Assembly (NCBI RefSeq): GCF_016904955.1
Contig: NZ_JADIKE010000039.1
Span: forward strand, 248,001 to 312,000
Reading direction: 5' to 3'
Length of the DNA: 64,000 nucleotides
Source: Dyella flava
Lineage (GTDB): Bacteria > Pseudomonadota > Gammaproteobacteria > Xanthomonadales > Rhodanobacteraceae
Shown: piece by piece, positions 1 to 64,000 of the stretch
Position numbering within the stretch: position 1 is the first letter of the stretch
Layout: every line of letters begins with the position of its first letter
Notes under the pieces: model-generated
Told to the model about the DNA's origin: nothing
The model's database searches: none
What the model saw: the letters and a program-made list of their open reading frames with translations, nothing else
Program-made: the position numbers and the translations under genes

Positions 1-410
1 AACAAGATGCCGCGCGCGCCAGGATTGCATCTGACGTCGGGCAGGCGGCGGCCAATGACGTCATCGGGGCCATGGTGCAAGTGGTTCCACCCGCACAAAC
101 GACACTATCCCTCAAGCGTCCGGCTACCGACAGTTTCGGAGAGGCTTTGGTGCAGGGCTTGCGGGCCCGCGGTTACGCTGTGGTAGAGCCCGTATCAGTA
201 CGGTCCGGCAAAGCTCGAGCCGGGACAGCGGAAGCGTCGGGTCCAGCGGTTTCGGCACCAGGTGTCGCGTTCGATTACCGCATCGTGGAGGTCGGCAACA
301 GCGGGCTTTATGGCATGACTCTGTACCTGGGAAGTATTCGCCTGGGGCGACTTTACGCGTTGGATCAGGAGCGAGTAGAGCCGGCCGGCCAATGGACACG
401 CAGCGAGTGA
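1..410 (+). CDS. trbH: TrbH-like conjugal transfer protein, 5' end outside window
   Basis: The frame is open from the window edge (first full codon at base 3) to the TGA at 408-410. A start at the internal ATG at 72 would give only 112 residues, but the open frame upstream (residues QDAARARIASDVGQAAAND) reads like the rest of the same protein, so the true start lies outside the window. TrbH is a small lipoprotein-like component of P-type (IncP trb) type IV secretion systems, thought to sit with TrbG and TrbI in the outer part of the channel. The family pattern of Ala-rich helix, TTLSLKRPATDSFGEAL and GLRARGYAV is visible. The gene is followed after 9 bases by trbI, as in trb operons. The lipobox region cannot be seen here. 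Confidence 0.75.
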   Translation, partial: QDAARARIASDVGQAAANDVIGAMVQVVPPAQTTLSLKRPATDSFGEALVQGLRARGYAVVEPVSVRSGKARAGTAEASGPAVSAPGVAFDYRIVEVGNSGLYGMTLYLGSIRLGRLYALDQERVEPAGQWTRSE

Positions 411-419
411 TGAACCGTC

Positions 420-1625
420 ATGGATAGGAATGAATTTGACCCCCTTTCTGACAAGAGACCGCCAGCGAAAGCATCCGGTGTGCGGCGCGTCAACAACATG
501 CCGCTGATGATCGTGTGCGGTGTGATTGTCGTGTTCATAGTTCTTATTGTCATGGTGGCGGCGGAGCGCGCCAGCAAAGTGAAAAGGACGGCAGGGACTG
601 AAATAGGGCGTCTGGACAAGGCGATGGCCGATCAGGTGCTGGGTGCTGCGGCTGGCCGTACCGGCGGTATCGTGGATGCTGACATCAAGGAGCCTTCGCT
701 GCCTATCGCTGTGGTCGACGATCCCGACCAACCACCGTTTCCGCCCGGGAAAGGTGATCCGGAAATGGATGCGCTGCGCGCTTCCCGCATGGCTATGTTG
801 CAGAAAGCCATCAGCGCGAGTATGCAGGTCAGTACGGCGATCCCCAAAAACAATACCAAATCTCAAGCTTCGGCGGTGCAGGCCGGTGGCGCCAATGATC
901 CCGCCCGGATACCTCAGAACGGCACGCAGGATGATCATGCTTCAGATGCGTCACGAAACGGGGTGGAGTTTTCCGATGGCAACGAAGACAAAGCGGATCG
1001 CTGGCGTCTCGATCACACAGTGGAAGCACCTAGGACGCCGTTCGAATTACGCGCGGGCTTTGTCATTCCTGCGGTGCTGATGTCAGGTATCAATTCGGAG
1101 CTTCCTGGTCAAATCATTGGGCAGGTGAGTCAGGATGTGTACGACACGCCCACCGGCAAATACAAGTTGATCCCGCAGGGTACGCGCCTGGTAGGAACAT
1201 ACAACTCCCAGGTCGTTTACGGACAATCGCGTGTACTGGTTGCCTGGCAGCGATTGGTCTTTCCGGATGGAAAGGCATTGGATATTGGTTCAATGCCGGG
1301 CGCTGACGGTGCCGGTTACGCCGGTTTTGGCGACAAGGTCAACAATCACTACTTGCGCATTTTTGGCTCGGCGCTGCTGCTTTCCGGCATCGTGGCTGGC
1401 GTCAACTCGTCGCAAACAAATCCCGCTAACGACCCTTTTGGCACATCGACCAATACTCTCCTGACGCAGGCCATAGCGCAGCAGATGGGTACGGTGGCTA
1501 CCGAGATGGTAAGGAAAAACATCAATATCGCGCCAACGCTTGAGATCCGTCCCGGCTATCGGTTCAACGTCATGGTCGTCAAGGATCTCACCTTTGCAAA
1601 GCCTTATCAGCCATTCGATTACTGA
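420..1625 (+). CDS. trbI: TrbI/VirB10-like type IV secretion core-complex protein
   Basis: This 401-residue protein has the VirB10/TrbI architecture. It has a short cytoplasmic N-terminus, one membrane segment at about residues 27-46 (PLMIVCGVIVVFIVLIVMV), a Pro/Asp-rich periplasmic linker, and a conserved C-terminal beta-barrel domain from about residue 205. That domain carries the family signatures GFVIPAVLMSGINSELPGQI, LIPQGTRLVGTY and GYAGFGDKVNNHY. VirB10-type proteins span the inner membrane, periplasm and outer membrane and link ATPase energy to channel opening. It lies 9 bases after trbH and about 115 bases before trbJ, matching the IncP order H-I-J. Length is close to the family norm (about 400-460). 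Confidence 0.9.
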   Translation: MDRNEFDPLSDKRPPAKASGVRRVNNMPLMIVCGVIVVFIVLIVMVAAERASKVKRTAGTEIGRLDKAMADQVLGAAAGRTGGIVDADIKEPSLPIAVVDDPDQPPFPPGKGDPEMDALRASRMAMLQKAISASMQVSTAIPKNNTKSQASAVQAGGANDPARIPQNGTQDDHASDASRNGVEFSDGNEDKADRWRLDHTVEAPRTPFELRAGFVIPAVLMSGINSELPGQIIGQVSQDVYDTPTGKYKLIPQGTRLVGTYNSQVVYGQSRVLVAWQRLVFPDGKALDIGSMPGADGAGYAGFGDKVNNHYLRIFGSALLLSGIVAGVNSSQTNPANDPFGTSTNTLLTQAIAQQMGTVATEMVRKNINIAPTLEIRPGYRFNVMVVKDLTFAKPYQPFDY

Positions 1626-1740
1626 GCGGCGTTGCGGCGCTGGCTTCAGAGGAATGGCGAGCCCTGTTACGTGCCATGGGCGCACGCAATGGCCGTAAAT
1701 ATGCCCAATGATGGGTAGCCACAATAGCAAGGAGAAAGAT

Positions 1741-2514
1741 ATGTCTTACACGTTCGCCAAAAAAAGTGTGTTGGCGGCAAGCCTGATGGTGGGTGCCGGT
1801 TTTGCCGGTTCGGCTTCGGCGACCTTCTTTTGGTTCGTGCCTGCGAATATCGCAACGGAGAAAACGGCTAAGGATATCGAAGTAAATACTAGGAAATTGT
1901 GGGGTATTTCCGACAATACGCAGCAAATTTCTTCTAGTACGCAGAATATTTCTAATTATACGAATGATATAAAGGAGATTACAGAGAATAATTATGAGGT
2001 AAATAAAAATTTCACCTGGAATGACGAGAGTCAGGTTATCAACAATTACTATGGTTCTGACTCAGGTGTCATTCCGGTCAACACGGCGGTGAACACGGCT
2101 AACTACGGTAGTGTTGGAAGCTATATGGAGGATCCCAATGCCAGCAGCAACGGTCAGGGGGCTATCAGTAATCAGCAAGATATCAATAATGACCTGGTTG
2201 AGGTGGTGAATCGTCAGAGTACGCAGTTGGATGCGGAAAAGAAGCAGCTCTCTGCTTTCGCGGCGCGTACCTACGATGCGAAAGGCCTTGGTAATCAGAT
2301 GCAGATTGCCAATTCGCTCGCAGCCCAACAGACCGTGCAGCAAATGGAGACGCGCTCGCTGATGGTCGCTCAAGCCAACGCGCAGGCAGCCGCTGCGCAG
2401 GCGGATACCGATCGCCAGGCTCGCGCTTACGCCAAGAGCCAGGCAATGCGGAAGGGTTTGGCTGACAACAGCAAGCTGACGTTTGCTAGCAACAGCGCGG
2501 GTCCTGAAGGCTAA
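1741..2514 (+). CDS. trbJ: TrbJ/VirB5-like periplasmic conjugation protein
   Basis: This 257-residue protein has a Sec signal peptide (SVLAASLMVGAGFAGSASA, cleavage near residue 25). The start at 1741 is chosen over upstream 1708 because a strong AAGGAG lies just before it and the signal peptide then sits at the N-terminus. The C-terminal third (from about residue 165) is a Gln/Ala-rich helical or coiled-coil region with QANAQAAAAQADTDRQARAY, typical of TrbJ/VirB5 minor pilus components. Assignment rests on this region plus position between trbI and trbL. The stretch at about 1860-2080 is clearly AT-richer than its neighbours and encodes an Asn/Thr/Ser/Ile-rich segment with little resemblance to the family. 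The protein probably acts at the pilus tip or in mating-pair contact; this is inferred from the family. Confidence 0.65.
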   Translation: MSYTFAKKSVLAASLMVGAGFAGSASATFFWFVPANIATEKTAKDIEVNTRKLWGISDNTQQISSSTQNISNYTNDIKEITENNYEVNKNFTWNDESQVINNYYGSDSGVIPVNTAVNTANYGSVGSYMEDPNASSNGQGAISNQQDINNDLVEVVNRQSTQLDAEKKQLSAFAARTYDAKGLGNQMQIANSLAAQQTVQQMETRSLMVAQANAQAAAAQADTDRQARAYAKSQAMRKGLADNSKLTFASNSAGPEG

Positions 2515-2525
2515 ACGAATAAAGG

Positions 2526-2556
2526 GTGCGCCAGCCACATGGCTGGTGCGCTTCTT
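2526..2556 (+). terminator. Hairpin with short T-rich tail after trbJ
   Basis: An 11-bp stem (2526-2536 with 2541-2551, two G-T wobbles, loop ACAT) starts 11 bases after the trbJ stop and is followed by TTCTT. It could be a weak intrinsic terminator or an attenuator separating trbJ from trbL, which begins about 220 bases later. The T-tract is short, so partial read-through is likely. Confidence 0.45.
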
Positions 2557-2777
2557 ATCCGTGTTGGCTCGCATGAGGCGCCAGAATGATCATGAAGCTG
2601 CTTGTCATGTTGCGCAGAGTCAGCGCTTGTCGATTTTTTTGCACAAAAGCATCGGCAATTGGAGATGGGAAAAAAATAAAAGGATTTAAATCGAATGGTC
2701 TTGTCTATCGGAGTGCCTTGCACAAGTGCTTGTCTTTTGAATGATGCCGGGCTTTGCCGCCGGGTAACGGTCTAGTT

Positions 2778-5441
2778 ATGTTCTCTTTTCGTGTTAGATC
2801 TTGTGAGATGTTGCTGGCATTGATGCTGTGCCTGCTGCCGGTCGCAGTACAAGCACAGAATGCCCCGCAGGATGGTCAGCTGGTACCCGGCGTGATCAAC
2901 CTGTTCACTTCGCTGAATCTCAATCTGGATGTTCTCCATGGCGCGGCGGAGAACCTTTTTTGGGGATTGGCAATCATCGGTCTGTTCTGGAGCATGGTTG
3001 TTCTGTTATTTCGCCGGGCAGACATTTCCGAATTTTTCTTCGAGATGGTCAGCTTCACCCTCTTTACAGGTCTTTTCTACTGGCTGTTGACTCAGGCCAG
3101 TGATTCGAGCGGACTTATTTCCGTTATCACCAATTCATTCAAGCAGCTCGGTGGAGATTTGACGGGGCAAGGCCAGGGCGGCAGTGATCTGGCCGTATCC
3201 GGCAATAACATCATCAACATGGGCTTGAGCATCTTTAACACAGCGGTCAACCAGACAGACGGCATGGCGCCGGGTGAGCAGATGATGCTCTTTACTGTCG
3301 CTCTATTGGTGCTAGGGGCACTCGCGCTGATCGGAACGCAGGTTGTGCTTGTTCTGATCATGGCCTGGATGCTGGCCTACGGCGGTATTTTCCTGCTCGG
3401 CTTTGGCGGTTCGCGTTGGACATCGCTAGTCGCCATTAGCTACTACAAGCATGCGATCGCCGTGGGTATCGCCCTGCTTGGCTTGATGGTGATTGTCGCG
3501 TTCGGCGAAAGTGCATTGTATACGTCGACGACCCGGCTCGTTGGCGGTACCGCGATCGATATGTACACGCTTGCGCAAATGTTGGTGCTTAGCCTGATCA
3601 TGATGGTGCTTTCCATCAAGTTGCCGAGCCTTTTGTACAGGATGGTTACGGGTTCGCAGCTGGGGCTGTTGGCCGGCACCGCAACGATGACCGGGCGCGC
3701 CATCAGCACGGGGAGTGGCGCGATTTATAGCTCGGTTTATAACTCCGCGACGCAAGCATTTAACGACTATCGGGCGCATTACCCTTCAATCTCGCATGAA
3801 CGGAGCGATCAGCGCGGCCATATCGAGGGCGCATCAGCAGTCGTGCGCACTTCGGCCGTCGAGGCTATTCGCCAGGCCACGGTTGGCGTGGGTGTCGGTG
3901 ATCCTGTTTATCAGTCGATGAATATGCCGCAGTACAACGCGGTAATGGGCCGAGTGACGCCTGAGGCGGTATCGGCGGCAGATGGCCAGAGCGGTAGCGT
4001 TTTTACTCACGCAGGCGACTCGAGCCAGCCCGGGTTCCACGCAACCTCACCTTCGGCGCAAGCTTCCCCCGCACCTCAGAAGACGAATTCGCAAGTAGGT
4101 GAGAATAGCGGGCCTGCAACATCCAACACGAATGTTTTGTACCGCGCGGGTTTGGCATCTGCGGGTACCACATCCGGTAGCGTTGCCATGCAGGAAAGCA
4201 CGTCCCGCCATCCGATGCAGGGCGGTGCATCAAACGCCGCGTCGGCTGCGTCTAAAGCATCGGGTGCCGTTGCAACCGATATGACGGATGTACGTCAGCA
4301 TGGTGGCATGGCGGCCGTCGGCGGCGCAGGAGCAATTACATCCGCCGCTGGGGCGACGCTTGGTGGTGGATTTCAGCCCAACATGCCCGCTCCGCAGACG
4401 TCCTCCGGCCATGCTGCTCAAGGCTCGCCACGGACGTCATCGGACGGTGTGTCCAACCAACAGGCGGGAGTCGCGGTGGCGGCCACTGGCGCGGCGATGG
4501 CTGCGGCTGGTGCGACTCAAAGTGCTGGGGCGCCAGCAAACATGCCCACTTCGGTGGCGTCTCCCGGCAAACCGGGTCAAGGTTCACCTGGCGTGTCGAT
4601 GGATGGCGCGTCCAGCCAGAAGGTCGATGCCACCGTGGCAGCCACCGGCGCAGTTCAAGTCGGAGTGCAGCCGAACATGCCGGTGTCGGCAGATACTTCC
4701 CAGAAGCCTGTCGGTGGATTTCAGCCGAACATGTCTGCCTTGTCGTCATCCGGCAAGTCGGACCAAGGCCTGCCGCGGACATCGCCGGATGCGTCCACGC
4801 AAAAGGCCAGTACAACAGTGGCGGGCGCAGGTGTGGCTCAAGCTGGGACGCAGCCGAACATGCCTGTCCCGGCAGAAAAATCCCAGGAGGCTGGCGGTGG
4901 ATCTCAGCCGAATGCGCCTGCTTCGTCGTCGCCTTCTGGCAAGTCGGATCAAGGTCTGCCGCGGACGTCGTCAGATGCGTTCACGCAAAAGGCCAGTACA
5001 ACGGTGGCAGGCACAGGTGCTGCCCAAGGCGGCACGACCCAGTCGAACATGCCGGTCACGATGACTTCATCCCAGAGGCCGAACCAGGATTTGCTCCGGA
5101 ATGCTCCGGATACATCGACCCAGAAGGCGGTTTCGTCTACTCGTACACTGGCGCGAGACGATCAACCCAGTCCGGTTGTTTCCAGTCGACCGGTCAAGAG
5201 CAAGTTCAAGCGCCGTGCCGGAAAAAACAAGATTGCATTGAAGCGTGAAGCCGGCAAGACCTCGTCTTCCGCCGATCCACGCCATCCGCGCAAGGACAGA
5301 AAACCTGTCAGGGACGACACGAAACCTGCCAATAGCGGCAAACCTGACCATGCCGGACCCACCGCACCCGCCGAAGATGAAGTGACGTCTTTACGAGATC
5401 GATCGTCATCGCAGTCCGGTGCAGACGCTGACGGAGATTGA
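2778..5441 (+). CDS. trbL: TrbL/VirB6-like polytopic channel protein with long repetitive C-terminal tail
   Basis: This 887-residue protein is in the TrbL/VirB6 family, the multi-spanning inner-membrane component of the mating channel. The N-terminal part has a hydrophobic leader ending near AVQA and several membrane segments. These include ENLFWGLAIIGLFWSMVVLL, LLVLGALALIGTQVVLVLIM and LLGLMVIVAF, and IDMYTLAQMLVLSLIMMVL lies just before the family-typical end of the membrane domain (KLPSLLYRMVTGSQ). ATG 2778 is preferred over an in-frame TTG at 2754; ATG 2808 is a weaker alternative. From about residue 350 the protein is predicted disordered, Ser/Ala/Gly/Pro-rich, with imperfect repeats at about residues 529-785. 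It ends in a Lys/Arg-rich segment (near KSKFKRRAGKNKIALKR). Ordinary TrbL proteins are roughly 450-600 residues, so the tail is unusually long. Confidence 0.85.
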   Translation: MFSFRVRSCEMLLALMLCLLPVAVQAQNAPQDGQLVPGVINLFTSLNLNLDVLHGAAENLFWGLAIIGLFWSMVVLLFRRADISEFFFEMVSFTLFTGLFYWLLTQASDSSGLISVITNSFKQLGGDLTGQGQGGSDLAVSGNNIINMGLSIFNTAVNQTDGMAPGEQMMLFTVALLVLGALALIGTQVVLVLIMAWMLAYGGIFLLGFGGSRWTSLVAISYYKHAIAVGIALLGLMVIVAFGESALYTSTTRLVGGTAIDMYTLAQMLVLSLIMMVLSIKLPSLLYRMVTGSQLGLLAGTATMTGRAISTGSGAIYSSVYNSATQAFNDYRAHYPSISHERSDQRGHIEGASAVVRTSAVEAIRQATVGVGVGDPVYQSMNMPQYNAVMGRVTPEAVSAADGQSGSVFTHAGDSSQPGFHATSPSAQASPAPQKTNSQVGENSGPATSNTNVLYRAGLASAGTTSGSVAMQESTSRHPMQGGASNAASAASKASGAVATDMTDVRQHGGMAAVGGAGAITSAAGATLGGGFQPNMPAPQTSSGHAAQGSPRTSSDGVSNQQAGVAVAATGAAMAAAGATQSAGAPANMPTSVASPGKPGQGSPGVSMDGASSQKVDATVAATGAVQVGVQPNMPVSADTSQKPVGGFQPNMSALSSSGKSDQGLPRTSPDASTQKASTTVAGAGVAQAGTQPNMPVPAEKSQEAGGGSQPNAPASSSPSGKSDQGLPRTSSDAFTQKASTTVAGTGAAQGGTTQSNMPVTMTSSQRPNQDLLRNAPDTSTQKAVSSTRTLARDDQPSPVVSSRPVKSKFKRRAGKNKIALKREAGKTSSSADPRHPRKDRKPVRDDTKPANSGKPDHAGPTAPAEDEVTSLRDRSSSQSGADADGD
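4363..5130 (+). repeat. Imperfect tandem coding repeats in the trbL tail
   Basis: Units of roughly 60 codons recur about four to five times, built around QPNMP, an SSGK..QG.PRTS..D segment and a TVA.TGAAQ segment. The clearest pair is 4753-4831 against 4939-5017, about 79 bases differing at roughly nine positions with a period of 186 bases (62 codons). Differences are mostly at third positions. The reading frame is kept in all units. Confidence 0.8.
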
Positions 5442-5444
5442 GTC

Positions 5445-5927
5445 ATGTTTCCCGCGTTGCCGGAAATGCCACCGCAGCAACAGGAAATGGTCGTCTGTTC
5501 CATAGGCGCCGGTTTGGCCTACGGCGTGCCGGTGAATATCGTTCTGGCGGTAGCTCAGCAGGAAGGAGGCAAGCCAGGGCAGTGGGTCAGAAACACTAAC
5601 GGCACCTATGACGTAGGGCCTATGCAATTCAATACCACTTATCTGCGCCAATTGGCTCAGTACGGTATTACTCCGCAATCCGTTGCCCAACCTGGTTGCT
5701 ATCCCTATCGATTGGCCGCGTGGCGGCTGCGTGGACATTTGAAGAATGACATGGGCGATATCTGGACACGCGCGGCGAATTACCACTCTCGAACACCGCA
5801 GTACAACGCACCGTACCGTCATGAAATCCGCCGGAAAGCGGATGCGTGGGGAAAATGGCTAACCGCGCACTATACGACCCATACAGTAGATACGTTGTTC
5901 TCCACGAAATTGGCAGGTACCGAGTGA
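5445..5927 (+). CDS. Lytic transglycosylase-like conjugation protein (TrbN-like)
   Basis: This 160-residue protein starts 3 bases after the trbL stop. It has the fold signature of SLT-type lytic transglycosylases: GVPVNIVLAVAQQEGG, where the Glu of QQEGG is the likely catalytic acid, followed by NGTYDVGPMQFNT and a later AANYHS motif. Such enzymes open peptidoglycan locally so that the type IV secretion channel can be built; the equivalent in IncP is TrbN. No clear N-terminal signal peptide is visible, so export is uncertain or depends on the channel. It is the last gene of the trb group in this window. Confidence 0.8.
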   Translation: MFPALPEMPPQQQEMVVCSIGAGLAYGVPVNIVLAVAQQEGGKPGQWVRNTNGTYDVGPMQFNTTYLRQLAQYGITPQSVAQPGCYPYRLAAWRLRGHLKNDMGDIWTRAANYHSRTPQYNAPYRHEIRRKADAWGKWLTAHYTTHTVDTLFSTKLAGTE

Positions 5928-6581
5928 TCGTCCATGTTCAAACACATGACAGTGGCTTACAGCAATTAAGAGTGGTCTTGGTGGCCCGCGCAGGGTACTT
6001 TTGCTACAGCGCATGATCGTGCTTATCTGCGTCCAGGAAATTGCGATGGTGGCTGTGCGCACATTCCAAATCGTGTGGCGGGCATGCACGGCAACCATGT
6101 CGACGCAGGGTCAACGGCGACTTGGGTGGACAGCAAGCCCTTGATCCTAAACGCCTCGCTGGCAGCAAATATCTCGCTGATATTTGTAGCGCATCTGGAT
6201 CAATTCCCATGGCTGCCAGTTGCCGGAATTTATGAAGACAATGCGCTGCATCGCATCCGGGCTGGATTGGAAATTCCGGTGAATTGCCTGAATCGCGTGC
6301 TGAAATAGCGTTACGAATAGGCCATGGCAGAGTCAATCTGCAAGTGCGTCGTCGGTGCAGTCAGCAGGCTCGATTGGATCTATCTAGTGTCGCTGCGGGG
6401 GTGGAGACACGATGAAAGTCGCGCCTGACGATCCTAAAAGACCCGCGGCTTCAAGTAGCGATTCGCATGTCACGTCGTCTTTCAGGTCGATGCGTCGTTC
6501 ATGCATCACGTATTCGTCGTCGCCAAGCCAGGCAAGTCACGTGGGTAACTCAACGTGACGTTTTGCATGAGCGTGATCCCC
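5928..6581. other. Intergenic stretch after the trb cluster, no convincing gene
   Basis: About 650 bases separate the conjugation genes from the efflux operon terminator. One short frame starting at GTG 6075 (77 codons) has no recognisable motif and no good ribosome site. No tRNA, integrase fragment or clear direct repeat was found that would mark an island end here. Confidence 0.5.
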
Positions 6582-6620
6582 AGAAAAACAACACCCTACC
6601 TCGGTGCACGAGGTAGGGTG
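6582..6620 (-). terminator. Intrinsic terminator of the acrAB-like operon
   Basis: A perfect 12-bp stem (6592-6603 with 6609-6620, 5-base loop) is followed on the minus strand by TTGTTTTTCTG. It lies about 60 bases downstream of the acrB-like stop. A second small GC palindrome (about 6640-6657) lies between the two. Confidence 0.85.
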
Positions 6621-6680
6621 GGGAAGGATCATCTCATTGGCCCCGGCATAGCCGGGGCATTGGTCGGGATGGCGATTGCC

Positions 6681-9600
6681 TCAATGCGGCGTGTGTTCGT
6701 GACGCGCCAGCTTGTGCGTAGTCTCATCCAGCTTGTCACCCAGCATGCGGCGCACGCTGACGTAGAACACCGGAATCAGCAGCAGGCCGAGGAAGGTGGC
6801 GAACATCATGCCGCCGATCACGCCGGTACCGATTTCGTGACGGGAGTTGGAGCCGGCACCGCTGGAGGTGACCAGCGGCAACACGCCGAGGATGAAGGCC
6901 ATCGAGGTCATCAGGATCGGACGCAGACGTTGACGGGCTGCGGTAAGCACAGCGTCGAACAGCGTCTTGCCTTCGGCCTGCTGCTCCACCGCGAATTCCA
7001 CGATCAGGATCGCGTTCTTCGCGGCGAGGCCTATCACCGTCACCATGCCGATCTTGAAGTACATGTCGTTTGGGAAACCGCGCAGCATGCAGGCCAGGGT
7101 TAAGCCGAGCACGCCTAATGGCACTACCAGCAACACTGCAACCGGAATCGACCAGCTTTCATACAAGGCAGACAAGCACAGAAACACGATCACGATCGAC
7201 AGAATCATCAATAGCGTCGCCGAGTTGCCTGCAAGTACCTCCTGATAGGACTGGCCGGTCCAATCTGCACCAAAGCCTGCGGGCAGATCGGTGTTGATGA
7301 TGTCCTGCAGCGTTGCCATCGCCTGGCCGGTGGAATAGCCCTTGCCGGCATCGCCCACGATTTCGATCGCCGGATAGCCGTTGTAGCGCGTAAGCGAAGG
7401 TGCGGCCATGCTCCAGGTGGAATGCACCACGCTGGACAGCGGGATCATGTTGTAGGGGCCATTGACCGACGGAGTGGCCGAGCTGGTGGAACTGGTGCTG
7501 GTGGTGAGCGTACTGGGCGTGTATATGTGACCGAATGCATCGGTATCCATGCGATACGCTGCGTCGGCCTGTACCATCACGCGCTTCACGCGGTCTTCGT
7601 AGATGAAGTTGTTGATGTACACCGGTGCCAGCATGAGCTGGATGGCGTTGTACACGTCACTTACCGACAGGCCCAGGGCAAATGCCTGCTGGCGGTCGAC
7701 GGTCAGGTTGTATTGCGGGGCATCAGGCAGGATGTTCGGGCGGGCGCCGAACAGTGTGGGGCTTTGCGCTGCCTTGCCCAGTAGCATGCCCAGCGCTTGG
7801 GCGAGTTGTGTACGGGGTTGGCCGCTACGTGCCTGCAGATACATGTCCAGGCCGCCGAACTGGCTGAGGCCGCGGATGGTTGGCAGGTTCACTACGAAGA
7901 TCTGCGCATCGCGAATGCCGTGCAGAACGCCGTTGGCCTGCCGGATGAAGTCATCCGCAGTGATCGAACGCACACTCCAGTCCTTGAGCTTGATGAACAC
8001 CATGCCGGTGTTTTCGCTATGGCCCACGAAACTGAAGCCGCTGATCTGGTACATGCCCACATAAGTGTCCTTCAGCGGACTGGATGCGAGCTTGTCTTGT
8101 ACTTCCTTCATCACCTGCTCAGAGCGCTCCAGCGTGGCGCCCGGCGGCAGGCTGACGATGGCCAGGGCAAAGCCTTGGTCCTCGCTGGGTACGAAGCCGG
8201 TGGGAAGCTTGGTGTAGAGGTAGCCGGCCAGCATGGTGACCAGGGCGAACACGATCATCCAGCGCGGTGCATGACGCACCGCACTGCCGATATGGCCGTG
8301 ATAGGTGTGCGTCACCCGGTCGAAGGTCTTGTTGAACCAGTTGTAGAAGAAGTTCTTCTTTTCTTCGTGCGTGGGCTTGAGGATGGTGGCGCACAGGGCC
8401 GGTGTGAACGACAACGCGAGGAACGCCGAGAAGCCCATCGACACGGCAATGGTCAGCGCGAACTGCTTGTAGATCACGCCGGTGGCGCCCGGCTGCAATG
8501 CGGACGGAACGAACACCGCCGCCAGCACCACCGTAATGGCGACCACGGCGCCCTGGATCTGGCCCATCGCCTTGCGCGTGGCCTCCCTCGGGGAGAGGTT
8601 CTCCTCGGTCATGATGCGTTCGACGTTTTCGATCACCACGATCGCGTCATCCACCACGATGCCGATGGCCAGCACCATGCCGAACAGGGTGAGCTGGTTG
8701 ATGGTGAAGCCCAACGGCGACAGGCCGATGAAGGTGCCGAGCAGAGCGACCGGGATCACCAGGGTAGGAATGATGGTGGCACGGAAGTTCTGCAGGAAGA
8801 TCAGCATCACGAAGAAGACCAGGATGATCGCCTCGATCAGCGTGTGCACCACTTCCTCGATCGATACCTGCACGAACGGCGTGCTGTCGTAAGGAGCGAA
8901 CCAGGTGACGCCTTGCGGGAAGTCCTTGGCCAGTTCGTCCATCTTGGCGCGCACTGCTTCGGCCACGGCCAGCGCGTTGGCGCCCGGCAGCAGCTGGATA
9001 CCGAAGCCACCGACCGGTTGACCGCTCCAGGTGGACGTAAAGCCGTAGGTCTGCGGGCCGAATTCGGTGCGCGCGATATCCTTCATGCGCACCACGGTGC
9101 CGTCGGAGTTGGCGCGCAGGATGATGTTGCCGAACTGCTCGGGCGTGTTGAACAGACCCTCGGCCGAGACCGTGGCAGTGAAACTCTGCCCGCTGGTGGC
9201 CGGGTCGGCGCCCAGCGAGCCGGCGGCGAACTGCACGTTCTGCGCAGTGATCGCGTTCTCGACGTCAGTAGCGGAAAGACCGTAACCCTGCATCTTGTCC
9301 GGGTTCAGCCATACACGCATGGCGTATTCGGAACCTACCTGGAAGGTGGCACCTACGCCGGGAATGCGGCCGATCTGGTTGATCACTTCCGAGCCGACAA
9401 TGTCACTGAGGCGGTTGCTGTCAATCTCCGGGTTGTTGGAGATCAGTCCCACGAACATCAGGAAGTCCGGATTGGACTTGGCTACCACCACGCCCTGCAG
9501 GTTCACTTCGGACGGCAACTGTGGCTGCGCCAACGACACCTTGTTCTGCACCTGCACCTGGGCGATGTCCGGATCGGTGCCGGTGGCAAAGCTCAGGGTG

Positions 9601-9869
9601 ATCACGGACGTGCCGTTCGAGTTCGAGGCCGAACTGAAGTACAGCAGGTTGTCCACGCCGGTGAGCTGCTGCTCGATCACCTTGGTGACCGTATCTTCCA
9701 TGGTCTGGGCGCTGGCGCCCGGGAAGGTGGCCGTCACTGTCACCTGCGGCGGCGCAATGTTCGGGTAGGACTCCACACCCATGTTCAGTACCGAGATGGT
9801 GCCGACGAGGGTGATGAGGATGGCGACCACCCAGGCAAAAATGGGGCGGTCGATAAAGAAACTCGGCAT
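6681..9869 (-). CDS. acrB: AcrB/MexB-type RND multidrug efflux permease (HAE1 family)
   Basis: This 1062-residue protein has the full AcrB layout: twelve membrane helices and two large periplasmic loops. It starts MPSFFIDRPIFAWVVAI, typical of HAE1 pumps. Proton-relay residues are visible as the Asp pair in GIVVDDAIVVIENV (helix 4) and the Lys in IGLAAKNAILIVEFA (helix 10). It exports drugs and detergents together with a periplasmic adaptor and an outer-membrane TolC-type channel. The adaptor is encoded 11 bases upstream, but no outer-membrane channel gene accompanies this pair. A Ser/Thr-rich insertion (about 7453-7518) interrupts the periplasmic loop just before MIPLSS; E. coli AcrB has only a short turn there. 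The symbol denotes family, not proven orthology. Confidence 0.9.
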   Translation of the reverse strand: MPSFFIDRPIFAWVVAILITLVGTISVLNMGVESYPNIAPPQVTVTATFPGASAQTMEDTVTKVIEQQLTGVDNLLYFSSASNSNGTSVITLSFATGTDPDIAQVQVQNKVSLAQPQLPSEVNLQGVVVAKSNPDFLMFVGLISNNPEIDSNRLSDIVGSEVINQIGRIPGVGATFQVGSEYAMRVWLNPDKMQGYGLSATDVENAITAQNVQFAAGSLGADPATSGQSFTATVSAEGLFNTPEQFGNIILRANSDGTVVRMKDIARTEFGPQTYGFTSTWSGQPVGGFGIQLLPGANALAVAEAVRAKMDELAKDFPQGVTWFAPYDSTPFVQVSIEEVVHTLIEAIILVFFVMLIFLQNFRATIIPTLVIPVALLGTFIGLSPLGFTINQLTLFGMVLAIGIVVDDAIVVIENVERIMTEENLSPREATRKAMGQIQGAVVAITVVLAAVFVPSALQPGATGVIYKQFALTIAVSMGFSAFLALSFTPALCATILKPTHEEKKNFFYNWFNKTFDRVTHTYHGHIGSAVRHAPRWMIVFALVTMLAGYLYTKLPTGFVPSEDQGFALAIVSLPPGATLERSEQVMKEVQDKLASSPLKDTYVGMYQISGFSFVGHSENTGMVFIKLKDWSVRSITADDFIRQANGVLHGIRDAQIFVVNLPTIRGLSQFGGLDMYLQARSGQPRTQLAQALGMLLGKAAQSPTLFGARPNILPDAPQYNLTVDRQQAFALGLSVSDVYNAIQLMLAPVYINNFIYEDRVKRVMVQADAAYRMDTDAFGHIYTPSTLTTSTSSTSSATPSVNGPYNMIPLSSVVHSTWSMAAPSLTRYNGYPAIEIVGDAGKGYSTGQAMATLQDIINTDLPAGFGADWTGQSYQEVLAGNSATLLMILSIVIVFLCLSALYESWSIPVAVLLVVPLGVLGLTLACMLRGFPNDMYFKIGMVTVIGLAAKNAILIVEFAVEQQAEGKTLFDAVLTAARQRLRPILMTSMAFILGVLPLVTSSGAGSNSRHEIGTGVIGGMMFATFLGLLLIPVFYVSVRRMLGDKLDETTHKLARHEHTPH

Positions 9870-9880
9870 CAGTGTTCTCC

Positions 9881-11071
9881 TTACTGATGGCCAGCGGCGG
9901 CAGGAGCCTGTCCGGCTGGTGCCTGGTCAGGCGTCCATGGGGTTGCCTTGGCGGGCGCGCCCGGCTTGACGGCCTGGACACCCGATACGATGACCTCGTC
10001 GCCTGCGTCGAGGCCACTGGTGACGACCCAATTGGTGCCGAGCGTGTTGTCGGCCATCACGCGCTTCTGGGCAACCTTGCCGTCCTTGCCCACAACCAGG
10101 GCATAGGCACCGACAGGATCACGCTGGATCGCAGCCTGCGGGATCAGGAACACCTTATTGAGTTCACCCATGTTGGCCGTCAGGGTGACGTACATGCCTG
10201 GCAGCAGGCGCCGCTCCGGATTGGGCAGGAGAGCGCGCATGTTGATGGCGCCGGTGGTCGGATTGACGATCACCGAGGAGTAATCCAGCGTGCCGAGCTG
10301 GTCGTACCTGTTGCCGCTGGGCAGCGTGATCTGCACGGTGGTCTTGGCCTGCTCCGCCAGTGACACGTTGCCGGCGTGCTGGGCGTGCTCAAGGGTATCC
10401 AGGTCGGCAGCGCTGAGCGTGAAGTTCACATACATCTGGTCAAGTTGGTCGACCGTGGTCAGCAAGGTCGAGCTGGACCCCGTATCGGCGGTGCTGGCGC
10501 CGACGATGGCGCCTTCGGTGACTTGCTGTTCACCGGCGCGGCCGGCGATGGGGCTGGTGACGTTGGTATAGCTGAGGTTGACCTGGGCCGTCTGCACATT
10601 GGCTTCGGCCTGTTTCACCGCGGCCAGGGAGGAGCGCTCGATAGCCTCATCGCTGTCGAGCTGGGCCTGCGAGATGTAGCCCTTTGGCACCAGCTGGCGG
10701 TCGCGGTTGGCGACGATGTGCGCATTGGTATAGGTGGCCTGGGCCGACGCCAGTGCCGCCTGGGCGGCAGCGAGGGTCGCCTTGTACGGTGCCGGGTCGA
10801 TCTGGAACATCAGCTGGCCTTGCTTGACGTCGGTGCCTTCGGTGTAGACGCGCTTGAGCAGCAGGCCCGACACGCGGGCGCGCACGTCAGCGCTGCGATA
10901 CGCCGACAGGCGTCCGACCAGATCCTTGTTGAGTGGAACGTTTTGTGGCTGGGCTTCTACCACGCCCACTGTCGGCGTAGGCATCTTGGGTGGGCCTTGC
11001 TCCTTGCCGCAGGCGGCAAGCGCCAGCAAGCTCAGGCACAGCACCGGTGTGCGCATTGGCGTCGACTTCAT
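9881..11071 (-). CDS. acrA: AcrA-type periplasmic adaptor lipoprotein (membrane fusion protein)
   Basis: This 396-residue protein starts at ATG 11071 with GGAG upstream; the longer open frame to 11218 has no support. The N-terminus is a lipoprotein signal (PVLCLSLLALAACGK, lipobox LAAC). It then shows the adaptor order: a lipoyl half (LSAYRSADVRARVSGLL), an alpha-helical hairpin rich in Ala/Gln (KATLAAAQAALASAQATY), the second lipoyl half (SPIAGRAGEQQV), a beta-barrel and a membrane-proximal domain. The C-terminus is Ala/Pro-rich. It bridges the AcrB-like pump to an outer-membrane channel. The two genes form one unit, with acrA first and an 11-base gap. Confidence 0.9.
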   Translation of the reverse strand: MKSTPMRTPVLCLSLLALAACGKEQGPPKMPTPTVGVVEAQPQNVPLNKDLVGRLSAYRSADVRARVSGLLLKRVYTEGTDVKQGQLMFQIDPAPYKATLAAAQAALASAQATYTNAHIVANRDRQLVPKGYISQAQLDSDEAIERSSLAAVKQAEANVQTAQVNLSYTNVTSPIAGRAGEQQVTEGAIVGASTADTGSSSTLLTTVDQLDQMYVNFTLSAADLDTLEHAQHAGNVSLAEQAKTTVQITLPSGNRYDQLGTLDYSSVIVNPTTGAINMRALLPNPERRLLPGMYVTLTANMGELNKVFLIPQAAIQRDPVGAYALVVGKDGKVAQKRVMADNTLGTNWVVTSGLDAGDEVIVSGVQAVKPGAPAKATPWTPDQAPAGQAPAAAGHQ

Positions 11072-11724
11072 GAGAACTCCATGACTAGCGTAATCGGGGT
11101 AGGGGGAAGCAACGTCCATCCGCATGCCTGGAGGAACTTGCCGGAAAATCTTACGTTTATCGGATAACCGCCCGTTTGTCCTGTGTCGTTCGTCCCTCAA
11201 CGGTAGGGACGCCAGCAAGACTATACCGATCAGTTTACAATTTGTTCGCGGTGCGAATCCAGCCCCTTGCGATCATGACTGAAGACACGGGCTCCGCTGT
11301 GGCATCCATGGCGATCCACTTGTCATGCGTCCGACTCAAGACGCCAGCAACATATTTGCTGCGTGAACTATATACACCTCCCCCCGGGTGCTTTGACCAG
11401 GAGAGCAGCTTCCGCGCACGCTTCAGGCGATGGCTTTCCTGGTCATTTTTCCGCGAAGGCCGGGGCTGTGGGCCTGCCTTTCGACGCAGACGCGCGCTGG
11501 ATTCCGGCCTGCGCAGAGATTAAAAACCGGGAAGGTCCAACGTTTGAGCGTTTGCCTGACACCACGTTGCATGACTGCACGCTGATCCATCCACGCGCGA
11601 ATACAACGTGTTGCTGCGCTGCCGATGGATTCAATGCAAGGCGAAGCGTATGCTTTGAAGGCTTTCTGCTCCATCCCCAGACTGTTTTCACGTCCTATCC
11701 ATCTCCACTTCTTAAGTCGAAGCC
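11072..11724. other. Upstream region between divergent acrAB-like and gdh genes
   Basis: This 653-base region should hold the promoters of both divergent transcripts. Visible items are a possible operator at 11222-11237 and a stretch at about 11437-11522 that ends in GCTGGATTCCGGCCTGCGC. The latter resembles a degenerate copy of a palindromic dispersed repeat common in xanthomonad genomes (recognised from memory, not tested). No gene of convincing quality is present. Confidence 0.4.
11222..11237. promoter_or_regulatory. Possible TetR-type operator upstream of acrAB
   Basis: TATACCGATCAGTTTA contains the near-palindrome ACCGATCAGT (one mismatched pair). On the minus strand it overlaps a TATAGT hexamer that could be the -10 box of the acrAB-like promoter. 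TetR/AcrR-type repressors often bind such sites in RND promoters. No regulator gene is adjacent, so the link is inference. Confidence 0.3.
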
Positions 11725-14700
11725 ATGAATGCGATCCGTGCGACCAACGACATCCCCCTCGCGTCTGTCGTGCTCGAAGAGTTGAAGAAAAGCGGTTTTC
11801 CGAATAAGCGCCTTGATGAGGCGCAATTTTTTATCAGCGCCTTTTTCTCGCGCATTGTCAGTTCCGATGTTGAACTGCATACCCCAGCCGAATGGGCCGC
11901 GGCGATCGCCGGACTCATTGATTTCATGCAGCAGCGTCCTGCGGGCCACGCGGTGATACGCATTGTCGGCGCCGGTCACGCGGGACGCAGCGCCGTTCAA
12001 ATCATCAACGACGACATGCCCTTCCTGATCGACACGGTCAGCATGGTGCTTACCGCGTATTCGCCAGTGCACGCCGTGATCCATCCGGTGGTAAAGGTCA
12101 GCCGCGATGGCAACGGCCAGTTGCAGCGTATTGGCGACGAACAGGGTGGGCCCGAGTCGGTGATCCACTTCGAAGTGGATCATATCGAGGGCGACGCCGC
12201 ACAGGCACAGATCAAGGCCCAGATCGAGGCCGCGCTGGAAGACGTGCGCGCTGCTGTGCGTGACTGGAGCGCGATGCGCGACAAAGCGTTGGCGATTGCC
12301 GACGACTTGCCGAACCGCAAGCTGCCGCTCGATGCCGCATCAGTGAAAGAAGCCAGCCAATTCCTGCGTTGGTTGGCGGACGACAACTTCACCTTCCTGG
12401 GCTATCGCGAATACGAAGTTGCCAAGGCCGAAGGTGACGAAGTGCTGCGGCCGATCGAAGGTTCGGGTCTGGGTATCCTGCACGGACGCGAGCGTTCGGT
12501 GGCGCCGCGCTCTTTGCGCACGCTGGTTGCACACGATCTGCCGCAGTCCGGTGCTTACGACGCCATTATCCTGACCAAGACCAATGCGCGTTCGCACGTG
12601 CATCGTGCTGGCAACATGGATTACGTCGGCGTACTCAAGTTCGACGCCAATGGCACGCCGGTTTCCGAGCAGCGTTTCCTTGGCCTGTTCACTTCCAACG
12701 CTTACATGACGCGTCCACAGGATGTGCCGCTGGTACGCCAGCGCGTGGAAGCGGTGCTGGCGCGTTCGGGCCTGAAGCGCGATTCGTATTCAGGCAAGTC
12801 GCTGCGTCACATCCTTGAAACTCTGCCGCAGGAAGAATTGTTCCAGTCCAGCGAAGACGAGCTGTTTACCACCGCTACCGGCATTCTTGAATTGCAGCAG
12901 CGCGCCCGCGCGCGTTTGTTCGTGCGCCGCGACCGTTATGGCCGTTTCTTCACCTGCCTGGTGTTCGTGCCGCGCGATCGTTTCAATACGGCTGTGCGTG
13001 AGCGCGTGGAAGAGATGCTGCGCGAGGTATTCCACGGTGAAAGCCTGGATTCCAACGTGCTGATGGGCGAGTCCGTACTGGCGCGCCTGCACGTCACGGT
13101 GCGCCCGCATCCGGGCGATCAGCCTGCCTACGATGTGCAGGAACTGGAAGCGCGTCTCGCCCATATCGTGCGTAACTGGCAGGACGGTTTGCGTGACAGC
13201 CTGATCGGCCATGCTGGTGAAGCGCAGGGCGTGGCCCTGCTCAACCGCTTCGGCAAGACGCTGCCGGCCGGTTACATCGAAGACGTTTCGCCCGAAGTGG
13301 CCGCCCACGATGTCATGGCGCTGGCTGGCCTCAAGAGCGATGACTCGATCCATCTGAATCTTTACGAAGATCCGCGTGATCAGAGTCTGCGCTTCAAGGT
13401 GATCCACGTCGGTGCACCGATTTCGCTGTCCGATGCGTTGCCGATGCTGGAAAACATGGGCGTGCGCATGCTCGCCGAACACGTCTACACGCTGGAAAGC
13501 GAAGGCCGCACGCTGACCATCCATGATTTCGAGCTGAAGCCGAAATCACCGTTGGCGTTTGATCTGCCGCATCTGCGTCATCGCTTCGAGCGCAGCTTCG
13601 AAGCGTTGTGGCGCGGTCAGGCCGAGAGCGACGGTTTCAACAATCTGGTGCTATCGGCTCAGGCTGACTGGCGTCAGGTGGCCGTGCTACGCGGCTATTG
13701 CAAGTATCTGCAACAGGTCGGCATCGCGTTCTCGCAGAGCTACATGGAAGAGACGCTCAACCGTTATCCGGCGATTGCCGGCTTGATGATCGAGTTGTTC
13801 AACGCCAAGTTCGATCCGCGTCGTGAACAGCTCAGCGCAGCCGAGCTGGAAAAGGCCCAGGCTGATCTGCGCCGTGAAATGCAGGCGCTGATTCCTGCCG
13901 ACACGCAGAAGGCGAAGCCGGAACTGATCGATGGCATCGTCCATGTGCTGTCTCAATCGCGCGAAGCGCAGGTGCATGGGCTGTGGGAAGCGTTGAAGTC
14001 GCTGCTGGACGATGTCGCCAGCCTTGACGACGAGCGCATCCTGCTGAGCTTCATGAACACCATCCGCGCCACGCTGCGCACCAGCTTCTTCCAGAAGTGG
14101 GACGGTGCGCATCGTCACTACGTCAGCTTCAAGTTCGACTCCAAGCAGGTGCCGGATGCGCCCAAGCCGGTGCCGTATCGCGAGATTTTCGTGTACTCGC
14201 CGCGCGTGGAAGGCATTCACTTGCGTTTCGGGCCGGTGGCTCGCGGCGGCCTGCGTTGGTCCGATCGCCGCGAAGACTTCCGCACCGAAGTGCTGGGCCT
14301 GGTCAAGGCGCAAATGGTGAAGAACACCGTGATCGTGCCGGTAGGCTCGAAGGGCGGTTTCTTCGTCAAGCATCCGCCGGTGGGTGGCGATCGCGATGCG
14401 CAGCTGGCCGAAGGCATTGCCTGCTATCGCCTGTTTATCAATGGCCTGCTGGATATCACCGACAACCTGGTGGAAGGCAAGGTAGTACCGCCGCACGATG
14501 TGGTGCGCCATGACCAGGACGATCCGTACCTGGTGGTGGCTGCCGACAAGGGCACGGCTACGTTCTCCGACATCGCCAATGCGATTTCGGTCGAACACGG
14601 CTTCTGGCTGGGCGACGCCTTCGCTTCCGGTGGTTCCAACGGTTACGACCATAAGGGCATGGGCATCACCGCCAAGGGTGCATGGGAGTCGGTGAAGCGC

Positions 14701-16647
14701 AGCTTCCGTGCGCTGGGCCGTGATTCGCAGACCCAGGATTTCACCTGTGTCGGTATCGGTGACATGTCCGGTGACGTGTTCGGCAACGGCATGCTGTTGT
14801 CCAAGCACATCCGCCTGCTGGCGGCGTTCGATCATCGCCACATCTTCCTCGATCCGAATCCGGATACGGCCAAGTCCTTCGCCGAGCGTGAGCGCATGTT
14901 CAAGCTGCCGCGTTCGAGCTGGGACGACTATGACAAGTCGCTGATCTCCGCCGGCGGCGGCGTGTGGCCACGCAGCGTGAAGTCGATTCCGATTTCGCCA
15001 GAAGTCCGTGCGGCGCTCGGTTTGAAAGCCGATGTGCAGCACATGTCGCCGATCGAACTGCTCAGCGCCATCCTCAAGGCGCCGGTCGACCTGCTGTGGA
15101 ACGGCGGCATCGGTACCTATGTGAAAGCCTCCAGCGAAACTCACGCTGACGTGGGCGATCGCGCCAACAACGCGCTGCGCATCAATGGCGCGGAGCTGCG
15201 TTGCAAGATGGTCGGCGAGGGCGGCAACCTGGGCTTCACGCAGAAGGGTCGTATCGAAGCCGCACAGCATGGTGTGTTGCTCAACACTGACTTCATCGAT
15301 AACTCGGCTGGCGTGGACACCTCCGACCACGAGGTGAACATCAAGATCCTGCTCGACGATGCCGTGCAGCGCAACGAGATCACCGTGGACGGCCGCAACC
15401 AGCAGCTCGCCGCGATGACCGACGAAGTGGGCGAACTGGTGTTGTGGGACAACTACCGCCAGAACCAGGCCATCACACTGATGGAACATCAGTCGGTGAA
15501 GCGTCTGGGTTCGATGGCGCACTTCATCCGCACGCTGGAAGGTGAAGGTCTGCTCGACCGCCAGGTGGAAAATTTGCCCAGCGAAGCCGAGCTGACTGAG
15601 CGCAAGACGCGTGGCCAGGGCCTGACCCGTCCGGAACTGTCGGTGCTGTTGTCATACGACAAGATCCGTCTGTATCAGCAACTGCTGGACTCGGACGTGC
15701 CGGAAGATCCGTACCTGTCGAAGGAACTGGTGCGCTACTTCCCGGCGCCGCTGCACGACAAGTACGCCGTGCATATGCAGCGCCATCGCCTGAAACGCGA
15801 AATTATCGCCACCGCCGTCACCAATTCCACCATCAACCGCATGGGCGCCACCTTCATGATGCGCATGCAGGAAGATACGGGGCAGGGCCCGGCGGCGATC
15901 GCCAAGGCGTATACCGCCGCGCGTGAGATTCTCGGCGCGCGTGACCTGTGGGCGCAGATCGAAGCACAGGACAGCAAGGTCGCAGAAGACACGCAGGTCG
16001 ATGCGATCATGCAGATCTGGTCGCTGCTGCGTCACATCACGCGCTGGCTGCTGAACCGCCCGGGTGGCACGCTGGACATTGCGGCCAATGTGGAGCGTTA
16101 TCAGGCTGCCGTGGCCGAGCTCGGCGCCACCGTCCCGGATGCGCTGACCCCGGCCGGCAAGGCTGACTTCAGCACCAGCCAGGAAAAGTGGGAAGGCCTT
16201 GGTTTGCCGACCGATCTCGCCGTGCGGCTGGCCAAGGTGCCGGAGCTGCGTGCGATGCTCGACATGGTCGAGGTGGCCAAGCAGACCGGACGGCCGCTCG
16301 CCAAGGTAGCCAACGTGTTCTATGAACTGGGTCAGGTGTTGGATCTGGAATGGCTGCGCGGCCAGATCGAAGCCTTGCCGGTGGAAGGTCACTGGCACGC
16401 CCAGGCTCGCGGCTCGCTGCTGGATGAACTCAATCATCAGCATCGCGCACTGGCTATCCAGGTGCTCACGCTGGATGGTGGCAATAAGGATGTCTCGCTG
16501 GTGCAGGCATGGCTGGATCGCGATGATCCCACGCTGAAGTACACCCGCAGCATGCTGTCGGAAATCCTCACGCAGAACGCGGATTACCCGATTGCCTCGG
16601 TGGCCGTGCGCCGTCTGGCACAGTTGGCGCAGGTGCCAGTCGCCTGA
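11725..16647 (+). CDS. gdhB: NAD-specific glutamate dehydrogenase, large bacterial (180-kDa) type
   Basis: This 1640-residue protein matches the large NAD-GDH class in length (about 1600). It catalyses oxidative deamination of glutamate to 2-oxoglutarate and ammonium, mainly for amino-acid catabolism. The N-terminal half carries ACT-like regulatory segments (for example MPFLIDTVSMVLTAYSPVHA). The catalytic part begins near residue 830 with RFGPVARGGLRWSDRREDFR, followed by VKAQMVKNTVIVPVGSKGGF (nucleotide and substrate Lys region). Further motifs are DKGTATFSDIAN and GIGDMSGDVFGNG. ATG 11725 has only a weak ribosome site, but the N-terminus reads as family-like. It appears to be a single-gene transcript followed by a strong palindrome. 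Confidence 0.93.
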   Translation: MNAIRATNDIPLASVVLEELKKSGFPNKRLDEAQFFISAFFSRIVSSDVELHTPAEWAAAIAGLIDFMQQRPAGHAVIRIVGAGHAGRSAVQIINDDMPFLIDTVSMVLTAYSPVHAVIHPVVKVSRDGNGQLQRIGDEQGGPESVIHFEVDHIEGDAAQAQIKAQIEAALEDVRAAVRDWSAMRDKALAIADDLPNRKLPLDAASVKEASQFLRWLADDNFTFLGYREYEVAKAEGDEVLRPIEGSGLGILHGRERSVAPRSLRTLVAHDLPQSGAYDAIILTKTNARSHVHRAGNMDYVGVLKFDANGTPVSEQRFLGLFTSNAYMTRPQDVPLVRQRVEAVLARSGLKRDSYSGKSLRHILETLPQEELFQSSEDELFTTATGILELQQRARARLFVRRDRYGRFFTCLVFVPRDRFNTAVRERVEEMLREVFHGESLDSNVLMGESVLARLHVTVRPHPGDQPAYDVQELEARLAHIVRNWQDGLRDSLIGHAGEAQGVALLNRFGKTLPAGYIEDVSPEVAAHDVMALAGLKSDDSIHLNLYEDPRDQSLRFKVIHVGAPISLSDALPMLENMGVRMLAEHVYTLESEGRTLTIHDFELKPKSPLAFDLPHLRHRFERSFEALWRGQAESDGFNNLVLSAQADWRQVAVLRGYCKYLQQVGIAFSQSYMEETLNRYPAIAGLMIELFNAKFDPRREQLSAAELEKAQADLRREMQALIPADTQKAKPELIDGIVHVLSQSREAQVHGLWEALKSLLDDVASLDDERILLSFMNTIRATLRTSFFQKWDGAHRHYVSFKFDSKQVPDAPKPVPYREIFVYSPRVEGIHLRFGPVARGGLRWSDRREDFRTEVLGLVKAQMVKNTVIVPVGSKGGFFVKHPPVGGDRDAQLAEGIACYRLFINGLLDITDNLVEGKVVPPHDVVRHDQDDPYLVVAADKGTATFSDIANAISVEHGFWLGDAFASGGSNGYDHKGMGITAKGAWESVKRSFRALGRDSQTQDFTCVGIGDMSGDVFGNGMLLSKHIRLLAAFDHRHIFLDPNPDTAKSFAERERMFKLPRSSWDDYDKSLISAGGGVWPRSVKSIPISPEVRAALGLKADVQHMSPIELLSAILKAPVDLLWNGGIGTYVKASSETHADVGDRANNALRINGAELRCKMVGEGGNLGFTQKGRIEAAQHGVLLNTDFIDNSAGVDTSDHEVNIKILLDDAVQRNEITVDGRNQQLAAMTDEVGELVLWDNYRQNQAITLMEHQSVKRLGSMAHFIRTLEGEGLLDRQVENLPSEAELTERKTRGQGLTRPELSVLLSYDKIRLYQQLLDSDVPEDPYLSKELVRYFPAPLHDKYAVHMQRHRLKREIIATAVTNSTINRMGATFMMRMQEDTGQGPAAIAKAYTAAREILGARDLWAQIEAQDSKVAEDTQVDAIMQIWSLLRHITRWLLNRPGGTLDIAANVERYQAAVAELGATVPDALTPAGKADFSTSQEKWEGLGLPTDLAVRLAKVPELRAMLDMVEVAKQTGRPLAKVANVFYELGQVLDLEWLRGQIEALPVEGHWHAQARGSLLDELNHQHRALAIQVLTLDGGNKDVSLVQAWLDRDDPTLKYTRSMLSEILTQNADYPIASVAVRRLAQLAQVPVA

Positions 16648-16653
16648 TGTTGT

Positions 16654-16682
16654 AAGCCCTCTCCCTTTCGGGGAGAGGGCTT
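16654..16682. repeat. GC-rich palindrome downstream of gdh
   Basis: A perfect 12-bp stem (16654-16665 with 16671-16682, loop TTTCG) begins 7 bases after the stop. The tail is not T-rich. The core CCCTCTCCC recurs in other intergenic palindromes of this window (32923-32945), so it looks like a dispersed repeat that may also stabilise or end the transcript. Confidence 0.7.
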
Positions 16683-16910
16683 GGGTGAGGGGCAAGCTCA
16701 AATGGTGCCTGCCTATGCGCAAAAACAAAGTGCAATCAGGCGCGCATGAACATGTTTTTTCCGCGAGCCTGGTCCCTTAGCTCCCCCTCTCTTTCCAGCG
16801 GGGCTTGCCCTCCGGTTGTGAGGAGAGCAGCGGGCTTCATGGATTCAGGCATGGTCAGCCCACCCTGTGTGTCGTAAGCTCGACCGCATACTTGCATCGA
16901 GATGGACTTT

Positions 16911-17672
16911 ATGCGCCTCGCGTTTGTCGCCAGCGAAACCAATGTTGCCCAGCAAGCACGTCGCAAACTTGTGGAACGTTACGGCGATGTACCTGCTACC
17001 GAAGCGGAAGTGATCGTCGCCTTGGGCGGTGACGGCTTCATGCTGCGCACCCTGCACGCGCATCGTGCAGTCGCCGCGCCTGTTTACGGCATGAAGCTGG
17101 GCCGCGTCGGCTTTTTGATGAACAAGCACAAGATCGAAGAATTGCCGGAGCGCATCGTGCGTGCGCACGCTGCCGAATTGTTCCCGCTGGAAATGCAGAC
17201 GACTGATGCGGATGGTCAGTCGCGCTGCGCGCTGGCTTTCAACGAAGTGTCGCTGCTGCGGCAAACCAATCAGGCCGCGCACCTGGAAGTGAAGCTTAAC
17301 GACGAGGTCAAGCTCGCCACGCTGGTCTGCGACGGCATCCTGGTTTCCACGCCAGCCGGTTCCACCGCGTACAACCTGTCGGCACATGGACCGATTCTTC
17401 CGCTGGATGCCAATGTGCTGGCGCTGACGCCCATCAGCCCATTCCGTCCGCGCCGCTGGCGCGGCGCCATCCTGCCGCACCGCACCCAGGTCAGCCTGCG
17501 CGTGCTGGATCCGGGTAAGCGGCCAATCAGTGCCACGGCCGACTTCCTTGAGGTACGCAATGTCCGTAGCGTGGACATCCACCAGTCGCAGGAGCAGGGC
17601 GTGCGCTTGTTGTTCGATCCGGAGCACAATCTGGAGCAGCGCATCCTGGACGAGCAGTTTGCTGCGGATTGA
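16911..17672 (+). CDS. nadK: NAD kinase
   Basis: This 253-residue enzyme phosphorylates NAD to NADP. Visible family motifs are [13 protein letters not shown] (GGDG nucleotide site), [21 protein letters not shown] (NE/D motif) and [15 protein letters not shown] (active-site loop). The end, [18 protein letters not shown], is typical of xanthomonad NadK. ATG 16911 is preferred because the family begins with the short strand RLAFVAS; ATG 16902 would add three residues. Neither has a strong ribosome site. The 5'-nucleotidase follows after 13 bases, and both are probably co-transcribed, linking NADP synthesis with nucleotide turnover. Confidence 0.95.
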
Positions 17673-17685
17673 AACCACTTCAGCC

Positions 17686-18612
17686 ATGACCCGAACACCC
17701 GTTGCTCACGATCCCCGCGCCGCCACCGACAACAAGCTGGTGGTCGCGATCTCGTCGCGTGCCTTGTTCGATCTGGGTGACAGCCACAATTTGTTTGAGC
17801 GGGAAGGTCTCGATGCCTACCGCGCATTTCAAATCGAGCATGAAAACGAGATCCTGCAGCCGGGCGTGGCCTTTCCGCTGGTGCAGAAGCTGCTCGGTCT
17901 GAACAAGCTGGCGGGCGATGTGCCGCCGGTCGAGGTGATTCTGCTATCACGCAATTCCGGCGATACCGGCTTGCGCATCTTCAACGCCATCCAGCATTAC
18001 GGCCTGGAAATCAGTCGGGCGGCCTTCACCAGCGGCGCGCCGACCTCCGATTACATCGCGCCATTCAGGGCCGATCTGTTTCTTTCCGCCAATGCCGAGG
18101 ATGTCGGCCGGGCGCTGAAAGCCGGGGTGGCTGCCGCCACGATCCTGCCTTCGGTCGCACCGCCGCGCGCTAGCGAGCAACTACGCATTGCTTTTGATGG
18201 CGATGCGGTGATTTTCGGCGATGAAGGCGAGCGCGTTTCGCGCGAGGAAGGCCTGGAAGCATTTCACCGCAGCGAGACCGAACTGGCCGATGAGCCGCTA
18301 TCGGTGGGGCCGTTCCGTGGTTTCCTTTCCGCGGTGCATCGTTTACAGGCGGCATTCCCGGCAGAAAACTCACCTATCCGCACCGCACTAGTCACCGCTC
18401 GCTCTGCACCGGCGCACAAGCGCGTGATTCTTACCTTGCGCCGCTGGGGCGTGCGCATCGATGAAGCGCTATTCCTTGGCGGCCGTGACAAAGGCCCGTT
18501 CCTGGATGCTTTCGGCGCCGACATCTTTTTCGATGATTCGCCGGCCAACGTGGAGTCCGCGCGCAAGCATGTGGCGACGGGACATGTGCCCCACGGCGTC
18601 AGTAATGGCTAG
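17686..18612 (+). CDS. 5'-nucleotidase, cytosolic Nt5_1 (cN-I-like) family
   Basis: This 308-residue protein begins at ATG 17686; the longer frame upstream overlaps nadK and is not credible. It resembles the Nt5_1 family of cytosolic 5'-nucleotidases, haloacid-dehalogenase-fold enzymes that dephosphorylate nucleoside monophosphates. Recognisable segments are VVAISSRALFDLGDSHNLF, VEVILLSRNSGDTGLRIFNA, FTSGAPTSDYIAPFRADLFL and the late acidic motif DAFGADIFFDDSPANVE, which likely contributes Mg2+-binding Asp residues. It lies 13 bases after nadK and is followed by a long hairpin. Substrate preference cannot be read from the sequence. Confidence 0.8.
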   Translation: MTRTPVAHDPRAATDNKLVVAISSRALFDLGDSHNLFEREGLDAYRAFQIEHENEILQPGVAFPLVQKLLGLNKLAGDVPPVEVILLSRNSGDTGLRIFNAIQHYGLEISRAAFTSGAPTSDYIAPFRADLFLSANAEDVGRALKAGVAAATILPSVAPPRASEQLRIAFDGDAVIFGDEGERVSREEGLEAFHRSETELADEPLSVGPFRGFLSAVHRLQAAFPAENSPIRTALVTARSAPAHKRVILTLRRWGVRIDEALFLGGRDKGPFLDAFGADIFFDDSPANVESARKHVATGHVPHGVSNG

Positions 18613-18619
18613 GGCCTGC

Positions 18620-18666
18620 TTACACTATTTGCGTGGCTCCCGGCGTGAGCTACGCAAATAGTGTAA
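18620..18666. terminator. Long 20-bp hairpin between convergent genes
   Basis: Arms 18620-18639 and 18647-18666 match at 19 of 20 positions with a 7-base loop. The stem lies between the nucleotidase stop and the convergent aldo/keto reductase stop. There is no T-tract on either side, so it is either a bidirectional transcript-end stabiliser or a palindromic repeat. Its arms (TTACACTATTTGCGT) are AT-richer than the surroundings. Confidence 0.6.
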
Positions 18667-18691
18667 ACAGCCCCTGGAGTCTAATCATCCA

Positions 18692-19558
18692 TCACGGTAC
18701 GCCGTGCCCTTTGCTGGCAACCCAGATGGCGTACCAGTCTTCCGCGTCGAGCTTCAGCTGCAAAGCGGAAACCGCATCGCGCAACCCATCGATGCGGCCG
18801 GTGCCGGTAATCGGATATGGGCGTGACGGGTGGCGCAGTATCCAGGCGAAAGCCAGCGTGGTCAGGCTGACGTTGTGCTTCGCGGCGATCGCGGACATCT
18901 CGCCGCGCACGCGGTTAGCCTGCTCGCTTGCTTCGTTGAACAGGCGGCCACCCGCCAAGGGCGACCAGATCATCGGCCGCAGACCGTATTGCTGGGCCTG
19001 ATCGAGCGTGCCGTCGTCCAGCGCGCCCATTTGCAGTGGCGATAGCTCGACTTGATTGGTGTGCAGCGGATGGTGCTGATGCAGCAGGGCGAACTGGCTG
19101 GTGGTGTGGTTGGAAACACCCCAATGAGCCACTTTGCCTTCGCGTGTGAGCGTGGCAAAGGTTTCCGCCAGTGCCGCCGCGTCCATCAGGTAATCGGGAC
19201 GGTGGATCAGCACCAGGTCCAGCTGTTCGGTATGCAGATTGCGCAATGATTGCTCGACCTGGGCGCGTATATAGCCCGCGCCGGTGTCGTAGTGGTTGAT
19301 GCGATAAGGGCGTTCCGCTGAACGAAAACGAATGCCGCACTTGGTGATCAGCTGCATGCGGTGACGCAGGGCCGGTGCGGTCTTGAGCGCTTCGCCGAAC
19401 AGCGCTTCGGCACGGTAAGCACCGTAAATGTCTGCGTGATCGAACGAGGTGATGCCCAGCTCCAGCGCCTGTTCAATCCAGCTTACGCGCTGTTGCACAT
19501 CGAGGTTCCAGTCCACGATGCGCCAAAGGCCGGCGACGATAGGCGAGAGCTCAAGCAT
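18692..19558 (-). CDS. Aldo/keto reductase (YdhF-like)
   Basis: This 288-residue NADPH-dependent oxidoreductase has the AKR (alpha/beta)8 barrel signs. The catalytic tetrad can be read as Asp and Tyr in SFDHADIYGAY, Lys in LITKCG and His in LVLIHRPD. A C-terminal cofactor-binding segment follows (RPYPITGTGRIDGL). It most resembles the YdhF branch. The start is uncertain: ATG 19558 is chosen, while TTG 19576 would overlap the stop of the outer-membrane channel gene by TTGA coupling. It is the last gene of the mdt-like unit by position and may be co-transcribed, but its role in efflux is unknown. Confidence 0.85.
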   Translation of the reverse strand: MLELSPIVAGLWRIVDWNLDVQQRVSWIEQALELGITSFDHADIYGAYRAEALFGEALKTAPALRHRMQLITKCGIRFRSAERPYRINHYDTGAGYIRAQVEQSLRNLHTEQLDLVLIHRPDYLMDAAALAETFATLTREGKVAHWGVSNHTTSQFALLHQHHPLHTNQVELSPLQMGALDDGTLDQAQQYGLRPMIWSPLAGGRLFNEASEQANRVRGEMSAIAAKHNVSLTTLAFAWILRHPSRPYPITGTGRIDGLRDAVSALQLKLDAEDWYAIWVASKGHGVP

Positions 19559-19572
19559 GTCAGTGGATGCGT

Positions 19573-21027
19573 TCAACGTGCTGCACCAGTCGGTTGTTTC
19601 GAGTCACTGAGTTGATCGGCAGACCAGCCGCCGCCCAGATCGCCGATCAGCGACACCGTATCGAGCAGGCGTTGCTGTTGAACACTCAATGCGCTCTGCT
19701 CGGTACTCAGCTGCGTGGCCTGTGCGGTGGCGGCGGTGGTGTAATCCACGGTGCCTGCCTCATATTCGTTCATGGCGATTTGGGCACCCTGGGTGGAATC
19801 CTTGACGGCGGCATCGACCACCTCAGCCTGCTGCGCCAGGATGCGCAAGCCGGAGAGATCGTCCTCGACGTTCTGGAACGCCGTCAGCACGGTGCCGCGA
19901 TAGTTGGCTACGGCCGCCTCGTAGGCCGCCTTCGCTGCGGTGACTTCACCGTGACGCGCACCGAAATCGAATACGGTTTCGTCCACGTCGGCGCCGACTG
20001 ACCACACATGGTTGGCCAAGTGCAGCAGTCCTGCTAGCGGCGACTGCGAAAAACCATCGGCTGCCGACAGCGAGACGCTGGGGTAATACGCAGCAATCGC
20101 CACGCCGACGGCGGCGTTTTGCGCGGCCATCTGGCGTTCGGCGACGGCGATGTCCGGGCGACGTTCCAGCAAGGTCGAGGGCACGCCCACCGGTACGTTC
20201 GGCAGCGCGGGCAGTGTCGTGCTGTGCGGGATATCGAGTTCTTCCGGATTCTTGCCGACCAGCACGGCAATCGCATGCATGTATTGCGAGCGGGCTACGC
20301 CCAGCGCAATCAGGCTGGCCTTGGCGTTCTCCAGTTGCGTGCGGGCGGTGATCACGTCGGACGGCGGCGTCGTGCCGGCGGAGCCCTGGTTCTCCACCAC
20401 GCGCAGGAATTCGGTATAGGCATCCACCGTTTTTTGCAGCAGATCGATATTGGCATCCGCCACGCGTAGTTCGACCACCGCGGTCGCCAGTGCGGTCTGC
20501 TCGGACAGCGTGGCATTGGCCAGCGTGGCCTGGCTGGCCTGGGCCGTGGCCTTGTTTTCCTCGATCGTACGGCGGACCTTGCCCCACAGATCGGGCGCCC
20601 AGCTGATATTGCCTTCCACCGAGCCGGAGGTGCTGACCGGCTGAAAGCTTGGGCTGATCGTGGTGGTGCTGCGAGCGGTACGCTGCTTGGTGCCCGACCC
20701 ACTTACGCCGATGGTGGGAAACAGCGAGGCGCGCGCGATCTTCACGTCGGCCAAGGCTTCCTGGTAGTTCGCATAGGCCTGGCGCACGGTCTGGTTGGAG
20801 ACCGATACCTGCGGCTCCAGCTCATTGAGCAGCGGATCGTTGAACGCGCTCCACCAGTCCCCCTTCGGCGCTGCGTCAGAAGGTGCCGCCTGCGTCCAGC
20901 CGGGCAGTTCCTTGTACTGAGTGGCTACCGGCACCTGCGGGCGATGATAGTCAGGGCCGACCATGCAGCCGCCGAGCAGCAGTGCCAGCGAGGCGGCCAG
21001 AGCTGTGTGGGAAATCTTCATGTTCAT
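19573..21027 (-). CDS. Outer-membrane efflux lipoprotein (TolC/OprM/NodT family)
   Basis: This 484-residue protein begins at ATG 21027 in an ATGA overlap with the stop of the upstream RND gene. The N-terminus is a lipoprotein signal (ALAASLALLLGGCMVGPDY, lipobox LGGC) followed by the NodT-family opening YHRPQVPV. Two similar halves follow, with long helical hairpins (for example TLANATLSEQTALATAVVEL) and the family motif LLERRPDIAVAERQMAAQNA. It forms the trimeric outer-membrane channel for the RND pumps encoded just upstream, and could also serve the AcrAB-like pair, which has no channel gene of its own. Confidence 0.92.
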   Translation of the reverse strand: MNMKISHTALAASLALLLGGCMVGPDYHRPQVPVATQYKELPGWTQAAPSDAAPKGDWWSAFNDPLLNELEPQVSVSNQTVRQAYANYQEALADVKIARASLFPTIGVSGSGTKQRTARSTTTISPSFQPVSTSGSVEGNISWAPDLWGKVRRTIEENKATAQASQATLANATLSEQTALATAVVELRVADANIDLLQKTVDAYTEFLRVVENQGSAGTTPPSDVITARTQLENAKASLIALGVARSQYMHAIAVLVGKNPEELDIPHSTTLPALPNVPVGVPSTLLERRPDIAVAERQMAAQNAAVGVAIAAYYPSVSLSAADGFSQSPLAGLLHLANHVWSVGADVDETVFDFGARHGEVTAAKAAYEAAVANYRGTVLTAFQNVEDDLSGLRILAQQAEVVDAAVKDSTQGAQIAMNEYEAGTVDYTTAATAQATQLSTEQSALSVQQQRLLDTVSLIGDLGGGWSADQLSDSKQPTGAAR

Positions 21028-24000
21028 GCGCTCGCGTCCGATCTGTTCCACGGCAAGGTGGCGGACCACCTGGCGAGTCGTTCGCGCAAGCGGTCGAGGA
21101 AAAGGTAGATCACCGGTGTCGTGTACAGGGTAAAGACCTGGCTGAGAACCAAGCCACCCATCACTGTGATGCCGAGCGGCTGGCGCAGCGATGAGCCCTG
21201 GCCGAGGCCGACTGCCAATGGCACCGCGCCGAGTACGGCCGCGGCGGTGGTCATCATGATCGGTCGCAGACGCAGCACGGCGGCAGTATGAATGGCCTGG
21301 GTCGGCGCATAGCCTTCGTCGCGCTGCAGGTGGATGGCCACGTCGATCATCATGATCGCGTTCTTCTTCACGATACCGATCAACAGGATGATGCCGATCA
21401 TCGCGATCACCGAGAACGGTGTGCCGAAGATCAGCAGCGCCAGCGTCGCACCGATGCCGGCGGAGGGCAGGGTAGACAGGATGGTGATCGGATGCACGGT
21501 GTTCTCATAAAGAATGCCCAGCACGATATATACCGCGGCCAGCGCCGCCAGGATCAGCAGCGGCATGGTCGACATCGATTGCGAATAGACCTGTGCCGCG
21601 CCGGCGGTGGCGCCGTGGATGGATGCGGGCATGCCCAGTTCGCGCATCGCCTGATTGATCGCGGCAATCGCCTTGCTCAGCGAACCGCCGGGCGGCAGGT
21701 TGAACGAAATAGTGCTGGCAACCAGGCCATCCTGGTGGTTCACCTGGGTAGCCGTGTGGTTGCTGGTGTAGCTGAGCATGGCCGGGAACGGCACCATCGT
21801 TTCGGCCGACGTACTGTCTGCGCTGCCGCTGGAAGTTCCGCCCTTGGAGTTGGAAATCGCGTTGGTCAGCTGGTTGGCCTGCGCGTTCGCGTTGAGCGTG
21901 TTGGTATTGGAAGCCGATCCCGCTGATCCCGCCGTCACCGCGGAATGCTCGGTAACACCCGAGACCGTACCGCCCGGCATCTGCGTCTGCTGGGTGCCGG
22001 AGGGATTGCCTGCCGCGGTGCTGAAGAACATGCGATCCAGCATTTGCGGGTATTGCCAATATTTGGGAGCGACTTCCATCACCACGAAATACTGGTTGAG
22101 CTGGTTGTAGACGGTGGACACGGTGCGCTGGCCAAAGGCGTCATACAGCACCGCATCGATCTGGTTCGGCGCAAAGCTGTAACGGGCCATGGTGGCTCGA
22201 TCGAAATTGACGTAGGTCTGCAAGCCGTTCTGTTGCAGGTCCGAGTTCACGTCCTGCATCTGGCTGCGGTATTTGCCGAGCTCCGTCACCAGTTTCGGCA
22301 CCCAGGTGTACAGCGCGGTGGGATCGTCGCTGGTCAAGGTGTATTGGTACTCGGCGGCCGACTGCCGTCCGCCGATATGCAGATCCTGCGCCGCCTGCAT
22401 GAACAGCTTCGCGCCGGAAACCGCATTGAGCTTGGGACGCAGGCGGTCCACCACCTGCGCGGCGGAGAGCTTGCGTTCGTTCAGCGGTTTAAGCTCCACG
22501 AACACGTTGGCCGTGTTGAGTGCGCGACCGCCGGTGAAACCTGCAACCGAGGCGACTGCGGGATCTTTCTGCACAATGCTCTGCAACTGGGCCAGCTTCT
22601 GTTCCATCGCCTGGAAAGAGATGCTCTGGTCGGCAATGATCTGGCCGATCAGGATGCCGTTGTCCTGTTCCGGGAAGAACGTGGACGGCACCAGCTTGAT
22701 CAGGAACACGTTGAGCACGATCAGGCCGATCAACATCAGGCCGATCATCAGCGCGTTATTGAGCACAGCGCTGAGCGAGCGCGAATACGCCTGCTTGAAG
22801 CGTTCGAACTGCCTTTCGTACCACAGCGCCCAGCGCGCCTTGGAGTGCATGGCCGCGCCGGGGCGCAGCAGGTAGGCGGCCATGGTCGGCGTGACGGTCA
22901 GCGAGATCAGCAGCGACAGCAGAATCGCGATCGACAGCGTGACGGCAAATTCGTGGAACAGCAGGCCGATGATGCCCGGCATCAGCAGGATCGGCAGGAA
23001 CACCGCGATCAGCGAGATGCTCATCGAGATCACCGTAAAGCCGACCTCGCCGCTGCCCTTGAGCGCCGCTTCGCGTACATCCATGCCCGCTTCGACATGG
23101 CGCACGATGTTTTCCAGCACCACCACCGCATCATCGACCACGAAGCCGGTACCGATGGTCAACGCCATCAGCGAAAGATTGTCCAGGCTGTAGCCCATCA
23201 GGTACATCGGCCCGAAGGTGCCGATGATGGACAGCGGCAGTGCGACTGCAGGAATCAGGATCGCCCGTGGCGATTGCAGGAACACGTACACCACCCCGAT
23301 CACCAGCAGCACGGCGATGAAGAGGGAGCGTTCCGTGTCGCCTACGGCAGCGTTCACCGATTGCGAGCGGTCCACGGCGATGCCGATATGCACGTTGCGT
23401 GGCAGCGTGGCTTCGATCGAGGGCAGTACGTTGCGGATCTGCGCAACTGTCTTGACGATATTGCCGCCGGGCAGTGGGTACACGATGACCAGCACCGCGG
23501 GCTGGCCGTTATAAAGGCCCATGTTGCGGAGGTTTTCGGCGGAATCTTCCACGTCCGCGACATCGCGCAGCAGCACCGGCGAACCGTCGCGATACGCGAT
23601 GACAAGGTCGCGATAGGGGGCCGCTTTGGTGATCTGGTCGTTGGAAGTGACCTCGTAGCGTTGGCCCTTCTGATCAATATGGCCCTTGGCGCTGTCGGCG
23701 TTGGCGGCGCTGATCGCGGCGCGCACGTCTTCCAGGCCGATGCCGTAGCTGTTGAGCTTGTTGGGTTCCAGCTCCACGCGTACCGAGGGCAGGGCGCTGC
23801 CACCCAGCGTGATTTCACCGACGCCACTCACCTGCGACAGCTGCTGCTGGATGACCGAGTCCGCCGAGTCGTAGAGCTGCGCACGAGTGAGGGTCTTGGA
23901 GGTCAGCGCGAGCACCATGATCGGCGAGTCCGCCGGGTTGTATTCGCGATAGTTCGGATTGTTGCGCAGCGTGGTGGGCAGGTCGGCGCGAGCGGCCTGA

Positions 24001-24335
24001 ATGGCGGCCTGCACGTCGCGGGCGGCGCCATTGATGTCGCGATTCAGCCCGAACTGCACCACGATCTGGGTGGAGCCGACGAAACTTTGCGAGGTGAGCT
24101 CCGTGACATCGGCGATCGTGCCGATGCGCTTTTCCAGCGGTTCGGCAACGGTGGATGCCATGATGTCCGGACTGGCGCCGGCCAAATTGGCCGACACCAC
24201 GATGACTGGATAGGTGACGTTGGGCAGCGGTGCAACGGGCAGATGGAAATACGCCAGGAAGCCCGACAGCAGGATGGCAATCGCCAGCAAGGTGGTCGCC
24301 ACCGGACGCTTGATGAAGAGCGCCGAGATGTTCAC
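21024..24335 (-). CDS. mdtC: MdtC-like RND efflux permease with Ser/Thr-rich insertion
   Basis: This 1103-residue pump begins at a GTG at 24335 overlapping the mdtB-like stop (GTGA). It starts MNISALFIKRPVATTLLAI, as MdtC/MuxC-type permeases do. Proton-relay residues are visible in TGFVVDDAVVVLENIV and GIVKKNAIMMIDVA. It is longer than E. coli MdtC (1025) because of a low-complexity Ser/Thr/Asn/Ala-rich insertion of roughly 80 residues (about 21790-22032) in the second periplasmic loop, right before MVPFPAML. MdtB and MdtC are thought to form a heterotrimer that uses one adaptor and a TolC-type channel, all encoded here in one unit. Confidence 0.9.
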   Translation of the reverse strand: MNISALFIKRPVATTLLAIAILLSGFLAYFHLPVAPLPNVTYPVIVVSANLAGASPDIMASTVAEPLEKRIGTIADVTELTSQSFVGSTQIVVQFGLNRDINGAARDVQAAIQAARADLPTTLRNNPNYREYNPADSPIMVLALTSKTLTRAQLYDSADSVIQQQLSQVSGVGEITLGGSALPSVRVELEPNKLNSYGIGLEDVRAAISAANADSAKGHIDQKGQRYEVTSNDQITKAAPYRDLVIAYRDGSPVLLRDVADVEDSAENLRNMGLYNGQPAVLVIVYPLPGGNIVKTVAQIRNVLPSIEATLPRNVHIGIAVDRSQSVNAAVGDTERSLFIAVLLVIGVVYVFLQSPRAILIPAVALPLSIIGTFGPMYLMGYSLDNLSLMALTIGTGFVVDDAVVVLENIVRHVEAGMDVREAALKGSGEVGFTVISMSISLIAVFLPILLMPGIIGLLFHEFAVTLSIAILLSLLISLTVTPTMAAYLLRPGAAMHSKARWALWYERQFERFKQAYSRSLSAVLNNALMIGLMLIGLIVLNVFLIKLVPSTFFPEQDNGILIGQIIADQSISFQAMEQKLAQLQSIVQKDPAVASVAGFTGGRALNTANVFVELKPLNERKLSAAQVVDRLRPKLNAVSGAKLFMQAAQDLHIGGRQSAAEYQYTLTSDDPTALYTWVPKLVTELGKYRSQMQDVNSDLQQNGLQTYVNFDRATMARYSFAPNQIDAVLYDAFGQRTVSTVYNQLNQYFVVMEVAPKYWQYPQMLDRMFFSTAAGNPSGTQQTQMPGGTVSGVTEHSAVTAGSAGSASNTNTLNANAQANQLTNAISNSKGGTSSGSADSTSAETMVPFPAMLSYTSNHTATQVNHQDGLVASTISFNLPPGGSLSKAIAAINQAMRELGMPASIHGATAGAAQVYSQSMSTMPLLILAALAAVYIVLGILYENTVHPITILSTLPSAGIGATLALLIFGTPFSVIAMIGIILLIGIVKKNAIMMIDVAIHLQRDEGYAPTQAIHTAAVLRLRPIMMTTAAAVLGAVPLAVGLGQGSSLRQPLGITVMGGLVLSQVFTLYTTPVIYLFLDRLRERLARWSATLPWNRSDASA

Positions 24336-27300
24336 GGCGTGCTATCTCCTGCTGCCAACGACGGCTTGCGCTGGAAGCGTTGCGCCAACCGGTCGAAGAA
24401 CAGGTAGATCACCGGTGTAGTGAACAAGGTCAACAACTGGCTCAGGGCCAGACCGCCGATGATGGCCAGGCCCAGCGGCCGGCGCAGTTCCGAGCCCGTG
24501 CCGGTACCCAGCAACATCGGCAACGCACCGAGCATGGCAGCCAGCGTGGTCATCAGGATCGGACGGAAACGCAGCAGCGATGCTTCGAAGATCGCCTCCG
24601 CCGGTGGCTTGCCGTGATCGCGTTCGGCTTCGAGTGCGAAGTCCACGATCATGATCGCGTTCTTCTTCACGATACCGATCAGCAACACGATGCCGATGAT
24701 GCCGATTACGTCCAGATCGGAACCGGCGACCATCAACGCCACCAGCGCGCCGATACCGGCGGAAGGCAGGGTGGAGAGAATGGTCACTGGATGAATGAAG
24801 CTTTCATACAGCACGCCCAGCACGATATACACCGCTACCAGCGCAGCGATCAGCAAGTACACCTCGCTGGACAGCGAATCCTGGAACGCTTCCGCGGCAC
24901 CCTGGAACGACGAGGTGATCGACGGCGGCAGTTTCACCGCCTTCTCGGCCTGGTTGACCTCATCCACCGCCTTGCTCAGCGATGCGTCCTGGGCGAGGTT
25001 GAAGGAAATCGCCACTGCCGGGAATTGTGCGAGGTGGCTGATCACCAAGGGTGACTTGGTCACTTCGATCTTCGCGATCGCACTCAGCGGCACCTGTCCG
25101 GTGCTGCTGGTCTGGCTGGGCAGGTACAGCTCGCCCAGCGATTGCAGGGTCGGCAGCTTTTCCGGCTTCGCCACCAGGATCACGCGATACTGGCTGGACT
25201 GATCGAAGATGGTCGACACGATGCGCTGGCCCAACGCGTCGTACAGCGCATTGTCGATCGTCGCCGCGGTAATGCCGAAGCGCGCGGCCAGCTGGCGATT
25301 GACCTCGACATTGACGCTCAAGCCATCGTTGTTCAGATCGCTGGTGACATCGCGGATCGACTTGATCTGCTTCATGCGACTGATCAGGGCCGGCACGTAT
25401 TTCTGGAATTCCGCCTGGCTCGGCCCACGCAGCACAAACTGGTACTGATTGGGTGAAACGGTGGTGTCCAGCGTGAGGTCCTGCTCCGGCTGCAAGTACA
25501 ACTTGATGCCGGGGATGTTCGCCACTTCGGTCTGAATGCGGCGGGCGATTTCCTCGGCGGTTTCGGAGCGGTCATCGCGCGGCTTGAGGTTGATCAGGAA
25601 ACGGCCGTTGTTGAGCGTGGTATTGGTGCCGTCGATACCGACATAGGAAGTCAGATTGACGACATCTTTGTCCTTGAGGATCGCCTCGGCCAATTCAGCC
25701 TGCCGATCGACCATCGTGGTGTAGGACACCGAGTTGTCGGCAATACTGATGCCCTGGATCACACCCACGTCCTGCACCGGGAACAGGCCCTTGGGGATGA
25801 CTACGTACAGCACCACGGTGACCGCCAGCGTGATCAGGAAAACCACCAGGGTGGCGCGCTGGTGATTCATCACCACGCGCAGGCCGCGCTCGTAGGCGGC
25901 GAGCGTCTTGTCGAACAGGCCCTCGCTGAACTTTTCGAAGCGACTTGGATGCCGCTCTGATTCGGCGCGCAGGATGCGCGCGCACAGCATCGGCACCAGG
26001 GTCAGCGAGACCAGGCCCGACAGTACGATCGTCACCGCCAGCGTCACGGCGAATTCGCTGAACAATCGCCCGATGACACCACCCATGAACAGCAGCGGGA
26101 TCAATACGGCAATCAGCGAAACGGTCAGCGACAGAATGGTGAAGCCGATCTGTCCGGCGCCGATCAGCGCGGCGTTGAGCGGCGTTTCGCCTTCTTCCAG
26201 ATAACGCACGATGTTCTCGATCATCACGATCGAGTCGTCGACTACGAAGCCGGTGGCGATGATCAGCGCCATTAGCGAAAGGTTGTCGATCGAATAATTG
26301 AGCTCGTACATCATCGCCAGCGTGCCGATCAGCGAGACCGGCACGGAGATGCTGGGAATGATGGTGGCGGGCAGGTTGCGCAGGAAGACGAAGATCACCA
26401 GCACCACTAGTACTACCGCGAGCACCAGCTCGAATGCTGCATCGGAGACAGAGGAGCGAATCACGCCAGTACTGTCGGAAACGACCTGCACCTTCATGCC
26501 GGCCGGCAGGGTGGATTCGAGTTGCGGCAGCTCCTTCTGGATCTGATCGACCGTGGCGATCACGTTTGCGCCCGGCTGGCGCTGCACGTTGAGCACGATG
26601 GCCGGCGTCTTGTTGTACCAGGCGCCTTGCTCGGTATCCTGCGCGGCTTGCGTGACGCGGGCGACATCCTTCAGATAAACCGGTGCGCCGTTCTGATAGG
26701 CGATCACCGTATCCAGATAATCCTTCGGATCCTGGATCTGGTCATTGCCGTTGATCGTGTAGTCGAGCTTTGGCCCGTCGAAGTTGCCCTTGGGCTGGCT
26801 GACGTTGACGTTGGAAATCAGCGAGCGCAGGTCGTCGATGTTCAGGCCATAGGCGGCCAGCTTCTGCGGGTCGGCCTCGACCCGCACCGCGGGCACGTTG
26901 CCGCCGGCAGGCGTGACCAGACCCACGCCGGATACTTCGGAGATCTTGGTGCCGAGCCGGTTGTTGGCGATGTCCTGCAGCTGAGTCAGCGACATCGAAT
27001 CGGAAGTGACCGCCAGCGTGAGAATCGGCTGGTCGGCCGGATTCACCTTGGCATAGGTCGGCGGTGCAGGCAGGCCGCTGGGCAGCAGACTGTTGGCGGC
27101 GTTGATCGCCTCCTGCACATTCTGCTCAGCCACATCGAGGTTGAGCGAGAGATCGAATTGCAGCGTGATGACCGACGCGCCGGCCGAGCTGCTCGAGGTC
27201 ATCTGCTGCAGGCCGGGGATTTCACCCAGCTGTACTTCCAGCGGCGCGGTGACGGTCGTGGCCATCACGCTGGGGCTGGCGCCCGGATAGAAGGTTTGCA

Positions 27301-27439
27301 CCTGGATCGTCGGATAGTCGACGTCGGGCAGGGACGATACCGGCAGAAAACGCATCGCGACCAGGCCCACCAGCACAAGGGCGATCATCAGCAGCGATGT
27401 GGCTACCGGCCTGAGTACGAACAGGCGGGAAATATTCAT
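24332..27439 (-). CDS. mdtB: MdtB-like RND efflux permease
   Basis: This 1035-residue pump starts at ATG 27439 (MNISRLFVLRPVATSLLMI); the upstream frame extension to 27580 runs into the adaptor gene and is rejected. It has twelve membrane helices and two periplasmic loops. The relay residues are in ATGFVVDDSIVMIENIV and GIVKKNAIMIVDFALE. Further MdtB-like signs are the opening FLPVSSLPDVDYPTIQV and FYPGASPSVMATTVTAPLE. It lies 19 bases after the adaptor stop and overlaps the mdtC-like start by 4 bases, indicating translational coupling. Confidence 0.9.
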   Translation of the reverse strand: MNISRLFVLRPVATSLLMIALVLVGLVAMRFLPVSSLPDVDYPTIQVQTFYPGASPSVMATTVTAPLEVQLGEIPGLQQMTSSSSAGASVITLQFDLSLNLDVAEQNVQEAINAANSLLPSGLPAPPTYAKVNPADQPILTLAVTSDSMSLTQLQDIANNRLGTKISEVSGVGLVTPAGGNVPAVRVEADPQKLAAYGLNIDDLRSLISNVNVSQPKGNFDGPKLDYTINGNDQIQDPKDYLDTVIAYQNGAPVYLKDVARVTQAAQDTEQGAWYNKTPAIVLNVQRQPGANVIATVDQIQKELPQLESTLPAGMKVQVVSDSTGVIRSSVSDAAFELVLAVVLVVLVIFVFLRNLPATIIPSISVPVSLIGTLAMMYELNYSIDNLSLMALIIATGFVVDDSIVMIENIVRYLEEGETPLNAALIGAGQIGFTILSLTVSLIAVLIPLLFMGGVIGRLFSEFAVTLAVTIVLSGLVSLTLVPMLCARILRAESERHPSRFEKFSEGLFDKTLAAYERGLRVVMNHQRATLVVFLITLAVTVVLYVVIPKGLFPVQDVGVIQGISIADNSVSYTTMVDRQAELAEAILKDKDVVNLTSYVGIDGTNTTLNNGRFLINLKPRDDRSETAEEIARRIQTEVANIPGIKLYLQPEQDLTLDTTVSPNQYQFVLRGPSQAEFQKYVPALISRMKQIKSIRDVTSDLNNDGLSVNVEVNRQLAARFGITAATIDNALYDALGQRIVSTIFDQSSQYRVILVAKPEKLPTLQSLGELYLPSQTSSTGQVPLSAIAKIEVTKSPLVISHLAQFPAVAISFNLAQDASLSKAVDEVNQAEKAVKLPPSITSSFQGAAEAFQDSLSSEVYLLIAALVAVYIVLGVLYESFIHPVTILSTLPSAGIGALVALMVAGSDLDVIGIIGIVLLIGIVKKNAIMIVDFALEAERDHGKPPAEAIFEASLLRFRPILMTTLAAMLGALPMLLGTGTGSELRRPLGLAIIGGLALSQLLTLFTTPVIYLFFDRLAQRFQRKPSLAAGDSTP

Positions 27440-27458
27440 CAGATCGCGCGCCCGCCGA

Positions 27459-28718
27459 TTACGAAGCCGAAGAGGCGGAATCGGATGCGTGCTTCCGCTT
27501 GCCGCTGTGATGCATGGCCTGTCCTGCCGACGAGGCGGATGCTGGCGCACCGCTTTGCCCGGATGGCTTGTCCTGCGCAATCTTGATCTTGGCGCCGTCG
27601 TTGAGTCGATCCATGCCGTCGGTCACCACGGTCTGTCCCGCTGACAGGCCGGACAGGATCACGGTGTTCTTGCCATCACTGGGACCGATGCTCACTTTGT
27701 GGACCGAAACGGTGTCGTTGGCATTGACCAGATAGACATAGTCGCCAGGCGCGCCGCTCTGCACGGCGGGCGTGGGCACCACCACGGCTTGCTGAAGCGT
27801 ATCGACCAGCAGCTGCGCGTTGACGAATTCATTCGGATACAGCGACTCGTCATCGTTCGGGAAGGTTGCGCGCAGCGTGACCGTGCCGGTGCTGGTGGCC
27901 ATCTGGTTGCTGATTGCATACAGCGTGCCGGTAGCGAGCTGCTTGGTGTTGTCACTGTTGTAAAGCGTCACCGGCAGCTTTGCGCCCGAGTTGAAGCGCT
28001 GCAGCACCTGGCTCAGAGAATTCTGCGGCACCGTGAATTCCACCGTGGTCGGTTTCATTGTGGTGATGACGGCGATGCCCGGCGCGCTGGAGGCGGTGAC
28101 GTAGTTGCCCGGATCGACCAGACGCAAGCCAATGCGGCCATCCACCGGCGAGGTGATATGACAATAGGTCAGATCGAGCTCATCTTGTGCGATGGCGGCC
28201 TGGTCGGCCTTCACCGCGGCCTCATCCTGTTCGACCAGGAATTTCTGGTCGATGTAGGTCTGCTCGGCGATCGACTTCTGCTGGTGCAGTTGCTCATAGC
28301 GAGCCAAATCGCTGCGGGCCTGATCGAGGCTTGCCTGATCCTTGGCCAGCTGCGCTTCGGCCTGCTGCTTGTTGATCTCGTACTGGCGTGGATCGATCTG
28401 GGCCAGAAACTGGCCTTTCTTCACGTCCTGGCCTTCCTGATAGCCCACTTCCGTCAGGTAGCCGCTTAACTGCGGCAGCACGGTGACGGTGGCAAGCGGC
28501 GTAACCGTGCCCAGCTCGTTCAGGATCACCGGCATATTGCCCAGCCTCGCGCTCGCGGCACTGACCACTTGGGGCGGACTGCCATTCCGGGCTGGCTTGC
28601 CCCCGAAAATGAGATGGAAAACGATTAGCAAAATGATCGCGACCACAATCACAACGGCGATCAAGGTGCCGCGCTTCTTGCGAAAGTGGCCGGCTGCTCG
28701 CTGGGTGTCGGCACTCAT
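27459..28718 (-). CDS. mdtA: MdtA-like periplasmic adaptor (membrane fusion protein)
   Basis: This 419-residue adaptor is anchored by an N-terminal membrane segment (TLIAVVIVVAIILLIVFHLI) rather than a lipid, unlike the acrA-like adaptor. ATG 28718 has GGAG at a proper distance; ATG 28724 abuts the GGAG and is less likely. Lipoyl, hairpin (KQQAEAQLAKDQASLDQARS) and barrel regions follow in the usual order, with SPVDGRIGLRLVDPGNYV typical of MdtA. The C-terminus is a Ser/Ala/His/Lys-rich tail. It is the first gene of the four-gene efflux unit (adaptor, two permeases, outer-membrane channel). Confidence 0.92.
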   Translation of the reverse strand: MSADTQRAAGHFRKKRGTLIAVVIVVAIILLIVFHLIFGGKPARNGSPPQVVSAASARLGNMPVILNELGTVTPLATVTVLPQLSGYLTEVGYQEGQDVKKGQFLAQIDPRQYEINKQQAEAQLAKDQASLDQARSDLARYEQLHQQKSIAEQTYIDQKFLVEQDEAAVKADQAAIAQDELDLTYCHITSPVDGRIGLRLVDPGNYVTASSAPGIAVITTMKPTTVEFTVPQNSLSQVLQRFNSGAKLPVTLYNSDNTKQLATGTLYAISNQMATSTGTVTLRATFPNDDESLYPNEFVNAQLLVDTLQQAVVVPTPAVQSGAPGDYVYLVNANDTVSVHKVSIGPSDGKNTVILSGLSAGQTVVTDGMDRLNDGAKIKIAQDKPSGQSGAPASASSAGQAMHHSGKRKHASDSASSAS

Positions 28719-29063
28719 AACCATCTCCAGATGTTCACTCTTGCGTCTGCAAGAGCGCTTTCAGTTGTCTGAACCATTCCGCAGTAGCGGTTAATAGGCC
28801 GTCACACGACGGTCAACGTCGTTTTTAACGGCCAGTGGTCCATGCGGTTGACACGAAACTGACGATTTCCCTGCTTTTTGAAGCACCTTAAATTTATTCG
28901 GCGCATCCAGGCTGTTTATAGAATTAGCCAACCTGTCATTCTGACGGCTCTGGCGCCATGCATGCACTGCGAATAGTCATATTGCAAATGACGTCGCGAT
29001 ATGGCTGTTCCTCGTGGCTGCTCACGAGTTGCCGGTGTCGAGGCCGGTAAGCGGTCTGTCATC
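28719..29063. other. Upstream region of the mdt-like operon
   Basis: This 345-base region lies between the mdt-like operon start and the stop of the DMT exporter. It must contain the mdt promoter. A minus-strand TTGACC and TATTAA occur near 28795-28822 but only 14 bases apart, so they are a weak candidate. A plus-strand TTGACA at 28848 has no gene to serve. No regulator gene is adjacent. Confidence 0.35.
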
Positions 29064-29939
29064 TCAGACCAGCTTGGCGCGCTTCCACCAGCGGGTCACT
29101 TTTTCTTCGCGGACCAGGGTAAACAGGCCTGCGCCGAGAATCATCACAATACCGGTCAGCATGGGCCAGTCGAGTTTATCGCCGAACAGCCAATAGCCAA
29201 ATCCGATGGCCCAGAGCATCTGGCTGTATTGCGTGGGGGCAACCCGATTGGCGGGCGCCAGCAAGGTGGCGTACATCAACAGTACGCTGGCGAGTGCGGC
29301 CAGCAGTCCATAGCCGGCCAGCAATTGCCACTCATGCCAGTTTGGCCATGCAAAATGGGGAATCATCATTAGGCCGCCGATGATCATCGGTCCGATCACG
29401 CCGGCACCATAGAGGCTGATGCGCTTCTCATGCGGGCCGGCTACACGCAGCGCAACCACCGAAGCGGCGGCAAACAAGCCACAAACCAGTCCTGCGATAT
29501 CGCCCACGCCCAGCGCGCGAAAACCCGGACGCAGCACCACCAGCACACCCGCAAAGCCGACGAATACCGCCAGCCAGCGCCGCCAGCCGACATGCTCTTT
29601 CAAGAAAATCACGGACAGGATGGTCACGAAGATCGGCATCAGAAAAATCATCGTGAATACTTCGGCCATCGGCAGCAAGGTGAAGGCGGTGACCGAAGCA
29701 ATATTGCCGCCAGCACCCGCGATCGCGCGCACCCACCATAGCGATGGCCGGCGCGCCACCACGACGTCGCGCCAGCGATCGCCCTTGCTCATGATGAAGG
29801 GAAGCGCCGAGAGCCCGAACAGCGCGCCAAAGAACACCGATTCGTAGGGCGGGATGGATCCGTGCAGTGATTTGACGAAGGCGTCGCTGATCGCATACGC
29901 GGCAAAGCTGGCGAAACCGATAAGCACACCCTTAATCAT
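29064..29939 (-). CDS. EamA-type DMT-superfamily transporter
   Basis: This 291-residue protein starts at ATG 29939; the longer frame to 30128 lacks support. It has about ten hydrophobic segments arranged as two EamA repeats, for example VLIGFASFAAYAISDAFVKS in the first and LVCGLFAAASVVALRVAG in the second. The short basic tail (EEKVTRWWKRAKLV) suits a cytoplasmic C-terminus. The family moves small metabolites, often as exporters, and the substrate cannot be predicted. It is a single gene with its own upstream region. Confidence 0.88.
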   Translation of the reverse strand: MIKGVLIGFASFAAYAISDAFVKSLHGSIPPYESVFFGALFGLSALPFIMSKGDRWRDVVVARRPSLWWVRAIAGAGGNIASVTAFTLLPMAEVFTMIFLMPIFVTILSVIFLKEHVGWRRWLAVFVGFAGVLVVLRPGFRALGVGDIAGLVCGLFAAASVVALRVAGPHEKRISLYGAGVIGPMIIGGLMMIPHFAWPNWHEWQLLAGYGLLAALASVLLMYATLLAPANRVAPTQYSQMLWAIGFGYWLFGDKLDWPMLTGIVMILGAGLFTLVREEKVTRWWKRAKLV

Positions 29940-30311
29940 GGCATTCCCACTCCATCCATGCCGCGGGGACTGCCACCGGCGATAAGCAGATCGTGTGTTG
30001 CATGGCAGGGCAGTGCGCGATGGACGCTGCATGAGAGCGCCCGTGATGGAGGCGTGCCATATCCATTGATAAGGGGAGCATAAAAAAGGCGCGTGGGGGA
30101 TTTTCATTATCGTCCCATAGCTTCGCATTTATGTGCATGGATAGTCTCTAAAGCCATTAGCCCATGTTTCACTCAAGCTCGCTTTCGCTTAGCGAGTCAT
30201 GGGTTTTATCGCTCATGCTGCGCCGTCAGAAGGACCGACGCAGTGCGCGCCGACTGGAGACAGTGCCAGCAGGCCCGCTGTTGCGGCGATCCAAGCTATG
30301 CAGGGAATGCA

Positions 30312-31499
30312 ATGACCATGCACCAAGGACGATTACCACCGCATTACGCCGGCTTGCTATGCACATGGCTGTTTGCCTTGAGCGCTCCGGTGCTGGCCGT
30401 GCAGGTGGGGGATCACTGGGATCTTGGCGGTGCGGTGCGCATGCGTGTGGATGATGATTCGCAGCGTCATATCCACAAGATCGGCATGGATACGGTCATG
30501 CTCGGCGCCAGCTATGCATCCGATAGCTGGATTGGCGCGGCGCGTTATCGCTTTTACGGTGCGGAGTATCCGTATCAATACGTCCCGCATTTCGGCGATA
30601 TCCGTTTTATGGAATATGCGTGGATTGGCTATCGCTTCGATCCCCGGCATCAGGTCGAGCTTGGTCTGAACCAGGTTCCGTTCGGGCTGCAGCCGCTGTA
30701 CAGCAGTACCTTCTGGGAAACGCTCGGCAATATCGTGGGCATGGAAGACATCGACATGCTGGGCGGCAAGTACCGCTGGGATACGCACGAGTGGAACGTG
30801 CAGGCTGGCTATTACGTGCGTCAGGCCTGGCCGGGGCATGGCACAGGCCGTGGCAGTACCTACTCGGTGGTGGTGACACCTGCCGATCCTGGTGTCGCAG
30901 GCGGCACGCGTAACGTAGAGCGCGATCTGTTTGTTGGACGCGTAGCGCGAAAGGCACGTTTCGGTGAATGGAAGGGCGAAGTGGGTTTCTCGCTGCTCAC
31001 ATCCAGTTTGTACAACGACGACACGCGGCGTTATGGCCGGCGCAACGCCTATGCCGTGCATTATTCAGCGCAGAAAAATGGCTGGGCTACGAAGCTGCAG
31101 TATGCGCGGCAGCAGATGGCTCCCAGAAATCCGCACGGTGAACAGACCATTACGGTCGGCGGTTATGACGGCACGTTCAATCTGGCCACCCGCGGCAACT
31201 TTTATACGGGTGATCTCAGCTACACCTTTGTTGACAGTTATCTCGTCGGTTGGGTCAAGGATCTGACTTTCTACAGCTCGTACAGTTTGTACGAGAAATC
31301 CAATCCTGCTTTTCGCAATTCGCAGCGCTTCATTCTCGGCACATCGTTCTCGCTCAAGCCCTTCAGTATTTATCTGGAGTGGCTCAACGGCCGCAACGAT
31401 CCGTACATTGGCGGCAACAGTTACACCCAGAGCCTCGCGGCAGGCAGCATCAATCGCTGGCGGAACCAGCTGTACATGAACATCGGGTACTACTTCTGA
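30312..31499 (+). CDS. Outer-membrane porin-like beta-barrel protein
   Basis: This 395-residue protein begins at ATG 30312 with AGGGA upstream (an in-frame ATG follows at 30318). It has a signal peptide ending near APVLA. The rest shows alternating aromatic and polar strands and ends in an outer-membrane terminal pattern (QLYMNIGYYF, final Phe). Strand-like segments such as HQVELGLNQVPFGLQPLYSS and DIDMLGGKYRWDTHEWNVQA recall phosphate-selective (OprP/OprO-like) porins. The specific solute is not predictable. It stands alone, with about 180 bases upstream and 235 downstream free of genes. Confidence 0.7.
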   Translation: MTMHQGRLPPHYAGLLCTWLFALSAPVLAVQVGDHWDLGGAVRMRVDDDSQRHIHKIGMDTVMLGASYASDSWIGAARYRFYGAEYPYQYVPHFGDIRFMEYAWIGYRFDPRHQVELGLNQVPFGLQPLYSSTFWETLGNIVGMEDIDMLGGKYRWDTHEWNVQAGYYVRQAWPGHGTGRGSTYSVVVTPADPGVAGGTRNVERDLFVGRVARKARFGEWKGEVGFSLLTSSLYNDDTRRYGRRNAYAVHYSAQKNGWATKLQYARQQMAPRNPHGEQTITVGGYDGTFNLATRGNFYTGDLSYTFVDSYLVGWVKDLTFYSSYSLYEKSNPAFRNSQRFILGTSFSLKPFSIYLEWLNGRNDPYIGGNSYTQSLAAGSINRWRNQLYMNIGYYF

Positions 31500-31734
31500 T
31501 CTGCAGATCGGTGCTGGGCCGCATGCCGGAAAGGCCTTGTATGCCTGGCCGACACGATGTGGCGGAAAAAGCTTCCCTGATCCTGGAGGGCGTAAGTGCC
31601 TGCTCCGACAGCGGATTGCGGCGGAATCCTACAGCCTGGCTGGCTCCAGCCTGACGGCTGTTGCAGCCCGGCATGACCGAAATGACAGGCCCCGGCTACA
31701 CTATTGAGCTCCCCCGATTGTTTCCGGAACTCCT

Positions 31735-32904
31735 ATGGCAGCCCGTTTGAATCCGCTCGATCTGTATGACGTCCGTTCCCTGCTCAGCGATGAAGAGCGC
31801 ATGGTGCAGGACACCGTGGGCCGTTTCGTCGATGAGAAAGTGCTGCCGATCATCGGCGATTGCTTCGATCAGGGCCGCTTCCCCAAGGAGCTGATTCCGG
31901 AAATCGCCAATCTGGGCCTGCTGGGCGCCACCATTCCCGAAAAATACGGTTGTGCCGGCATGAACGGCGTCAGCTACGGCCTGATCTGCCAGGAGCTGGA
32001 GCGCGGCGATTCCGGCCTGCGCAGCTTCGCCTCGGTGCAGAGCTCGCTGTGCATGTATCCGATCTATGCCTACGGCAGCGAAGAACAAAAGATGCACTAC
32101 CTGCCGAAAATGGCGGCGGGTGAGGTGATTGGTTGCTTCGGCCTGACCGAACCGCACGGCGGCTCCGATCCGGCCAATATGAAAACCAACGCCAAGAAAG
32201 ACGGCGGCGACTGGGTGATCAACGGCGCCAAGATGTGGATCACCAACGGCAATATCGCGCAGATCGCGATTGTCTGGGCGCAGACCGAAGACGGCATCCA
32301 GGGCTTCATCGTGCCCACGGACACCAAGGGCTTCACCGCGCAGGAAGTGCACAAGAAGATGAGCCTGCGCGCGTCGGTCACGTCCGCGCTGTTCTTCGAC
32401 AACGTGCGCGTGCCGGAAGCCAACCGCCTGCCGAACGTGAAGGGCCTGAAGGGGCCGCTCGGCTGCCTGACCCAGGCGCGCTATGGCATCACCTGGGGTC
32501 CGATCGGCGCCGCCCAGGCCTGCCTGAAGGAAGTGCTGGACTACACGCAAGAGCGCGTGCTGTTCGGCCGCCCACTGGCCTCCAATCAGGCGATCCAGCT
32601 GAAGATGGCCGACATGGCACGCCGTATCACTAGCGCGCAACTGCTTTCGCTGCAGCTTGGCCGTCTGAAGGACGCCGGCAAGATGGAACCCACCCAGGTT
32701 TCGCTGGCCAAGTGGAACAACTGCCGCATGGCCATCGATATCGCACGCGAATGCCGCGACATCCTCGGCGGCGCCGGCATCACCGTCGAACACTCGGCGA
32801 TTCGCCACGCATTGAACCTGGAATCGGTCATCACCTACGAAGGCACCGAGACGGTGCATCAGCTGGTGGTCGGCCGCGAACTCACCGGTATCAACGCGTT
32901 CTGA
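31735..32904 (+). CDS. gcdH: Glutaryl-CoA dehydrogenase (acyl-CoA dehydrogenase family)
   Basis: This 389-residue FAD enzyme oxidises and decarboxylates glutaryl-CoA to crotonyl-CoA in lysine and tryptophan breakdown. The GCDH-specific segment SGLRSFASVQSSLCMYPIYA, containing the Arg that binds the glutaryl carboxylate, is visible. So are the FAD region CFGLTEPHGGSDPANMKT and the catalytic Glu in ESVITYEGTETVHQL. Length equals the family norm. It stands as a single gene; an ALDH7-type dehydrogenase in the same catabolic direction lies about 22 kb downstream. A CCCTCTCC-type palindrome follows the stop. Confidence 0.92.
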   Translation: MAARLNPLDLYDVRSLLSDEERMVQDTVGRFVDEKVLPIIGDCFDQGRFPKELIPEIANLGLLGATIPEKYGCAGMNGVSYGLICQELERGDSGLRSFASVQSSLCMYPIYAYGSEEQKMHYLPKMAAGEVIGCFGLTEPHGGSDPANMKTNAKKDGGDWVINGAKMWITNGNIAQIAIVWAQTEDGIQGFIVPTDTKGFTAQEVHKKMSLRASVTSALFFDNVRVPEANRLPNVKGLKGPLGCLTQARYGITWGPIGAAQACLKEVLDYTQERVLFGRPLASNQAIQLKMADMARRITSAQLLSLQLGRLKDAGKMEPTQVSLAKWNNCRMAIDIARECRDILGGAGITVEHSAIRHALNLESVITYEGTETVHQLVVGRELTGINAF

Positions 32905-32922
32905 TGTGATCCGGCCTGGTGA

Positions 32923-32945
32923 ACCCTCTCCCTTGCGGAGAGGGT
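32923..32945. repeat. GC-rich palindrome after gcdH
   Basis: A perfect 9-bp stem (32923-32931 with 32937-32945, loop CTTGC) shares the ACCCTCTCC arm with the palindrome after gdh. There is no T-tract. It overlaps the alternative GTG start (32944) of the next gene, which argues against that start. Confidence 0.65.
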
Positions 32946-32973
32946 GCCGGCAGCACCTGCCCTGGACTCGATC

Positions 32974-33528
32974 GTGTCGATCCACGCTATCCGCATCGAA
33001 ACCGAGCGCCTGATCCTGCGCCCACCTGTTGCGGCGGATTTTGACGCGTATGCCGCCCACATGGCCGACGCCGAGGCGGTGCGCTTCGTTGGCGGCGAGC
33101 AGCCGCGCGCCAGGGCCTGGCGCGGTTTTTTGGTGGTGGCGGGAGCGTGGGTCATCCAGGGGTTTTCCACTTTTTCGGTGATCGAGAAAGCATCCGGTCG
33201 CTGGATTGGACGCATCGGTCCGTGGCATCCGGTCGGCTGGCCGGGAACCGAGATCGGCTGGAGTCTGGTCCGTGATGCCTGGGGCAAGGGATATGCCTAT
33301 GAAGGCGCGGTGGCGGCGACCGATTGGGCGTTCGCACATCTCGGATGGCATGAAGTGATCCATCCGATCCATCCTGACAACCGTTCCTCGCGGTCGCTGG
33401 CCCGGCGTCTTGGCGCGCAACTGCGCGGCACCATGCGCTTGTCATCGTCGATTCCGAACGACGTGGCCGAGATCTGGGGCCAGACGCGCGAGCAGTGGTT
33501 GCAACGGCAAGCGAGCCCAAGGAGCTGA
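32974..33528 (+). CDS. GNAT acetyltransferase (RimJ/RimL-like), first of a tandem pair
   Basis: This 184-residue protein is an N-acetyltransferase of the GNAT fold. The opening RIETERLILRPPVAADFDAY and the acetyl-CoA loop region GWSLVRDAWGKGYAYEGA are typical of RimJ/RimL-like members that acetylate protein or small-molecule amines. GTG 32974 is chosen because it matches the start of its tandem copy; GTG 32944 lies inside a palindrome. It is followed after 3 bases by a second gene of about 70% identity by eye. The substrate is unknown. Confidence 0.8.
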   Translation: MSIHAIRIETERLILRPPVAADFDAYAAHMADAEAVRFVGGEQPRARAWRGFLVVAGAWVIQGFSTFSVIEKASGRWIGRIGPWHPVGWPGTEIGWSLVRDAWGKGYAYEGAVAATDWAFAHLGWHEVIHPIHPDNRSSRSLARRLGAQLRGTMRLSSSIPNDVAEIWGQTREQWLQRQASPRS

Positions 33529-33531
33529 AGC

Positions 33532-34071
33532 ATGTTCACTGCCGATCTTCGCATCGAGACCGAACGCCTGATCCTGCGTCCGCCGGTGCAGGACGATTTC
33601 GAGGCTTACGCCGCCAACATGGCCGATCACGAAGCGTCGCATTTCATCGGCGGCCCGCAAGCGCGCGAAGTGGCGTGGCGCGGCTTTCTCTCGCTGGCCG
33701 GCGCGTGGATGATCCAGGGCTTCTCGATGTTCTCGGTGATCGAGAAAGCGAGCGGGCGCTGGATCGGCCGCCTTGGTCCCTGGTATCCGGAAGGCTGGCC
33801 CGGCACCGAAGTGGGCTGGGGACTGGCGCGCGAGGCCTGGGGCAAGGGATACGCCTATGAAGGCTCGGTGGCCGCCATCGACTGGGCCTTCGATCAGCTT
33901 GGCTGGAGCGAAGTGATCCACTCCATCAATGCCGAGAACCATTCATCGCAGGTGCTGGCCCGCCGCCTGGGTTCGCAGTTGCGTGGCCCGACCAAACTGC
34001 CGCCACCTTACGAAAACATCACCGTCGATGTCTGGGCACAGACGCGCGAGCAATGGAAACAGCGCAAATGA
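33532..34071 (+). CDS. GNAT acetyltransferase, second of a tandem pair
   Basis: This 179-residue GNAT protein has a strong AAGGAG ribosome site in front of ATG 33532. It shares long identical blocks with its upstream neighbour (RIETERLILRPPV, FSVIEKASGRWIGR, WGKGYAYEG, ARRLG, QTREQW), marking a local duplication followed by divergence. The acetyl-CoA loop is GWGLAREAWGKGYAYEGS. Its stop overlaps the next gene by ATGA, so the three genes form one unit. Confidence 0.85.
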   Translation: MFTADLRIETERLILRPPVQDDFEAYAANMADHEASHFIGGPQAREVAWRGFLSLAGAWMIQGFSMFSVIEKASGRWIGRLGPWYPEGWPGTEVGWGLAREAWGKGYAYEGSVAAIDWAFDQLGWSEVIHSINAENHSSQVLARRLGSQLRGPTKLPPPYENITVDVWAQTREQWKQRK

Positions 34072-34535
34072 CGCCCCTGCCGCAGGCATTGCGCGACGCG
34101 CTGGCGGCCGCGGTGCCGCCACTGCAGGGGCATTGCCTTGATGCGTGGGTGGTTATCGGCAGTGCGGCGGCGGCGCTGGCCGGCGCCCAGGTCGAGGTTG
34201 CCGATCTGGATCTGCTGACCAGCCAGCGCGATGCAGAACGGCTGATCACGCTTTGGCATGCCGAACTGGATGCGACCTACCAGCCTGCAGCCGGCGACCG
34301 TTTCCGCTCGCGCTTCGCCCGCTTCCTGTTCCCCGCCATGCCGGTGGAAGTCATGGGCGGACTCGAACTGCGTGCCGCGCAGGGCTGGATGCCGGTGCGG
34401 GTGCATGCGATCGAGCATGTCGCCTGTGCGGGCGTTGAGGTGCCGGTTCCGTCCCGTGCCGAGCAGATTCGCATCCTGGAGAGCTTTGGCCGCCCCAAGG
34501 ATCTGCAGCGTGCCCACTTGTTACGCGCGCCATGA
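34068..34535 (+). CDS. Nucleotidyltransferase-like protein
   Basis: This 155-residue protein starts at ATG 34068 in an ATGA overlap with the acetyltransferase gene. The N-terminal region VVIGSAAAALAGAQVEVADLDLLTS resembles the GS...DxD pattern of small nucleotidyltransferase-fold proteins. The end, SRAEQIRILESFGRPKDLQRA, also suits that family. The catalytic set is only partly recognisable, so activity is uncertain. It could modify or sense a small molecule together with the acetyltransferases, but nothing in the sequence shows this. Confidence 0.5.
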   Translation: MTPLPQALRDALAAAVPPLQGHCLDAWVVIGSAAAALAGAQVEVADLDLLTSQRDAERLITLWHAELDATYQPAAGDRFRSRFARFLFPAMPVEVMGGLELRAAQGWMPVRVHAIEHVACAGVEVPVPSRAEQIRILESFGRPKDLQRAHLLRAP

Positions 34536-34637
34536 AATACCGGTTGCCCGCCACACTGGCAGCGCTCAGGTGCGCCCACCGATAATTCCCCATTCCGTGC
34601 CGCTGGTCGGCACGTCTTTACCGAGAACTTCGCCATC

Positions 34638-36908
34638 ATGTCCGCCACGCCTATCGCCGCCCGCCACAAGGGCTTCAACCGCGCCGAGATCGTCGACCAG
34701 AACTTCACCGAGTTCGTGCAGCTCTGGCAGGGCCAGGTGCACAGCAAGCCGCGCGAGGACGCCCCCATCCTGCCGGGCAGCGCACTTGATGCACGCGGTT
34801 TTCGCGAACTGCTGGAATCGCAGCTGATCTCGCGTCATCTCGACCTGATGGCGCGCGTGCTGCGCGTGCAGAACAAAGTGTTCTACACCATCGGCAGTTC
34901 CGGTCACGAAGGCAATGCGATGGTCGCGCGCCTGACCCGTCACACCGATCCGGCCTTCCTGCATTACCGTTCCGGCGGCTTCATGGCCGAGCGTTTCCGG
35001 AAGCTGCCGGGCATGGATCCGGTGATGGACTCGGCACTGTCGTTCGCCGCCAGCAAGGAAGATCCCGCTTCCGGCGGCCGCCACAAAGTGTGGGGCAGCA
35101 AACCGCTTTGGGTATTGCCGCAGACCTCGACCATTGCCTCGCATCTGCCCAAGGCCTTGGGCACCGCGGTCGCGATCGAGCAGGGCCGTCGCATCGGCCA
35201 TCAGCTGCCGATTCCGGAAGACTCCATCGCTATCTGCTCGTTCGGCGATGCGTCCAGCAATCACGCCACCGCGCAGACGGCGTTCAATGCCGCCGCCTGG
35301 ACGGCTTACCAGAAGCTGCCGGCGCCGGTGCTGTTCGTGTGCGAAGACAACGGCATCGGCATCTCGGTGAAAACGCCGAGCGGTTGGGTGGCGAACAACT
35401 TCCAGCATCGCCCGGATCTCGACTACTTCTTTGCCGATGGCCTGGATCTGGCCGAAGGCTATGCGCAGGTAGCGCGCGCGGTGGAGCATTGCCGCAGCAC
35501 GCGCCGCCCGACCTTCCTGCATCTGAAGACCACCCGCATCATGGGTCACGCCGGTACCGATTTCGAAATCGAATGGCGCAGCATCGAGGAACTGGTGTCG
35601 GTGGAAGCTTCCGATCCGCTGCTGCGTTCGGCCGCTATCGCGCTGGAATCAGGTCTCTACAGCAAGGACGAACTGCTGGCGCTCAACCAGAGCATCCGTC
35701 AGCGTTGCTTTGCGGCGGCGGAAGAAGCCGACCGCAGCCCCAAGCTGGAACGGCTGGATGATGTGATGGCCCCGCTGGCGCCGTACACGCCCGAGCAGGT
35801 GAAGGCCGAAGCCGAGCGTGCGGATTACAACGACAAGCGCGCCGCCGTCTTCGGTGGCGAAGAAAAACTCCCGGAAAAGCAGCCGCCACGTCACCTGGCG
35901 ATCCAGATCAACCAGGCGCTGCACGATGTGATGGCGAAGTATCCCGAGACGCTGCTGTTCGGCGAAGACGTCGCGCAGAAGGGCGGCGTTTATACCGTGA
36001 CCAAGGGACTGTTCAAGGCGTTCAAGGGCGGTCGCGTGTTCAACACCTTGCTCGATGAAACCGTGATCCTCGGCCTGGCCCAGGGCTACGCCAACATGGG
36101 CATGCTGCCGCTACCGGAAATCCAGTACCTGGCGTATTTCCACAACGCCTGCGACCAGATCCGTGGCGAAGCGGCTTCGTTGCAGTTCTTCTCCAACAAC
36201 CAATACCGCAATCCGATGGTGATGCGTGTGGCGTCGCTGGGTTATCAGCGCGGCTTTGGCGGCCACTTCCACAATGACAACTCGATTGCCGCCTTGCGTG
36301 ATATTCCGGGTCTGGTGGTCGGTTGCGCCAGCCGTGGCGACGATGCCGCGACCATGCTGCGCACGATGATGGCGCTGGCCAAAGTCGACGGGCGTGTCTG
36401 TGCATTCCTGGAGCCGATTGCGCTGTACATGACCAAGGATCTTTACGAAGCCGGCGACGGCCAGTGGCAATTCAGCTATCCCGCCCCCGGCGAAGCGATG
36501 CCGCTGGGCGAAGGTCGCGTTTATAACGATGACGCGAATGATCTGGTGATCTTCACCTTCGGCAACGGTGTGCCGATGGCGCTGCGTTCGGCCAAGATCA
36601 TTGGGCAGGACCTCGGCTGGAAGGTGCGTGTGGTCGATTTGCGTTGGCTGGCACCGCTCAACGATGCGTTTATCGCGCAGCAGGCCAAGAGTGCCAAGCG
36701 GATACTTGTGCTCGATGAAGGGCGCAAGAGCGCAGGCGTAGGCGAGGGCATCATCACCGCCGTGGTGGAAGCCGGATTTGGTAACACCCCACTGGTGCGG
36801 GTGGTGGGCGCCGATACCTACACGCCACTCGCCGGCGCCGCCTTCCTGGTCCTGCCTGGTGACGCAGAAGTGATTGCTGCGGCGAAGAAGCTGGCCGGCA
36901 AGAAGTAA
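34638..36908 (+). CDS. Fused alpha/beta E1 subunit of a 2-oxoacid (branched-chain type) dehydrogenase
   Basis: This 756-residue protein joins two parts normally found as separate subunits. Residues about 1-390 are the E1-alpha part with the thiamine pyrophosphate motif (GDASSN ... CEDNGIGIS) and HYRSGGFMAERF. Residues about 415-756 are the E1-beta part (LLFGEDVAQKGGVYTVTKGL, LDETVILGLAQGYANMGML, VVDLRWLAPLNDAF). Such fused E1 proteins decarboxylate branched-chain or related 2-oxoacids and pass the acyl group to an E2 lipoyl subunit. No E2 or E3 gene lies nearby. The gene has its own promoter space of about 100 bases and ends in a strong terminator. Confidence 0.88.
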   Translation: MSATPIAARHKGFNRAEIVDQNFTEFVQLWQGQVHSKPREDAPILPGSALDARGFRELLESQLISRHLDLMARVLRVQNKVFYTIGSSGHEGNAMVARLTRHTDPAFLHYRSGGFMAERFRKLPGMDPVMDSALSFAASKEDPASGGRHKVWGSKPLWVLPQTSTIASHLPKALGTAVAIEQGRRIGHQLPIPEDSIAICSFGDASSNHATAQTAFNAAAWTAYQKLPAPVLFVCEDNGIGISVKTPSGWVANNFQHRPDLDYFFADGLDLAEGYAQVARAVEHCRSTRRPTFLHLKTTRIMGHAGTDFEIEWRSIEELVSVEASDPLLRSAAIALESGLYSKDELLALNQSIRQRCFAAAEEADRSPKLERLDDVMAPLAPYTPEQVKAEAERADYNDKRAAVFGGEEKLPEKQPPRHLAIQINQALHDVMAKYPETLLFGEDVAQKGGVYTVTKGLFKAFKGGRVFNTLLDETVILGLAQGYANMGMLPLPEIQYLAYFHNACDQIRGEAASLQFFSNNQYRNPMVMRVASLGYQRGFGGHFHNDNSIAALRDIPGLVVGCASRGDDAATMLRTMMALAKVDGRVCAFLEPIALYMTKDLYEAGDGQWQFSYPAPGEAMPLGEGRVYNDDANDLVIFTFGNGVPMALRSAKIIGQDLGWKVRVVDLRWLAPLNDAFIAQQAKSAKRILVLDEGRKSAGVGEGIITAVVEAGFGNTPLVRVVGADTYTPLAGAAFLVLPGDAEVIAAAKKLAGKK

Positions 36909-36927
36909 CCCAAGCTGCGTTTTTTCC

Positions 36928-36956
36928 AAACGCCCCCTGCTTTCAGGGGGCGTTTT
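36928..36956 (+). terminator. Intrinsic terminator after the E1 gene
   Basis: A perfect 12-bp stem (36928-36939 with 36944-36955, loop CTTT) runs into TTTT and lies 20 bases after the stop. It also lies downstream of the convergent diguanylate cyclase gene and may work both ways. Confidence 0.88.
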
Positions 36957-36989
36957 CATGAGCGTGCAGGTGGCCGCGGAGCGATCGCC

Positions 36990-38744
36990 TTAGCGATTTT
37001 GACCATGCGTCGAGTGCGGCCGGTGCGGCATCGCGCTCATCTCCGCGCGCCGTTCAAACGCATGCACGTGGTTGCGGCCATTGAGCTTGACGTAATACAT
37101 CGCTTGGTCCGCGCGTTCGACCAGGCTTTCCAGCGTGTCGCCCAGGCTGCGCATGGCCAGGCCGATGCTGGCGCTGAGCAGCAGGTCTTTTTGATCGACC
37201 GCGATATCCAGGCGGTGTATGCGCCGGCATAGGCGGGTGGCGACCTGCATCGCCTGATCCTGATTTACGCCATGCAGCATGGCCACGAACTCTTCGCCGC
37301 CGTAGCGTCCCACCAGATCCGTGGGGCGCAGTTCGCTGCTCAGGATTTCCGCGACGGCCATCAGGGCACGGTCGCCCGAGGCATGGCCGTGGCGATCGTT
37401 GAGTATCTTGAAGTGATCCAGGTCCATGAACAGCAGCGCGATCGGCTGTGCTTCCCCGATCGCTTCGGCCAGCATGCTGTTGGCCGCTTCCGTCCAGGCA
37501 CGGCGGTTGAGCAGACTGGTGAGCGCATCGCGATCGGCCAGCACGCGTACGTTGTCGCGATCGTGGCGCATGGTCAGGGCGCGATCGGCCAGTCCCAGTG
37601 ACAGCACGATCGCTTCAAACGCACCCATGCCGATGCTGGCGTCATTGAGCCAATCCAGGCTGGGCAGGGCGCCGGTTACCTGCGCGCTGGTCATGGCGGT
37701 CAGCACCAGCAGCGGTGTCCAGCCGAGCAGGAAAAACCACGCCTGACGCGACCCGCGTACGCCGGCAATCAACGCGGACAAGAGCAGCAGGAGCGCGCCG
37801 AGGATCAGCACCGGATTGACCAGGGCCCTGGCCATATCCATTAATTCGGGAATCTGGCTGCAGCGCAGCAGCACAATCAGCGGCATGCTGAAGCCAAGCG
37901 CTATCACCGGCACGCGTAACATGGGTGCGTAGCGGGGCAGATCACAGAATCGGCCCACAAACAACGCGGCAAACGATACCGATAGCGCCGTAGCCGATGT
38001 GCCGATCAGCAGTTCCGATCCCGCCAGCCAGCTCAGGCCAAGCGGATGGAACAGGAAGCCGGTTTCGATGCTTTGCACGATGACGTAGCAAAGCATGTAG
38101 CCGGTGTACCAGGCGAAGGTCATATCGCGCAGCATGATGGCGAAGCACAAGGCCATCAGCGCCATGGTCACCATCACAGCAAAGCAAGCCGTGGCAAAGC
38201 TGAGCCAGTCGGAATCGTCTTGCAGGTAATCGTCCATGTCCTGCAATGCAAAGCGTTCGGGCGCGCTGATGGTGTTGCTGGGTTCGAACTTGAGCAGGAT
38301 GGGGGCGGTTTGTCCGCGGTCGACGGTCAGGCGAAAAGCCAGCCGGCCATGCCCGTGCAATGGCGCGGTGAAGTCATCCAATGCCAGCGTGCGGGAGGCG
38401 CCCTTCTCATCGAACAGGGTGATCGAGCCCATCGGCGCCGGGTAGATGGACAGGACACGTGCTTCATTGGTGTTGGACGGTTCGGGCTGCAGTACGACCC
38501 AGCTGCCCAGGGCATCGCGCGGGAACATCTGCAACATCGACGGATTGAAGGGCTTCAGTGCGCCATGCTTGAAGGCGTCGAGTATTTGCGCGGTTGTGTC
38601 ACCGCGCGTCACTTCGCGCCAGGCTCCGCGCAGACGAGCGCCGGTGCTGGCGTGCAGGAGCGAGAACCACAGCAGCCAGACCAACGGCAAAATCGCGATG
38701 ACCCATCTGCGTTCACGCCACTTGTATAAAACGTCCCTAGTCAC
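36990..38744 (-). CDS. Membrane diguanylate cyclase with 7TM sensor region
   Basis: This 584-residue protein starts at a GTG (38744) with AGGGG in front. It has one N-terminal membrane segment, a periplasmic domain of about 150 residues, a block of about seven membrane segments (about residues 185-395, 7TMR-DISM-like layout) and a C-terminal GGDEF domain. The active motif reads RYGGEEF, and an RxxD inhibitory site (RPTD) precedes it by five residues. It should make cyclic di-GMP from GTP in response to a periplasmic or membrane signal, with product feedback. It stands alone and is divergent from the FMN reductase. Confidence 0.88.
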   Translation of the reverse strand: MTRDVLYKWRERRWVIAILPLVWLLWFSLLHASTGARLRGAWREVTRGDTTAQILDAFKHGALKPFNPSMLQMFPRDALGSWVVLQPEPSNTNEARVLSIYPAPMGSITLFDEKGASRTLALDDFTAPLHGHGRLAFRLTVDRGQTAPILLKFEPSNTISAPERFALQDMDDYLQDDSDWLSFATACFAVMVTMALMALCFAIMLRDMTFAWYTGYMLCYVIVQSIETGFLFHPLGLSWLAGSELLIGTSATALSVSFAALFVGRFCDLPRYAPMLRVPVIALGFSMPLIVLLRCSQIPELMDMARALVNPVLILGALLLLLSALIAGVRGSRQAWFFLLGWTPLLVLTAMTSAQVTGALPSLDWLNDASIGMGAFEAIVLSLGLADRALTMRHDRDNVRVLADRDALTSLLNRRAWTEAANSMLAEAIGEAQPIALLFMDLDHFKILNDRHGHASGDRALMAVAEILSSELRPTDLVGRYGGEEFVAMLHGVNQDQAMQVATRLCRRIHRLDIAVDQKDLLLSASIGLAMRSLGDTLESLVERADQAMYYVKLNGRNHVHAFERRAEMSAMPHRPHSTHGQNR

Positions 38745-39053
38745 CTCAGCCCCTTTTCCTGAAGTGGCCTCCGCCCGGGTAAACAGACGGCCTGGCCTTG
38801 CCCCCGGTCACACCGCATCCGTCTGCAGATCGCCGGTTCCCCGATGGCCGACGGCACCGCCATTGTGAACTTCTGATGGCACGGCGGAGCATTCGGCGCG
38901 AATTTGACCCCAGGCTATGCAGGGTGCGTGCCAGCGTGTCACGTCCCTGTAAAACGGTCATCCACAAGAACTTGCGTGCAGTTGACACGGCATTTTGGCC
39001 AAGCTATGACCGGGTGTGACAGGCTGGGTCAGGTTCTTCACCACGGAGCTTTT
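38745..39053. other. Intergenic region between the divergent cyclase and FMN reductase
   Basis: These 309 bases hold the start regions of two divergent genes. A near-consensus plus-strand promoter is visible at 38982-39010. No further gene or clear operator was found. Confidence 0.6.
38982..39010 (+). promoter_or_regulatory. Sigma-70 promoter of the FMN reductase gene
   Basis: TTGACA (38982-38987) and TATGAC (39005-39010) are separated by exactly 17 bases. Transcription would start near 39017, about 37 bases before the ATG. Confidence 0.75.
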
Positions 39054-39605
39054 ATGGCGACCATCAAGGTGGCGGTACTCGTAGGCAGCTTGCGTAGCGA
39101 TTCACTCAATCAACGGCTGGCGCGAGCCATCGAGCGCCTGGCGCCGCCGGAGCTGTCATTCGAGCACCTCCGGCTCGATAACCTGCCGTTCTACAACCAG
39201 GACTTCGATCACGAGTATCCCTCGGTGTGCCAGGCCTTGAAGCAGCGGATCAAGGCGGCCGATGCCCTGCTGTTCGTAACCCCGGAATACAACCGGTCGA
39301 TACCGGGCGTGCTGAAAAATGCCCTGGACATTGCGTCGCGCCCCTATGGAACCAACGCGTTTGCCGGTAAGCCAGGCGCCGTGCTCGGCGTGTCAGTAGG
39401 GGCGACCGGTACCGCATTGGCGCAGCAGCACCTGCGTAACGTGCTGGCCTACCTGGATGTTCCGCTGCTCGCACAACCCGAAGTGTTTATCAAGTTTCAC
39501 GATGGGTTGATCACGGCGGACGGCAACATCGGCGTCGAAGGCACGCAGAAATTCCTGCACGGCTTCGTTGACCGCTACGTCGCATGGGTCCGCAAGTTCG
39601 TGTAG
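39054..39605 (+). CDS. NADPH-dependent FMN reductase (flavodoxin-like fold)
   Basis: This 183-residue protein starts at ATG 39054 with GGAG upstream. The flavin phosphate-binding loop is GSLRSDSLNQRLA, and the family signature PEYNRSIPGVLKNALD, which shapes the flavin pocket, is intact. Relatives reduce FMN, quinones, azo dyes or chromate using NADPH, with broad substrate ranges. It has its own strong promoter. Its TAG stop lies within the GTAG foot of a REP palindrome. Confidence 0.9.
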   Translation: MATIKVAVLVGSLRSDSLNQRLARAIERLAPPELSFEHLRLDNLPFYNQDFDHEYPSVCQALKQRIKAADALLFVTPEYNRSIPGVLKNALDIASRPYGTNAFAGKPGAVLGVSVGATGTALAQQHLRNVLAYLDVPLLAQPEVFIKFHDGLITADGNIGVEGTQKFLHGFVDRYVAWVRKFV

Positions 39606-39739
39606 GTTGGAGTAAGCGCCAGCGCACTCCAACATCGCCATCTCTTACGCAGCGACCAATCATTGCCGGCCCAGGAATGCTTTACGCGCAAAACATGGCA
39701 TGGCGCCGCTAGGGTGCGCAAGCGCTTACCCCAGCCTAC
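39602..39739. repeat. Inverted pair of GTAG-type REP palindromes between convergent genes
   Basis: The left unit (39602-39632) begins GTAGG and folds through GTTGGAGT/ACTCCAAC. The right unit (39712-39739) is on the other strand, begins GTAGG when read in reverse, and shares GTAAGCGC with the left one. The layout matches GTAG-footed REPs described in Stenotrophomonas. The left GTAG contains the TAG stop of the FMN reductase, and the right GTAG contains the TAG stop of ppk1. Confidence 0.75.
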
Positions 39740-41898
39740 GCAGGCCGGGTTACGCCACCGACCCCGCAATATTTCTCCAGCAATTGCTGCTGTACATCGT
39801 GCGGCGTTTGCCCGTCGACGGGCTGCAGCCGCGAATAGCTACCGTCGGTGTTGAGCTGCCACGCCGTGGTGTTGTCCGTCAGATACAGATCGAGTTCTTT
39901 GCGGATGCGCTGGCGCAGCTTGCGGTCTTCAATCGGGAAGGAGGTTTCGACGCGGCGGTCGAGATTGCGTTCCATGAAGTCGGCGCTGGCCAGGTACAGG
40001 CGTTCGTCGCCATCGTTGGCAAACCAGTAGACCCGGCTGTGTTCCAGAAAGCGTCCGACAATGGAGCGTACCTGGATGTTCTGCGATACGCCGGGAATGC
40101 CGGGGCGCAGGCAGCAGGTGCCGCGTATCACCAGATCGATCTTCACACCGGCGCAACTGGCCTTGTACAGCGCGCGGATCATCTTCGCGTCGGTCAGCGC
40201 ATTGACTTTGATGATCATGTGCGCCGGCTTGCCCGCTTCGGCATGCGCCTGTTCGCGGCCGATCATCTCAAGCAATGATTTCTTCAGCGTAAACGGCGCA
40301 TGCAGCAGCTTTTTCATCTTCAGCAGCTTGCCCATGCCGGTGAGCTGGCTGAAGAGCTTGTGCACATCCTCGCACAGTGCCGGATCGGAAGTGAGCAGGC
40401 TGTAGTCGGTATACAGCCGTGCATTGCCGCTGTGATAGTTGCCGGTGCCCAGATGGGCGTAGCGTTGCAGCTTGTCGCCTTCGCGACGCTGGATCAGCAT
40501 CAGCTTGGCGTGAGTCTTCACATCGACCACGCCATAGATCACCACCGCGCCTGCCTGCTGCAAGCGTGTCGCCAGGCCGAGATTGGATTCTTCGTCGAAG
40601 CGCGCACGCAGTTCGACCACGGTGATCACTTCCTTGCCGGCGCGTGCCGCTTCGACCAGCGCGTCGACGATCTCGGAATTGGCGCCGGTGCGATACAGCG
40701 TTTGCTCGATGGTGAGCACCGCTGGATCTTTCGCGGCCTGGCGCACCAGATCGACGACCGGCGCGAACGATTCGTAAGGATGCATCAGCAGCACGTCCTG
40801 CTTGCTGATCACCTGGAACAGGTCTTCCGCTTTCTTCAGTGCCTTCGGAATGGCCGGCACGAACGGCGGATATTGCAGTTGCGGACTCTCGCTGCGGGTG
40901 ACAATGCCGAACAGACGCGTGAGATTGACCGGACCATTGACCTCGTACAGTTCGGCTTCGGTAAGGCCGAATTGCTTGAGCAGGTAATCGGTCAGCAGCT
41001 TGGGGCAGTTGTCGGCAACTTCCAGGCGAACGGCGTCGCCGAAACGGCGCGAGGACAGTTCGCCGCGCAACGCGCGTGCCAGATCGTCCATTTCTTCCGG
41101 GTCGATGGTGAGGTCGGCGTTGCGGGTCAGCCGGAACTGGTAGCAGCCGCGCACTTCCATGCCCGGGAACAGTTCTTCCGCATGCGCGTGCATGATCGAG
41201 GACAGCAGCACATAGTTCTCGCCGCCTTCGCAGACATCGTCAGGCAGGCGGATGATGCGCGGCAGGACGCGTGGCGCCGGCAGGATGGCGAGGCCCGAAT
41301 CACGGCCGAAGGCGTCCACGCCTTCCAGCTCCACGATGAAGTTGAGGCTCTTGTTGACCAGCAACGGGAACGGGTGAGTGGGGTCGAGGCCGATCGGCGT
41401 CATCATCGGCGCCACTTCCTGGCGGAAGTAACGCTGCACCCAGCGCTTTTGCGCAGCGCTCCAGCTTTCCCGGCGGACGATGCGGATGCCGTGCTGATCG
41501 AGTTCGGGCAGCAGACGCTCGTTGAGTATGGCGTACTGCCGTGCAATTTGCCGGTGTGCAATCTCGCTGATCTCGGCCAGGGCCTGTTTCGGCGCGATGC
41601 CATCCGGCCCCACGATTTCATGCCCGTAAGCCAGCTGTCCCTTGAGACCGGCCGCGCGAATCTCGAAGAACTCATCCATGTTGCTGGAGAAGATCAGCAG
41701 GAACTTCAGCCGCTCCAGCAGCGGAGTGCGTTCATCCAGCGCCTGTTCCAGCACGCGGTTGTTGAACTGCAATTGCGACAGCTCGCGGTGGATGTAATAG
41801 GTTTTTTCGTTGAAATCGACGGCAGGCGCCGCGTGGGGGGCTTCTGGAATGGTTGCGCTGGCGGCAAGCATGGCGTCTTGGTCGTTGAGTTTGCTCAT
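39736..41898 (-). CDS. ppk1: Polyphosphate kinase 1
   Basis: This 720-residue enzyme reversibly makes inorganic polyphosphate from ATP. Family motifs are clear: YIHRELSQLQFNNRVL and LLIFSSNMDEFFEIR at the N-terminus, then the histidine phosphate sites in VDVKTHAKLMLI and YAHLGTGNYH, corresponding to the two catalytic His residues of E. coli Ppk. RGTCCLRPGIPGVSQNI and DFMERNLDRRVE follow near the end. Length is slightly above E. coli Ppk (688), with a variable N-terminal extension. No exopolyphosphatase gene (ppx) is next to it. The stop codon lies in a REP foot. Confidence 0.96.
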   Translation of the reverse strand: MSKLNDQDAMLAASATIPEAPHAAPAVDFNEKTYYIHRELSQLQFNNRVLEQALDERTPLLERLKFLLIFSSNMDEFFEIRAAGLKGQLAYGHEIVGPDGIAPKQALAEISEIAHRQIARQYAILNERLLPELDQHGIRIVRRESWSAAQKRWVQRYFRQEVAPMMTPIGLDPTHPFPLLVNKSLNFIVELEGVDAFGRDSGLAILPAPRVLPRIIRLPDDVCEGGENYVLLSSIMHAHAEELFPGMEVRGCYQFRLTRNADLTIDPEEMDDLARALRGELSSRRFGDAVRLEVADNCPKLLTDYLLKQFGLTEAELYEVNGPVNLTRLFGIVTRSESPQLQYPPFVPAIPKALKKAEDLFQVISKQDVLLMHPYESFAPVVDLVRQAAKDPAVLTIEQTLYRTGANSEIVDALVEAARAGKEVITVVELRARFDEESNLGLATRLQQAGAVVIYGVVDVKTHAKLMLIQRREGDKLQRYAHLGTGNYHSGNARLYTDYSLLTSDPALCEDVHKLFSQLTGMGKLLKMKKLLHAPFTLKKSLLEMIGREQAHAEAGKPAHMIIKVNALTDAKMIRALYKASCAGVKIDLVIRGTCCLRPGIPGVSQNIQVRSIVGRFLEHSRVYWFANDGDERLYLASADFMERNLDRRVETSFPIEDRKLRQRIRKELDLYLTDNTTAWQLNTDGSYSRLQPVDGQTPHDVQQQLLEKYCGVGGVTRPA

Positions 41899-42027
41899 CG
41901 GTGCACCATCCGGGTCACTGGCTATGGGTGGCGACGCCGCACCCGTATGGTCGGGTCACTGCGTAGGCATGTTGCTGCACGGCGTTGACATGGAGATGAC
42001 ATCAACGCGGGCTTTGACTTCGTCCCA

Positions 42028-42813
42028 TCATGCAGCATCCTGCGGAAGAAGGTAATGGCTCGGTGCAGCCCCCAGTGTGCGCCGAAATGCAGCGGTAAAT
42101 GCACTGGTGCTGCTGTAACCGAGTTCAATCGCCACCTGTGTCACTGATTGGCCGCGTCCCAGTCTTGCCAGTGCGGCAAGCAGGCAGGCCTGTTGCCGCC
42201 AGCTGCTGAAGCTCATGCCGGTTTGTTCACGAAACAGCCGGGTAAAGCTGCGGCGACTCATGCCGGCTTTGTTCGCCATGCTGTCGATGTCTATTTCCAG
42301 TGAAGGCGACTGGATCAGCGAGCGGCATATCCGCGCCAGGCGCGGATCCTGTGGCAGCGGTGTATTCAGGGGCAGGGTGGGCATGCGGGTGATTTCATCC
42401 ACCAGCAGGCGCATCAGCAGGTCGTCGCGGCTACCCAGGACGTATTCGATCGGCAGATCCGCCGCTTCGTATAACAGCGCATGCAGTAGCGGTGACACGC
42501 TGATCACCGTGCAATGTTCAGGCAGCCCTGCTTTCGCGGCGATCGTGGGAAGCAGATAGGCGCTGCGGGTGCTGGTGGGGCCGCCCATGTGCACGGCGTG
42601 CTCCATGCCCGGCGGAATCCACAGCGCCCGCCGGGTCGGCACCGTCCAGGTGCCTTCGGTGGCGGTGACCGTCAGCACGCCGGTGATGGCGTACAGGCAT
42701 TGGCCGCGCTTGTGGGTGTGATTGGGCAACAGCGTGCCGGATGGGTAGTCGTTGCCGGAGGCGATGACATCGCGCGGGGTGTCTTCGTAGGCGGCGATGC
42801 GGGTGTTGCGCAT
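42028..42813 (-). CDS. AraC-family transcriptional regulator
   Basis: This 261-residue regulator has an N-terminal cupin-type sensing domain (LLPNHTHKRGQCLYAITG, metal- or ligand-pocket-like His residues) and a C-terminal AraC DNA-binding domain. That domain has two helix-turn-helix units (MANKAGMSRRSFTRLFREQT and VTQVAIELGYSSTSAFTAAF). It is divergent from the MFS exporter gene across 186 bases, an arrangement typical of a local regulator controlling its exporter. The inducer is unknown. Confidence 0.9.
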   Translation of the reverse strand: MRNTRIAAYEDTPRDVIASGNDYPSGTLLPNHTHKRGQCLYAITGVLTVTATEGTWTVPTRRALWIPPGMEHAVHMGGPTSTRSAYLLPTIAAKAGLPEHCTVISVSPLLHALLYEAADLPIEYVLGSRDDLLMRLLVDEITRMPTLPLNTPLPQDPRLARICRSLIQSPSLEIDIDSMANKAGMSRRSFTRLFREQTGMSFSSWRQQACLLAALARLGRGQSVTQVAIELGYSSTSAFTAAFRRTLGAAPSHYLLPQDAA

Positions 42814-42999
42814 GGCTAAAGCCTGGAATCCTTGATGAAGGAGGGATGGGCTCGTGGGAGCCGCTGGCTTTTGACTTTCCTTGGTTCTGGCCCAAATTCA
42901 ACAATAGTTGACCCGCTAACGGATGCAGGCCGAATACGGCTACTTTAAGGTGCGACCTGTAGCGAGGCAATCTCGCCCTCCCCCAACTCCTGAGTACCT

Positions 43000-44259
43000 A
43001 TGCAGAACTCTGCCGAATCGGTTTCCTTGCCGGTGGGCGCGCAGGCCGACGCCGGCTCCAGCGCCACGGCGCATGCGCATCGCACGGATTTCGCGATCCT
43101 GGGCGCGATCAGCTTTTCGCACCTGCTCAACGACATGATTCAGTCGCTGATCGTGGCGATCTATCCGATCCTCAAAGGCGGTTTCCATTTGAGCTTCGGG
43201 CAGATCGGCCTGATTACGCTGACCTATCAGGTCACGGCCTCGCTGTTGCAGCCGATAATCGGCATGGTTACCGACCGCAAGCCGATGCCTTATTCGCTGC
43301 CGGTGGGCATGGGATTCACGCTGTGCGGTCTGCTGTTGCTCGCGGTAGCGCCGAATTACCCGGTACTGTTGCTGGCCGCTGCGCTGGTCGGGACCGGCTC
43401 GTCCGTATTCCATCCGGAATCCTCGCGTGTGGCGCGCCTGGCTTCGGGCGGACAGCATGGCCTGGCGCAATCGCTGTTCCAGGTGGGCGGTAATACCGGA
43501 TCGTCACTTGGACCCTTGTTGGCAGCGTGGATCATCGTGCCGCATGGCCAGGGCAGCGTTGCCTGGTTCTCGCTGGCCGCGTTGCTGGCGATCGTGGTGC
43601 TGATGCAGGTGGGACGCTGGTATCGCCAGCACCACGTCGCACGCAGCAAGGTGGCGCGTCATGTGGCTGGTGAGGCGCTCAGCCGCAACAAGGTCGTCAT
43701 GTGCCTGTTCATTTTGGGACTGCTGATTTTCTCCAAATATTTTTATCTGGCGAGTATCAGCAGCTATTTCACGTTCTACCTGATGCACACTTTCAACGTG
43801 TCGGTGCAAAGCGCGCAGGTGCACTTGTTTGTGTTCCTGTTTGCTGTGGCCGCAGGCTCGCTGATCGGTGGGCCGATCGGTGACCGGATCGGGCGCAAGT
43901 GGGTGATCTGGGTGTCGATCCTTGGCGTGGCGCCGTTCACGCTGGCCTTGCCGCACGCCAACCTGTTCTGGACCGGCGTGCTGACGGTGATCATTGGCCT
44001 GATTCTGTCGTCGGCGTTCTCGGCGATCCTGGTCTATGCACAGGAATTGATTCCCGGGCGCGTCGGCATGATCTCGGGTTTGTTCTTTGGTTTTGCCTTC
44101 GGCATGGGTGGCATCGGTGCCGCCGTGCTGGGACGCGTGGCGGATGTGCATGGCATCGATTATGTGTATTCGCTATGCGCGTACTTGCCGCTGATGGGCG
44201 TCCTGGCGATTTTCCTGCCGGATCTGGATCGGCCGATGGCGAAATTGGCGAAAGCTTGA
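43000..44259 (+). CDS. fsr: MFS exporter, fosmidomycin-resistance (Fsr) type
   Basis: This 419-residue protein has about twelve membrane segments after a short Ala/Ser-rich cytoplasmic start. Segments such as SFSHLLNDMIQSLIVAIYPI, GSSVFHPESSRVARLASGGQ and SLFQVGGNTGSSLGPLLAAW are characteristic of Fsr-like exporters. The motif between the halves (GPIGDRIGRKWVIW) is the MFS loop motif. E. coli Fsr exports fosmidomycin, but the natural substrate of this homologue is unknown. It is likely controlled by the divergent AraC regulator. A bidirectional terminator follows. Confidence 0.9.
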   Translation: MQNSAESVSLPVGAQADAGSSATAHAHRTDFAILGAISFSHLLNDMIQSLIVAIYPILKGGFHLSFGQIGLITLTYQVTASLLQPIIGMVTDRKPMPYSLPVGMGFTLCGLLLLAVAPNYPVLLLAAALVGTGSSVFHPESSRVARLASGGQHGLAQSLFQVGGNTGSSLGPLLAAWIIVPHGQGSVAWFSLAALLAIVVLMQVGRWYRQHHVARSKVARHVAGEALSRNKVVMCLFILGLLIFSKYFYLASISSYFTFYLMHTFNVSVQSAQVHLFVFLFAVAAGSLIGGPIGDRIGRKWVIWVSILGVAPFTLALPHANLFWTGVLTVIIGLILSSAFSAILVYAQELIPGRVGMISGLFFGFAFGMGGIGAAVLGRVADVHGIDYVYSLCAYLPLMGVLAIFLPDLDRPMAKLAKA

Positions 44260-44288
44260 TCGCATGCTGCGCCAGCTCTTGCTGGAGA

Positions 44289-44318
44289 AAAAACGGCCCG
44301 CATTAGCGGGCCGTTTTT
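44289..44318. terminator. Bidirectional intrinsic terminator
   Basis: A perfect 13-bp stem (44289-44301 with 44306-44318, loop ATTA) is flanked by A-run and T-run on the two sides, so it can serve both the fsr-like gene (+) and the convergent M16 peptidase (-). Confidence 0.92.
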
Positions 44319-44327
44319 CATGTCGAC

Positions 44328-47039
44328 TCAGTGCTTGGCCGGTGGCGGACCTTGCACCACCTGCATCAGGCTTTGCGGCTTGAGATATTTCTTGAAGGCC
44401 GCCTGCACCTGTTCCGGCGTGAGTTCCAGATAGTGTTTGGCGGCCACCATCGGTTGATCCAGTGGCTCATCGTGCCAGGCCCAGGTCAGCAATGAACGGG
44501 CGATGCTGCTGATGCTGGCGACGCCGACCGGGATCGAGCGGATTTCATACTGACGCGCGTTGGTCAGCTCGTCTTCCTTCACCGGCGTGGTCTGCATGTC
44601 GATCAGGTTCTGGCGCACCAGGCCATCCACCGCCGCCACCTTGTCGGGGTCGCTGCCGTACTGCACGAAGAAGATCGAGCGCGAACGATCGAAGTGCAGG
44701 CCGGAACCGGCGCCATAAGCGTAACCATGCTTTACGCGGATATCGGCCATCAGGCGTGAGGCGAAACCGTTGCCGCCGAGCACGTCATTGCCCAGTTGCA
44801 GGGCATAGCGGTCAGGATCGTGCATGTTGAGCTCGATCATCTGCCCCATCAGCACCTGATCCTGCGAAGCATAGGGATTCTCGATCACGGTGTAGCCGGC
44901 CGGATTGGTCGGCACCGGCTTCGAGATCACATTCGGCCTGGGACCTTCGGCCTTCCATTGACCAAAGTAACGCTCCACCGTGGCCTTGGCTTGATCAGGC
45001 GTGACATTGCCGACGACGACGATGGTGGTCAGATCCGGGCGATAGGTCTTGGCGTAGTAGTCCTTGATGTCCTGCAAGGTGAGTTTGTTGACCGTATCCG
45101 GCGTGGCGAGCCGCAGGTCGGGATCACCCTTCGGCAGCAGGCCCTCCCGCAATGCCTTCATCATCTTGTATTGCGGCGACTGCATTTCGCCGGCCAGGGT
45201 GCGCGACAGCGTTTCCTGTTGCACGCTGAAACCCTGCTGCGGCAAGGCAGGGTGCAGTTCGTTATCGGCCAGCAACTGCACGCCGCGATCGAACTGATCG
45301 CTGAGCACGTCGACGCCGAAGTCGGTGCCGCCACTTTCCGTGGCGGAAATGTCGTCGAGCGCCTTGTGGAAGGCATCGCGATCCAGCGTGGTGGAGCCGT
45401 AGTCGAACAGCGTGGACAGCAGGCGTGCTGCACCTTCCTGTCCAGCCGGCTCGTGCAGTTTCGGATTGTTGTCGATATGGCCGACCACGCTGACGGTCTT
45501 GCTGATGGTTTCCGGCTGCACGATGAGGCGGATGCCGTTCGACAAGGTCATCTGCACGGGAGCCAGCGTCCAGCGCGGAATCTCAAGCTTGCTCAGTTTT
45601 TCGGCAGCCCAGGCTGGCAGCGGCTGATCGAGCTTGTCATTGCCAGCAAAAGATTCCGAACCGCCGAAGCCGGCGCTATCCGGTGGGCGTTGGCCGTTGT
45701 TGTCGGAGGTGAGCACGACGGTCACGCGTTGATCCGGCTTCAGGTATTCGCGTGCGACGCGGTTTACATCGTCCACGGTGACATTGCGAAATTGCTGTTC
45801 GGCTTCATCCGGTGAATTCAATCCCATCCACGCGATGGCTTGCGACCAGGCGCTGGCCAGCGTCACGGCGCTGTTCTTGTTGAATTCGGCTTGCGCGATT
45901 TCCGAACGCTTGGAGGCTTCAACCAGGTCGGCCGGCACGCCGTTCTTGAGCAGATCGTTAATCACACCGTCGAGATCGGTCTGGGCTTGCTTGGCGTCGC
46001 CACCCTTGGGGAAGCCGACCTCGATCAAACCCACGCCGCCGTAGCTGAAAGGCTGCAACTGCGCGTCGGAGCTAAGCACCTTGCCCTGCACAGCCAGTGC
46101 GCTCAACGAGCTGCGTGCGTTGTTGAGCACATCCAGCAGGATCTGCGCAGCGGCATTGTCATTGTCCTTCATGCCGGGCATGCGATACAGGAACTGCACC
46201 GATCCCGTGCCTTGCGGCGTGTTGGCGGCAATCGTTTCCGGCTTCACCGGTTGCAGTTTCAGCGGCGCGCGCTCGGGGGTCTTGCGCTCGGGAATCTTGC
46301 CGAACAAGTCGCGCACCTTGGCGAGCGTGCTGTGCGGATCGACATCGCCCACGATCACCAGCAGCGCGTTGTTCGGCGCGTACCAGTTCTTGTAGAACGC
46401 TTGCAGATCCTGGGCGGTGGTTTTGTCGAATGAAGGACGCGTACCCAGTGCATCTTCCGCATAGCCGGTACCTGCATACAGGATGCGCTCGGCTTTCTGG
46501 AAGGCGAGATAGCCCGGGTCGGAAATATCGCGCGACACCTCCTGCTCGATGGCGCCGCGCTCGCTATCCCAGTTTTTCTGCGTCAGCAGCGCGCCTTCCA
46601 TGCGCGTCGATTCGATGTGCAGCAGAATGTCCAGATAATTGGACGGCGCGACAAAGTAAAACTGCGTGGCATCGTTGGTGGTGAAGGCATTGTTCTCGGC
46701 GCCCATCTTGCCGGTCATTTCATCGAGTTGCGCGCCGCTCATGCCCTGGCTGTCGCGGAACATCATGTGTTCCAGCGCATGCGCGGTGCCGGGAAAACCG
46801 TCCGGCGTGTGATAGCCGCCGGCCAGATAGGTGATCTGGGTGGTGACCATCGGTGAAAGCGTCTCGCGCACGATCACCACGCGCAGGCCGTTGTCCAGGG
46901 TGGCGTGCAACACCTTGCCGTCACCAGCGACGGCCTGCGACGCCGCGGGTGCATCGGCGCGAGCGGGGATGCTGGCGGCGACCAGTCCCAGGCTCAGCAT
47001 TACGCTCCATGCCAATGTCTTGAGGGGTCTCGACATCAT
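44328..47039 (-). CDS. M16-family zinc metallopeptidase (pitrilysin type, two-domain)
   Basis: This 903-residue protein starts at ATG 47039 (AGGA upstream; ATG 47036 is adjacent) with a signal peptide ending near ARA, so it is periplasmic. Two M16 halves are present. The active first half carries the inverted zinc motif HALEHMMF (HxxEH) and the distal Glu region GAIEQEVSR. The second half lacks HxxEH, as usual for these clam-shell peptidases. It probably degrades peptides in the periplasm. The gene is single, ends in a bidirectional terminator and starts about 60 bases from the structured 47099-47390 element, so its promoter may lie in or next to that element. Confidence 0.9.
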   Translation of the reverse strand: MMSRPLKTLAWSVMLSLGLVAASIPARADAPAASQAVAGDGKVLHATLDNGLRVVIVRETLSPMVTTQITYLAGGYHTPDGFPGTAHALEHMMFRDSQGMSGAQLDEMTGKMGAENNAFTTNDATQFYFVAPSNYLDILLHIESTRMEGALLTQKNWDSERGAIEQEVSRDISDPGYLAFQKAERILYAGTGYAEDALGTRPSFDKTTAQDLQAFYKNWYAPNNALLVIVGDVDPHSTLAKVRDLFGKIPERKTPERAPLKLQPVKPETIAANTPQGTGSVQFLYRMPGMKDNDNAAAQILLDVLNNARSSLSALAVQGKVLSSDAQLQPFSYGGVGLIEVGFPKGGDAKQAQTDLDGVINDLLKNGVPADLVEASKRSEIAQAEFNKNSAVTLASAWSQAIAWMGLNSPDEAEQQFRNVTVDDVNRVAREYLKPDQRVTVVLTSDNNGQRPPDSAGFGGSESFAGNDKLDQPLPAWAAEKLSKLEIPRWTLAPVQMTLSNGIRLIVQPETISKTVSVVGHIDNNPKLHEPAGQEGAARLLSTLFDYGSTTLDRDAFHKALDDISATESGGTDFGVDVLSDQFDRGVQLLADNELHPALPQQGFSVQQETLSRTLAGEMQSPQYKMMKALREGLLPKGDPDLRLATPDTVNKLTLQDIKDYYAKTYRPDLTTIVVVGNVTPDQAKATVERYFGQWKAEGPRPNVISKPVPTNPAGYTVIENPYASQDQVLMGQMIELNMHDPDRYALQLGNDVLGGNGFASRLMADIRVKHGYAYGAGSGLHFDRSRSIFFVQYGSDPDKVAAVDGLVRQNLIDMQTTPVKEDELTNARQYEIRSIPVGVASISSIARSLLTWAWHDEPLDQPMVAAKHYLELTPEQVQAAFKKYLKPQSLMQVVQGPPPAKH

Positions 47040-47098
47040 TTCGGATTCCTTAATATGAACAACGGTAGACCGCGGGATAGTGCCATAGTGCCCCGGTA

Positions 47099-47390
47099 AG
47101 GGATGCTCTGATCAATTCTGCGCGGGCGGCATGATGTCCAGAAGGCTCGCAGGCTGTGGCGCGTGGCGCAGGGAAGACTGGCTGTCTTGCCAAGCCGTGC
47201 GGCACAGCCTGCGGGCCTTCTGGACATCACCCCGTCATTTTAAATTCAATACGTTGGGGCCAATCCTGTCTGTTCGCACGCCTCTGGTCCGTCGTCTCGA
47301 CAGACAGCCAGTCTGCCTTCGCCGACGGACCGGAGGCGTGCGAACAGACAGGACTGGTGACGCCCGCGCAGAATTGATCAGAGCATCCCT
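47099..47390. mobile_element. 292-bp element with 30-bp terminal inverted repeats and two internal hairpins (MITE-like)
   Basis: The ends, 47099-47128 and 47361-47390, are perfect 30-bp inverted repeats (left end begins AGGGATGCTCTGATC). Inside, 47133-47157 pairs with 47204-47228 (24 of 25). 47260-47294 pairs with 47323-47357 (33 of 35). The two hairpin tops carry 13-mers at 47175-47187 and 47302-47314 that are exact reverse complements. An AT-rich linker (about 47236-47252) lies between them. There is no plausible ORF and no transposase. Flanking target duplication is unclear (TAA left, TAG right if the repeat is taken as 29 bp). Confidence 0.75.
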
Positions 47391-47482
47391 AGGCCCACGT
47401 GCCGGATTGCCCACTATCGATAACCGGCCGTGGGGGATATCTTGGCTGGACGCCGCAAATTTCTCAGGGGAGGTGCGCGACC

Positions 47483-47806
47483 ATGTTGGTGGTAACGACC
47501 GAAAACGTACCCGGCCATCAGGTGGTCCAGGTCAAGGGGCAGGTGTTTGGCCTGGTAGTGCGCAGCCGCGGCATCGGCGGCAACATGATGGCCGGCATCC
47601 GTTCGCTGGTGGGTGGCGAGATCCACGAATACACCCAGATGCTGGAAGAAGCACGCCGCCATGCGCTCGACCGGCTGGTTTCCAACGCCAAGATGATGGG
47701 TGCCAATGCGGTGCTGATGATGCGTTTCGACTCCGCCGAAATCGGTCAGACCATGAGCGAAATCGTGGCCTACGGCACCGCCGTGGTGCTTGATCCCCCG
47801 ACCTGA
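47483..47806 (+). CDS. YbjQ-like (UPF0145) heavy-metal-binding-domain protein
   Basis: This 107-residue protein starts at ATG 47483 behind a strong AGGGGAGG. The family pattern is clear: TTENVPGHQVVQVKGQVFG, then VRSRGIGGNMMAGIRSLVGG, LEEARRHALDRLVSNAKMMG and ANAVLMMRFDSAEI. YbjQ-type proteins form pentamers and were annotated as putative heavy-metal-binding, but their role is unsettled. A small membrane-protein gene follows after 11 bases, so the two are probably one unit. Confidence 0.88.
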   Translation: MLVVTTENVPGHQVVQVKGQVFGLVVRSRGIGGNMMAGIRSLVGGEIHEYTQMLEEARRHALDRLVSNAKMMGANAVLMMRFDSAEIGQTMSEIVAYGTAVVLDPPT

Positions 47807-47817
47807 GCGGCGCCGAC

Positions 47818-48126
47818 ATGTTGCCTGTCGTGTTGTATGTGCTGGGTGGCTTGTTGCTGCTCGGGGCCGGTATTGCCGCCTTGACGGGCATGTTCGTGAT
47901 GCTGCTGCCGCAATTGTTGTTTGGCGGTTTGTTGTTGGTGGTGGGGCTGGCGATTGAGCGCTGGCGTTACAAGCCTTTGTTGCGTACGGGGCCGGATCCG
48001 CGCTGGAAAGATACCGGTGAACGCTTTGTCGATCCCGGCAGCGGGCAACTTACCGCGGTGTATTTCGATCCGCAGCACGGCGAGCGTCATTACGTCGTCA
48101 TCGATGAACAGGTTCGCCCGCGTTAA
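47818..48126 (+). CDS. Small membrane protein of unknown function
   Basis: This 102-residue protein has two adjacent membrane segments in its first half (VVLYVLGGLLLLGAGIAALT and MFVMLLPQLLFGGLLLVVGL). A short cytoplasmic tail follows with WKDTGERFVDPGSGQLTAVY and a conserved-looking FDPQHGERHYV. It is not recognised beyond this. Tight spacing to the YbjQ-like gene suggests co-expression. Confidence 0.65.
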   Translation: MLPVVLYVLGGLLLLGAGIAALTGMFVMLLPQLLFGGLLLVVGLAIERWRYKPLLRTGPDPRWKDTGERFVDPGSGQLTAVYFDPQHGERHYVVIDEQVRPR

Positions 48127-48201
48127 CACGTCGCTATCGGCCGCTTCGATAGGATCGGTAGTCAATTCATTCGCATTTGAATCCTCAGGAAAGGAGTAAG
48201 C

Positions 48202-48957
48202 ATGCCTTCAGGTAATCCGGTATTACGCGGCAAGGCGTTCCAGGGCCTGCCCGTCACGGGCGAACGCATGACCATGAACGGTACGATCACGCGCACCGCG
48301 CTGTTGCTGGCGCTGGCGGTGATCACTGGCGGCTGGACATGGCAGCGTTTCGTTGATGCGGCTGCAGGCGGTGACATGGCGGCGGCGCTGGCGGCCATAA
48401 GCCCGTTCATGTGGGGCGGCCTGATCGTGGGTTTGGTGATGGCGCTGGTCACCACGTTTGCGCAGCGCTGGGCCGGTATCACGGCACCGCTTTATGCCAT
48501 TGCCGAAGGTTTTGCGCTGGGCGGCATTTCTGCCGTCATGAATCTGCGCTTCCCGGGCATCGTGCTGCAGGCAGTCATGCTGACAGTCGGCGTGTTGGCG
48601 GTGATGTTGCTGGCTTATCGCTCGGGTTGGATCAAGGTGACCGACAGGTTCCGCCTGGGTGTGGTGGCGGCGACGGGTGGCATTGCGCTGCTGTATGTCG
48701 TGGACATCGCGCTGCGCGCCTTTACCCACATCCAGATTCCCTTTATCCATGAAACCGGTGCGATCGGCATTGGCTTCAGCCTGCTGGTGGTGGGTCTGGC
48801 CGCGCTTAACCTGGTGCTGGATTTCGACCTGATCGACCGCGCCGCCGCGCAGGGTGCACCGAAGTACATGGAGTGGTACGGCGCTTTCGCGCTGATGGTG
48901 ACCCTGGTGTGGCTGTATATGGAACTGCTGCGCCTCTTGTCCAAGGCGCGCCGCTAA
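48202..48957 (+). CDS. Bax inhibitor-1/YccA-family membrane protein
   Basis: This 251-residue protein has a good AGGAG ribosome site before ATG 48202. After a short polar start (MPSGNPVLRGKAF) it has about seven membrane segments. Its family-typical stretches are APLYAIAEGFALGGISAVMN, FPGIVLQAVMLTVGVLAVML and NLVLDFDLIDRAAAQGAPKY, which includes the acidic pair in the last helix region. Bacterial members are inner-membrane proteins, some linked to calcium leak or to FtsH-regulated stability. The precise role here is unknown. Confidence 0.88.
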   Translation: MPSGNPVLRGKAFQGLPVTGERMTMNGTITRTALLLALAVITGGWTWQRFVDAAAGGDMAAALAAISPFMWGGLIVGLVMALVTTFAQRWAGITAPLYAIAEGFALGGISAVMNLRFPGIVLQAVMLTVGVLAVMLLAYRSGWIKVTDRFRLGVVAATGGIALLYVVDIALRAFTHIQIPFIHETGAIGIGFSLLVVGLAALNLVLDFDLIDRAAAQGAPKYMEWYGAFALMVTLVWLYMELLRLLSKARR

Positions 48958-49002
48958 GCGCACTTCGAATCACTCTTTACGCAAGATAGCCCCTCGTTCC
49001 AG

Positions 49003-49027
49003 CCTTCTCCCCCACCGGGGGAGAAGG
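49003..49027. repeat. GC-rich palindrome between the Bax-inhibitor-like gene and murJ
   Basis: A perfect 11-bp stem (49003-49013 with 49017-49027, loop ACC) resembles in style the CCCTCTCC palindromes elsewhere in the window. It is 46 bases after the upstream stop and about 50 before murJ. There is no T-tract. Confidence 0.6.
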
Positions 49028-49079
49028 AGACGAGCAAGGCAAAATGCTACCCTTGCCGTTTTTCCGACAGCAGGTGGGT

Positions 49080-50660
49080 ATGACGAAAGAGGCCGGCCGT
49101 GGACACGCCTTGCTGGTCGGAGCAGGCATCCTGTGCAGCCGCCTGTTCGGCCTGGCGCGGCAACGGGTGTTTTCCCACTACTTTGGCCTGTCCGATGCGG
49201 CGGATATCTTCAGCGCCGCCTTGCGCGTCCCGAACTTCCTGCAGAACCTGTTCGGGGAGGGCGTGCTCTCGGCCTCCTTCATTCCGGTCTATGCGCGCCT
49301 GTTGGCGCAGCACAAGCAGGAAGACGCTGATCGCCTTGCTGGCGCCATCGCCGCAGCACTGGCCCTGATCATCGCGGTCATTGTGGCCTTGGGCGTACTG
49401 GCCACGCCTTATCTGTTATGGGCGATTGCGCCGGGTTATACCGGCGAGAAGCGCGAGCTGACGATTCTGATCGTTCGGATTCTGTTCCCGGGTACCGGCA
49501 TCCTGGTGTGGTCGGCATGGTGCCTGGGCATTCTCAACAGTCACCACAAATTTTTCCTGTCTTACGCGGCGCCGGTGGTCTGGAATCTTTCCATGATCCT
49601 GACCATGCTGCTGTTCCGCCACCTGGATGCCGATCGCCTGATCGTCTATCTGGCGTGGGGCACGGTGCTGGGCTGCCTGTTGCAGTTCCTGGTGCAGTTG
49701 GGGCCGGTGTTGAAGCTGGTGCCGGGCATGCGCCTGCGGCTTGATTTGCGCAACATGCACGTGCGGCAAGTAGGTGGCAGCTTCCTGGGTGTCGCGGTCG
49801 GGCGTGGTGTGGTGCAGATCAGCGCATTCGTGGACCAGGCCATTTCCACCTTGCTGGGCAGTGGTGCGATTGCCGGCATGACCACGGCATCGTCCATCAA
49901 CCTGTTGCCGGTCAGCCTGTTCGGCATGGCGATTTCCGCCTCGGAATTGCCCACGCTCTCCCGCATGGTGGGTGATCAGTTCGATGCGGATGTCGCGGCC
50001 AAGCTTTCGACACGCCTGAACAACGGCCTGGAGCGTATCGCTTTCTTTATCGTGCCTTCGGCCATGGCGTTTTTTGCCCTGGGTAATGTGGTGGTGGCGG
50101 CGCTTTATCAGTCCGGTGCATTTACCCGCAAGGATTCGTATTACGTGTGGGCGATTCTTGCCGGCTCCGGCGTGGGCTTGCTGGCGTCGACATTCGGGCG
50201 CCTGTATGCATCCACCTATTACGCGATGCGTGATACACGAACGCCCCTGCGCTTCGCAATCGTCCGACTGGTGTTTACCGCAGTACTTGGCCTGGCCAGT
50301 GCACTGTTGCTGCCGCCCATGTTTGGCCTCCCCTTGCAGTGGGGTGCCGTAGGTCTCACCGCATCAGCAGGTGTGGCCGGCTGGATCGAGTTCCATCTGT
50401 TGCGCCGCACGTTGAACAAGCAGCTTGGACCGACCGGCGTCTCCGCGGTGTTGATGGTGAAACTGTGGGTGGCAGCAGGATTGGCGGCGCTCGCTGCATG
50501 TCTCGTCGAACACTTCATGCCCGGCTACGGTCCGATCATCACGGCTATGTTCGTGCTATCGATCTACGGTGTTGCCTACTTTGCCATCACGTATCTGCTA
50601 CGCATCCCCGTGTGCGTGGAGGTGCTTGGAAAAGTCCTGCGGCGTGTGGGCATACGCTGA
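49080..50660 (+). CDS. murJ: MurJ-family lipid II flippase
   Basis: This 526-residue protein has about fourteen membrane segments and belongs to the MviN/MurJ group of the MOP superfamily, which moves lipid II across the inner membrane for peptidoglycan synthesis. Typical segments are GILCSRLFGLARQRVFSHYF, AADIFSAALRVPNFLQNLFG and GEGVLSASFIPVYARLLAQ near the start. Further on come GRGVVQISAFVDQAISTLLG and TFGRLYASTYYAMRDTRTP. ATG 49080 fits the family start; ATG 49044 would add twelve residues and has a weaker case. It is convergent with murB, another peptidoglycan gene. Confidence 0.9.
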   Translation: MTKEAGRGHALLVGAGILCSRLFGLARQRVFSHYFGLSDAADIFSAALRVPNFLQNLFGEGVLSASFIPVYARLLAQHKQEDADRLAGAIAAALALIIAVIVALGVLATPYLLWAIAPGYTGEKRELTILIVRILFPGTGILVWSAWCLGILNSHHKFFLSYAAPVVWNLSMILTMLLFRHLDADRLIVYLAWGTVLGCLLQFLVQLGPVLKLVPGMRLRLDLRNMHVRQVGGSFLGVAVGRGVVQISAFVDQAISTLLGSGAIAGMTTASSINLLPVSLFGMAISASELPTLSRMVGDQFDADVAAKLSTRLNNGLERIAFFIVPSAMAFFALGNVVVAALYQSGAFTRKDSYYVWAILAGSGVGLLASTFGRLYASTYYAMRDTRTPLRFAIVRLVFTAVLGLASALLLPPMFGLPLQWGAVGLTASAGVAGWIEFHLLRRTLNKQLGPTGVSAVLMVKLWVAAGLAALAACLVEHFMPGYGPIITAMFVLSIYGVAYFAITYLLRIPVCVEVLGKVLRRVGIR

Positions 50661-50674
50661 AACGCGATGCTTCA

Positions 50675-50704
50675 CAGATTGGTGGCCAGGTAGCCACCAA
50701 TCTG
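50675..50704. terminator. Hairpin between convergent murJ and murB
   Basis: A perfect 12-bp stem (50675-50686 with 50693-50704, 6-base loop) lies between the two stops. T-tracts are lacking on both sides, so termination efficiency is uncertain. Confidence 0.55.
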
Positions 50705-50715
50705 CGCAAGCGGTT

Positions 50716-51765
50716 TCAGCGTGGACCGATCACCATCGGCTCCGGCTCCAGCTTCACGCCAAAGCGGGCCTGCACACCCTCGATCACGCGTTGCGCCAAA
50801 GCCCATAGTTCCTGGCCACTGGCTTTGCCATGGTTGACCAGCACCAGCGCATGGCGATTGGAAATGCCTGCATCGCCTTCGCGCATGCCCTTGAACCCGG
50901 CCGCTTCAATCAACCATGCGGCAGAAAGTTTCCAGCGCGCATCATCTCCCGGCCAGGCGACCAGTGCGGCGTGCTCGCGCTTGAGTGCTTCACCCTGGGC
51001 GGCATCGACGACGGGATTCTTGAAGAAGCTGCCGGCGTTACCGATCACCGCCGGATCGGGCAGCTTGCGGGTACGCAGATGCACCACGGCTTCGGCGACG
51101 TGAAACGGTGCGGGTTTGTCCACCCCCATGCGCTCCAGTTCCTCATGGATGCCGGCATAGTCCAGCCGCAATGCATGCGAACGGGGCAGGGCAAAGCGAA
51201 CTGCGGTGACGATGAAGCGGTCCGGCTCGTGCTTGAACAGCGAATCGCGATAGGCAAAAGCGCAAGCCTGGCGATCCAGTGTCACCACGCGCCGCTCGCT
51301 TAAGTCCCAGGCTTCCACGCTTTCGATGAACTCGGCCACTTCCGTGCCGTAAGCGCCGATGTTCTGGATCGGTGCGGCACCCACCGTGCCGGGAATCAGG
51401 ATCAGGTTTTCGAGTCCCGCAAAACCCTGGCCAAGCGTCCAGCGCACGAAGTCATCCCAGCGCTCGCCCGCGGCGACGGCGATACGAGAGACATCGCCAT
51501 CCTGTTCGACGTGGACGCCACGGGTTTCCATCGCCAGCACGGTGCCGTCGACATCGCCTGTCAACAGAATATTGCTGCCTTCGCCCAGGACCAGCAAACG
51601 GCCCGCACGAATGGCGGGGAAGTCGAGCAGTTCCGGAAGCTTGGTTGCATCGCGTATTTCAGCGAGCAATTTTGCGCGCGCGGCGACGCGCAGTGTGTTG
51701 CGCGCGGCCAAGGGCGCGTTTTCGATCAGGGTGTATCCGCCCATGTCGGTGCGTTCAACGGCCAT
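50716..51765 (-). CDS. murB: UDP-N-acetylenolpyruvoylglucosamine reductase
   Basis: This 349-residue FAD enzyme reduces UDP-GlcNAc-enolpyruvate to UDP-MurNAc in peptidoglycan precursor synthesis. ATG 51765 has AGGAG at the right distance; an upstream frame to 51810 lies within pyrD. Motifs are [17 protein letters not shown] and the FAD region [29 protein letters not shown] (Tyr region), [12 protein letters not shown] (catalytic Ser) and a C-terminal Glu (EPEPMVIG) follow. This is the type I form. The start overlaps the pyrD end by 11 bases, so the two are translationally coupled. Confidence 0.95.
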
Positions 51766-52792
51766 CGCGCTGCTCCTGCTGCCGGCGGACTTCGTTGACG
51801 CATTCGGCAATCAACGCCGGGCCGCGATAGATCAGGCCCGAATAGATCTGCACGAGTCGCGCGCCGGCGTCGATCTTTTCCACTGCATCCTGTCCTTCAA
51901 GAATGCCACCCACGCCGACGACACCGATACGACCGCCAAGACGGCGGCGCATGCCGCGCACCACCTCGGTGGAGCGCGACAGCAGCGGGCGTCCAGACAG
52001 GCCGCCGGTCTCATTACCCAGCGGATCGTTAGCGACAGCGGAATGATCAATCGTGGTGTTGGTGCAGATCACGCCATCGATCTGGGTGGCCAGCAATACG
52101 TCGGCGATGCTGTCCAACTCCGCCTCGCTGAGATCCGGAGCGATCTTCAGCAACATCGGTTTGCGCTTGCCTTGCTGCGAACCCAGCCGCTCTTGTGCTT
52201 CACGCAGGGTTTCGATAAAGCGACGCAGCGTCGCTTCTTCTTGCAGATCGCGCAGACCCTTGGTATTGGGCGAGGAAATATTGACGGTGATGTAGCTGGC
52301 GTGTGCGTAGACGCGTTCCAGGCAGAACAGGTAATCGTCCACCGCCTTGTCGTTCGGGGTGTCCTTGTTCTTGCCGATATTGATGCCGAGCACACCGCGA
52401 TAGCTGGACTTCTGCACGTTGCGCACCAGCGCATCGACGCCTTCGTTGTTGAAGCCCATGCGGTTGATGATGGCTTCGTGTTGTGGCAGGCGGAACAGGC
52501 GCGGGCGGTCGTTGCCGATCTGCGGGCGCGGCGTCACCGTGCCGACTTCGATGAAGCCAAAGCCCAGCGCACCCAGCGCATCAAGATGGGCGGCGTTCTT
52601 GTCCAGGCCGGCGGCGAGGCCGACAGGATTGGGGAAACGCAGGCCAAAGGCTTCGGTAGGCAGGTCCTGTGGCGGGGTGGCTACGAAGCGGCCCAGCTCG
52701 CTGCGGTGGGCCACGTCCAGCCCGTAGAGCGTCAGACCGTGGGCGGTCTCCGCATCCAGCTTGAACAGCAGGGGACGAATCCAGTCATACAT
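51755..52792 (-). CDS. pyrD: Dihydroorotate dehydrogenase (quinone), class 2
   Basis: This 345-residue FMN enzyme oxidises dihydroorotate to orotate in pyrimidine synthesis and is membrane-associated through its N-terminal helix ([20 protein letters not shown]). Motifs are [25 protein letters not shown] and the catalytic Ser in [23 protein letters not shown] and the phosphate loop [12 protein letters not shown] follow. Start ATG 52792 overlaps the methyltransferase stop by one base (TGATG). It is followed by murB with an 11-base overlap. Confidence 0.96.
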
Positions 52793-53559
52793 CAAGTAAG
52801 CTCTCCGACGTAAACGCGGGTGTCGTAGTCGAAGCTTATCTTGCCGTCGGTCTGGCAGTCATCGAACAGCTTGCACAGTGCATCGATCATGGGGGCGTGA
52901 TTCGGGTGGCCTTCCTTGGGTGCATACGACGAAGACATCAGCCTTCCACGCAATGCGTCGAAGTCCAGCAGCTGGCGGTGATCGAACTCCGCGGTGCCAC
53001 GCCAGCCGGTACCGAACCACTCGCGCATAACCGGTTCATCGGCATAACGTTCGGCCACGCTGGTGTAATCCGTGCCATAGGTTTGCAGCAGTGCTTCGTA
53101 ACCGACCAGGAATGGCGTGCTGGTCAGCCGGCGCGAGTTCCAGTAGATGGCCGCCAGGCCACCTCGGCGCAGGATGCGATGGAATTCCTGGCGCGTGCTG
53201 CTCGGATCGAACCAATGAAAAGCTTGTGCCACCGAGACCAGATCGACGCTGCCGTCTTTCAGCGTGGTGGCGTCGGCACGTCCATCCACCGCATGAAAAC
53301 GGGGATTGCCACCCAGCCATGTCACGGCTGCCTCACGCATCGCGGCATTGGGTTCAACGGCCGTCACCGGATGTCCGGCATCGAGAAACATCTTGCTGGA
53401 AATGCCGGTGCCCGCACCGACATCCGCGACAAGCCAAGCGGGTGTGACACCTTGCACATCCCGCAGCCAGTCGAGCAGGGCCGTGGGGTAGGTGGGGCGA
53501 TAGCGGACATAATCGGCAACGCGATTGCTGAAGCGTTCGGTGGATTTCAGATCAGGCAT
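52792..53559 (-). CDS. Class I SAM-dependent methyltransferase
   Basis: This 255-residue protein has the class I methyltransferase signature: [20 protein letters not shown] (motif I, SAM binding), [14 protein letters not shown], and an FHWFDP segment in the position of motif IV. The middle part resembles UbiE/BioC-type and trans-aconitate methyltransferases. The substrate is unknown. It lies 6 bases downstream of the SDR gene and overlaps the pyrD start by one base, so it is probably transcribed with them. Confidence 0.85.
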
Positions 53560-53565
53560 GCTGGT

Positions 53566-54342
53566 TTATCCCGAAAGAAGTTGGCCGCCATCGACGCAGA
53601 GCGTCTGCCCGGTAATCCAGCTCGCCCAGGGCGATGCAAGGAATAGCGCGGCATGGGCAATTTCCTCTGGCTTGCCGAAACGTCCGAACGGAATCTTGGC
53701 AAGCGTGTTGTGATACAGCGCGGGTGTCTCGCGCTTGCGGCGATCCCAGATGCCGTCAGGAAATTCGATCGAGCCGGGCGCGATGGCATTGACCCGAATG
53801 CGATCCTTGGCCAGGTCGAGTGCTTGCGAGGTCGTGTATTGGCTCAGCGCCGCCTTGATCGCCGCATACGGCGCACTGCGCGTACTGGGATGAAACGCGG
53901 CAATGGAACTGGTGTGCAGGATGCTCGCCTGTGGCGAGGCTTCAAGATAAGGCAGCGCTGCACGTGAAGCGCGTACCGCAGCCAGCAGGTCGATATTGAA
54001 GCCCGCCGCCCAGCCTTCTTCGGTGTCGTCGAAGCCGTAGCCGCTGGCGTTGTTGATCAGCACGTCGATGCCGCCGAGTGATACGGCTGCATTGGCGATG
54101 TACGCATCGATGGCTGCGGCGTCGCCCAGATCACAGGATTGCCGGTGCACCGGAACGCCATGTGCCGCGATGGCCGCGGCGGTTTCATCGAGTGCGGCCT
54201 GACCGCGTGCACAGATCGATACGGCCGCGCCTGATGCGGCGAAAGCCAGCGCCATGCTGCGGCCAATGCCCTTGCTGCCACCGGCAATCACGACGCGGTA
54301 GCCGTGGAAGTCAAACGGGGAGATGCTTGAAGGTGACGTCAT
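53566..54342 (-). CDS. Short-chain dehydrogenase/reductase
   Basis: This 258-residue SDR oxidoreductase carries the Rossmann motif VVIAGGSKGIGRSMAL, the NNAS motif (DVLINNASGYGFDD), a catalytic Ser in LHTSSIAAFH and the YAAIK (YxxxK) site. The C-terminus has the common GKPEEIAHAALFLASPWASW ending. Which alcohol or ketone it acts on cannot be told. It is the first gene of a four-gene minus-strand unit with methyltransferase, pyrD and murB. Confidence 0.88.
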   Translation of the reverse strand: MTSPSSISPFDFHGYRVVIAGGSKGIGRSMALAFAASGAAVSICARGQAALDETAAAIAAHGVPVHRQSCDLGDAAAIDAYIANAAVSLGGIDVLINNASGYGFDDTEEGWAAGFNIDLLAAVRASRAALPYLEASPQASILHTSSIAAFHPSTRSAPYAAIKAALSQYTTSQALDLAKDRIRVNAIAPGSIEFPDGIWDRRKRETPALYHNTLAKIPFGRFGKPEEIAHAALFLASPWASWITGQTLCVDGGQLLSG

Positions 54343-54480
54343 GCCACAGTCCTTCTGGGAGGGATCCCCTCTACCCTCCGGAGAGAAGGTTAGGCTGAAG
54401 GGCGATCTTGCGATAAGGCGGCTTCAAACGAATGCTCTGAGGTTTTATCGCGAGCGCACCCTTCACCTCAGTCTTCTCTT

Positions 54481-54512
54481 CCACAGGGACGACCTGGCGG
54501 CCGTCCCTGTGG
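54481..54512. repeat. Palindrome just downstream of the ALDH gene
   Basis: A perfect 11-bp stem (54481-54491 with 54502-54512, 10-base loop) starts about 18 bases after the aldehyde dehydrogenase stop (minus strand). No T-tract follows. Another degenerate CCCTCT-type palindrome lies near 54366-54392. Together they fill the 187-base gap before the SDR gene. Confidence 0.55.
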
Positions 54513-54529
54513 AGAGGGAGCTGGCAGTC

Positions 54530-56065
54530 TTACAAATCGAACTTAATGCCCTGCGCCAGCGGTAGCGCGTTCGAGTAGTTGATGGTGTTGGTCTGACGGC
54601 GCATATACACCTTCCACGCATCCGAACCGGACTCGCGGCCGCCGCCCGTTTCCTTCTCACCACCGAAGGCACCGCCGATCTCTGCACCGGAGGTGCCGAT
54701 ATTGACGTTGGCAATGCCGCAGTCCGAGCCGGCCGCCGACAGGTACTGCTCGGCCGACTTCAGGTTTTGCGTGAAGATCGACGACGACAGACCCTGCGGC
54801 ACGCTGTTCTGCAACTCGATGGCTTCGTCCAGCGTCTTGAACGGCATGATGTAGAGGATCGGAGCGAAGGTCTCCGTCTGCACCACTTCATCGCTGTTCT
54901 TAAGACCGGTGACAATGGCGGGCAACACGAAATTGCCCTTGCGGTCGGTGAGGGCCGCACCGCCGGTGCGCACCGTGCCGCCGCTGGCCTTGGCCTTTTC
55001 GATCGCGGCCAGATAGGCATGCACCGCATCCTTGCTGTTGAGCGGTCCCATCAGCGTGGTGGCGAGGGTGGGATCGCCGATCTTGCCTTCGACTTGCTTG
55101 TAGGCGGCGATCAGCTTGTCCGTCACTTCACCGATGATGGACTCATGCACAAACAGGCGGCGCGTGCTGGTGCAGCGCTGGCCGGCGGTGCCGACGGCGC
55201 CGAACACGATGGCTGGAATGGCCAGCTTCAGGTCCGCGCTTTCGTCCACGATGATGGCATTGTTGCCGCCCAGTTCCAGCAGCGAACGGCCCATGCGCTT
55301 GACGACGCGCTCGCCCACGTGACGGCCCACCTTGGTCGAGCCGGTGAAGCTGATCAGCGGAATGCGATGGTCGTCGACAAATGCCTGCGACAGCTCGGTG
55401 CCGGCGTCATTGAACAGGAAGAACAGATCCGGGAAGCCGCCGGCCTTCAGCGCTTCGTTGCAGATCTTCATGGTGGCGATGGCCGAGAGCGGCGTCTTCG
55501 GCGACGGCTTCCAGATGCAGATATCGCCGCAGATGGTGGCCAGCATCGCGTTCCATGCCCACACGGCTACCGGGAAGTTGAAGGCGCTGATGATGCCGAC
55601 CAGTCCCAGCGGATGGTATTGCTCATACATGCGATGGCCGGGACGCTCCGAGTGCATGGTGTAGCCGTAGAGCATGCGGCTCTGGCCCACCGCGAAATCG
55701 GCGATGTCGATCATTTCCTGTACTTCGCCATCACCTTCCGGCTTGATCTTGCCCATCTCCAGTGCGACCAGAGAACCCAGCGCATCCTTGTGCTTGCGCA
55801 ATGCTTCGCCGCACAGGCGCACAGCTTCGCCACGCTGCGGGGCAGGGGTGGTACGCCAAACCTTGAAGGCTTCCTGGGCACGCTTGACGATGATGTCGTA
55901 ATCGGCGGCGCTGGAGGCATGCACGGTGCCGATCACCTCGCCCGTTGCCGGGTTCAACGGCTGCAGTGTGCCGGCGTTGGTGGTCTTGGACCACTCGCCC
56001 TGGCCGAGATAGGTGCCCGACTGCTCGCCAGTAAGACCGAGCGCCTTGAGGATTTCGTGGGACAT
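54530..56065 (-). CDS. ALDH7-type aldehyde dehydrogenase (aminoadipate-semialdehyde dehydrogenase-like)
   Basis: This 511-residue enzyme starts at ATG 56065 with AGGAG in front. It belongs to the ALDH7/AmaB group: [20 protein letters not shown], the cofactor region [20 protein letters not shown], the general-base Glu in [12 protein letters not shown] and the catalytic Cys in [13 protein letters not shown]. The ending [19 protein letters not shown] is typical. ALDH7 members oxidise 2-aminoadipate semialdehyde in lysine breakdown, and some protect against other aldehydes. Together with gcdH elsewhere in the window this suggests lysine degradation, though the two genes are far apart. Confidence 0.9.
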
Positions 56066-56211
56066 GCGTGCTCCTGAGCCTGACGCCAGATGGCGCCTCG
56101 AATGTGGGGAAATCCCTATTCTATCAGGCGCGCCGCCCGGGCCGGTTTCCGATGGATCGCGCTCCCCGCCGATCCATGCCAAAACCGCAGCCCATCAGGC
56201 TTTTCCAGCCA

Positions 56212-56252
56212 TGCCCTGTAGCTCAGTTGGATAGAGCATCCCCCTCTTAAGG
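56212..56252 (+). pseudogene. Truncated tRNA-Arg 5' half (attachment-site remnant)
   Basis: Bases 56218-56252 match 58043-58077 of the intact tRNA-Arg at 33 of 35 positions, covering D-arm and anticodon arm up to TAAGG, then homology stops abruptly. The acceptor strand has decayed (TGCCCTG instead of GCCCCCG). The anticodon position would read TCT rather than CCT. This is best explained as the disrupted left copy created when an element integrated into the tRNA gene. Confidence 0.75.
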
Positions 56253-56260
56253 TCGCGGTG

Positions 56261-56286
56261 TGTTTGCAAGCTATTGATTGCAAACA
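56261..56286. repeat. Short inverted repeat next to the tRNA fragment
   Basis: TGTTTGCAA (56261-56269) and TTGCAAACA (56278-56286) form a 9-bp inverted repeat with an 8-base spacer, just inside the presumed left end of the element. It could be a binding site for a recombination protein or just a hairpin. Confidence 0.4.
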
Positions 56287-56322
56287 AACATGCCGACGTA
56301 TGGTAAGCAGGAAAATGCAGCG

Positions 56323-56345
56323 AAATGCGTACTTTGTGTAGTGTG
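56323..56345 (+). repeat. Left copy of a putative integrase arm-type repeat
   Basis: AAATGCGTACTTTGTGTAG here matches AAATGCGTAGACTTTGTGTAG at 58005-58025 apart from a GA insertion. One copy lies inside each end of the tRNA-flanked segment, in the same orientation, as arm-type sites of phage-like integrases do. Confidence 0.45.
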
Positions 56346-56352
56346 TAGACCT

Positions 56353-56806
56353 CTACAGGCTGATCTTTTGGACCTCGTTCATCTCGCCTATCGGACATAG
56401 ATGGGCATACATTTTGGTGGTCTTGTAGTTGGCATGGCCGGCGAATTTCTGGATACGCCTGAGTGGCACGCCAGCCGTCGCCAGGTGCGCAGCAAGGTGT
56501 GCCGGAGCCGATGAGGGTGCCACCTATCGTGGCCCTCGTGGCGTCCACCGTGAACCAGTCCGAGATGGTGTCGGCGTGGCGACTGACGAATTTGTGCGGC
56601 AGGCTGGCCAACGCCTCGACGGCGGCGGCATTCGGCGGCACCTCTCTCCTCTTGCCCGACTTTGTGCGCAGCTTCGCGCTAATCGGCTCGATCCCAATCC
56701 TCTCCTCACCGCCATAACTGACCACCTCATTCTTGGTTGCTTTGGCGATCTCGCCATGACGCATAACGTCAAATGCCTTATATGTAATTTTATGGCCTTT
56801 TTATAA
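56353..56806 (-). pseudogene. Frameshifted, N-terminally truncated tyrosine recombinase (integrase)
   Basis: The C-terminal catalytic domain of a phage/ICE-type integrase can be read on the minus strand across different frames. MRHGEI (Arg box) and RTKSGKRREVPPNAAAVE are in one frame, HRLRHT (box II) in a second, and LATAGVPLRRIQKFAGHANY then KTTKMYAHL (GH box and nucleophilic Tyr) in a third, ending at TAG 56353-56355. At least two frameshifts are needed, one within the HRLRHT/LAAHLATAG junction near 56500. The N-terminal domain is missing, cut off at the acyltransferase gene. It is therefore non-functional as read. Confidence 0.8.
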
Positions 56807-56808
56807 AA

Positions 56809-57936
56809 TCACGCCGATGCTTTGGTAGTGGCTTCGATTGCGATAGGGGCGGCCTTCCTTGGGGTAAGAAGACGCTTCCCGGGTAGCTCTATATAGCGAT
56901 AGGTGATGGTGGCTACGCCGATAACGACCAGGAATACCGACATCAGAACAAGTGGGCTGGCTGGGTCGATGGATAGCTTGAAGCGATCCAGCAGCACCAT
57001 TCCAGAGAGAAGTATCGGAAAGTGAACGAGGTAGATCGAATAGGAGCGTTCGCCAAGAAAGATCATGGGCCTGATGGACAGATACTTAGCGGCCCATGAA
57101 CTTCTAAGCGCCAGTACGATCAGGCAAGGGAATCCGATAAACATCACTAGAATGTCACTGTTATGCCCGTTCATCGTCCGCGTATAAAGCCGCCACGATA
57201 GGACCAAGCATAGTGCTACAAACAAACCATTGGCTATAGCGGGATATTTGTCGATACGACTCTCTAGATGCTTGGCATAAGCCCTATATGTCAAGGTGCC
57301 GATGAAGAACCCGATGCATGTGCGGGCGACTGGCCCCGGCACAAAACCGAAAACTACGCCTAGGCTAAAAATCCCCTGGTGATTCAACGGAACGATGAAG
57401 AGTATCGCCAGCATCAATGCTGCGAAGATGGCAATCCTTCGCCGCAATGTGATCACCAGCATGAAGGCGATGTTTACAAGAAATTCCGTGGAAACTGACC
57501 ATGACGGATGGTTGAATGACGCGCCTCCTTGACGAAAGCCTGCTGTTTGCATAAGCACCAAATTCAATATGAAGTTGTATGCATTGTTGTTCTGAAGGAT
57601 TTTATTCAGAATGATGTTGTCAGCTGGTGCTAGCCATTGGATTGCCACGACGGCTAATAGCATTACGAAGTGAAGCGGGTAGAGCCTGGCGATACGTTGC
57701 CGCAGATTGCTTATGACGTCATATCGGCGATCATCATTCCAGTAAGCGCGAGCTAGCACGAATCCCGATAGTACGAAAAAGAAGTCGACCATCACGCCGC
57801 CATTGCGATAGAACGGCTCGAGCACGATCTTCATCGGCTCGGCAAAGAAGTAACCCCGAAAGTGCCAGCAGATCACGCCCAGCGCTGCGATGGCGCGCAT
57901 GCTATCCAATGTCGGTAATCTTGCTTTCCGATCCAT
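56809..57936 (-). CDS. Acyltransferase family 3 (OafA/YrhL-like) membrane protein
   Basis: This 375-residue protein has about ten membrane segments and the family-3 signs: RLPTLDSMRAIAALGVICWH with the conserved catalytic His, then FYRNGGVMVDFFFVLSGFVL and RIARLYPLHFVML. Such enzymes transfer acetyl or other acyl groups to sugars of O-antigen, capsule or glycans. ATG 57936 has AGGGG in front. The region is visibly richer in A and T than its surroundings and sits between the integrase remnant and tRNA-Arg, so it is very likely horizontally acquired cargo. It looks intact. Confidence 0.88.
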   Translation of the reverse strand: MDRKARLPTLDSMRAIAALGVICWHFRGYFFAEPMKIVLEPFYRNGGVMVDFFFVLSGFVLARAYWNDDRRYDVISNLRQRIARLYPLHFVMLLAVVAIQWLAPADNIILNKILQNNNAYNFILNLVLMQTAGFRQGGASFNHPSWSVSTEFLVNIAFMLVITLRRRIAIFAALMLAILFIVPLNHQGIFSLGVVFGFVPGPVARTCIGFFIGTLTYRAYAKHLESRIDKYPAIANGLFVALCLVLSWRLYTRTMNGHNSDILVMFIGFPCLIVLALRSSWAAKYLSIRPMIFLGERSYSIYLVHFPILLSGMVLLDRFKLSIDPASPLVLMSVFLVVIGVATITYRYIELPGKRLLTPRKAAPIAIEATTKASA

Positions 57937-57993
57937 GCCTGTCCCCTGTTTTGCGCATGGTAAATCATCCCCGCCTAGCTATACTTAGGCGTC

Positions 57994-58029
57994 CACAAAG
58001 TCCAAAATGCGTAGACTTTGTGTAGAGTG
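57994..58029. repeat. Right arm-type repeat and 9-bp inverted repeat next to tRNA-Arg
   Basis: CACAAAGTC (57994-58002) and GACTTTGTG (58014-58022) form a perfect inverted repeat with an 11-base spacer. The same stretch carries the right copy of the repeat at 56323-56345. It lies directly before tRNA-Arg and may be an integrase or excisionase binding region as well as part of the tRNA promoter. Confidence 0.45.
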
Positions 58030-58036
58030 GCCTCGC

Positions 58037-58113
58037 GCCCCCGTAGCTCAGTTGGATAGAGCGTCCCCCTCCTAAGGGGAAGGTCGTACGTTCGAATCGT
58101 ATCGGGGGCACCA
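58037..58113 (+). tRNA. tRNA-Arg (anticodon CCU)
   Basis: This 77-base cloverleaf has acceptor GCCCCCG paired with CGGGGGC, a D-arm starting GCTCAGTTGGATAGAGC, an anticodon loop CTCCTAA (anticodon CCU), a T-arm with GTTCGAATC, and an encoded CCA. It reads AGG codons. Its 5' half is duplicated in decayed form at 56212-56252, marking it as the integration site of an element. Confidence 0.95.
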
Positions 58114-58117
58114 TTTT

Positions 58118-58136
58118 CCGCTTTAGCGGTTTTTTT
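58118..58136 (+). terminator. Intrinsic terminator after tRNA-Arg
   Basis: A short stem CCGC/GCGG with loop TTTA is followed by seven T residues, 5 bases after the tRNA 3' end. Confidence 0.7.
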
Positions 58137-58618
58137 ATTGGATGATGTCCGCCTAGCCGTTTGCAGGCTTCCTTTGCGGCTTTCTCTCGTCCGACTTGGC
58201 CTTTGGTCATCGCTTGCGTACAGCCATAAAGGTGACTTCGTAACTTCTGCAAGGCAGGGAATGCTTTTGCGCGCTGAGATGCAGTGCACAAATTGTCGTC
58301 ACGCACCTTATTGGACCTAAAAACGTCAGCCATGCGTAAGATGCGCGCGGTTTTTAGCGTGCTAACGCGACGAAGTTATGCGCCAGCTGAACCGTCCCGG
58401 TTTTTGTTAGGGTGGTTGTCAACGCGGGCCATGGCTGCTCGTTCATGGCCACTGTGCGGGGGGTGAGGGGCACACGATGGGACGCTAGATGAGACACCAT
58501 CGGTACCGCTATACAAAAATTGATGACCCCACCCGGCGCATGCATGCCGCTTTCTTCAGCAATGGCGAGGCGGCAGATTCCAAAAGTAACGTCCGCTAAC
58601 ACATTCAAGGAATTTGCT
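58137..58618. other. Intergenic stretch after tRNA-Arg, no convincing gene
   Basis: About 480 bases. A minus-strand frame starting at ATG 58333 (MADVFRSNKVRDDNLCTASQ) gives a basic peptide but continues through the tRNA as antisense, and no family is recognised. It could be a remnant of the integrated element. The promoter of the secreted-protein gene must lie near the right end. Confidence 0.4.
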
Positions 58619-58963
58619 ATGAATGCAAAGTCGAAGCTTTCCATCATCAGCTTGGTAATCGGTGCAGCGATTGCCGCCGGTCCGGTTATGGCCCAGTCGC
58701 AGACCGACGTCCCGGGTCATCCGCGCATCAATGAAGTCAACAACCGCCTGAACAATCAGCAGAACCGCATCAACAACGGCTTGAAGAACGGCACCATGAC
58801 GACCAAGCAAGCCGATCGTGATGAAACGCGCGATGCCAATATTGCTCGCCGTGAAAGCGTGGACGAGGCCAAGAACGGTGGTCACCTGACCAAGCAGGAA
58901 CAAAACAACCTCAATCGTTCCGAGAACCACAACAGCCGCGCCATTTACAAGCAGAAGCACTGA
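58619..58963 (+). CDS. Small secreted protein of unknown function
   Basis: This 114-residue protein starts at ATG 58619 with AAGGA upstream. It has a signal peptide (LSIISLVIGAAIAAGPVMAQ, cleavage after VMA or AQS). The mature part is highly charged and Asn/Gln-rich, with heptad-like helices (NNRLNNQQNRINNGLKNGTM, NRSENHNSRAIYKQKH). Similar small exported proteins with QNRI..G and LT..E motifs are common in xanthomonads and relatives but have no known role. A strong terminator follows, so it is a single-gene transcript. Confidence 0.75.
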   Translation: MNAKSKLSIISLVIGAAIAAGPVMAQSQTDVPGHPRINEVNNRLNNQQNRINNGLKNGTMTTKQADRDETRDANIARRESVDEAKNGGHLTKQEQNNLNRSENHNSRAIYKQKH

Positions 58964-58992
58964 CCCCGGCCGAAATGGTCATGTGAGCCTCG

Positions 58993-59022
58993 AGCCTCCC
59001 GTGTTCGCACGGGAGGCTTTTT
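58993..59022 (+). terminator. Intrinsic terminator after the secreted-protein gene
   Basis: A perfect 11-bp stem (58993-59003 with 59008-59018, stable TTCG loop) is followed by TTTT. Confidence 0.93.
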
Positions 59023-59130
59023 GTGCGATGTCGTGCCGGCTTTCGGTAAGTCGGGACGATGTCACGCTTGCTTGAACAAGCCAACTGCGAGCAGCCGGAC
59101 GATGGCGCCCATCGTTATCCGCCCCGAAAA

Positions 59131-60294
59131 TCAGCCGGGGTTTGCATCATCGACACACAACATGTTTCGTCCGGCGACCTTCGCCTGATAAAGCGCCCGG
59201 TCAGCGCGCATCGTCAGCTGACTCATGGTCTCGCCCGGCAGCCTGATCGCGAGGCCCCCGCTGAGGCTGTAAGTGCAAGTGCCGTTATCGGTCACGACAG
59301 CATGCCGCATTGCCGCGTTTCGTAGCCGCTCAGCCAGGGATCGCGCGTGGTCAAGCGCGATGTCGGGCATCAAAATCACAAACTCCTCGCCCCCCATGCG
59401 CCCCAGCGCATCGCCCGCACGCAGCGTTGAACGCACCAATTCAACGAACTCGCGTAACACCTTGTCGCCGCCGCCATGTCCAAAGGTGTCGTTGATGGAT
59501 TTGAAATGATCCAGATCGACGATCAAGCATGCCAGGGACGAACGGCTTCGATCGGCTGCCGTCAAAAGCGCCCGTGCTACCGATGCGAAACCTTCACGTG
59601 AGAGAGCTCCGGTAAGAAAATCCCGGTTCACCGCGTCGCGTGCGTTGAACAGCAGCGCATCGTGTACCATCATCATTCCGCACATCAGCAATACCGGCAT
59701 GATGGCGGCACCCACGCACAACAGCACAACATTCACCGTCGCGTCGAAGGTCAGCGCATCCGACACGTGGGATAGCGTCGTGAAGTAGATGCCTCTGGCC
59801 GCTTGGCAGGTGGCAAACATCACCGTCACGCCTATCGTCGCGACATAGGGATAACGTGCGCGTCCCATGTTCCGATTGCGTGCTACGAGGATGGCGATGG
59901 CAATACATATCGCCGCGGTAAATCCTGTTGATACCACCACACGCATGGGAATGCTGTCCACGACATATCGCCAGTACGCCAAGGCCGGCACCGTCATCGC
60001 CGCGCAAAACAACAATAAAGGCCAGCGTGCCGGGCGGTGAAGAAAACGCGCAAAACCGGCGTACAGCGTCACGCCCGCCAGCGCTACCAGCGCATTGGCA
60101 ATCACGATCGATATGAAGTCGGAAATGTGGCCGCGCAACAGCAACAGCGGCAATGCAACGATGAGCACCACATTGGCGATTAGCCATTCCCATACACCCG
60201 GCATGCCCGAGCGCAACAATGAGCCGAGCAAAGGCAGCATCAGCAGGCCCAAAAGCCAGGTCGTGGCGAGTGCTACTGATACGGCGGACGTCAT
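59131..60294 (-). CDS. Membrane diguanylate cyclase (GGDEF)
   Basis: This 387-residue protein has about six to seven membrane segments in its first 215 residues and a C-terminal GGDEF domain. The active motif is RMGGEEF, with an RxxD inhibitory site (RAGD) five residues before it. DLDHFKSINDTFGHGGGDKV is the typical metal and GTP region. It should make cyclic di-GMP. The membrane part differs from that of the cyclase at 36990-38744, so they probably answer to different signals. The ribosome site is weak. It stands close to the type IV pilus genes, a common c-di-GMP-controlled target, but co-regulation is only inferred. Confidence 0.9.
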   Translation of the reverse strand: MTSAVSVALATTWLLGLLMLPLLGSLLRSGMPGVWEWLIANVVLIVALPLLLLRGHISDFISIVIANALVALAGVTLYAGFARFLHRPARWPLLLFCAAMTVPALAYWRYVVDSIPMRVVVSTGFTAAICIAIAILVARNRNMGRARYPYVATIGVTVMFATCQAARGIYFTTLSHVSDALTFDATVNVVLLCVGAAIMPVLLMCGMMMVHDALLFNARDAVNRDFLTGALSREGFASVARALLTAADRSRSSLACLIVDLDHFKSINDTFGHGGGDKVLREFVELVRSTLRAGDALGRMGGEEFVILMPDIALDHARSLAERLRNAAMRHAVVTDNGTCTYSLSGGLAIRLPGETMSQLTMRADRALYQAKVAGRNMLCVDDANPG

Positions 60295-60582
60295 AGGGAA
60301 CGGGCGTTAAGGTGCAGGGCAATCTATGCCGCAATATTTAATGGCAGTCCTTGTCCAAAACTTGAAACCCGGGGCGATTCCACCCCGCAGGCTCGCATTG
60401 CTACTCCAACGCTTCACGTTCGACCCCTGCTCATGCGGCTATAACGAGTCACGCTCCTGGAACCAGGCGACGTGCGAGGGTAACGGCAACAAGCGCGGCA
60501 GACCAACCCAATGGAGGCCACCGCCGTCGAAGTACTTGTGCCTTGAAGGTGAATGGGATTGAACGCCGTCGGGCGGTGGGTA
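60295..60582. other. Intergenic stretch without a convincing gene
   Basis: About 290 bases upstream of the second cyclase. A 78-codon plus-strand frame at 60326 shows no family features. The cyclase promoter should lie here but no strong hexamers were found. Confidence 0.4.
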
Positions 60583-60609
60583 CAAAAAACCCGCCAGATG
60601 GCGGGTTTT
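60583..60609 (-). terminator. Intrinsic terminator of tRNA-Thr
   Basis: A perfect 10-bp stem (60586-60595 with 60600-60609, loop AGAT) is followed on the minus strand by a run of six T residues, about 40 bases past the tRNA 3' end. Confidence 0.88.
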
Positions 60610-60648
60610 AGATTGTCGAACGCCGTTGGACTGGGTTGGACGGATATC

Positions 60649-60724
60649 TGGTGCCGGAAATAGGAATCGAACCTACGACCTACGCATTACGAATGCGCCG
60701 CTCTACCAACTGAGCTATTCCGGC
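60649..60724 (-). tRNA. tRNA-Thr (anticodon CGU)
   Basis: This 76-base cloverleaf on the minus strand has acceptor GCCGGAA/TTCCGGC, D-arm GCTCAGTTGGTAGAGC, anticodon loop TTCGTAA (CGU), T-arm GGTTCGATTCC and encoded CCA. It reads ACG codons. Confidence 0.95.
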
Positions 60725-60734
60725 TGAGCCGTCT

Positions 60735-60763
60735 AGTTTACGGGGCCGTCCCATTGGCTGCAA
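60735..60763 (-). promoter_or_regulatory. Sigma-70 promoter of tRNA-Thr
   Basis: On the minus strand TTGCAG (60763-60758) and TAAACT (60740-60735) are 17 bases apart. The start point would be a few bases before the mature tRNA 5' end at 60724. Confidence 0.7.
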
Positions 60764-60922
60764 GCCGTCGGGGCAGGGAAGAGGTGTCATCGGAATAGGC
60801 TGATAGGTTGCGGGCCTATTCCTGAGTGCATTTCGGCTCATTGCCCGTACTTCACTAGGCGGCAATGGCTGACTGGCGTGACCCCTGCCGCAGGGTGACA
60901 GTGTCCGCAGGGATAACAAGGG

Positions 60923-61459
60923 ATGTCGTCCATGCTGAATCTATCGTCCCAGAGGGGCGTGACCTTGGTCGAAGTGCTGGTTGCGGTGCTGATCTTCAGT
61001 ATCGGGCTGACCGGTGCGGCAGGCTTGCTGGTGATGTCGGCGCGTTCCAGCCACGGTGCTTACCTGCGTACCCAAGTGACCTTTCTTGCACAGAGCATGG
61101 CCGATCGCATGCAGGCCAATCCCATCGGTGTATGGATGGGGGATTACAACGGGAGCTATCCGAATCCCGTCAGCCAGGATTGTGCAGCAGGGTGCACACC
61201 TCGACAGCTGGCTGTGCATGACAAGGGGATCTGGAGCCGCCAGCTCACCACGTTCCTGCCCGCAGGCGTGCAAGCGAATATTTTGTGCGACAACACCGGA
61301 CTGTCCTATGTCCCGGGGCCAGATGAACGAGTGCTACGCCCGCCCTACGGGGGCACGTGCAAGATGCAAGTCAGCTGGACCGGACAGGGCATCGGCGCGG
61401 TCGGTTCGGATAAAAATGATCACGCGCAGGAAACATTGGCCTGGGAGTTCCAGCCATGA
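60923..61459 (+). CDS. pilV: Type IV pilus minor pilin PilV-like
   Basis: This 178-residue pseudopilin starts at ATG 60923 with AGGGA upstream. The prepilin leader ends with the peptidase site QRG followed by VTLVEVLVAVLIFSIG, with Glu at position 5 of the mature protein. PilV joins the minor pilin complex that primes pilus assembly and can carry PilY1. Several Cys residues suggest disulphides. The stop overlaps pilW by ATGA. A fimT-like gene, often first in such operons, is not found upstream; tRNA-Thr lies there. Confidence 0.88.
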   Translation: MSSMLNLSSQRGVTLVEVLVAVLIFSIGLTGAAGLLVMSARSSHGAYLRTQVTFLAQSMADRMQANPIGVWMGDYNGSYPNPVSQDCAAGCTPRQLAVHDKGIWSRQLTTFLPAGVQANILCDNTGLSYVPGPDERVLRPPYGGTCKMQVSWTGQGIGAVGSDKNDHAQETLAWEFQP

Positions 61460-62802
61460 CGGGCCGCCTGCATAGCCAGCGCGGGATGTCGCTGGTCGAA
61501 CTGATGATCGCGATGGTGCTCGGCATGCTGGTCAGTGCGAGCGTGATCGCGGTGTTTACGTCATCGTCAACAAGCCAGCTTGCGCAGGAACAGTTGATGC
61601 GCCTGCAGGAAGAGGGGCGTTTCGCCGTCACCCAGATCAAGAACGATCTGGCCATGAGTGGTGCTCAATACTGCAATGGTTCGGGTGGCAGTGCGTATGC
61701 CAGCGCAGCAGGGCCTTACCTGGATCAATTGCGTGCCCCCACCGTGTATGCCAGCGCCCCGGGCGCCTTGAGAGCCGCATTGAGCGATGTCACAACGCCA
61801 TGGGGCAGCCCCTATCCGCCGCAGCCGGTCGAGCCGTATTCCCTGCCTTCATTCTTGTCGATGCGTGGTTACGATTGCTCAGCCGGCGATTGCAAACCCG
61901 TCGATCCAAGCGACAAGCGAAATCCGAATGGATTCGGCATTCCCGCCATGGGCACAACGGTCGACGCCCGGGTGGTGGGTGCTTCGGTGCTTACCGTGCG
62001 CTATCTGGATGCTTCCGGCGGCTGGACACTGGCGCCCGACGGGCGTGGGTTGAACGTCACTGCGGATGGTTCGGTGTCCATCGATCTCGGCACGGCCACC
62101 AGCAAATGGACCCCGGCTGACTTCAAGCCCAGTCATCCGCTGGCGATGCTGGCCGATTGTTCCAGCGCACAGATTTTCTCCGTCTCAGGCCAGGGCACGT
62201 CCCAGCTTGTATCCACCGGCAGTAACTTCGTGCAGCCCGCCATCTTTCAGAACATGGCTGCACCGAAATTGTTTGACCTCAGCCTGGACATGCTGTCGGT
62301 GACTTATTTCCTGAAAGTGGTCGACAACGGCGATGGCATGGGACACACCACCGGCGCCTTGATTCGCCGCATCAACGGCGGCAACGGCGAGCGCAAAGGT
62401 TCCTCCGAGGAAATTGCCAGAGGCGTCGAGCGGCTCGACTTCAAATACGGTGTGCAACATGCCGATGGCACCGTGCGCTATTACACCGCCGCGCAGGTCG
62501 ACAACAGTACGCGGGCCGATTGTCCGTCCTTGCCATTGCCGATCCTGGGCGATAACGGCCATGGCTGCCTGTGGCGCTCGGTGAGCCTGGTTGAAGTCGA
62601 TCTGGTGATGGACGGACAGCAACCGCTGCATTCGCTGGCGCCGGACGAACTGGCTTACACCTATGCCACCGATGGCATCGTTGAGCCGGCCCCGCCGACG
62701 GCCGATCAGCGCAAAGTCACACCGCTGCAGCAGGGCTTTCCCTTACCGATGCTTCGACGCGAATTCACCGCAGTCGTCGCATTGCGCAACTTCAATCCCT
62801 AG
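61456..62802 (+). CDS. pilW: Type IV pilus minor pilin PilW-like
   Basis: This 448-residue protein has the prepilin leader SQRG followed by MSLVELMIAMVLGMLVSASV, with Glu5 conserved. The large soluble domain is longer than in many PilW homologues (about 270-400), and contains Cys pairs such as YDCSAGDCKP. It ends with a C-terminal EFTAVVALRNFNP typical of the family. It works with PilV, PilX and PilY1 in the pilus-tip priming complex. It overlaps pilV by 4 bases, and pilX follows closely. Confidence 0.9.
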   Translation: MTGRLHSQRGMSLVELMIAMVLGMLVSASVIAVFTSSSTSQLAQEQLMRLQEEGRFAVTQIKNDLAMSGAQYCNGSGGSAYASAAGPYLDQLRAPTVYASAPGALRAALSDVTTPWGSPYPPQPVEPYSLPSFLSMRGYDCSAGDCKPVDPSDKRNPNGFGIPAMGTTVDARVVGASVLTVRYLDASGGWTLAPDGRGLNVTADGSVSIDLGTATSKWTPADFKPSHPLAMLADCSSAQIFSVSGQGTSQLVSTGSNFVQPAIFQNMAAPKLFDLSLDMLSVTYFLKVVDNGDGMGHTTGALIRRINGGNGERKGSSEEIARGVERLDFKYGVQHADGTVRYYTAAQVDNSTRADCPSLPLPILGDNGHGCLWRSVSLVEVDLVMDGQQPLHSLAPDELAYTYATDGIVEPAPPTADQRKVTPLQQGFPLPMLRREFTAVVALRNFNP

Positions 62803-62831
62803 TCATGCCCACTCGTTGCAAGGACGCAGAC

Positions 62832-63497
62832 ATGCTTATACATCGCAGAAGACGAAATGCATTACTTCGATCATCACGCCGGCAATCAGGCTTTGCCTTG
62901 GCGATGGCGCTGATCTTCCTGTTGCTTATCACCATGCTGGCGGTTGGTGCTTCTCACCACGCCTTGTTGCAGCAGCGCATGGCCGGCAGCCTGCGCAATG
63001 CGCAACAGGCCAGGATGAGCGCCGAGACCGCATTGCGGGGCGTGGAATACAAGATCTGGTCGCTGGCACGCCAGCCGGGTGTTCATCTGCATTGCCAGGA
63101 AGATAGTTTTTCTTCCGACGATGCATGCATCATCTTCCGCCCATTGAGCTCGGCTTATGCCGCCCAGGGAAAAGTAACGAAGTTCCAGACAAGTGCAGGC
63201 TGGATATCGAACATCGGCGAGAGCTACACCGGCCCCACGCGTAAGGGTTACACCAGCAATGCCGGGCAGCCGACCGCGATCATCGCCAGGAATCCGATGT
63301 ACATCGTCGAAGATCTCGGCAGTGAGCGGCCACCCGGTGCCGGTGCCTTGCACGAATCCGGCAACACGGGGCCGAACAACGGCAATACGGGGCAACCTGA
63401 TATTCATGTCTATCGCATCACGGCACGCGGCACCGGCGGCAACCCGAATGTCGTGAGCGTGGTGCAGAGCACTTTCGATGCACCGGCCAGCCGCTGA
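62832..63497 (+). CDS. pilX: Type IV pilus minor pilin PilX-like
   Basis: This 221-residue protein starts at ATG 62832 behind AAGGACG; ATG 62805 would add nine residues without a good ribosome site. It has an Arg-rich leader and the segment RQSGFALAMALIFLLLITML, where the usual Glu5 is absent as in other PilX proteins. AGSLRNAQQARMSAETALRG follows, as in the family. It functions in the minor pilin complex with PilV, PilW and PilY1. PilY1 begins after one spacer base. Confidence 0.88.
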   Translation: MLIHRRRRNALLRSSRRQSGFALAMALIFLLLITMLAVGASHHALLQQRMAGSLRNAQQARMSAETALRGVEYKIWSLARQPGVHLHCQEDSFSSDDACIIFRPLSSAYAAQGKVTKFQTSAGWISNIGESYTGPTRKGYTSNAGQPTAIIARNPMYIVEDLGSERPPGAGALHESGNTGPNNGNTGQPDIHVYRITARGTGGNPNVVSVVQSTFDAPASR

Positions 63498-63498
63498 G

Positions 63499-64000
63499 AT
63501 GAAGCATTCATTCGTGTCGACATGGATAGGCAGGTGCGGTGCATCTGTCTGTTTAATCGCTTTTTCTCAGCACGCGCACGCTATGGAAGGCCATCAACCT
63601 GGAACCGTGGAGCTCGGGCCCTTGCCGCTGGATCGATTGCAGGCCGTACCTTCATTGGCCGTACTCGGCTTGAACGGCAGTGTGATGGGACCGGGATTGC
63701 TTGCGTTCGAAGGCGGCTATAACCGGGCGGACTGGTCGGGCGTGTTTCAGGCTATCAGCCTGAAAGCCGATGGCACGGCCGCCGGAAGAGTCTGGGACGC
63801 CGGTTCGATCCTCACCGATGGGGCTGCAGCGCCTCCGCAAAGCCGAACCATCCTCACCGCTGCCGCGGATAGTGCCGGCAGCGTAACCGGCATGGCCTTT
63901 GAGCCGGGATCGCCGTTTGATGCCAGCCAACTAAGAGGCCTCATGTCGCCGGCACTCAACGATCTTGCCGGCGACACGCTGGCCGCGCGGGTGGAGTATC
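63499..64000 (+). CDS. pilY1: PilY1-like pilus tip protein, 3' end outside window
   Basis: The frame from ATG 63499 is open to the window edge (167 codons). It begins with a signal peptide (ASVCLIAFSQHAHA). After a short linker it goes straight into the segment that opens the PilY1 C-terminal beta-propeller (YNRADWSGVFQAISLKADG, VWDAGSILTD, PQSRTILTA, ARVEY). The position right after pilX supports the call. PilY1 normally has a large N-terminal region with a vWA-like fold before this point; here only about 60 residues precede it. The calcium site and the rest of the propeller cannot be seen. Confidence 0.75.
   Translation, partial: MKHSFVSTWIGRCGASVCLIAFSQHAHAMEGHQPGTVELGPLPLDRLQAVPSLAVLGLNGSVMGPGLLAFEGGYNRADWSGVFQAISLKADGTAAGRVWDAGSILTDGAAAPPQSRTILTAAADSAGSVTGMAFEPGSPFDASQLRGLMSPALNDLAGDTLAARVEY

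Follow-up and report, generated by a model that had tools for sequence, protein, structure and literature searches.

Introduction

Bacterial MITEs are usually seen as shortened insertion sequences (IS), and their folds as a mere by-product of the repeats. MITEs derived from IS5-family IS have IS5-type ends, carry no transposase gene inside and are flanked by YTAR, at which elements of the IS5 group usually insert.

Three described systems come closest to the element analyzed here, as the compared parts of their papers present them. The nearest in architecture is CIR of Caulobacter, in which two long inverted-repeat arms are joined by a linker. CIR is intergenic and repeated in the genome, it has a GANTC site at one loop, and no terminal inverted repeats are given in the table of that paper (PMC10969869). 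The nearest precedent at the RNA level is NEMIS / Correia of Neisseria, a MITE of about 107 or 155 bp with terminal repeats of 24 bp, whose folded RNA was proposed to alter the mRNA of its neighbors via RNase III (PMC2229807). The nearest opposed pairs are REP dimers; REPs, palindromes of 20-40 bp tagged with GTAG or CGTC, often occur as opposed pairs (PMC3733652).

The element described below lies in Dyella flava, in a stretch of 64,000 nucleotides of contig NZ_JADIKE010000039.1, which is referred to as the window. An earlier sequence-only reading of the window had drawn attention to it as a structured element and possibly a non-autonomous mobile element. Here, its anatomy, copies and neighborhood were compared across genomes.

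Structure and position of the element

The element occupies positions 47099-47390 (292 bp), and all coordinates of the sequence-only reading hold. That reading had described perfect 30-bp terminal repeats and two long hairpins (HP1 and HP2), and both were confirmed by complementarity and folding. The complementarity of the terminal repeats extends across 33 nt, of which the outer 30 are perfect. The arms of HP1 (47127-47167 and 47194-47234) are 41 nt long and 85% complementary, and those of HP2 (47260-47294 and 47323-47357) are 35 nt long and 94% complementary. Just as had been claimed, the apical 13-mer of HP1 (47175-47187) is the exact reverse complement of that of HP2 (47302-47314). The element also sits where it had been placed, between divergent genes for an M16 peptidase and a YbjQ-family protein. 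The features are as follows.

44328-47039, minus strand: M16 peptidase gene (PF00675, PF05193), its start 59 bp from the element
47097-47100, no strand: left flanking tetramer TAAG, a degenerate target duplicate (family consensus YTAR)
47099-47131, plus strand: left terminal inverted repeat, its core beginning GGATGCTCTGATCAATTCTGCG at 47101, 97% complementary to 47358-47390
47132-47229, plus strand: hairpin 1 (HP1), sense (folded) strand plus, from fold, covariation and G.T bias on the plus strand
47151-47210, plus strand: HP1 apex motif (model R1), made of a stem, an internal loop (47168-47170 / 47192-47193), an upper stem and the loop TGGCT (47179-47183)
47230-47259, plus strand: AT-rich linker, with CCCC/GGGG closing a small middle hairpin, from sequence, fold and helix 4 of the alignment
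47260-47357, minus strand: hairpin 2 (HP2), sense (folded) strand minus; A.C on the plus strand is G.T on the minus strand
47282-47335, minus strand: HP2 apex motif (model R2), with the loop TGGCT on the minus strand (47306-47310)
47358-47390, minus strand: right terminal inverted repeat, 97% complementary to the left one
47389-47392, no strand: right flanking tetramer CTAG, which agrees with the family consensus YTAR
47483-47806, plus strand: YbjQ-family gene (PF01906), its start 92 bp from the element

The plus-strand RNA of 292 nt folds as a single unit at -233.9 kcal/mol, against -114.6 +/- 6.1 kcal/mol for dinucleotide shuffles (z -19.7). The fold is far outside chance expectation, yet it is not unique in the D. 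flava genome. The element had been said to hold neither an ORF nor a transposase gene. It contains no transposase gene, but a mechanical ORF on the plus strand (47131-47793) does begin inside it. This ORF is not conserved: its ATG is kept in 106 of 106 aligned copies, and the frame stays open through the element end in only 34 of them. Another frame is open in 27/106, and on both figures a coding function was rejected. An Rfam scan of 46800-47700 returned nine matches, all of them to microRNA models and below gathering scores. In simple scans of 46900-47600, neither an intrinsic terminator (a hairpin followed by a T run) nor a sigma-70 promoter-like site was found, and both were rejected as nearby features on these scans only.

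Copies and relatives without the element

When the D. flava genome was searched with the element, 87 matches at E <= 1 were obtained, palindromic self-matches included. Counting fragments, these correspond to about 26 further places with the ends or hairpins in common, and to some others where only the apex is shared. Both ends are present in twelve further copies, ten of which measure 284-380 bp and two 182-194 bp. Beyond this genome, a match was found in 28 of the 100 genomes searched (D. flava included). The genus accounts for 15 of these (out of 16 searched, again including D. flava) and the rest of the host's family for 13 (out of 44), while 40 genomes from other families of the order gave none. 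There was no match in a plasmid search with the window element, in a phage search with a B-type element (see below) or in a pattern search of viral contigs. For the analyses that follow, elements were taken from the D. flava matches and from the long ones among the matches listed for the 100-genome search. Out of 128 extracted, 114 were distinct and had 20 or more of the 24 terminal pairs, and these were kept. All 114 have ends like the left terminal repeat and are called A-type, and the 106 of them that were 260-312 bp long were aligned.

Several forms depart from the full-length element. At L049:449-614 there is a nearly perfect single hairpin of 160 bp, and three loci consist of the terminal repeats only, at 54-57 bp (L285, L286 and G000:C24:27928-27984). 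Longer D. flava copies (L004, L005, L006) have an extra small hairpin inside HP2, around GTACATGGATGTAC or the like and then GAGGAGCGAGGAAGG.

Relatives without the element were found in the genus. The M16 protein of the host is 83-87% identical to those of Dyella mobilis, D. acidiphila and D. flagellata, and protein neighbors place the host near these three species. By-eye comparison found no element at the window spot in any of them (L082, L083, L084), and model R1 gave no match at the corresponding locus. The flanks continue in D. mobilis and D. acidiphila with just a few bases between them; the D. flagellata locus is more diverged, and the exact target bases are unreadable in all three. 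R1 gave no match over 25 named loci, out of 80 from the protein-neighbor comparison.

Target sites and transposases

Among the 114 elements, YTAR flanks the left end in 54, the right end in 57 and both ends in 38, while the background frequency of YTAR is 0.22%. The tetramers on either side are identical in 30 of 114 (16 CTAG, 14 TTAA). The window copy has a degenerate pair only, TAAG / CTAG. The copies, the relatives without the element and the YTAR flanks support the non-autonomous mobile element of the sequence-only reading.

That reading had proposed to look in the same genome for a transposase with matching ends, and there none was found. The only PF01609 gene detected in D. flava (L051) belongs to the IS4 family and has other ends, CAAAGGGGTCAGAACC, which do not match, so that it was rejected as the driver. 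Pattern searches of D. flava with the element ends gave no pair at IS distance; thus, the driver is either missing there or was not found. It was in sister species (G003, G005) that IS5-family transposase genes with GGATGCTCTGA-type ends and YTAR outside were identified, and the first 11 bases of the left terminal repeat are common to these IS. The transposase genes of L164 and L162 were typed (NF033581; PF05598 + PF01609), the frame of the former being broken by TAG, and the derivatives L171 and L178 have TTAG on both sides. Two further observations concern IS. The IS4-family IS, with 34-bp ends CAAAGGGGTCAGAACC..., adjoins an A-type copy (L051 / L015, G000:C34:201100-202870). A small genome of the genus, G003:C1, has 24 near-equal-score matches to one 161-aa PF01609 fragment, which is perhaps a recent IS burst.

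The element is short and present in many copies, has terminal inverted repeats and lacks a transposase gene inside. Identical YTAR tetramers mark target duplication, three Dyella species have sites without it, and autonomous IS with the same ends (L164 and L162) exist in sister species. It is therefore very probably an IS5-type MITE, moved in trans by IS5-family transposases of IS that end in GGATGCTCTGA and insert at YTAR. Anatomy and comparison carry this assignment, and from them we infer the act of transposition itself. An end fragment of an ordinary IS was rejected as the identity of the element, given multiple copies, both ends and relatives without it. The sequence-only reading had named two other findings that would speak against it, a single copy and freely drifting arms, and neither was observed.

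Conservation of the fold

The arms change in sequence while their pairing is kept. Over the 106 copies, at least two Watson-Crick types occur at 26/29 pairs of the terminal repeats, 31/42 of HP1 and 37/42 of HP2. In an alignment of 28 copies, with rows hand-chosen from loci that have the element on the locus plus strand, 92.9% of cells are paired and double changes are seen in 77 of 120 pairs. The covariation value of this alignment is 0.337, compared with 0.131 after shuffling, and none of 500 shuffles, which ignore relatedness, reached the observed value. Slid controls are paired at 33-38.5%, although the structure came from the window copy and is thereby favored over the slid versions. The same holds for the tips alone: the HP1 tip is 94.7% paired with double changes in 14/21 pairs, and the HP2 tip 97.4% with 11/15. 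The representative sets A1 and A2 comprise 39 and 33 chosen sequences, some with odd lengths or loops having been omitted. Selection for folding, which had been suggested from the near-perfect arms of the window copy, is supported by these data. As a separate observation, CATGA, the junction at the HP1 base (window 47130-47134), is invariant in the 28 aligned rows, which exceeds the needs of pairing.

Strand polarity of wobble pairs

If a hairpin works as folded RNA or single-stranded DNA (ssDNA), the folded strand is expected to tolerate G.T and to avoid A.C. Over the 106 copies, the ratio of G.T to A.C cells is 62/59 in the terminal repeats, 327/21 in HP1 and 93/180 in HP2, where cells count copies and not independent events. 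A second count gives 23 A.C cells for HP1, because two junction pairs were counted in it. By position, the corresponding numbers are 10 to 12, 26 to 6 and 9 to 26. The pattern is the same in 21 representatives with less than 80% identity, both by cell (terminal repeats 13/13, HP1 66/4, HP2 18/46) and by position (7 to 5, 22 to 2 and 4 to 19). When hairpins were folded singly, the sense strand was richer in G.U in 98/106 copies for HP1 (3 reverse) and in 94/106 for HP2 (5 reverse), and it was 10-15 kcal/mol more stable on average. HP1-type hairpins elsewhere behave alike. Sense-strand G.U excess was seen in 19 of 23 from other families (3 reverse), in 6 of 6 from two other genera and in 15 of 15 non-A hairpins of D. 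flava, all of these having been chosen for the comparison (the 23 from 24 loci).

HP1 thus looks selected on the plus strand and HP2 on the minus strand. Two opposed hairpins with like apices are probably held by selection as folded single strands, one per strand; the polarity is counted directly, and the selection behind it is what we infer. Since G.T is tolerated in folded ssDNA as well, the polarity is no proof of RNA.

The apex motif and exchange of ends

Each hairpin tip consists of an asymmetric internal loop, a covarying upper stem of about 5 pairs and a 5-nt loop. The loop is TGGCC or TGGCT in 80 of 98 copies for HP1 and in 79 of 98 for HP2, read on the sense strand. R1 matches the window HP2 on the minus strand at 29.7 bits. 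The reverse strand of HP1 itself scores 28.3 bits with this model, so it is orientation and motif, rather than the score, that support homology of HP1 and HP2. In the D. flava genome, about 33 copies score above 35 bits with R1. In a sample of the order the model is positive in 61 of 299 genomes, 44 of them in the host's family (D. flava included), 14 in family f2 and three in f4 and f5 together. In a sample of the class, R1 is positive in 3 of 369 genomes, D. flava and two weak ones of family f155, and R2 in D. flava alone (1/369). The two f155 loci (L382 in G572, L383 in G667), which lie outside the order, have the same apex on single hairpins with unrelated arms, reading GCAG ... TGGCT or TGGTG ... 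TCAAG.

The apex hairpins were found with at least three kinds of ends. A ends are GGATGCTCTGA / GGCAACGCTGA, B ends are GGGCCTGTTAGCAC or GGGCCTGYTAACGC, and C ends are AGAGCCTGTTTA. PF01609 transposase genes with B-like ends occur in sister genomes (L168, L175, G009), together with one that has a C-like end (L165). In the B-type elements examined, HP1 is kept and the second module is unlike HP2 of A; the lower arms of HP1 diverge strongly from copy to copy with pairing retained. The B family covers L271-L280 and L300-L315 in D. flava and L352-L380 in other genera, and it extends over at least two bacterial families. A B-like copy was also noticed on the Xanthomonas sacchari plasmid NZ_CP010410.1 at about 132400-132620 (L381), between two genes on the same strand; R1 is only weak there (best 14.8 bits), and by eye HP1 seems lost.

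Neighboring genes

Gene positions near elements come from a codon model built here and not from curated annotation. By these calls, any overlap between a gene and one of the 114 A-type elements is 40 bp at most, and a stop codon lies at the element edge in 36 of these elements. As a yardstick, of the 105 YTAR sites in the window, 5 have a stop at 6 bp or less and 7 have one at 20 bp or less. Gene starts at 30 bp or less are found in 36/69 cases on the HP2 side and in 6/51 on the HP1 side (107 independent loci, p 3e-6), and an alternative rule applied to all 114 gives 36/66 and 7/48. Among tandem pairs with such a close start, HP1 comes first in 22 and HP2 in 5. In B-type elements (41 loci) there is no such bias (10/19 vs 8/21), although these were labeled by their ends, at least two (L323, L329) are really A-type, and some ends were set too far inside, so that distances are overestimated. 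The bias in A is thus not general. It was also noticed that start codons lie 0-10 bp past the HP2-side end in 21/69 (e.g., L062, L204, L213) and rarely past the HP1-side end, despite nearly identical sequences of the two ends.

Proposed function

The two long hairpins retain their fold under changing letters, each on its own strand, and this suggests that the element carries a working RNA (or ssDNA) structure and is not inert debris. The likeliest reading, to which we would give an even chance, is a cis-acting RNA structure in read-through transcripts that serves both directions. A transcript entering from either outside would meet the hairpin of the selected orientation first, which argues for such an RNA, and this arrangement would be the simplest account of opposite polarity within one element. 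Candidate roles in read-through transcripts may include protection of 3' ends, antitermination or help in re-initiation. We tentatively favor a role by which insertions are made tolerable beside stop and start codons, which could be achieved by protecting the 3' end of the upstream mRNA or by lessening polarity on the downstream gene.

A broader idea, likewise speculative, is that the hairpin core could be a transferable, order-wide RNA (or ssDNA) domain that acts as a two-way device, with the apex as a putative site for a host factor. The core would then have been captured by several IS5-type ends since insertions with it become tolerable or useful for the host, and the apex, with its asymmetric internal loop and TGGYN loop, would be what the host factor binds. 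The overall explanation, an IS5-mobilized MITE whose first-transcribed hairpin acts as a cis-acting RNA from either side, could equally well prove right or wrong.

Alternative explanations

HUH/Y1 enzymes recognize the hairpins of REPs or IS200/IS605, and the main rival of the RNA reading is that the hairpins act as ssDNA through strand-specific recognition in replication, uptake or transposition. The polarity fits any folded single strand, and the opposed hairpins do resemble inverted REP dimers as these are presented in the compared text (PMC3733652). However, instead of a tag plus a hairpin the element has IS5-like ends, with YTAR on either side, and its hairpins of about 98 nt stand against the 20-40 bp given there for REPs (PMC3733652). 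We regard recognition as ssDNA as rather unlikely.

Inverted repeats are known to have their arms corrected through replication template switching or gene conversion. The second rival is that quasi-palindromes are merely corrected in this way and that the copies are inert MITEs, which would explain why arms stay near-perfect in the terminal repeats and in both hairpins despite sequence drift. Such correction has no obvious strand preference, yet the wobble polarities of HP1 and HP2 are opposite. Moreover, the families have retained the internal loops and the apex, and persistent internal and apical loops disfavor simple correction of arms; the apex is also found with several different terminal repeats. 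Correction without function appears improbable on these grounds.

Still less probable is strand-biased mutation, in which deamination of cytosines in the transcribed or lagging strand yields a G.T excess without selection. G-C columns do supply 241 of the 319 one-step G.T cells of HP1 (against 14 A.C), but the A-T columns of HP1 are skewed as well (78 vs 7), so that deamination alone is insufficient. In HP2, G-C columns agree with the polarity (22 vs 84) and A-T columns are reversed (63 vs 32), because one pair, 185-234, has 54 T.G cells against the polarity. The terminal repeats of the same copies are unskewed, and HP1 and HP2 are opposite in sign within one element, both of which speak against strand-biased mutation.

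The sequence-only reading had also suggested that the tops pair with each other or that the arms refold, forming a switch, and this was rejected as the least credible option: the 13-mers are exactly complementary in the window copy and in 26/95 copies because HP2 has the apex motif of HP1 on the opposite strand, but the two loops are identical in 32/98 copies against 29.9 expected after partner shuffling, no more than chance, and the derivative L049 has a single hairpin with one apex.

The cargo of this element is conserved in its structure while its letters are free to change, it shows strand polarity, and its apex occurs under different ends throughout the order. Such features are expected of a selected nucleic-acid structure borne by a mobile element. 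The opposed polarity predicts that one strand of each hairpin matters and the other does not. If the RNA reading is true, the element would show how a small transposon survives in operons, beside stop and start codons.

Comparison with known systems

Among the papers listed in searches of open-access literature, nothing describing this element family was found. Like CIR, the element has two arms and a linker, is intergenic and is repeated in the genome. Unlike CIR as described in the compared text, it has 30-bp terminal repeats, YTAR flanks, hairpins of opposed polarity and loops that are mostly TGGCY in place of the GANTC loop, so that arms and linker are shared and the other marks are not (PMC10969869). 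NEMIS / Correia differs from it in host, size and terminal repeats, and an opposed pair of hairpins is not described in the portion of that paper compared (PMC2229807). Measured against REPs and REPINs, its hairpins are about 98 nt long and enclosed by terminal repeats, and the base of HP1 reads GCATGA across the family where the compared text gives a GTAG or CGTC tag (PMC3733652). The combination of terminal repeats, YTAR flanks and opposed hairpins is thus absent from CIR, NEMIS / Correia and REP dimers as the compared text describes them. Unlike ordinary IS5-derived MITEs, this one carries two conserved hairpins as cargo, and its kind of apex occurs under several ends. New here are the heavy covariation of the arms and the opposite strand polarity of their wobble pairs.
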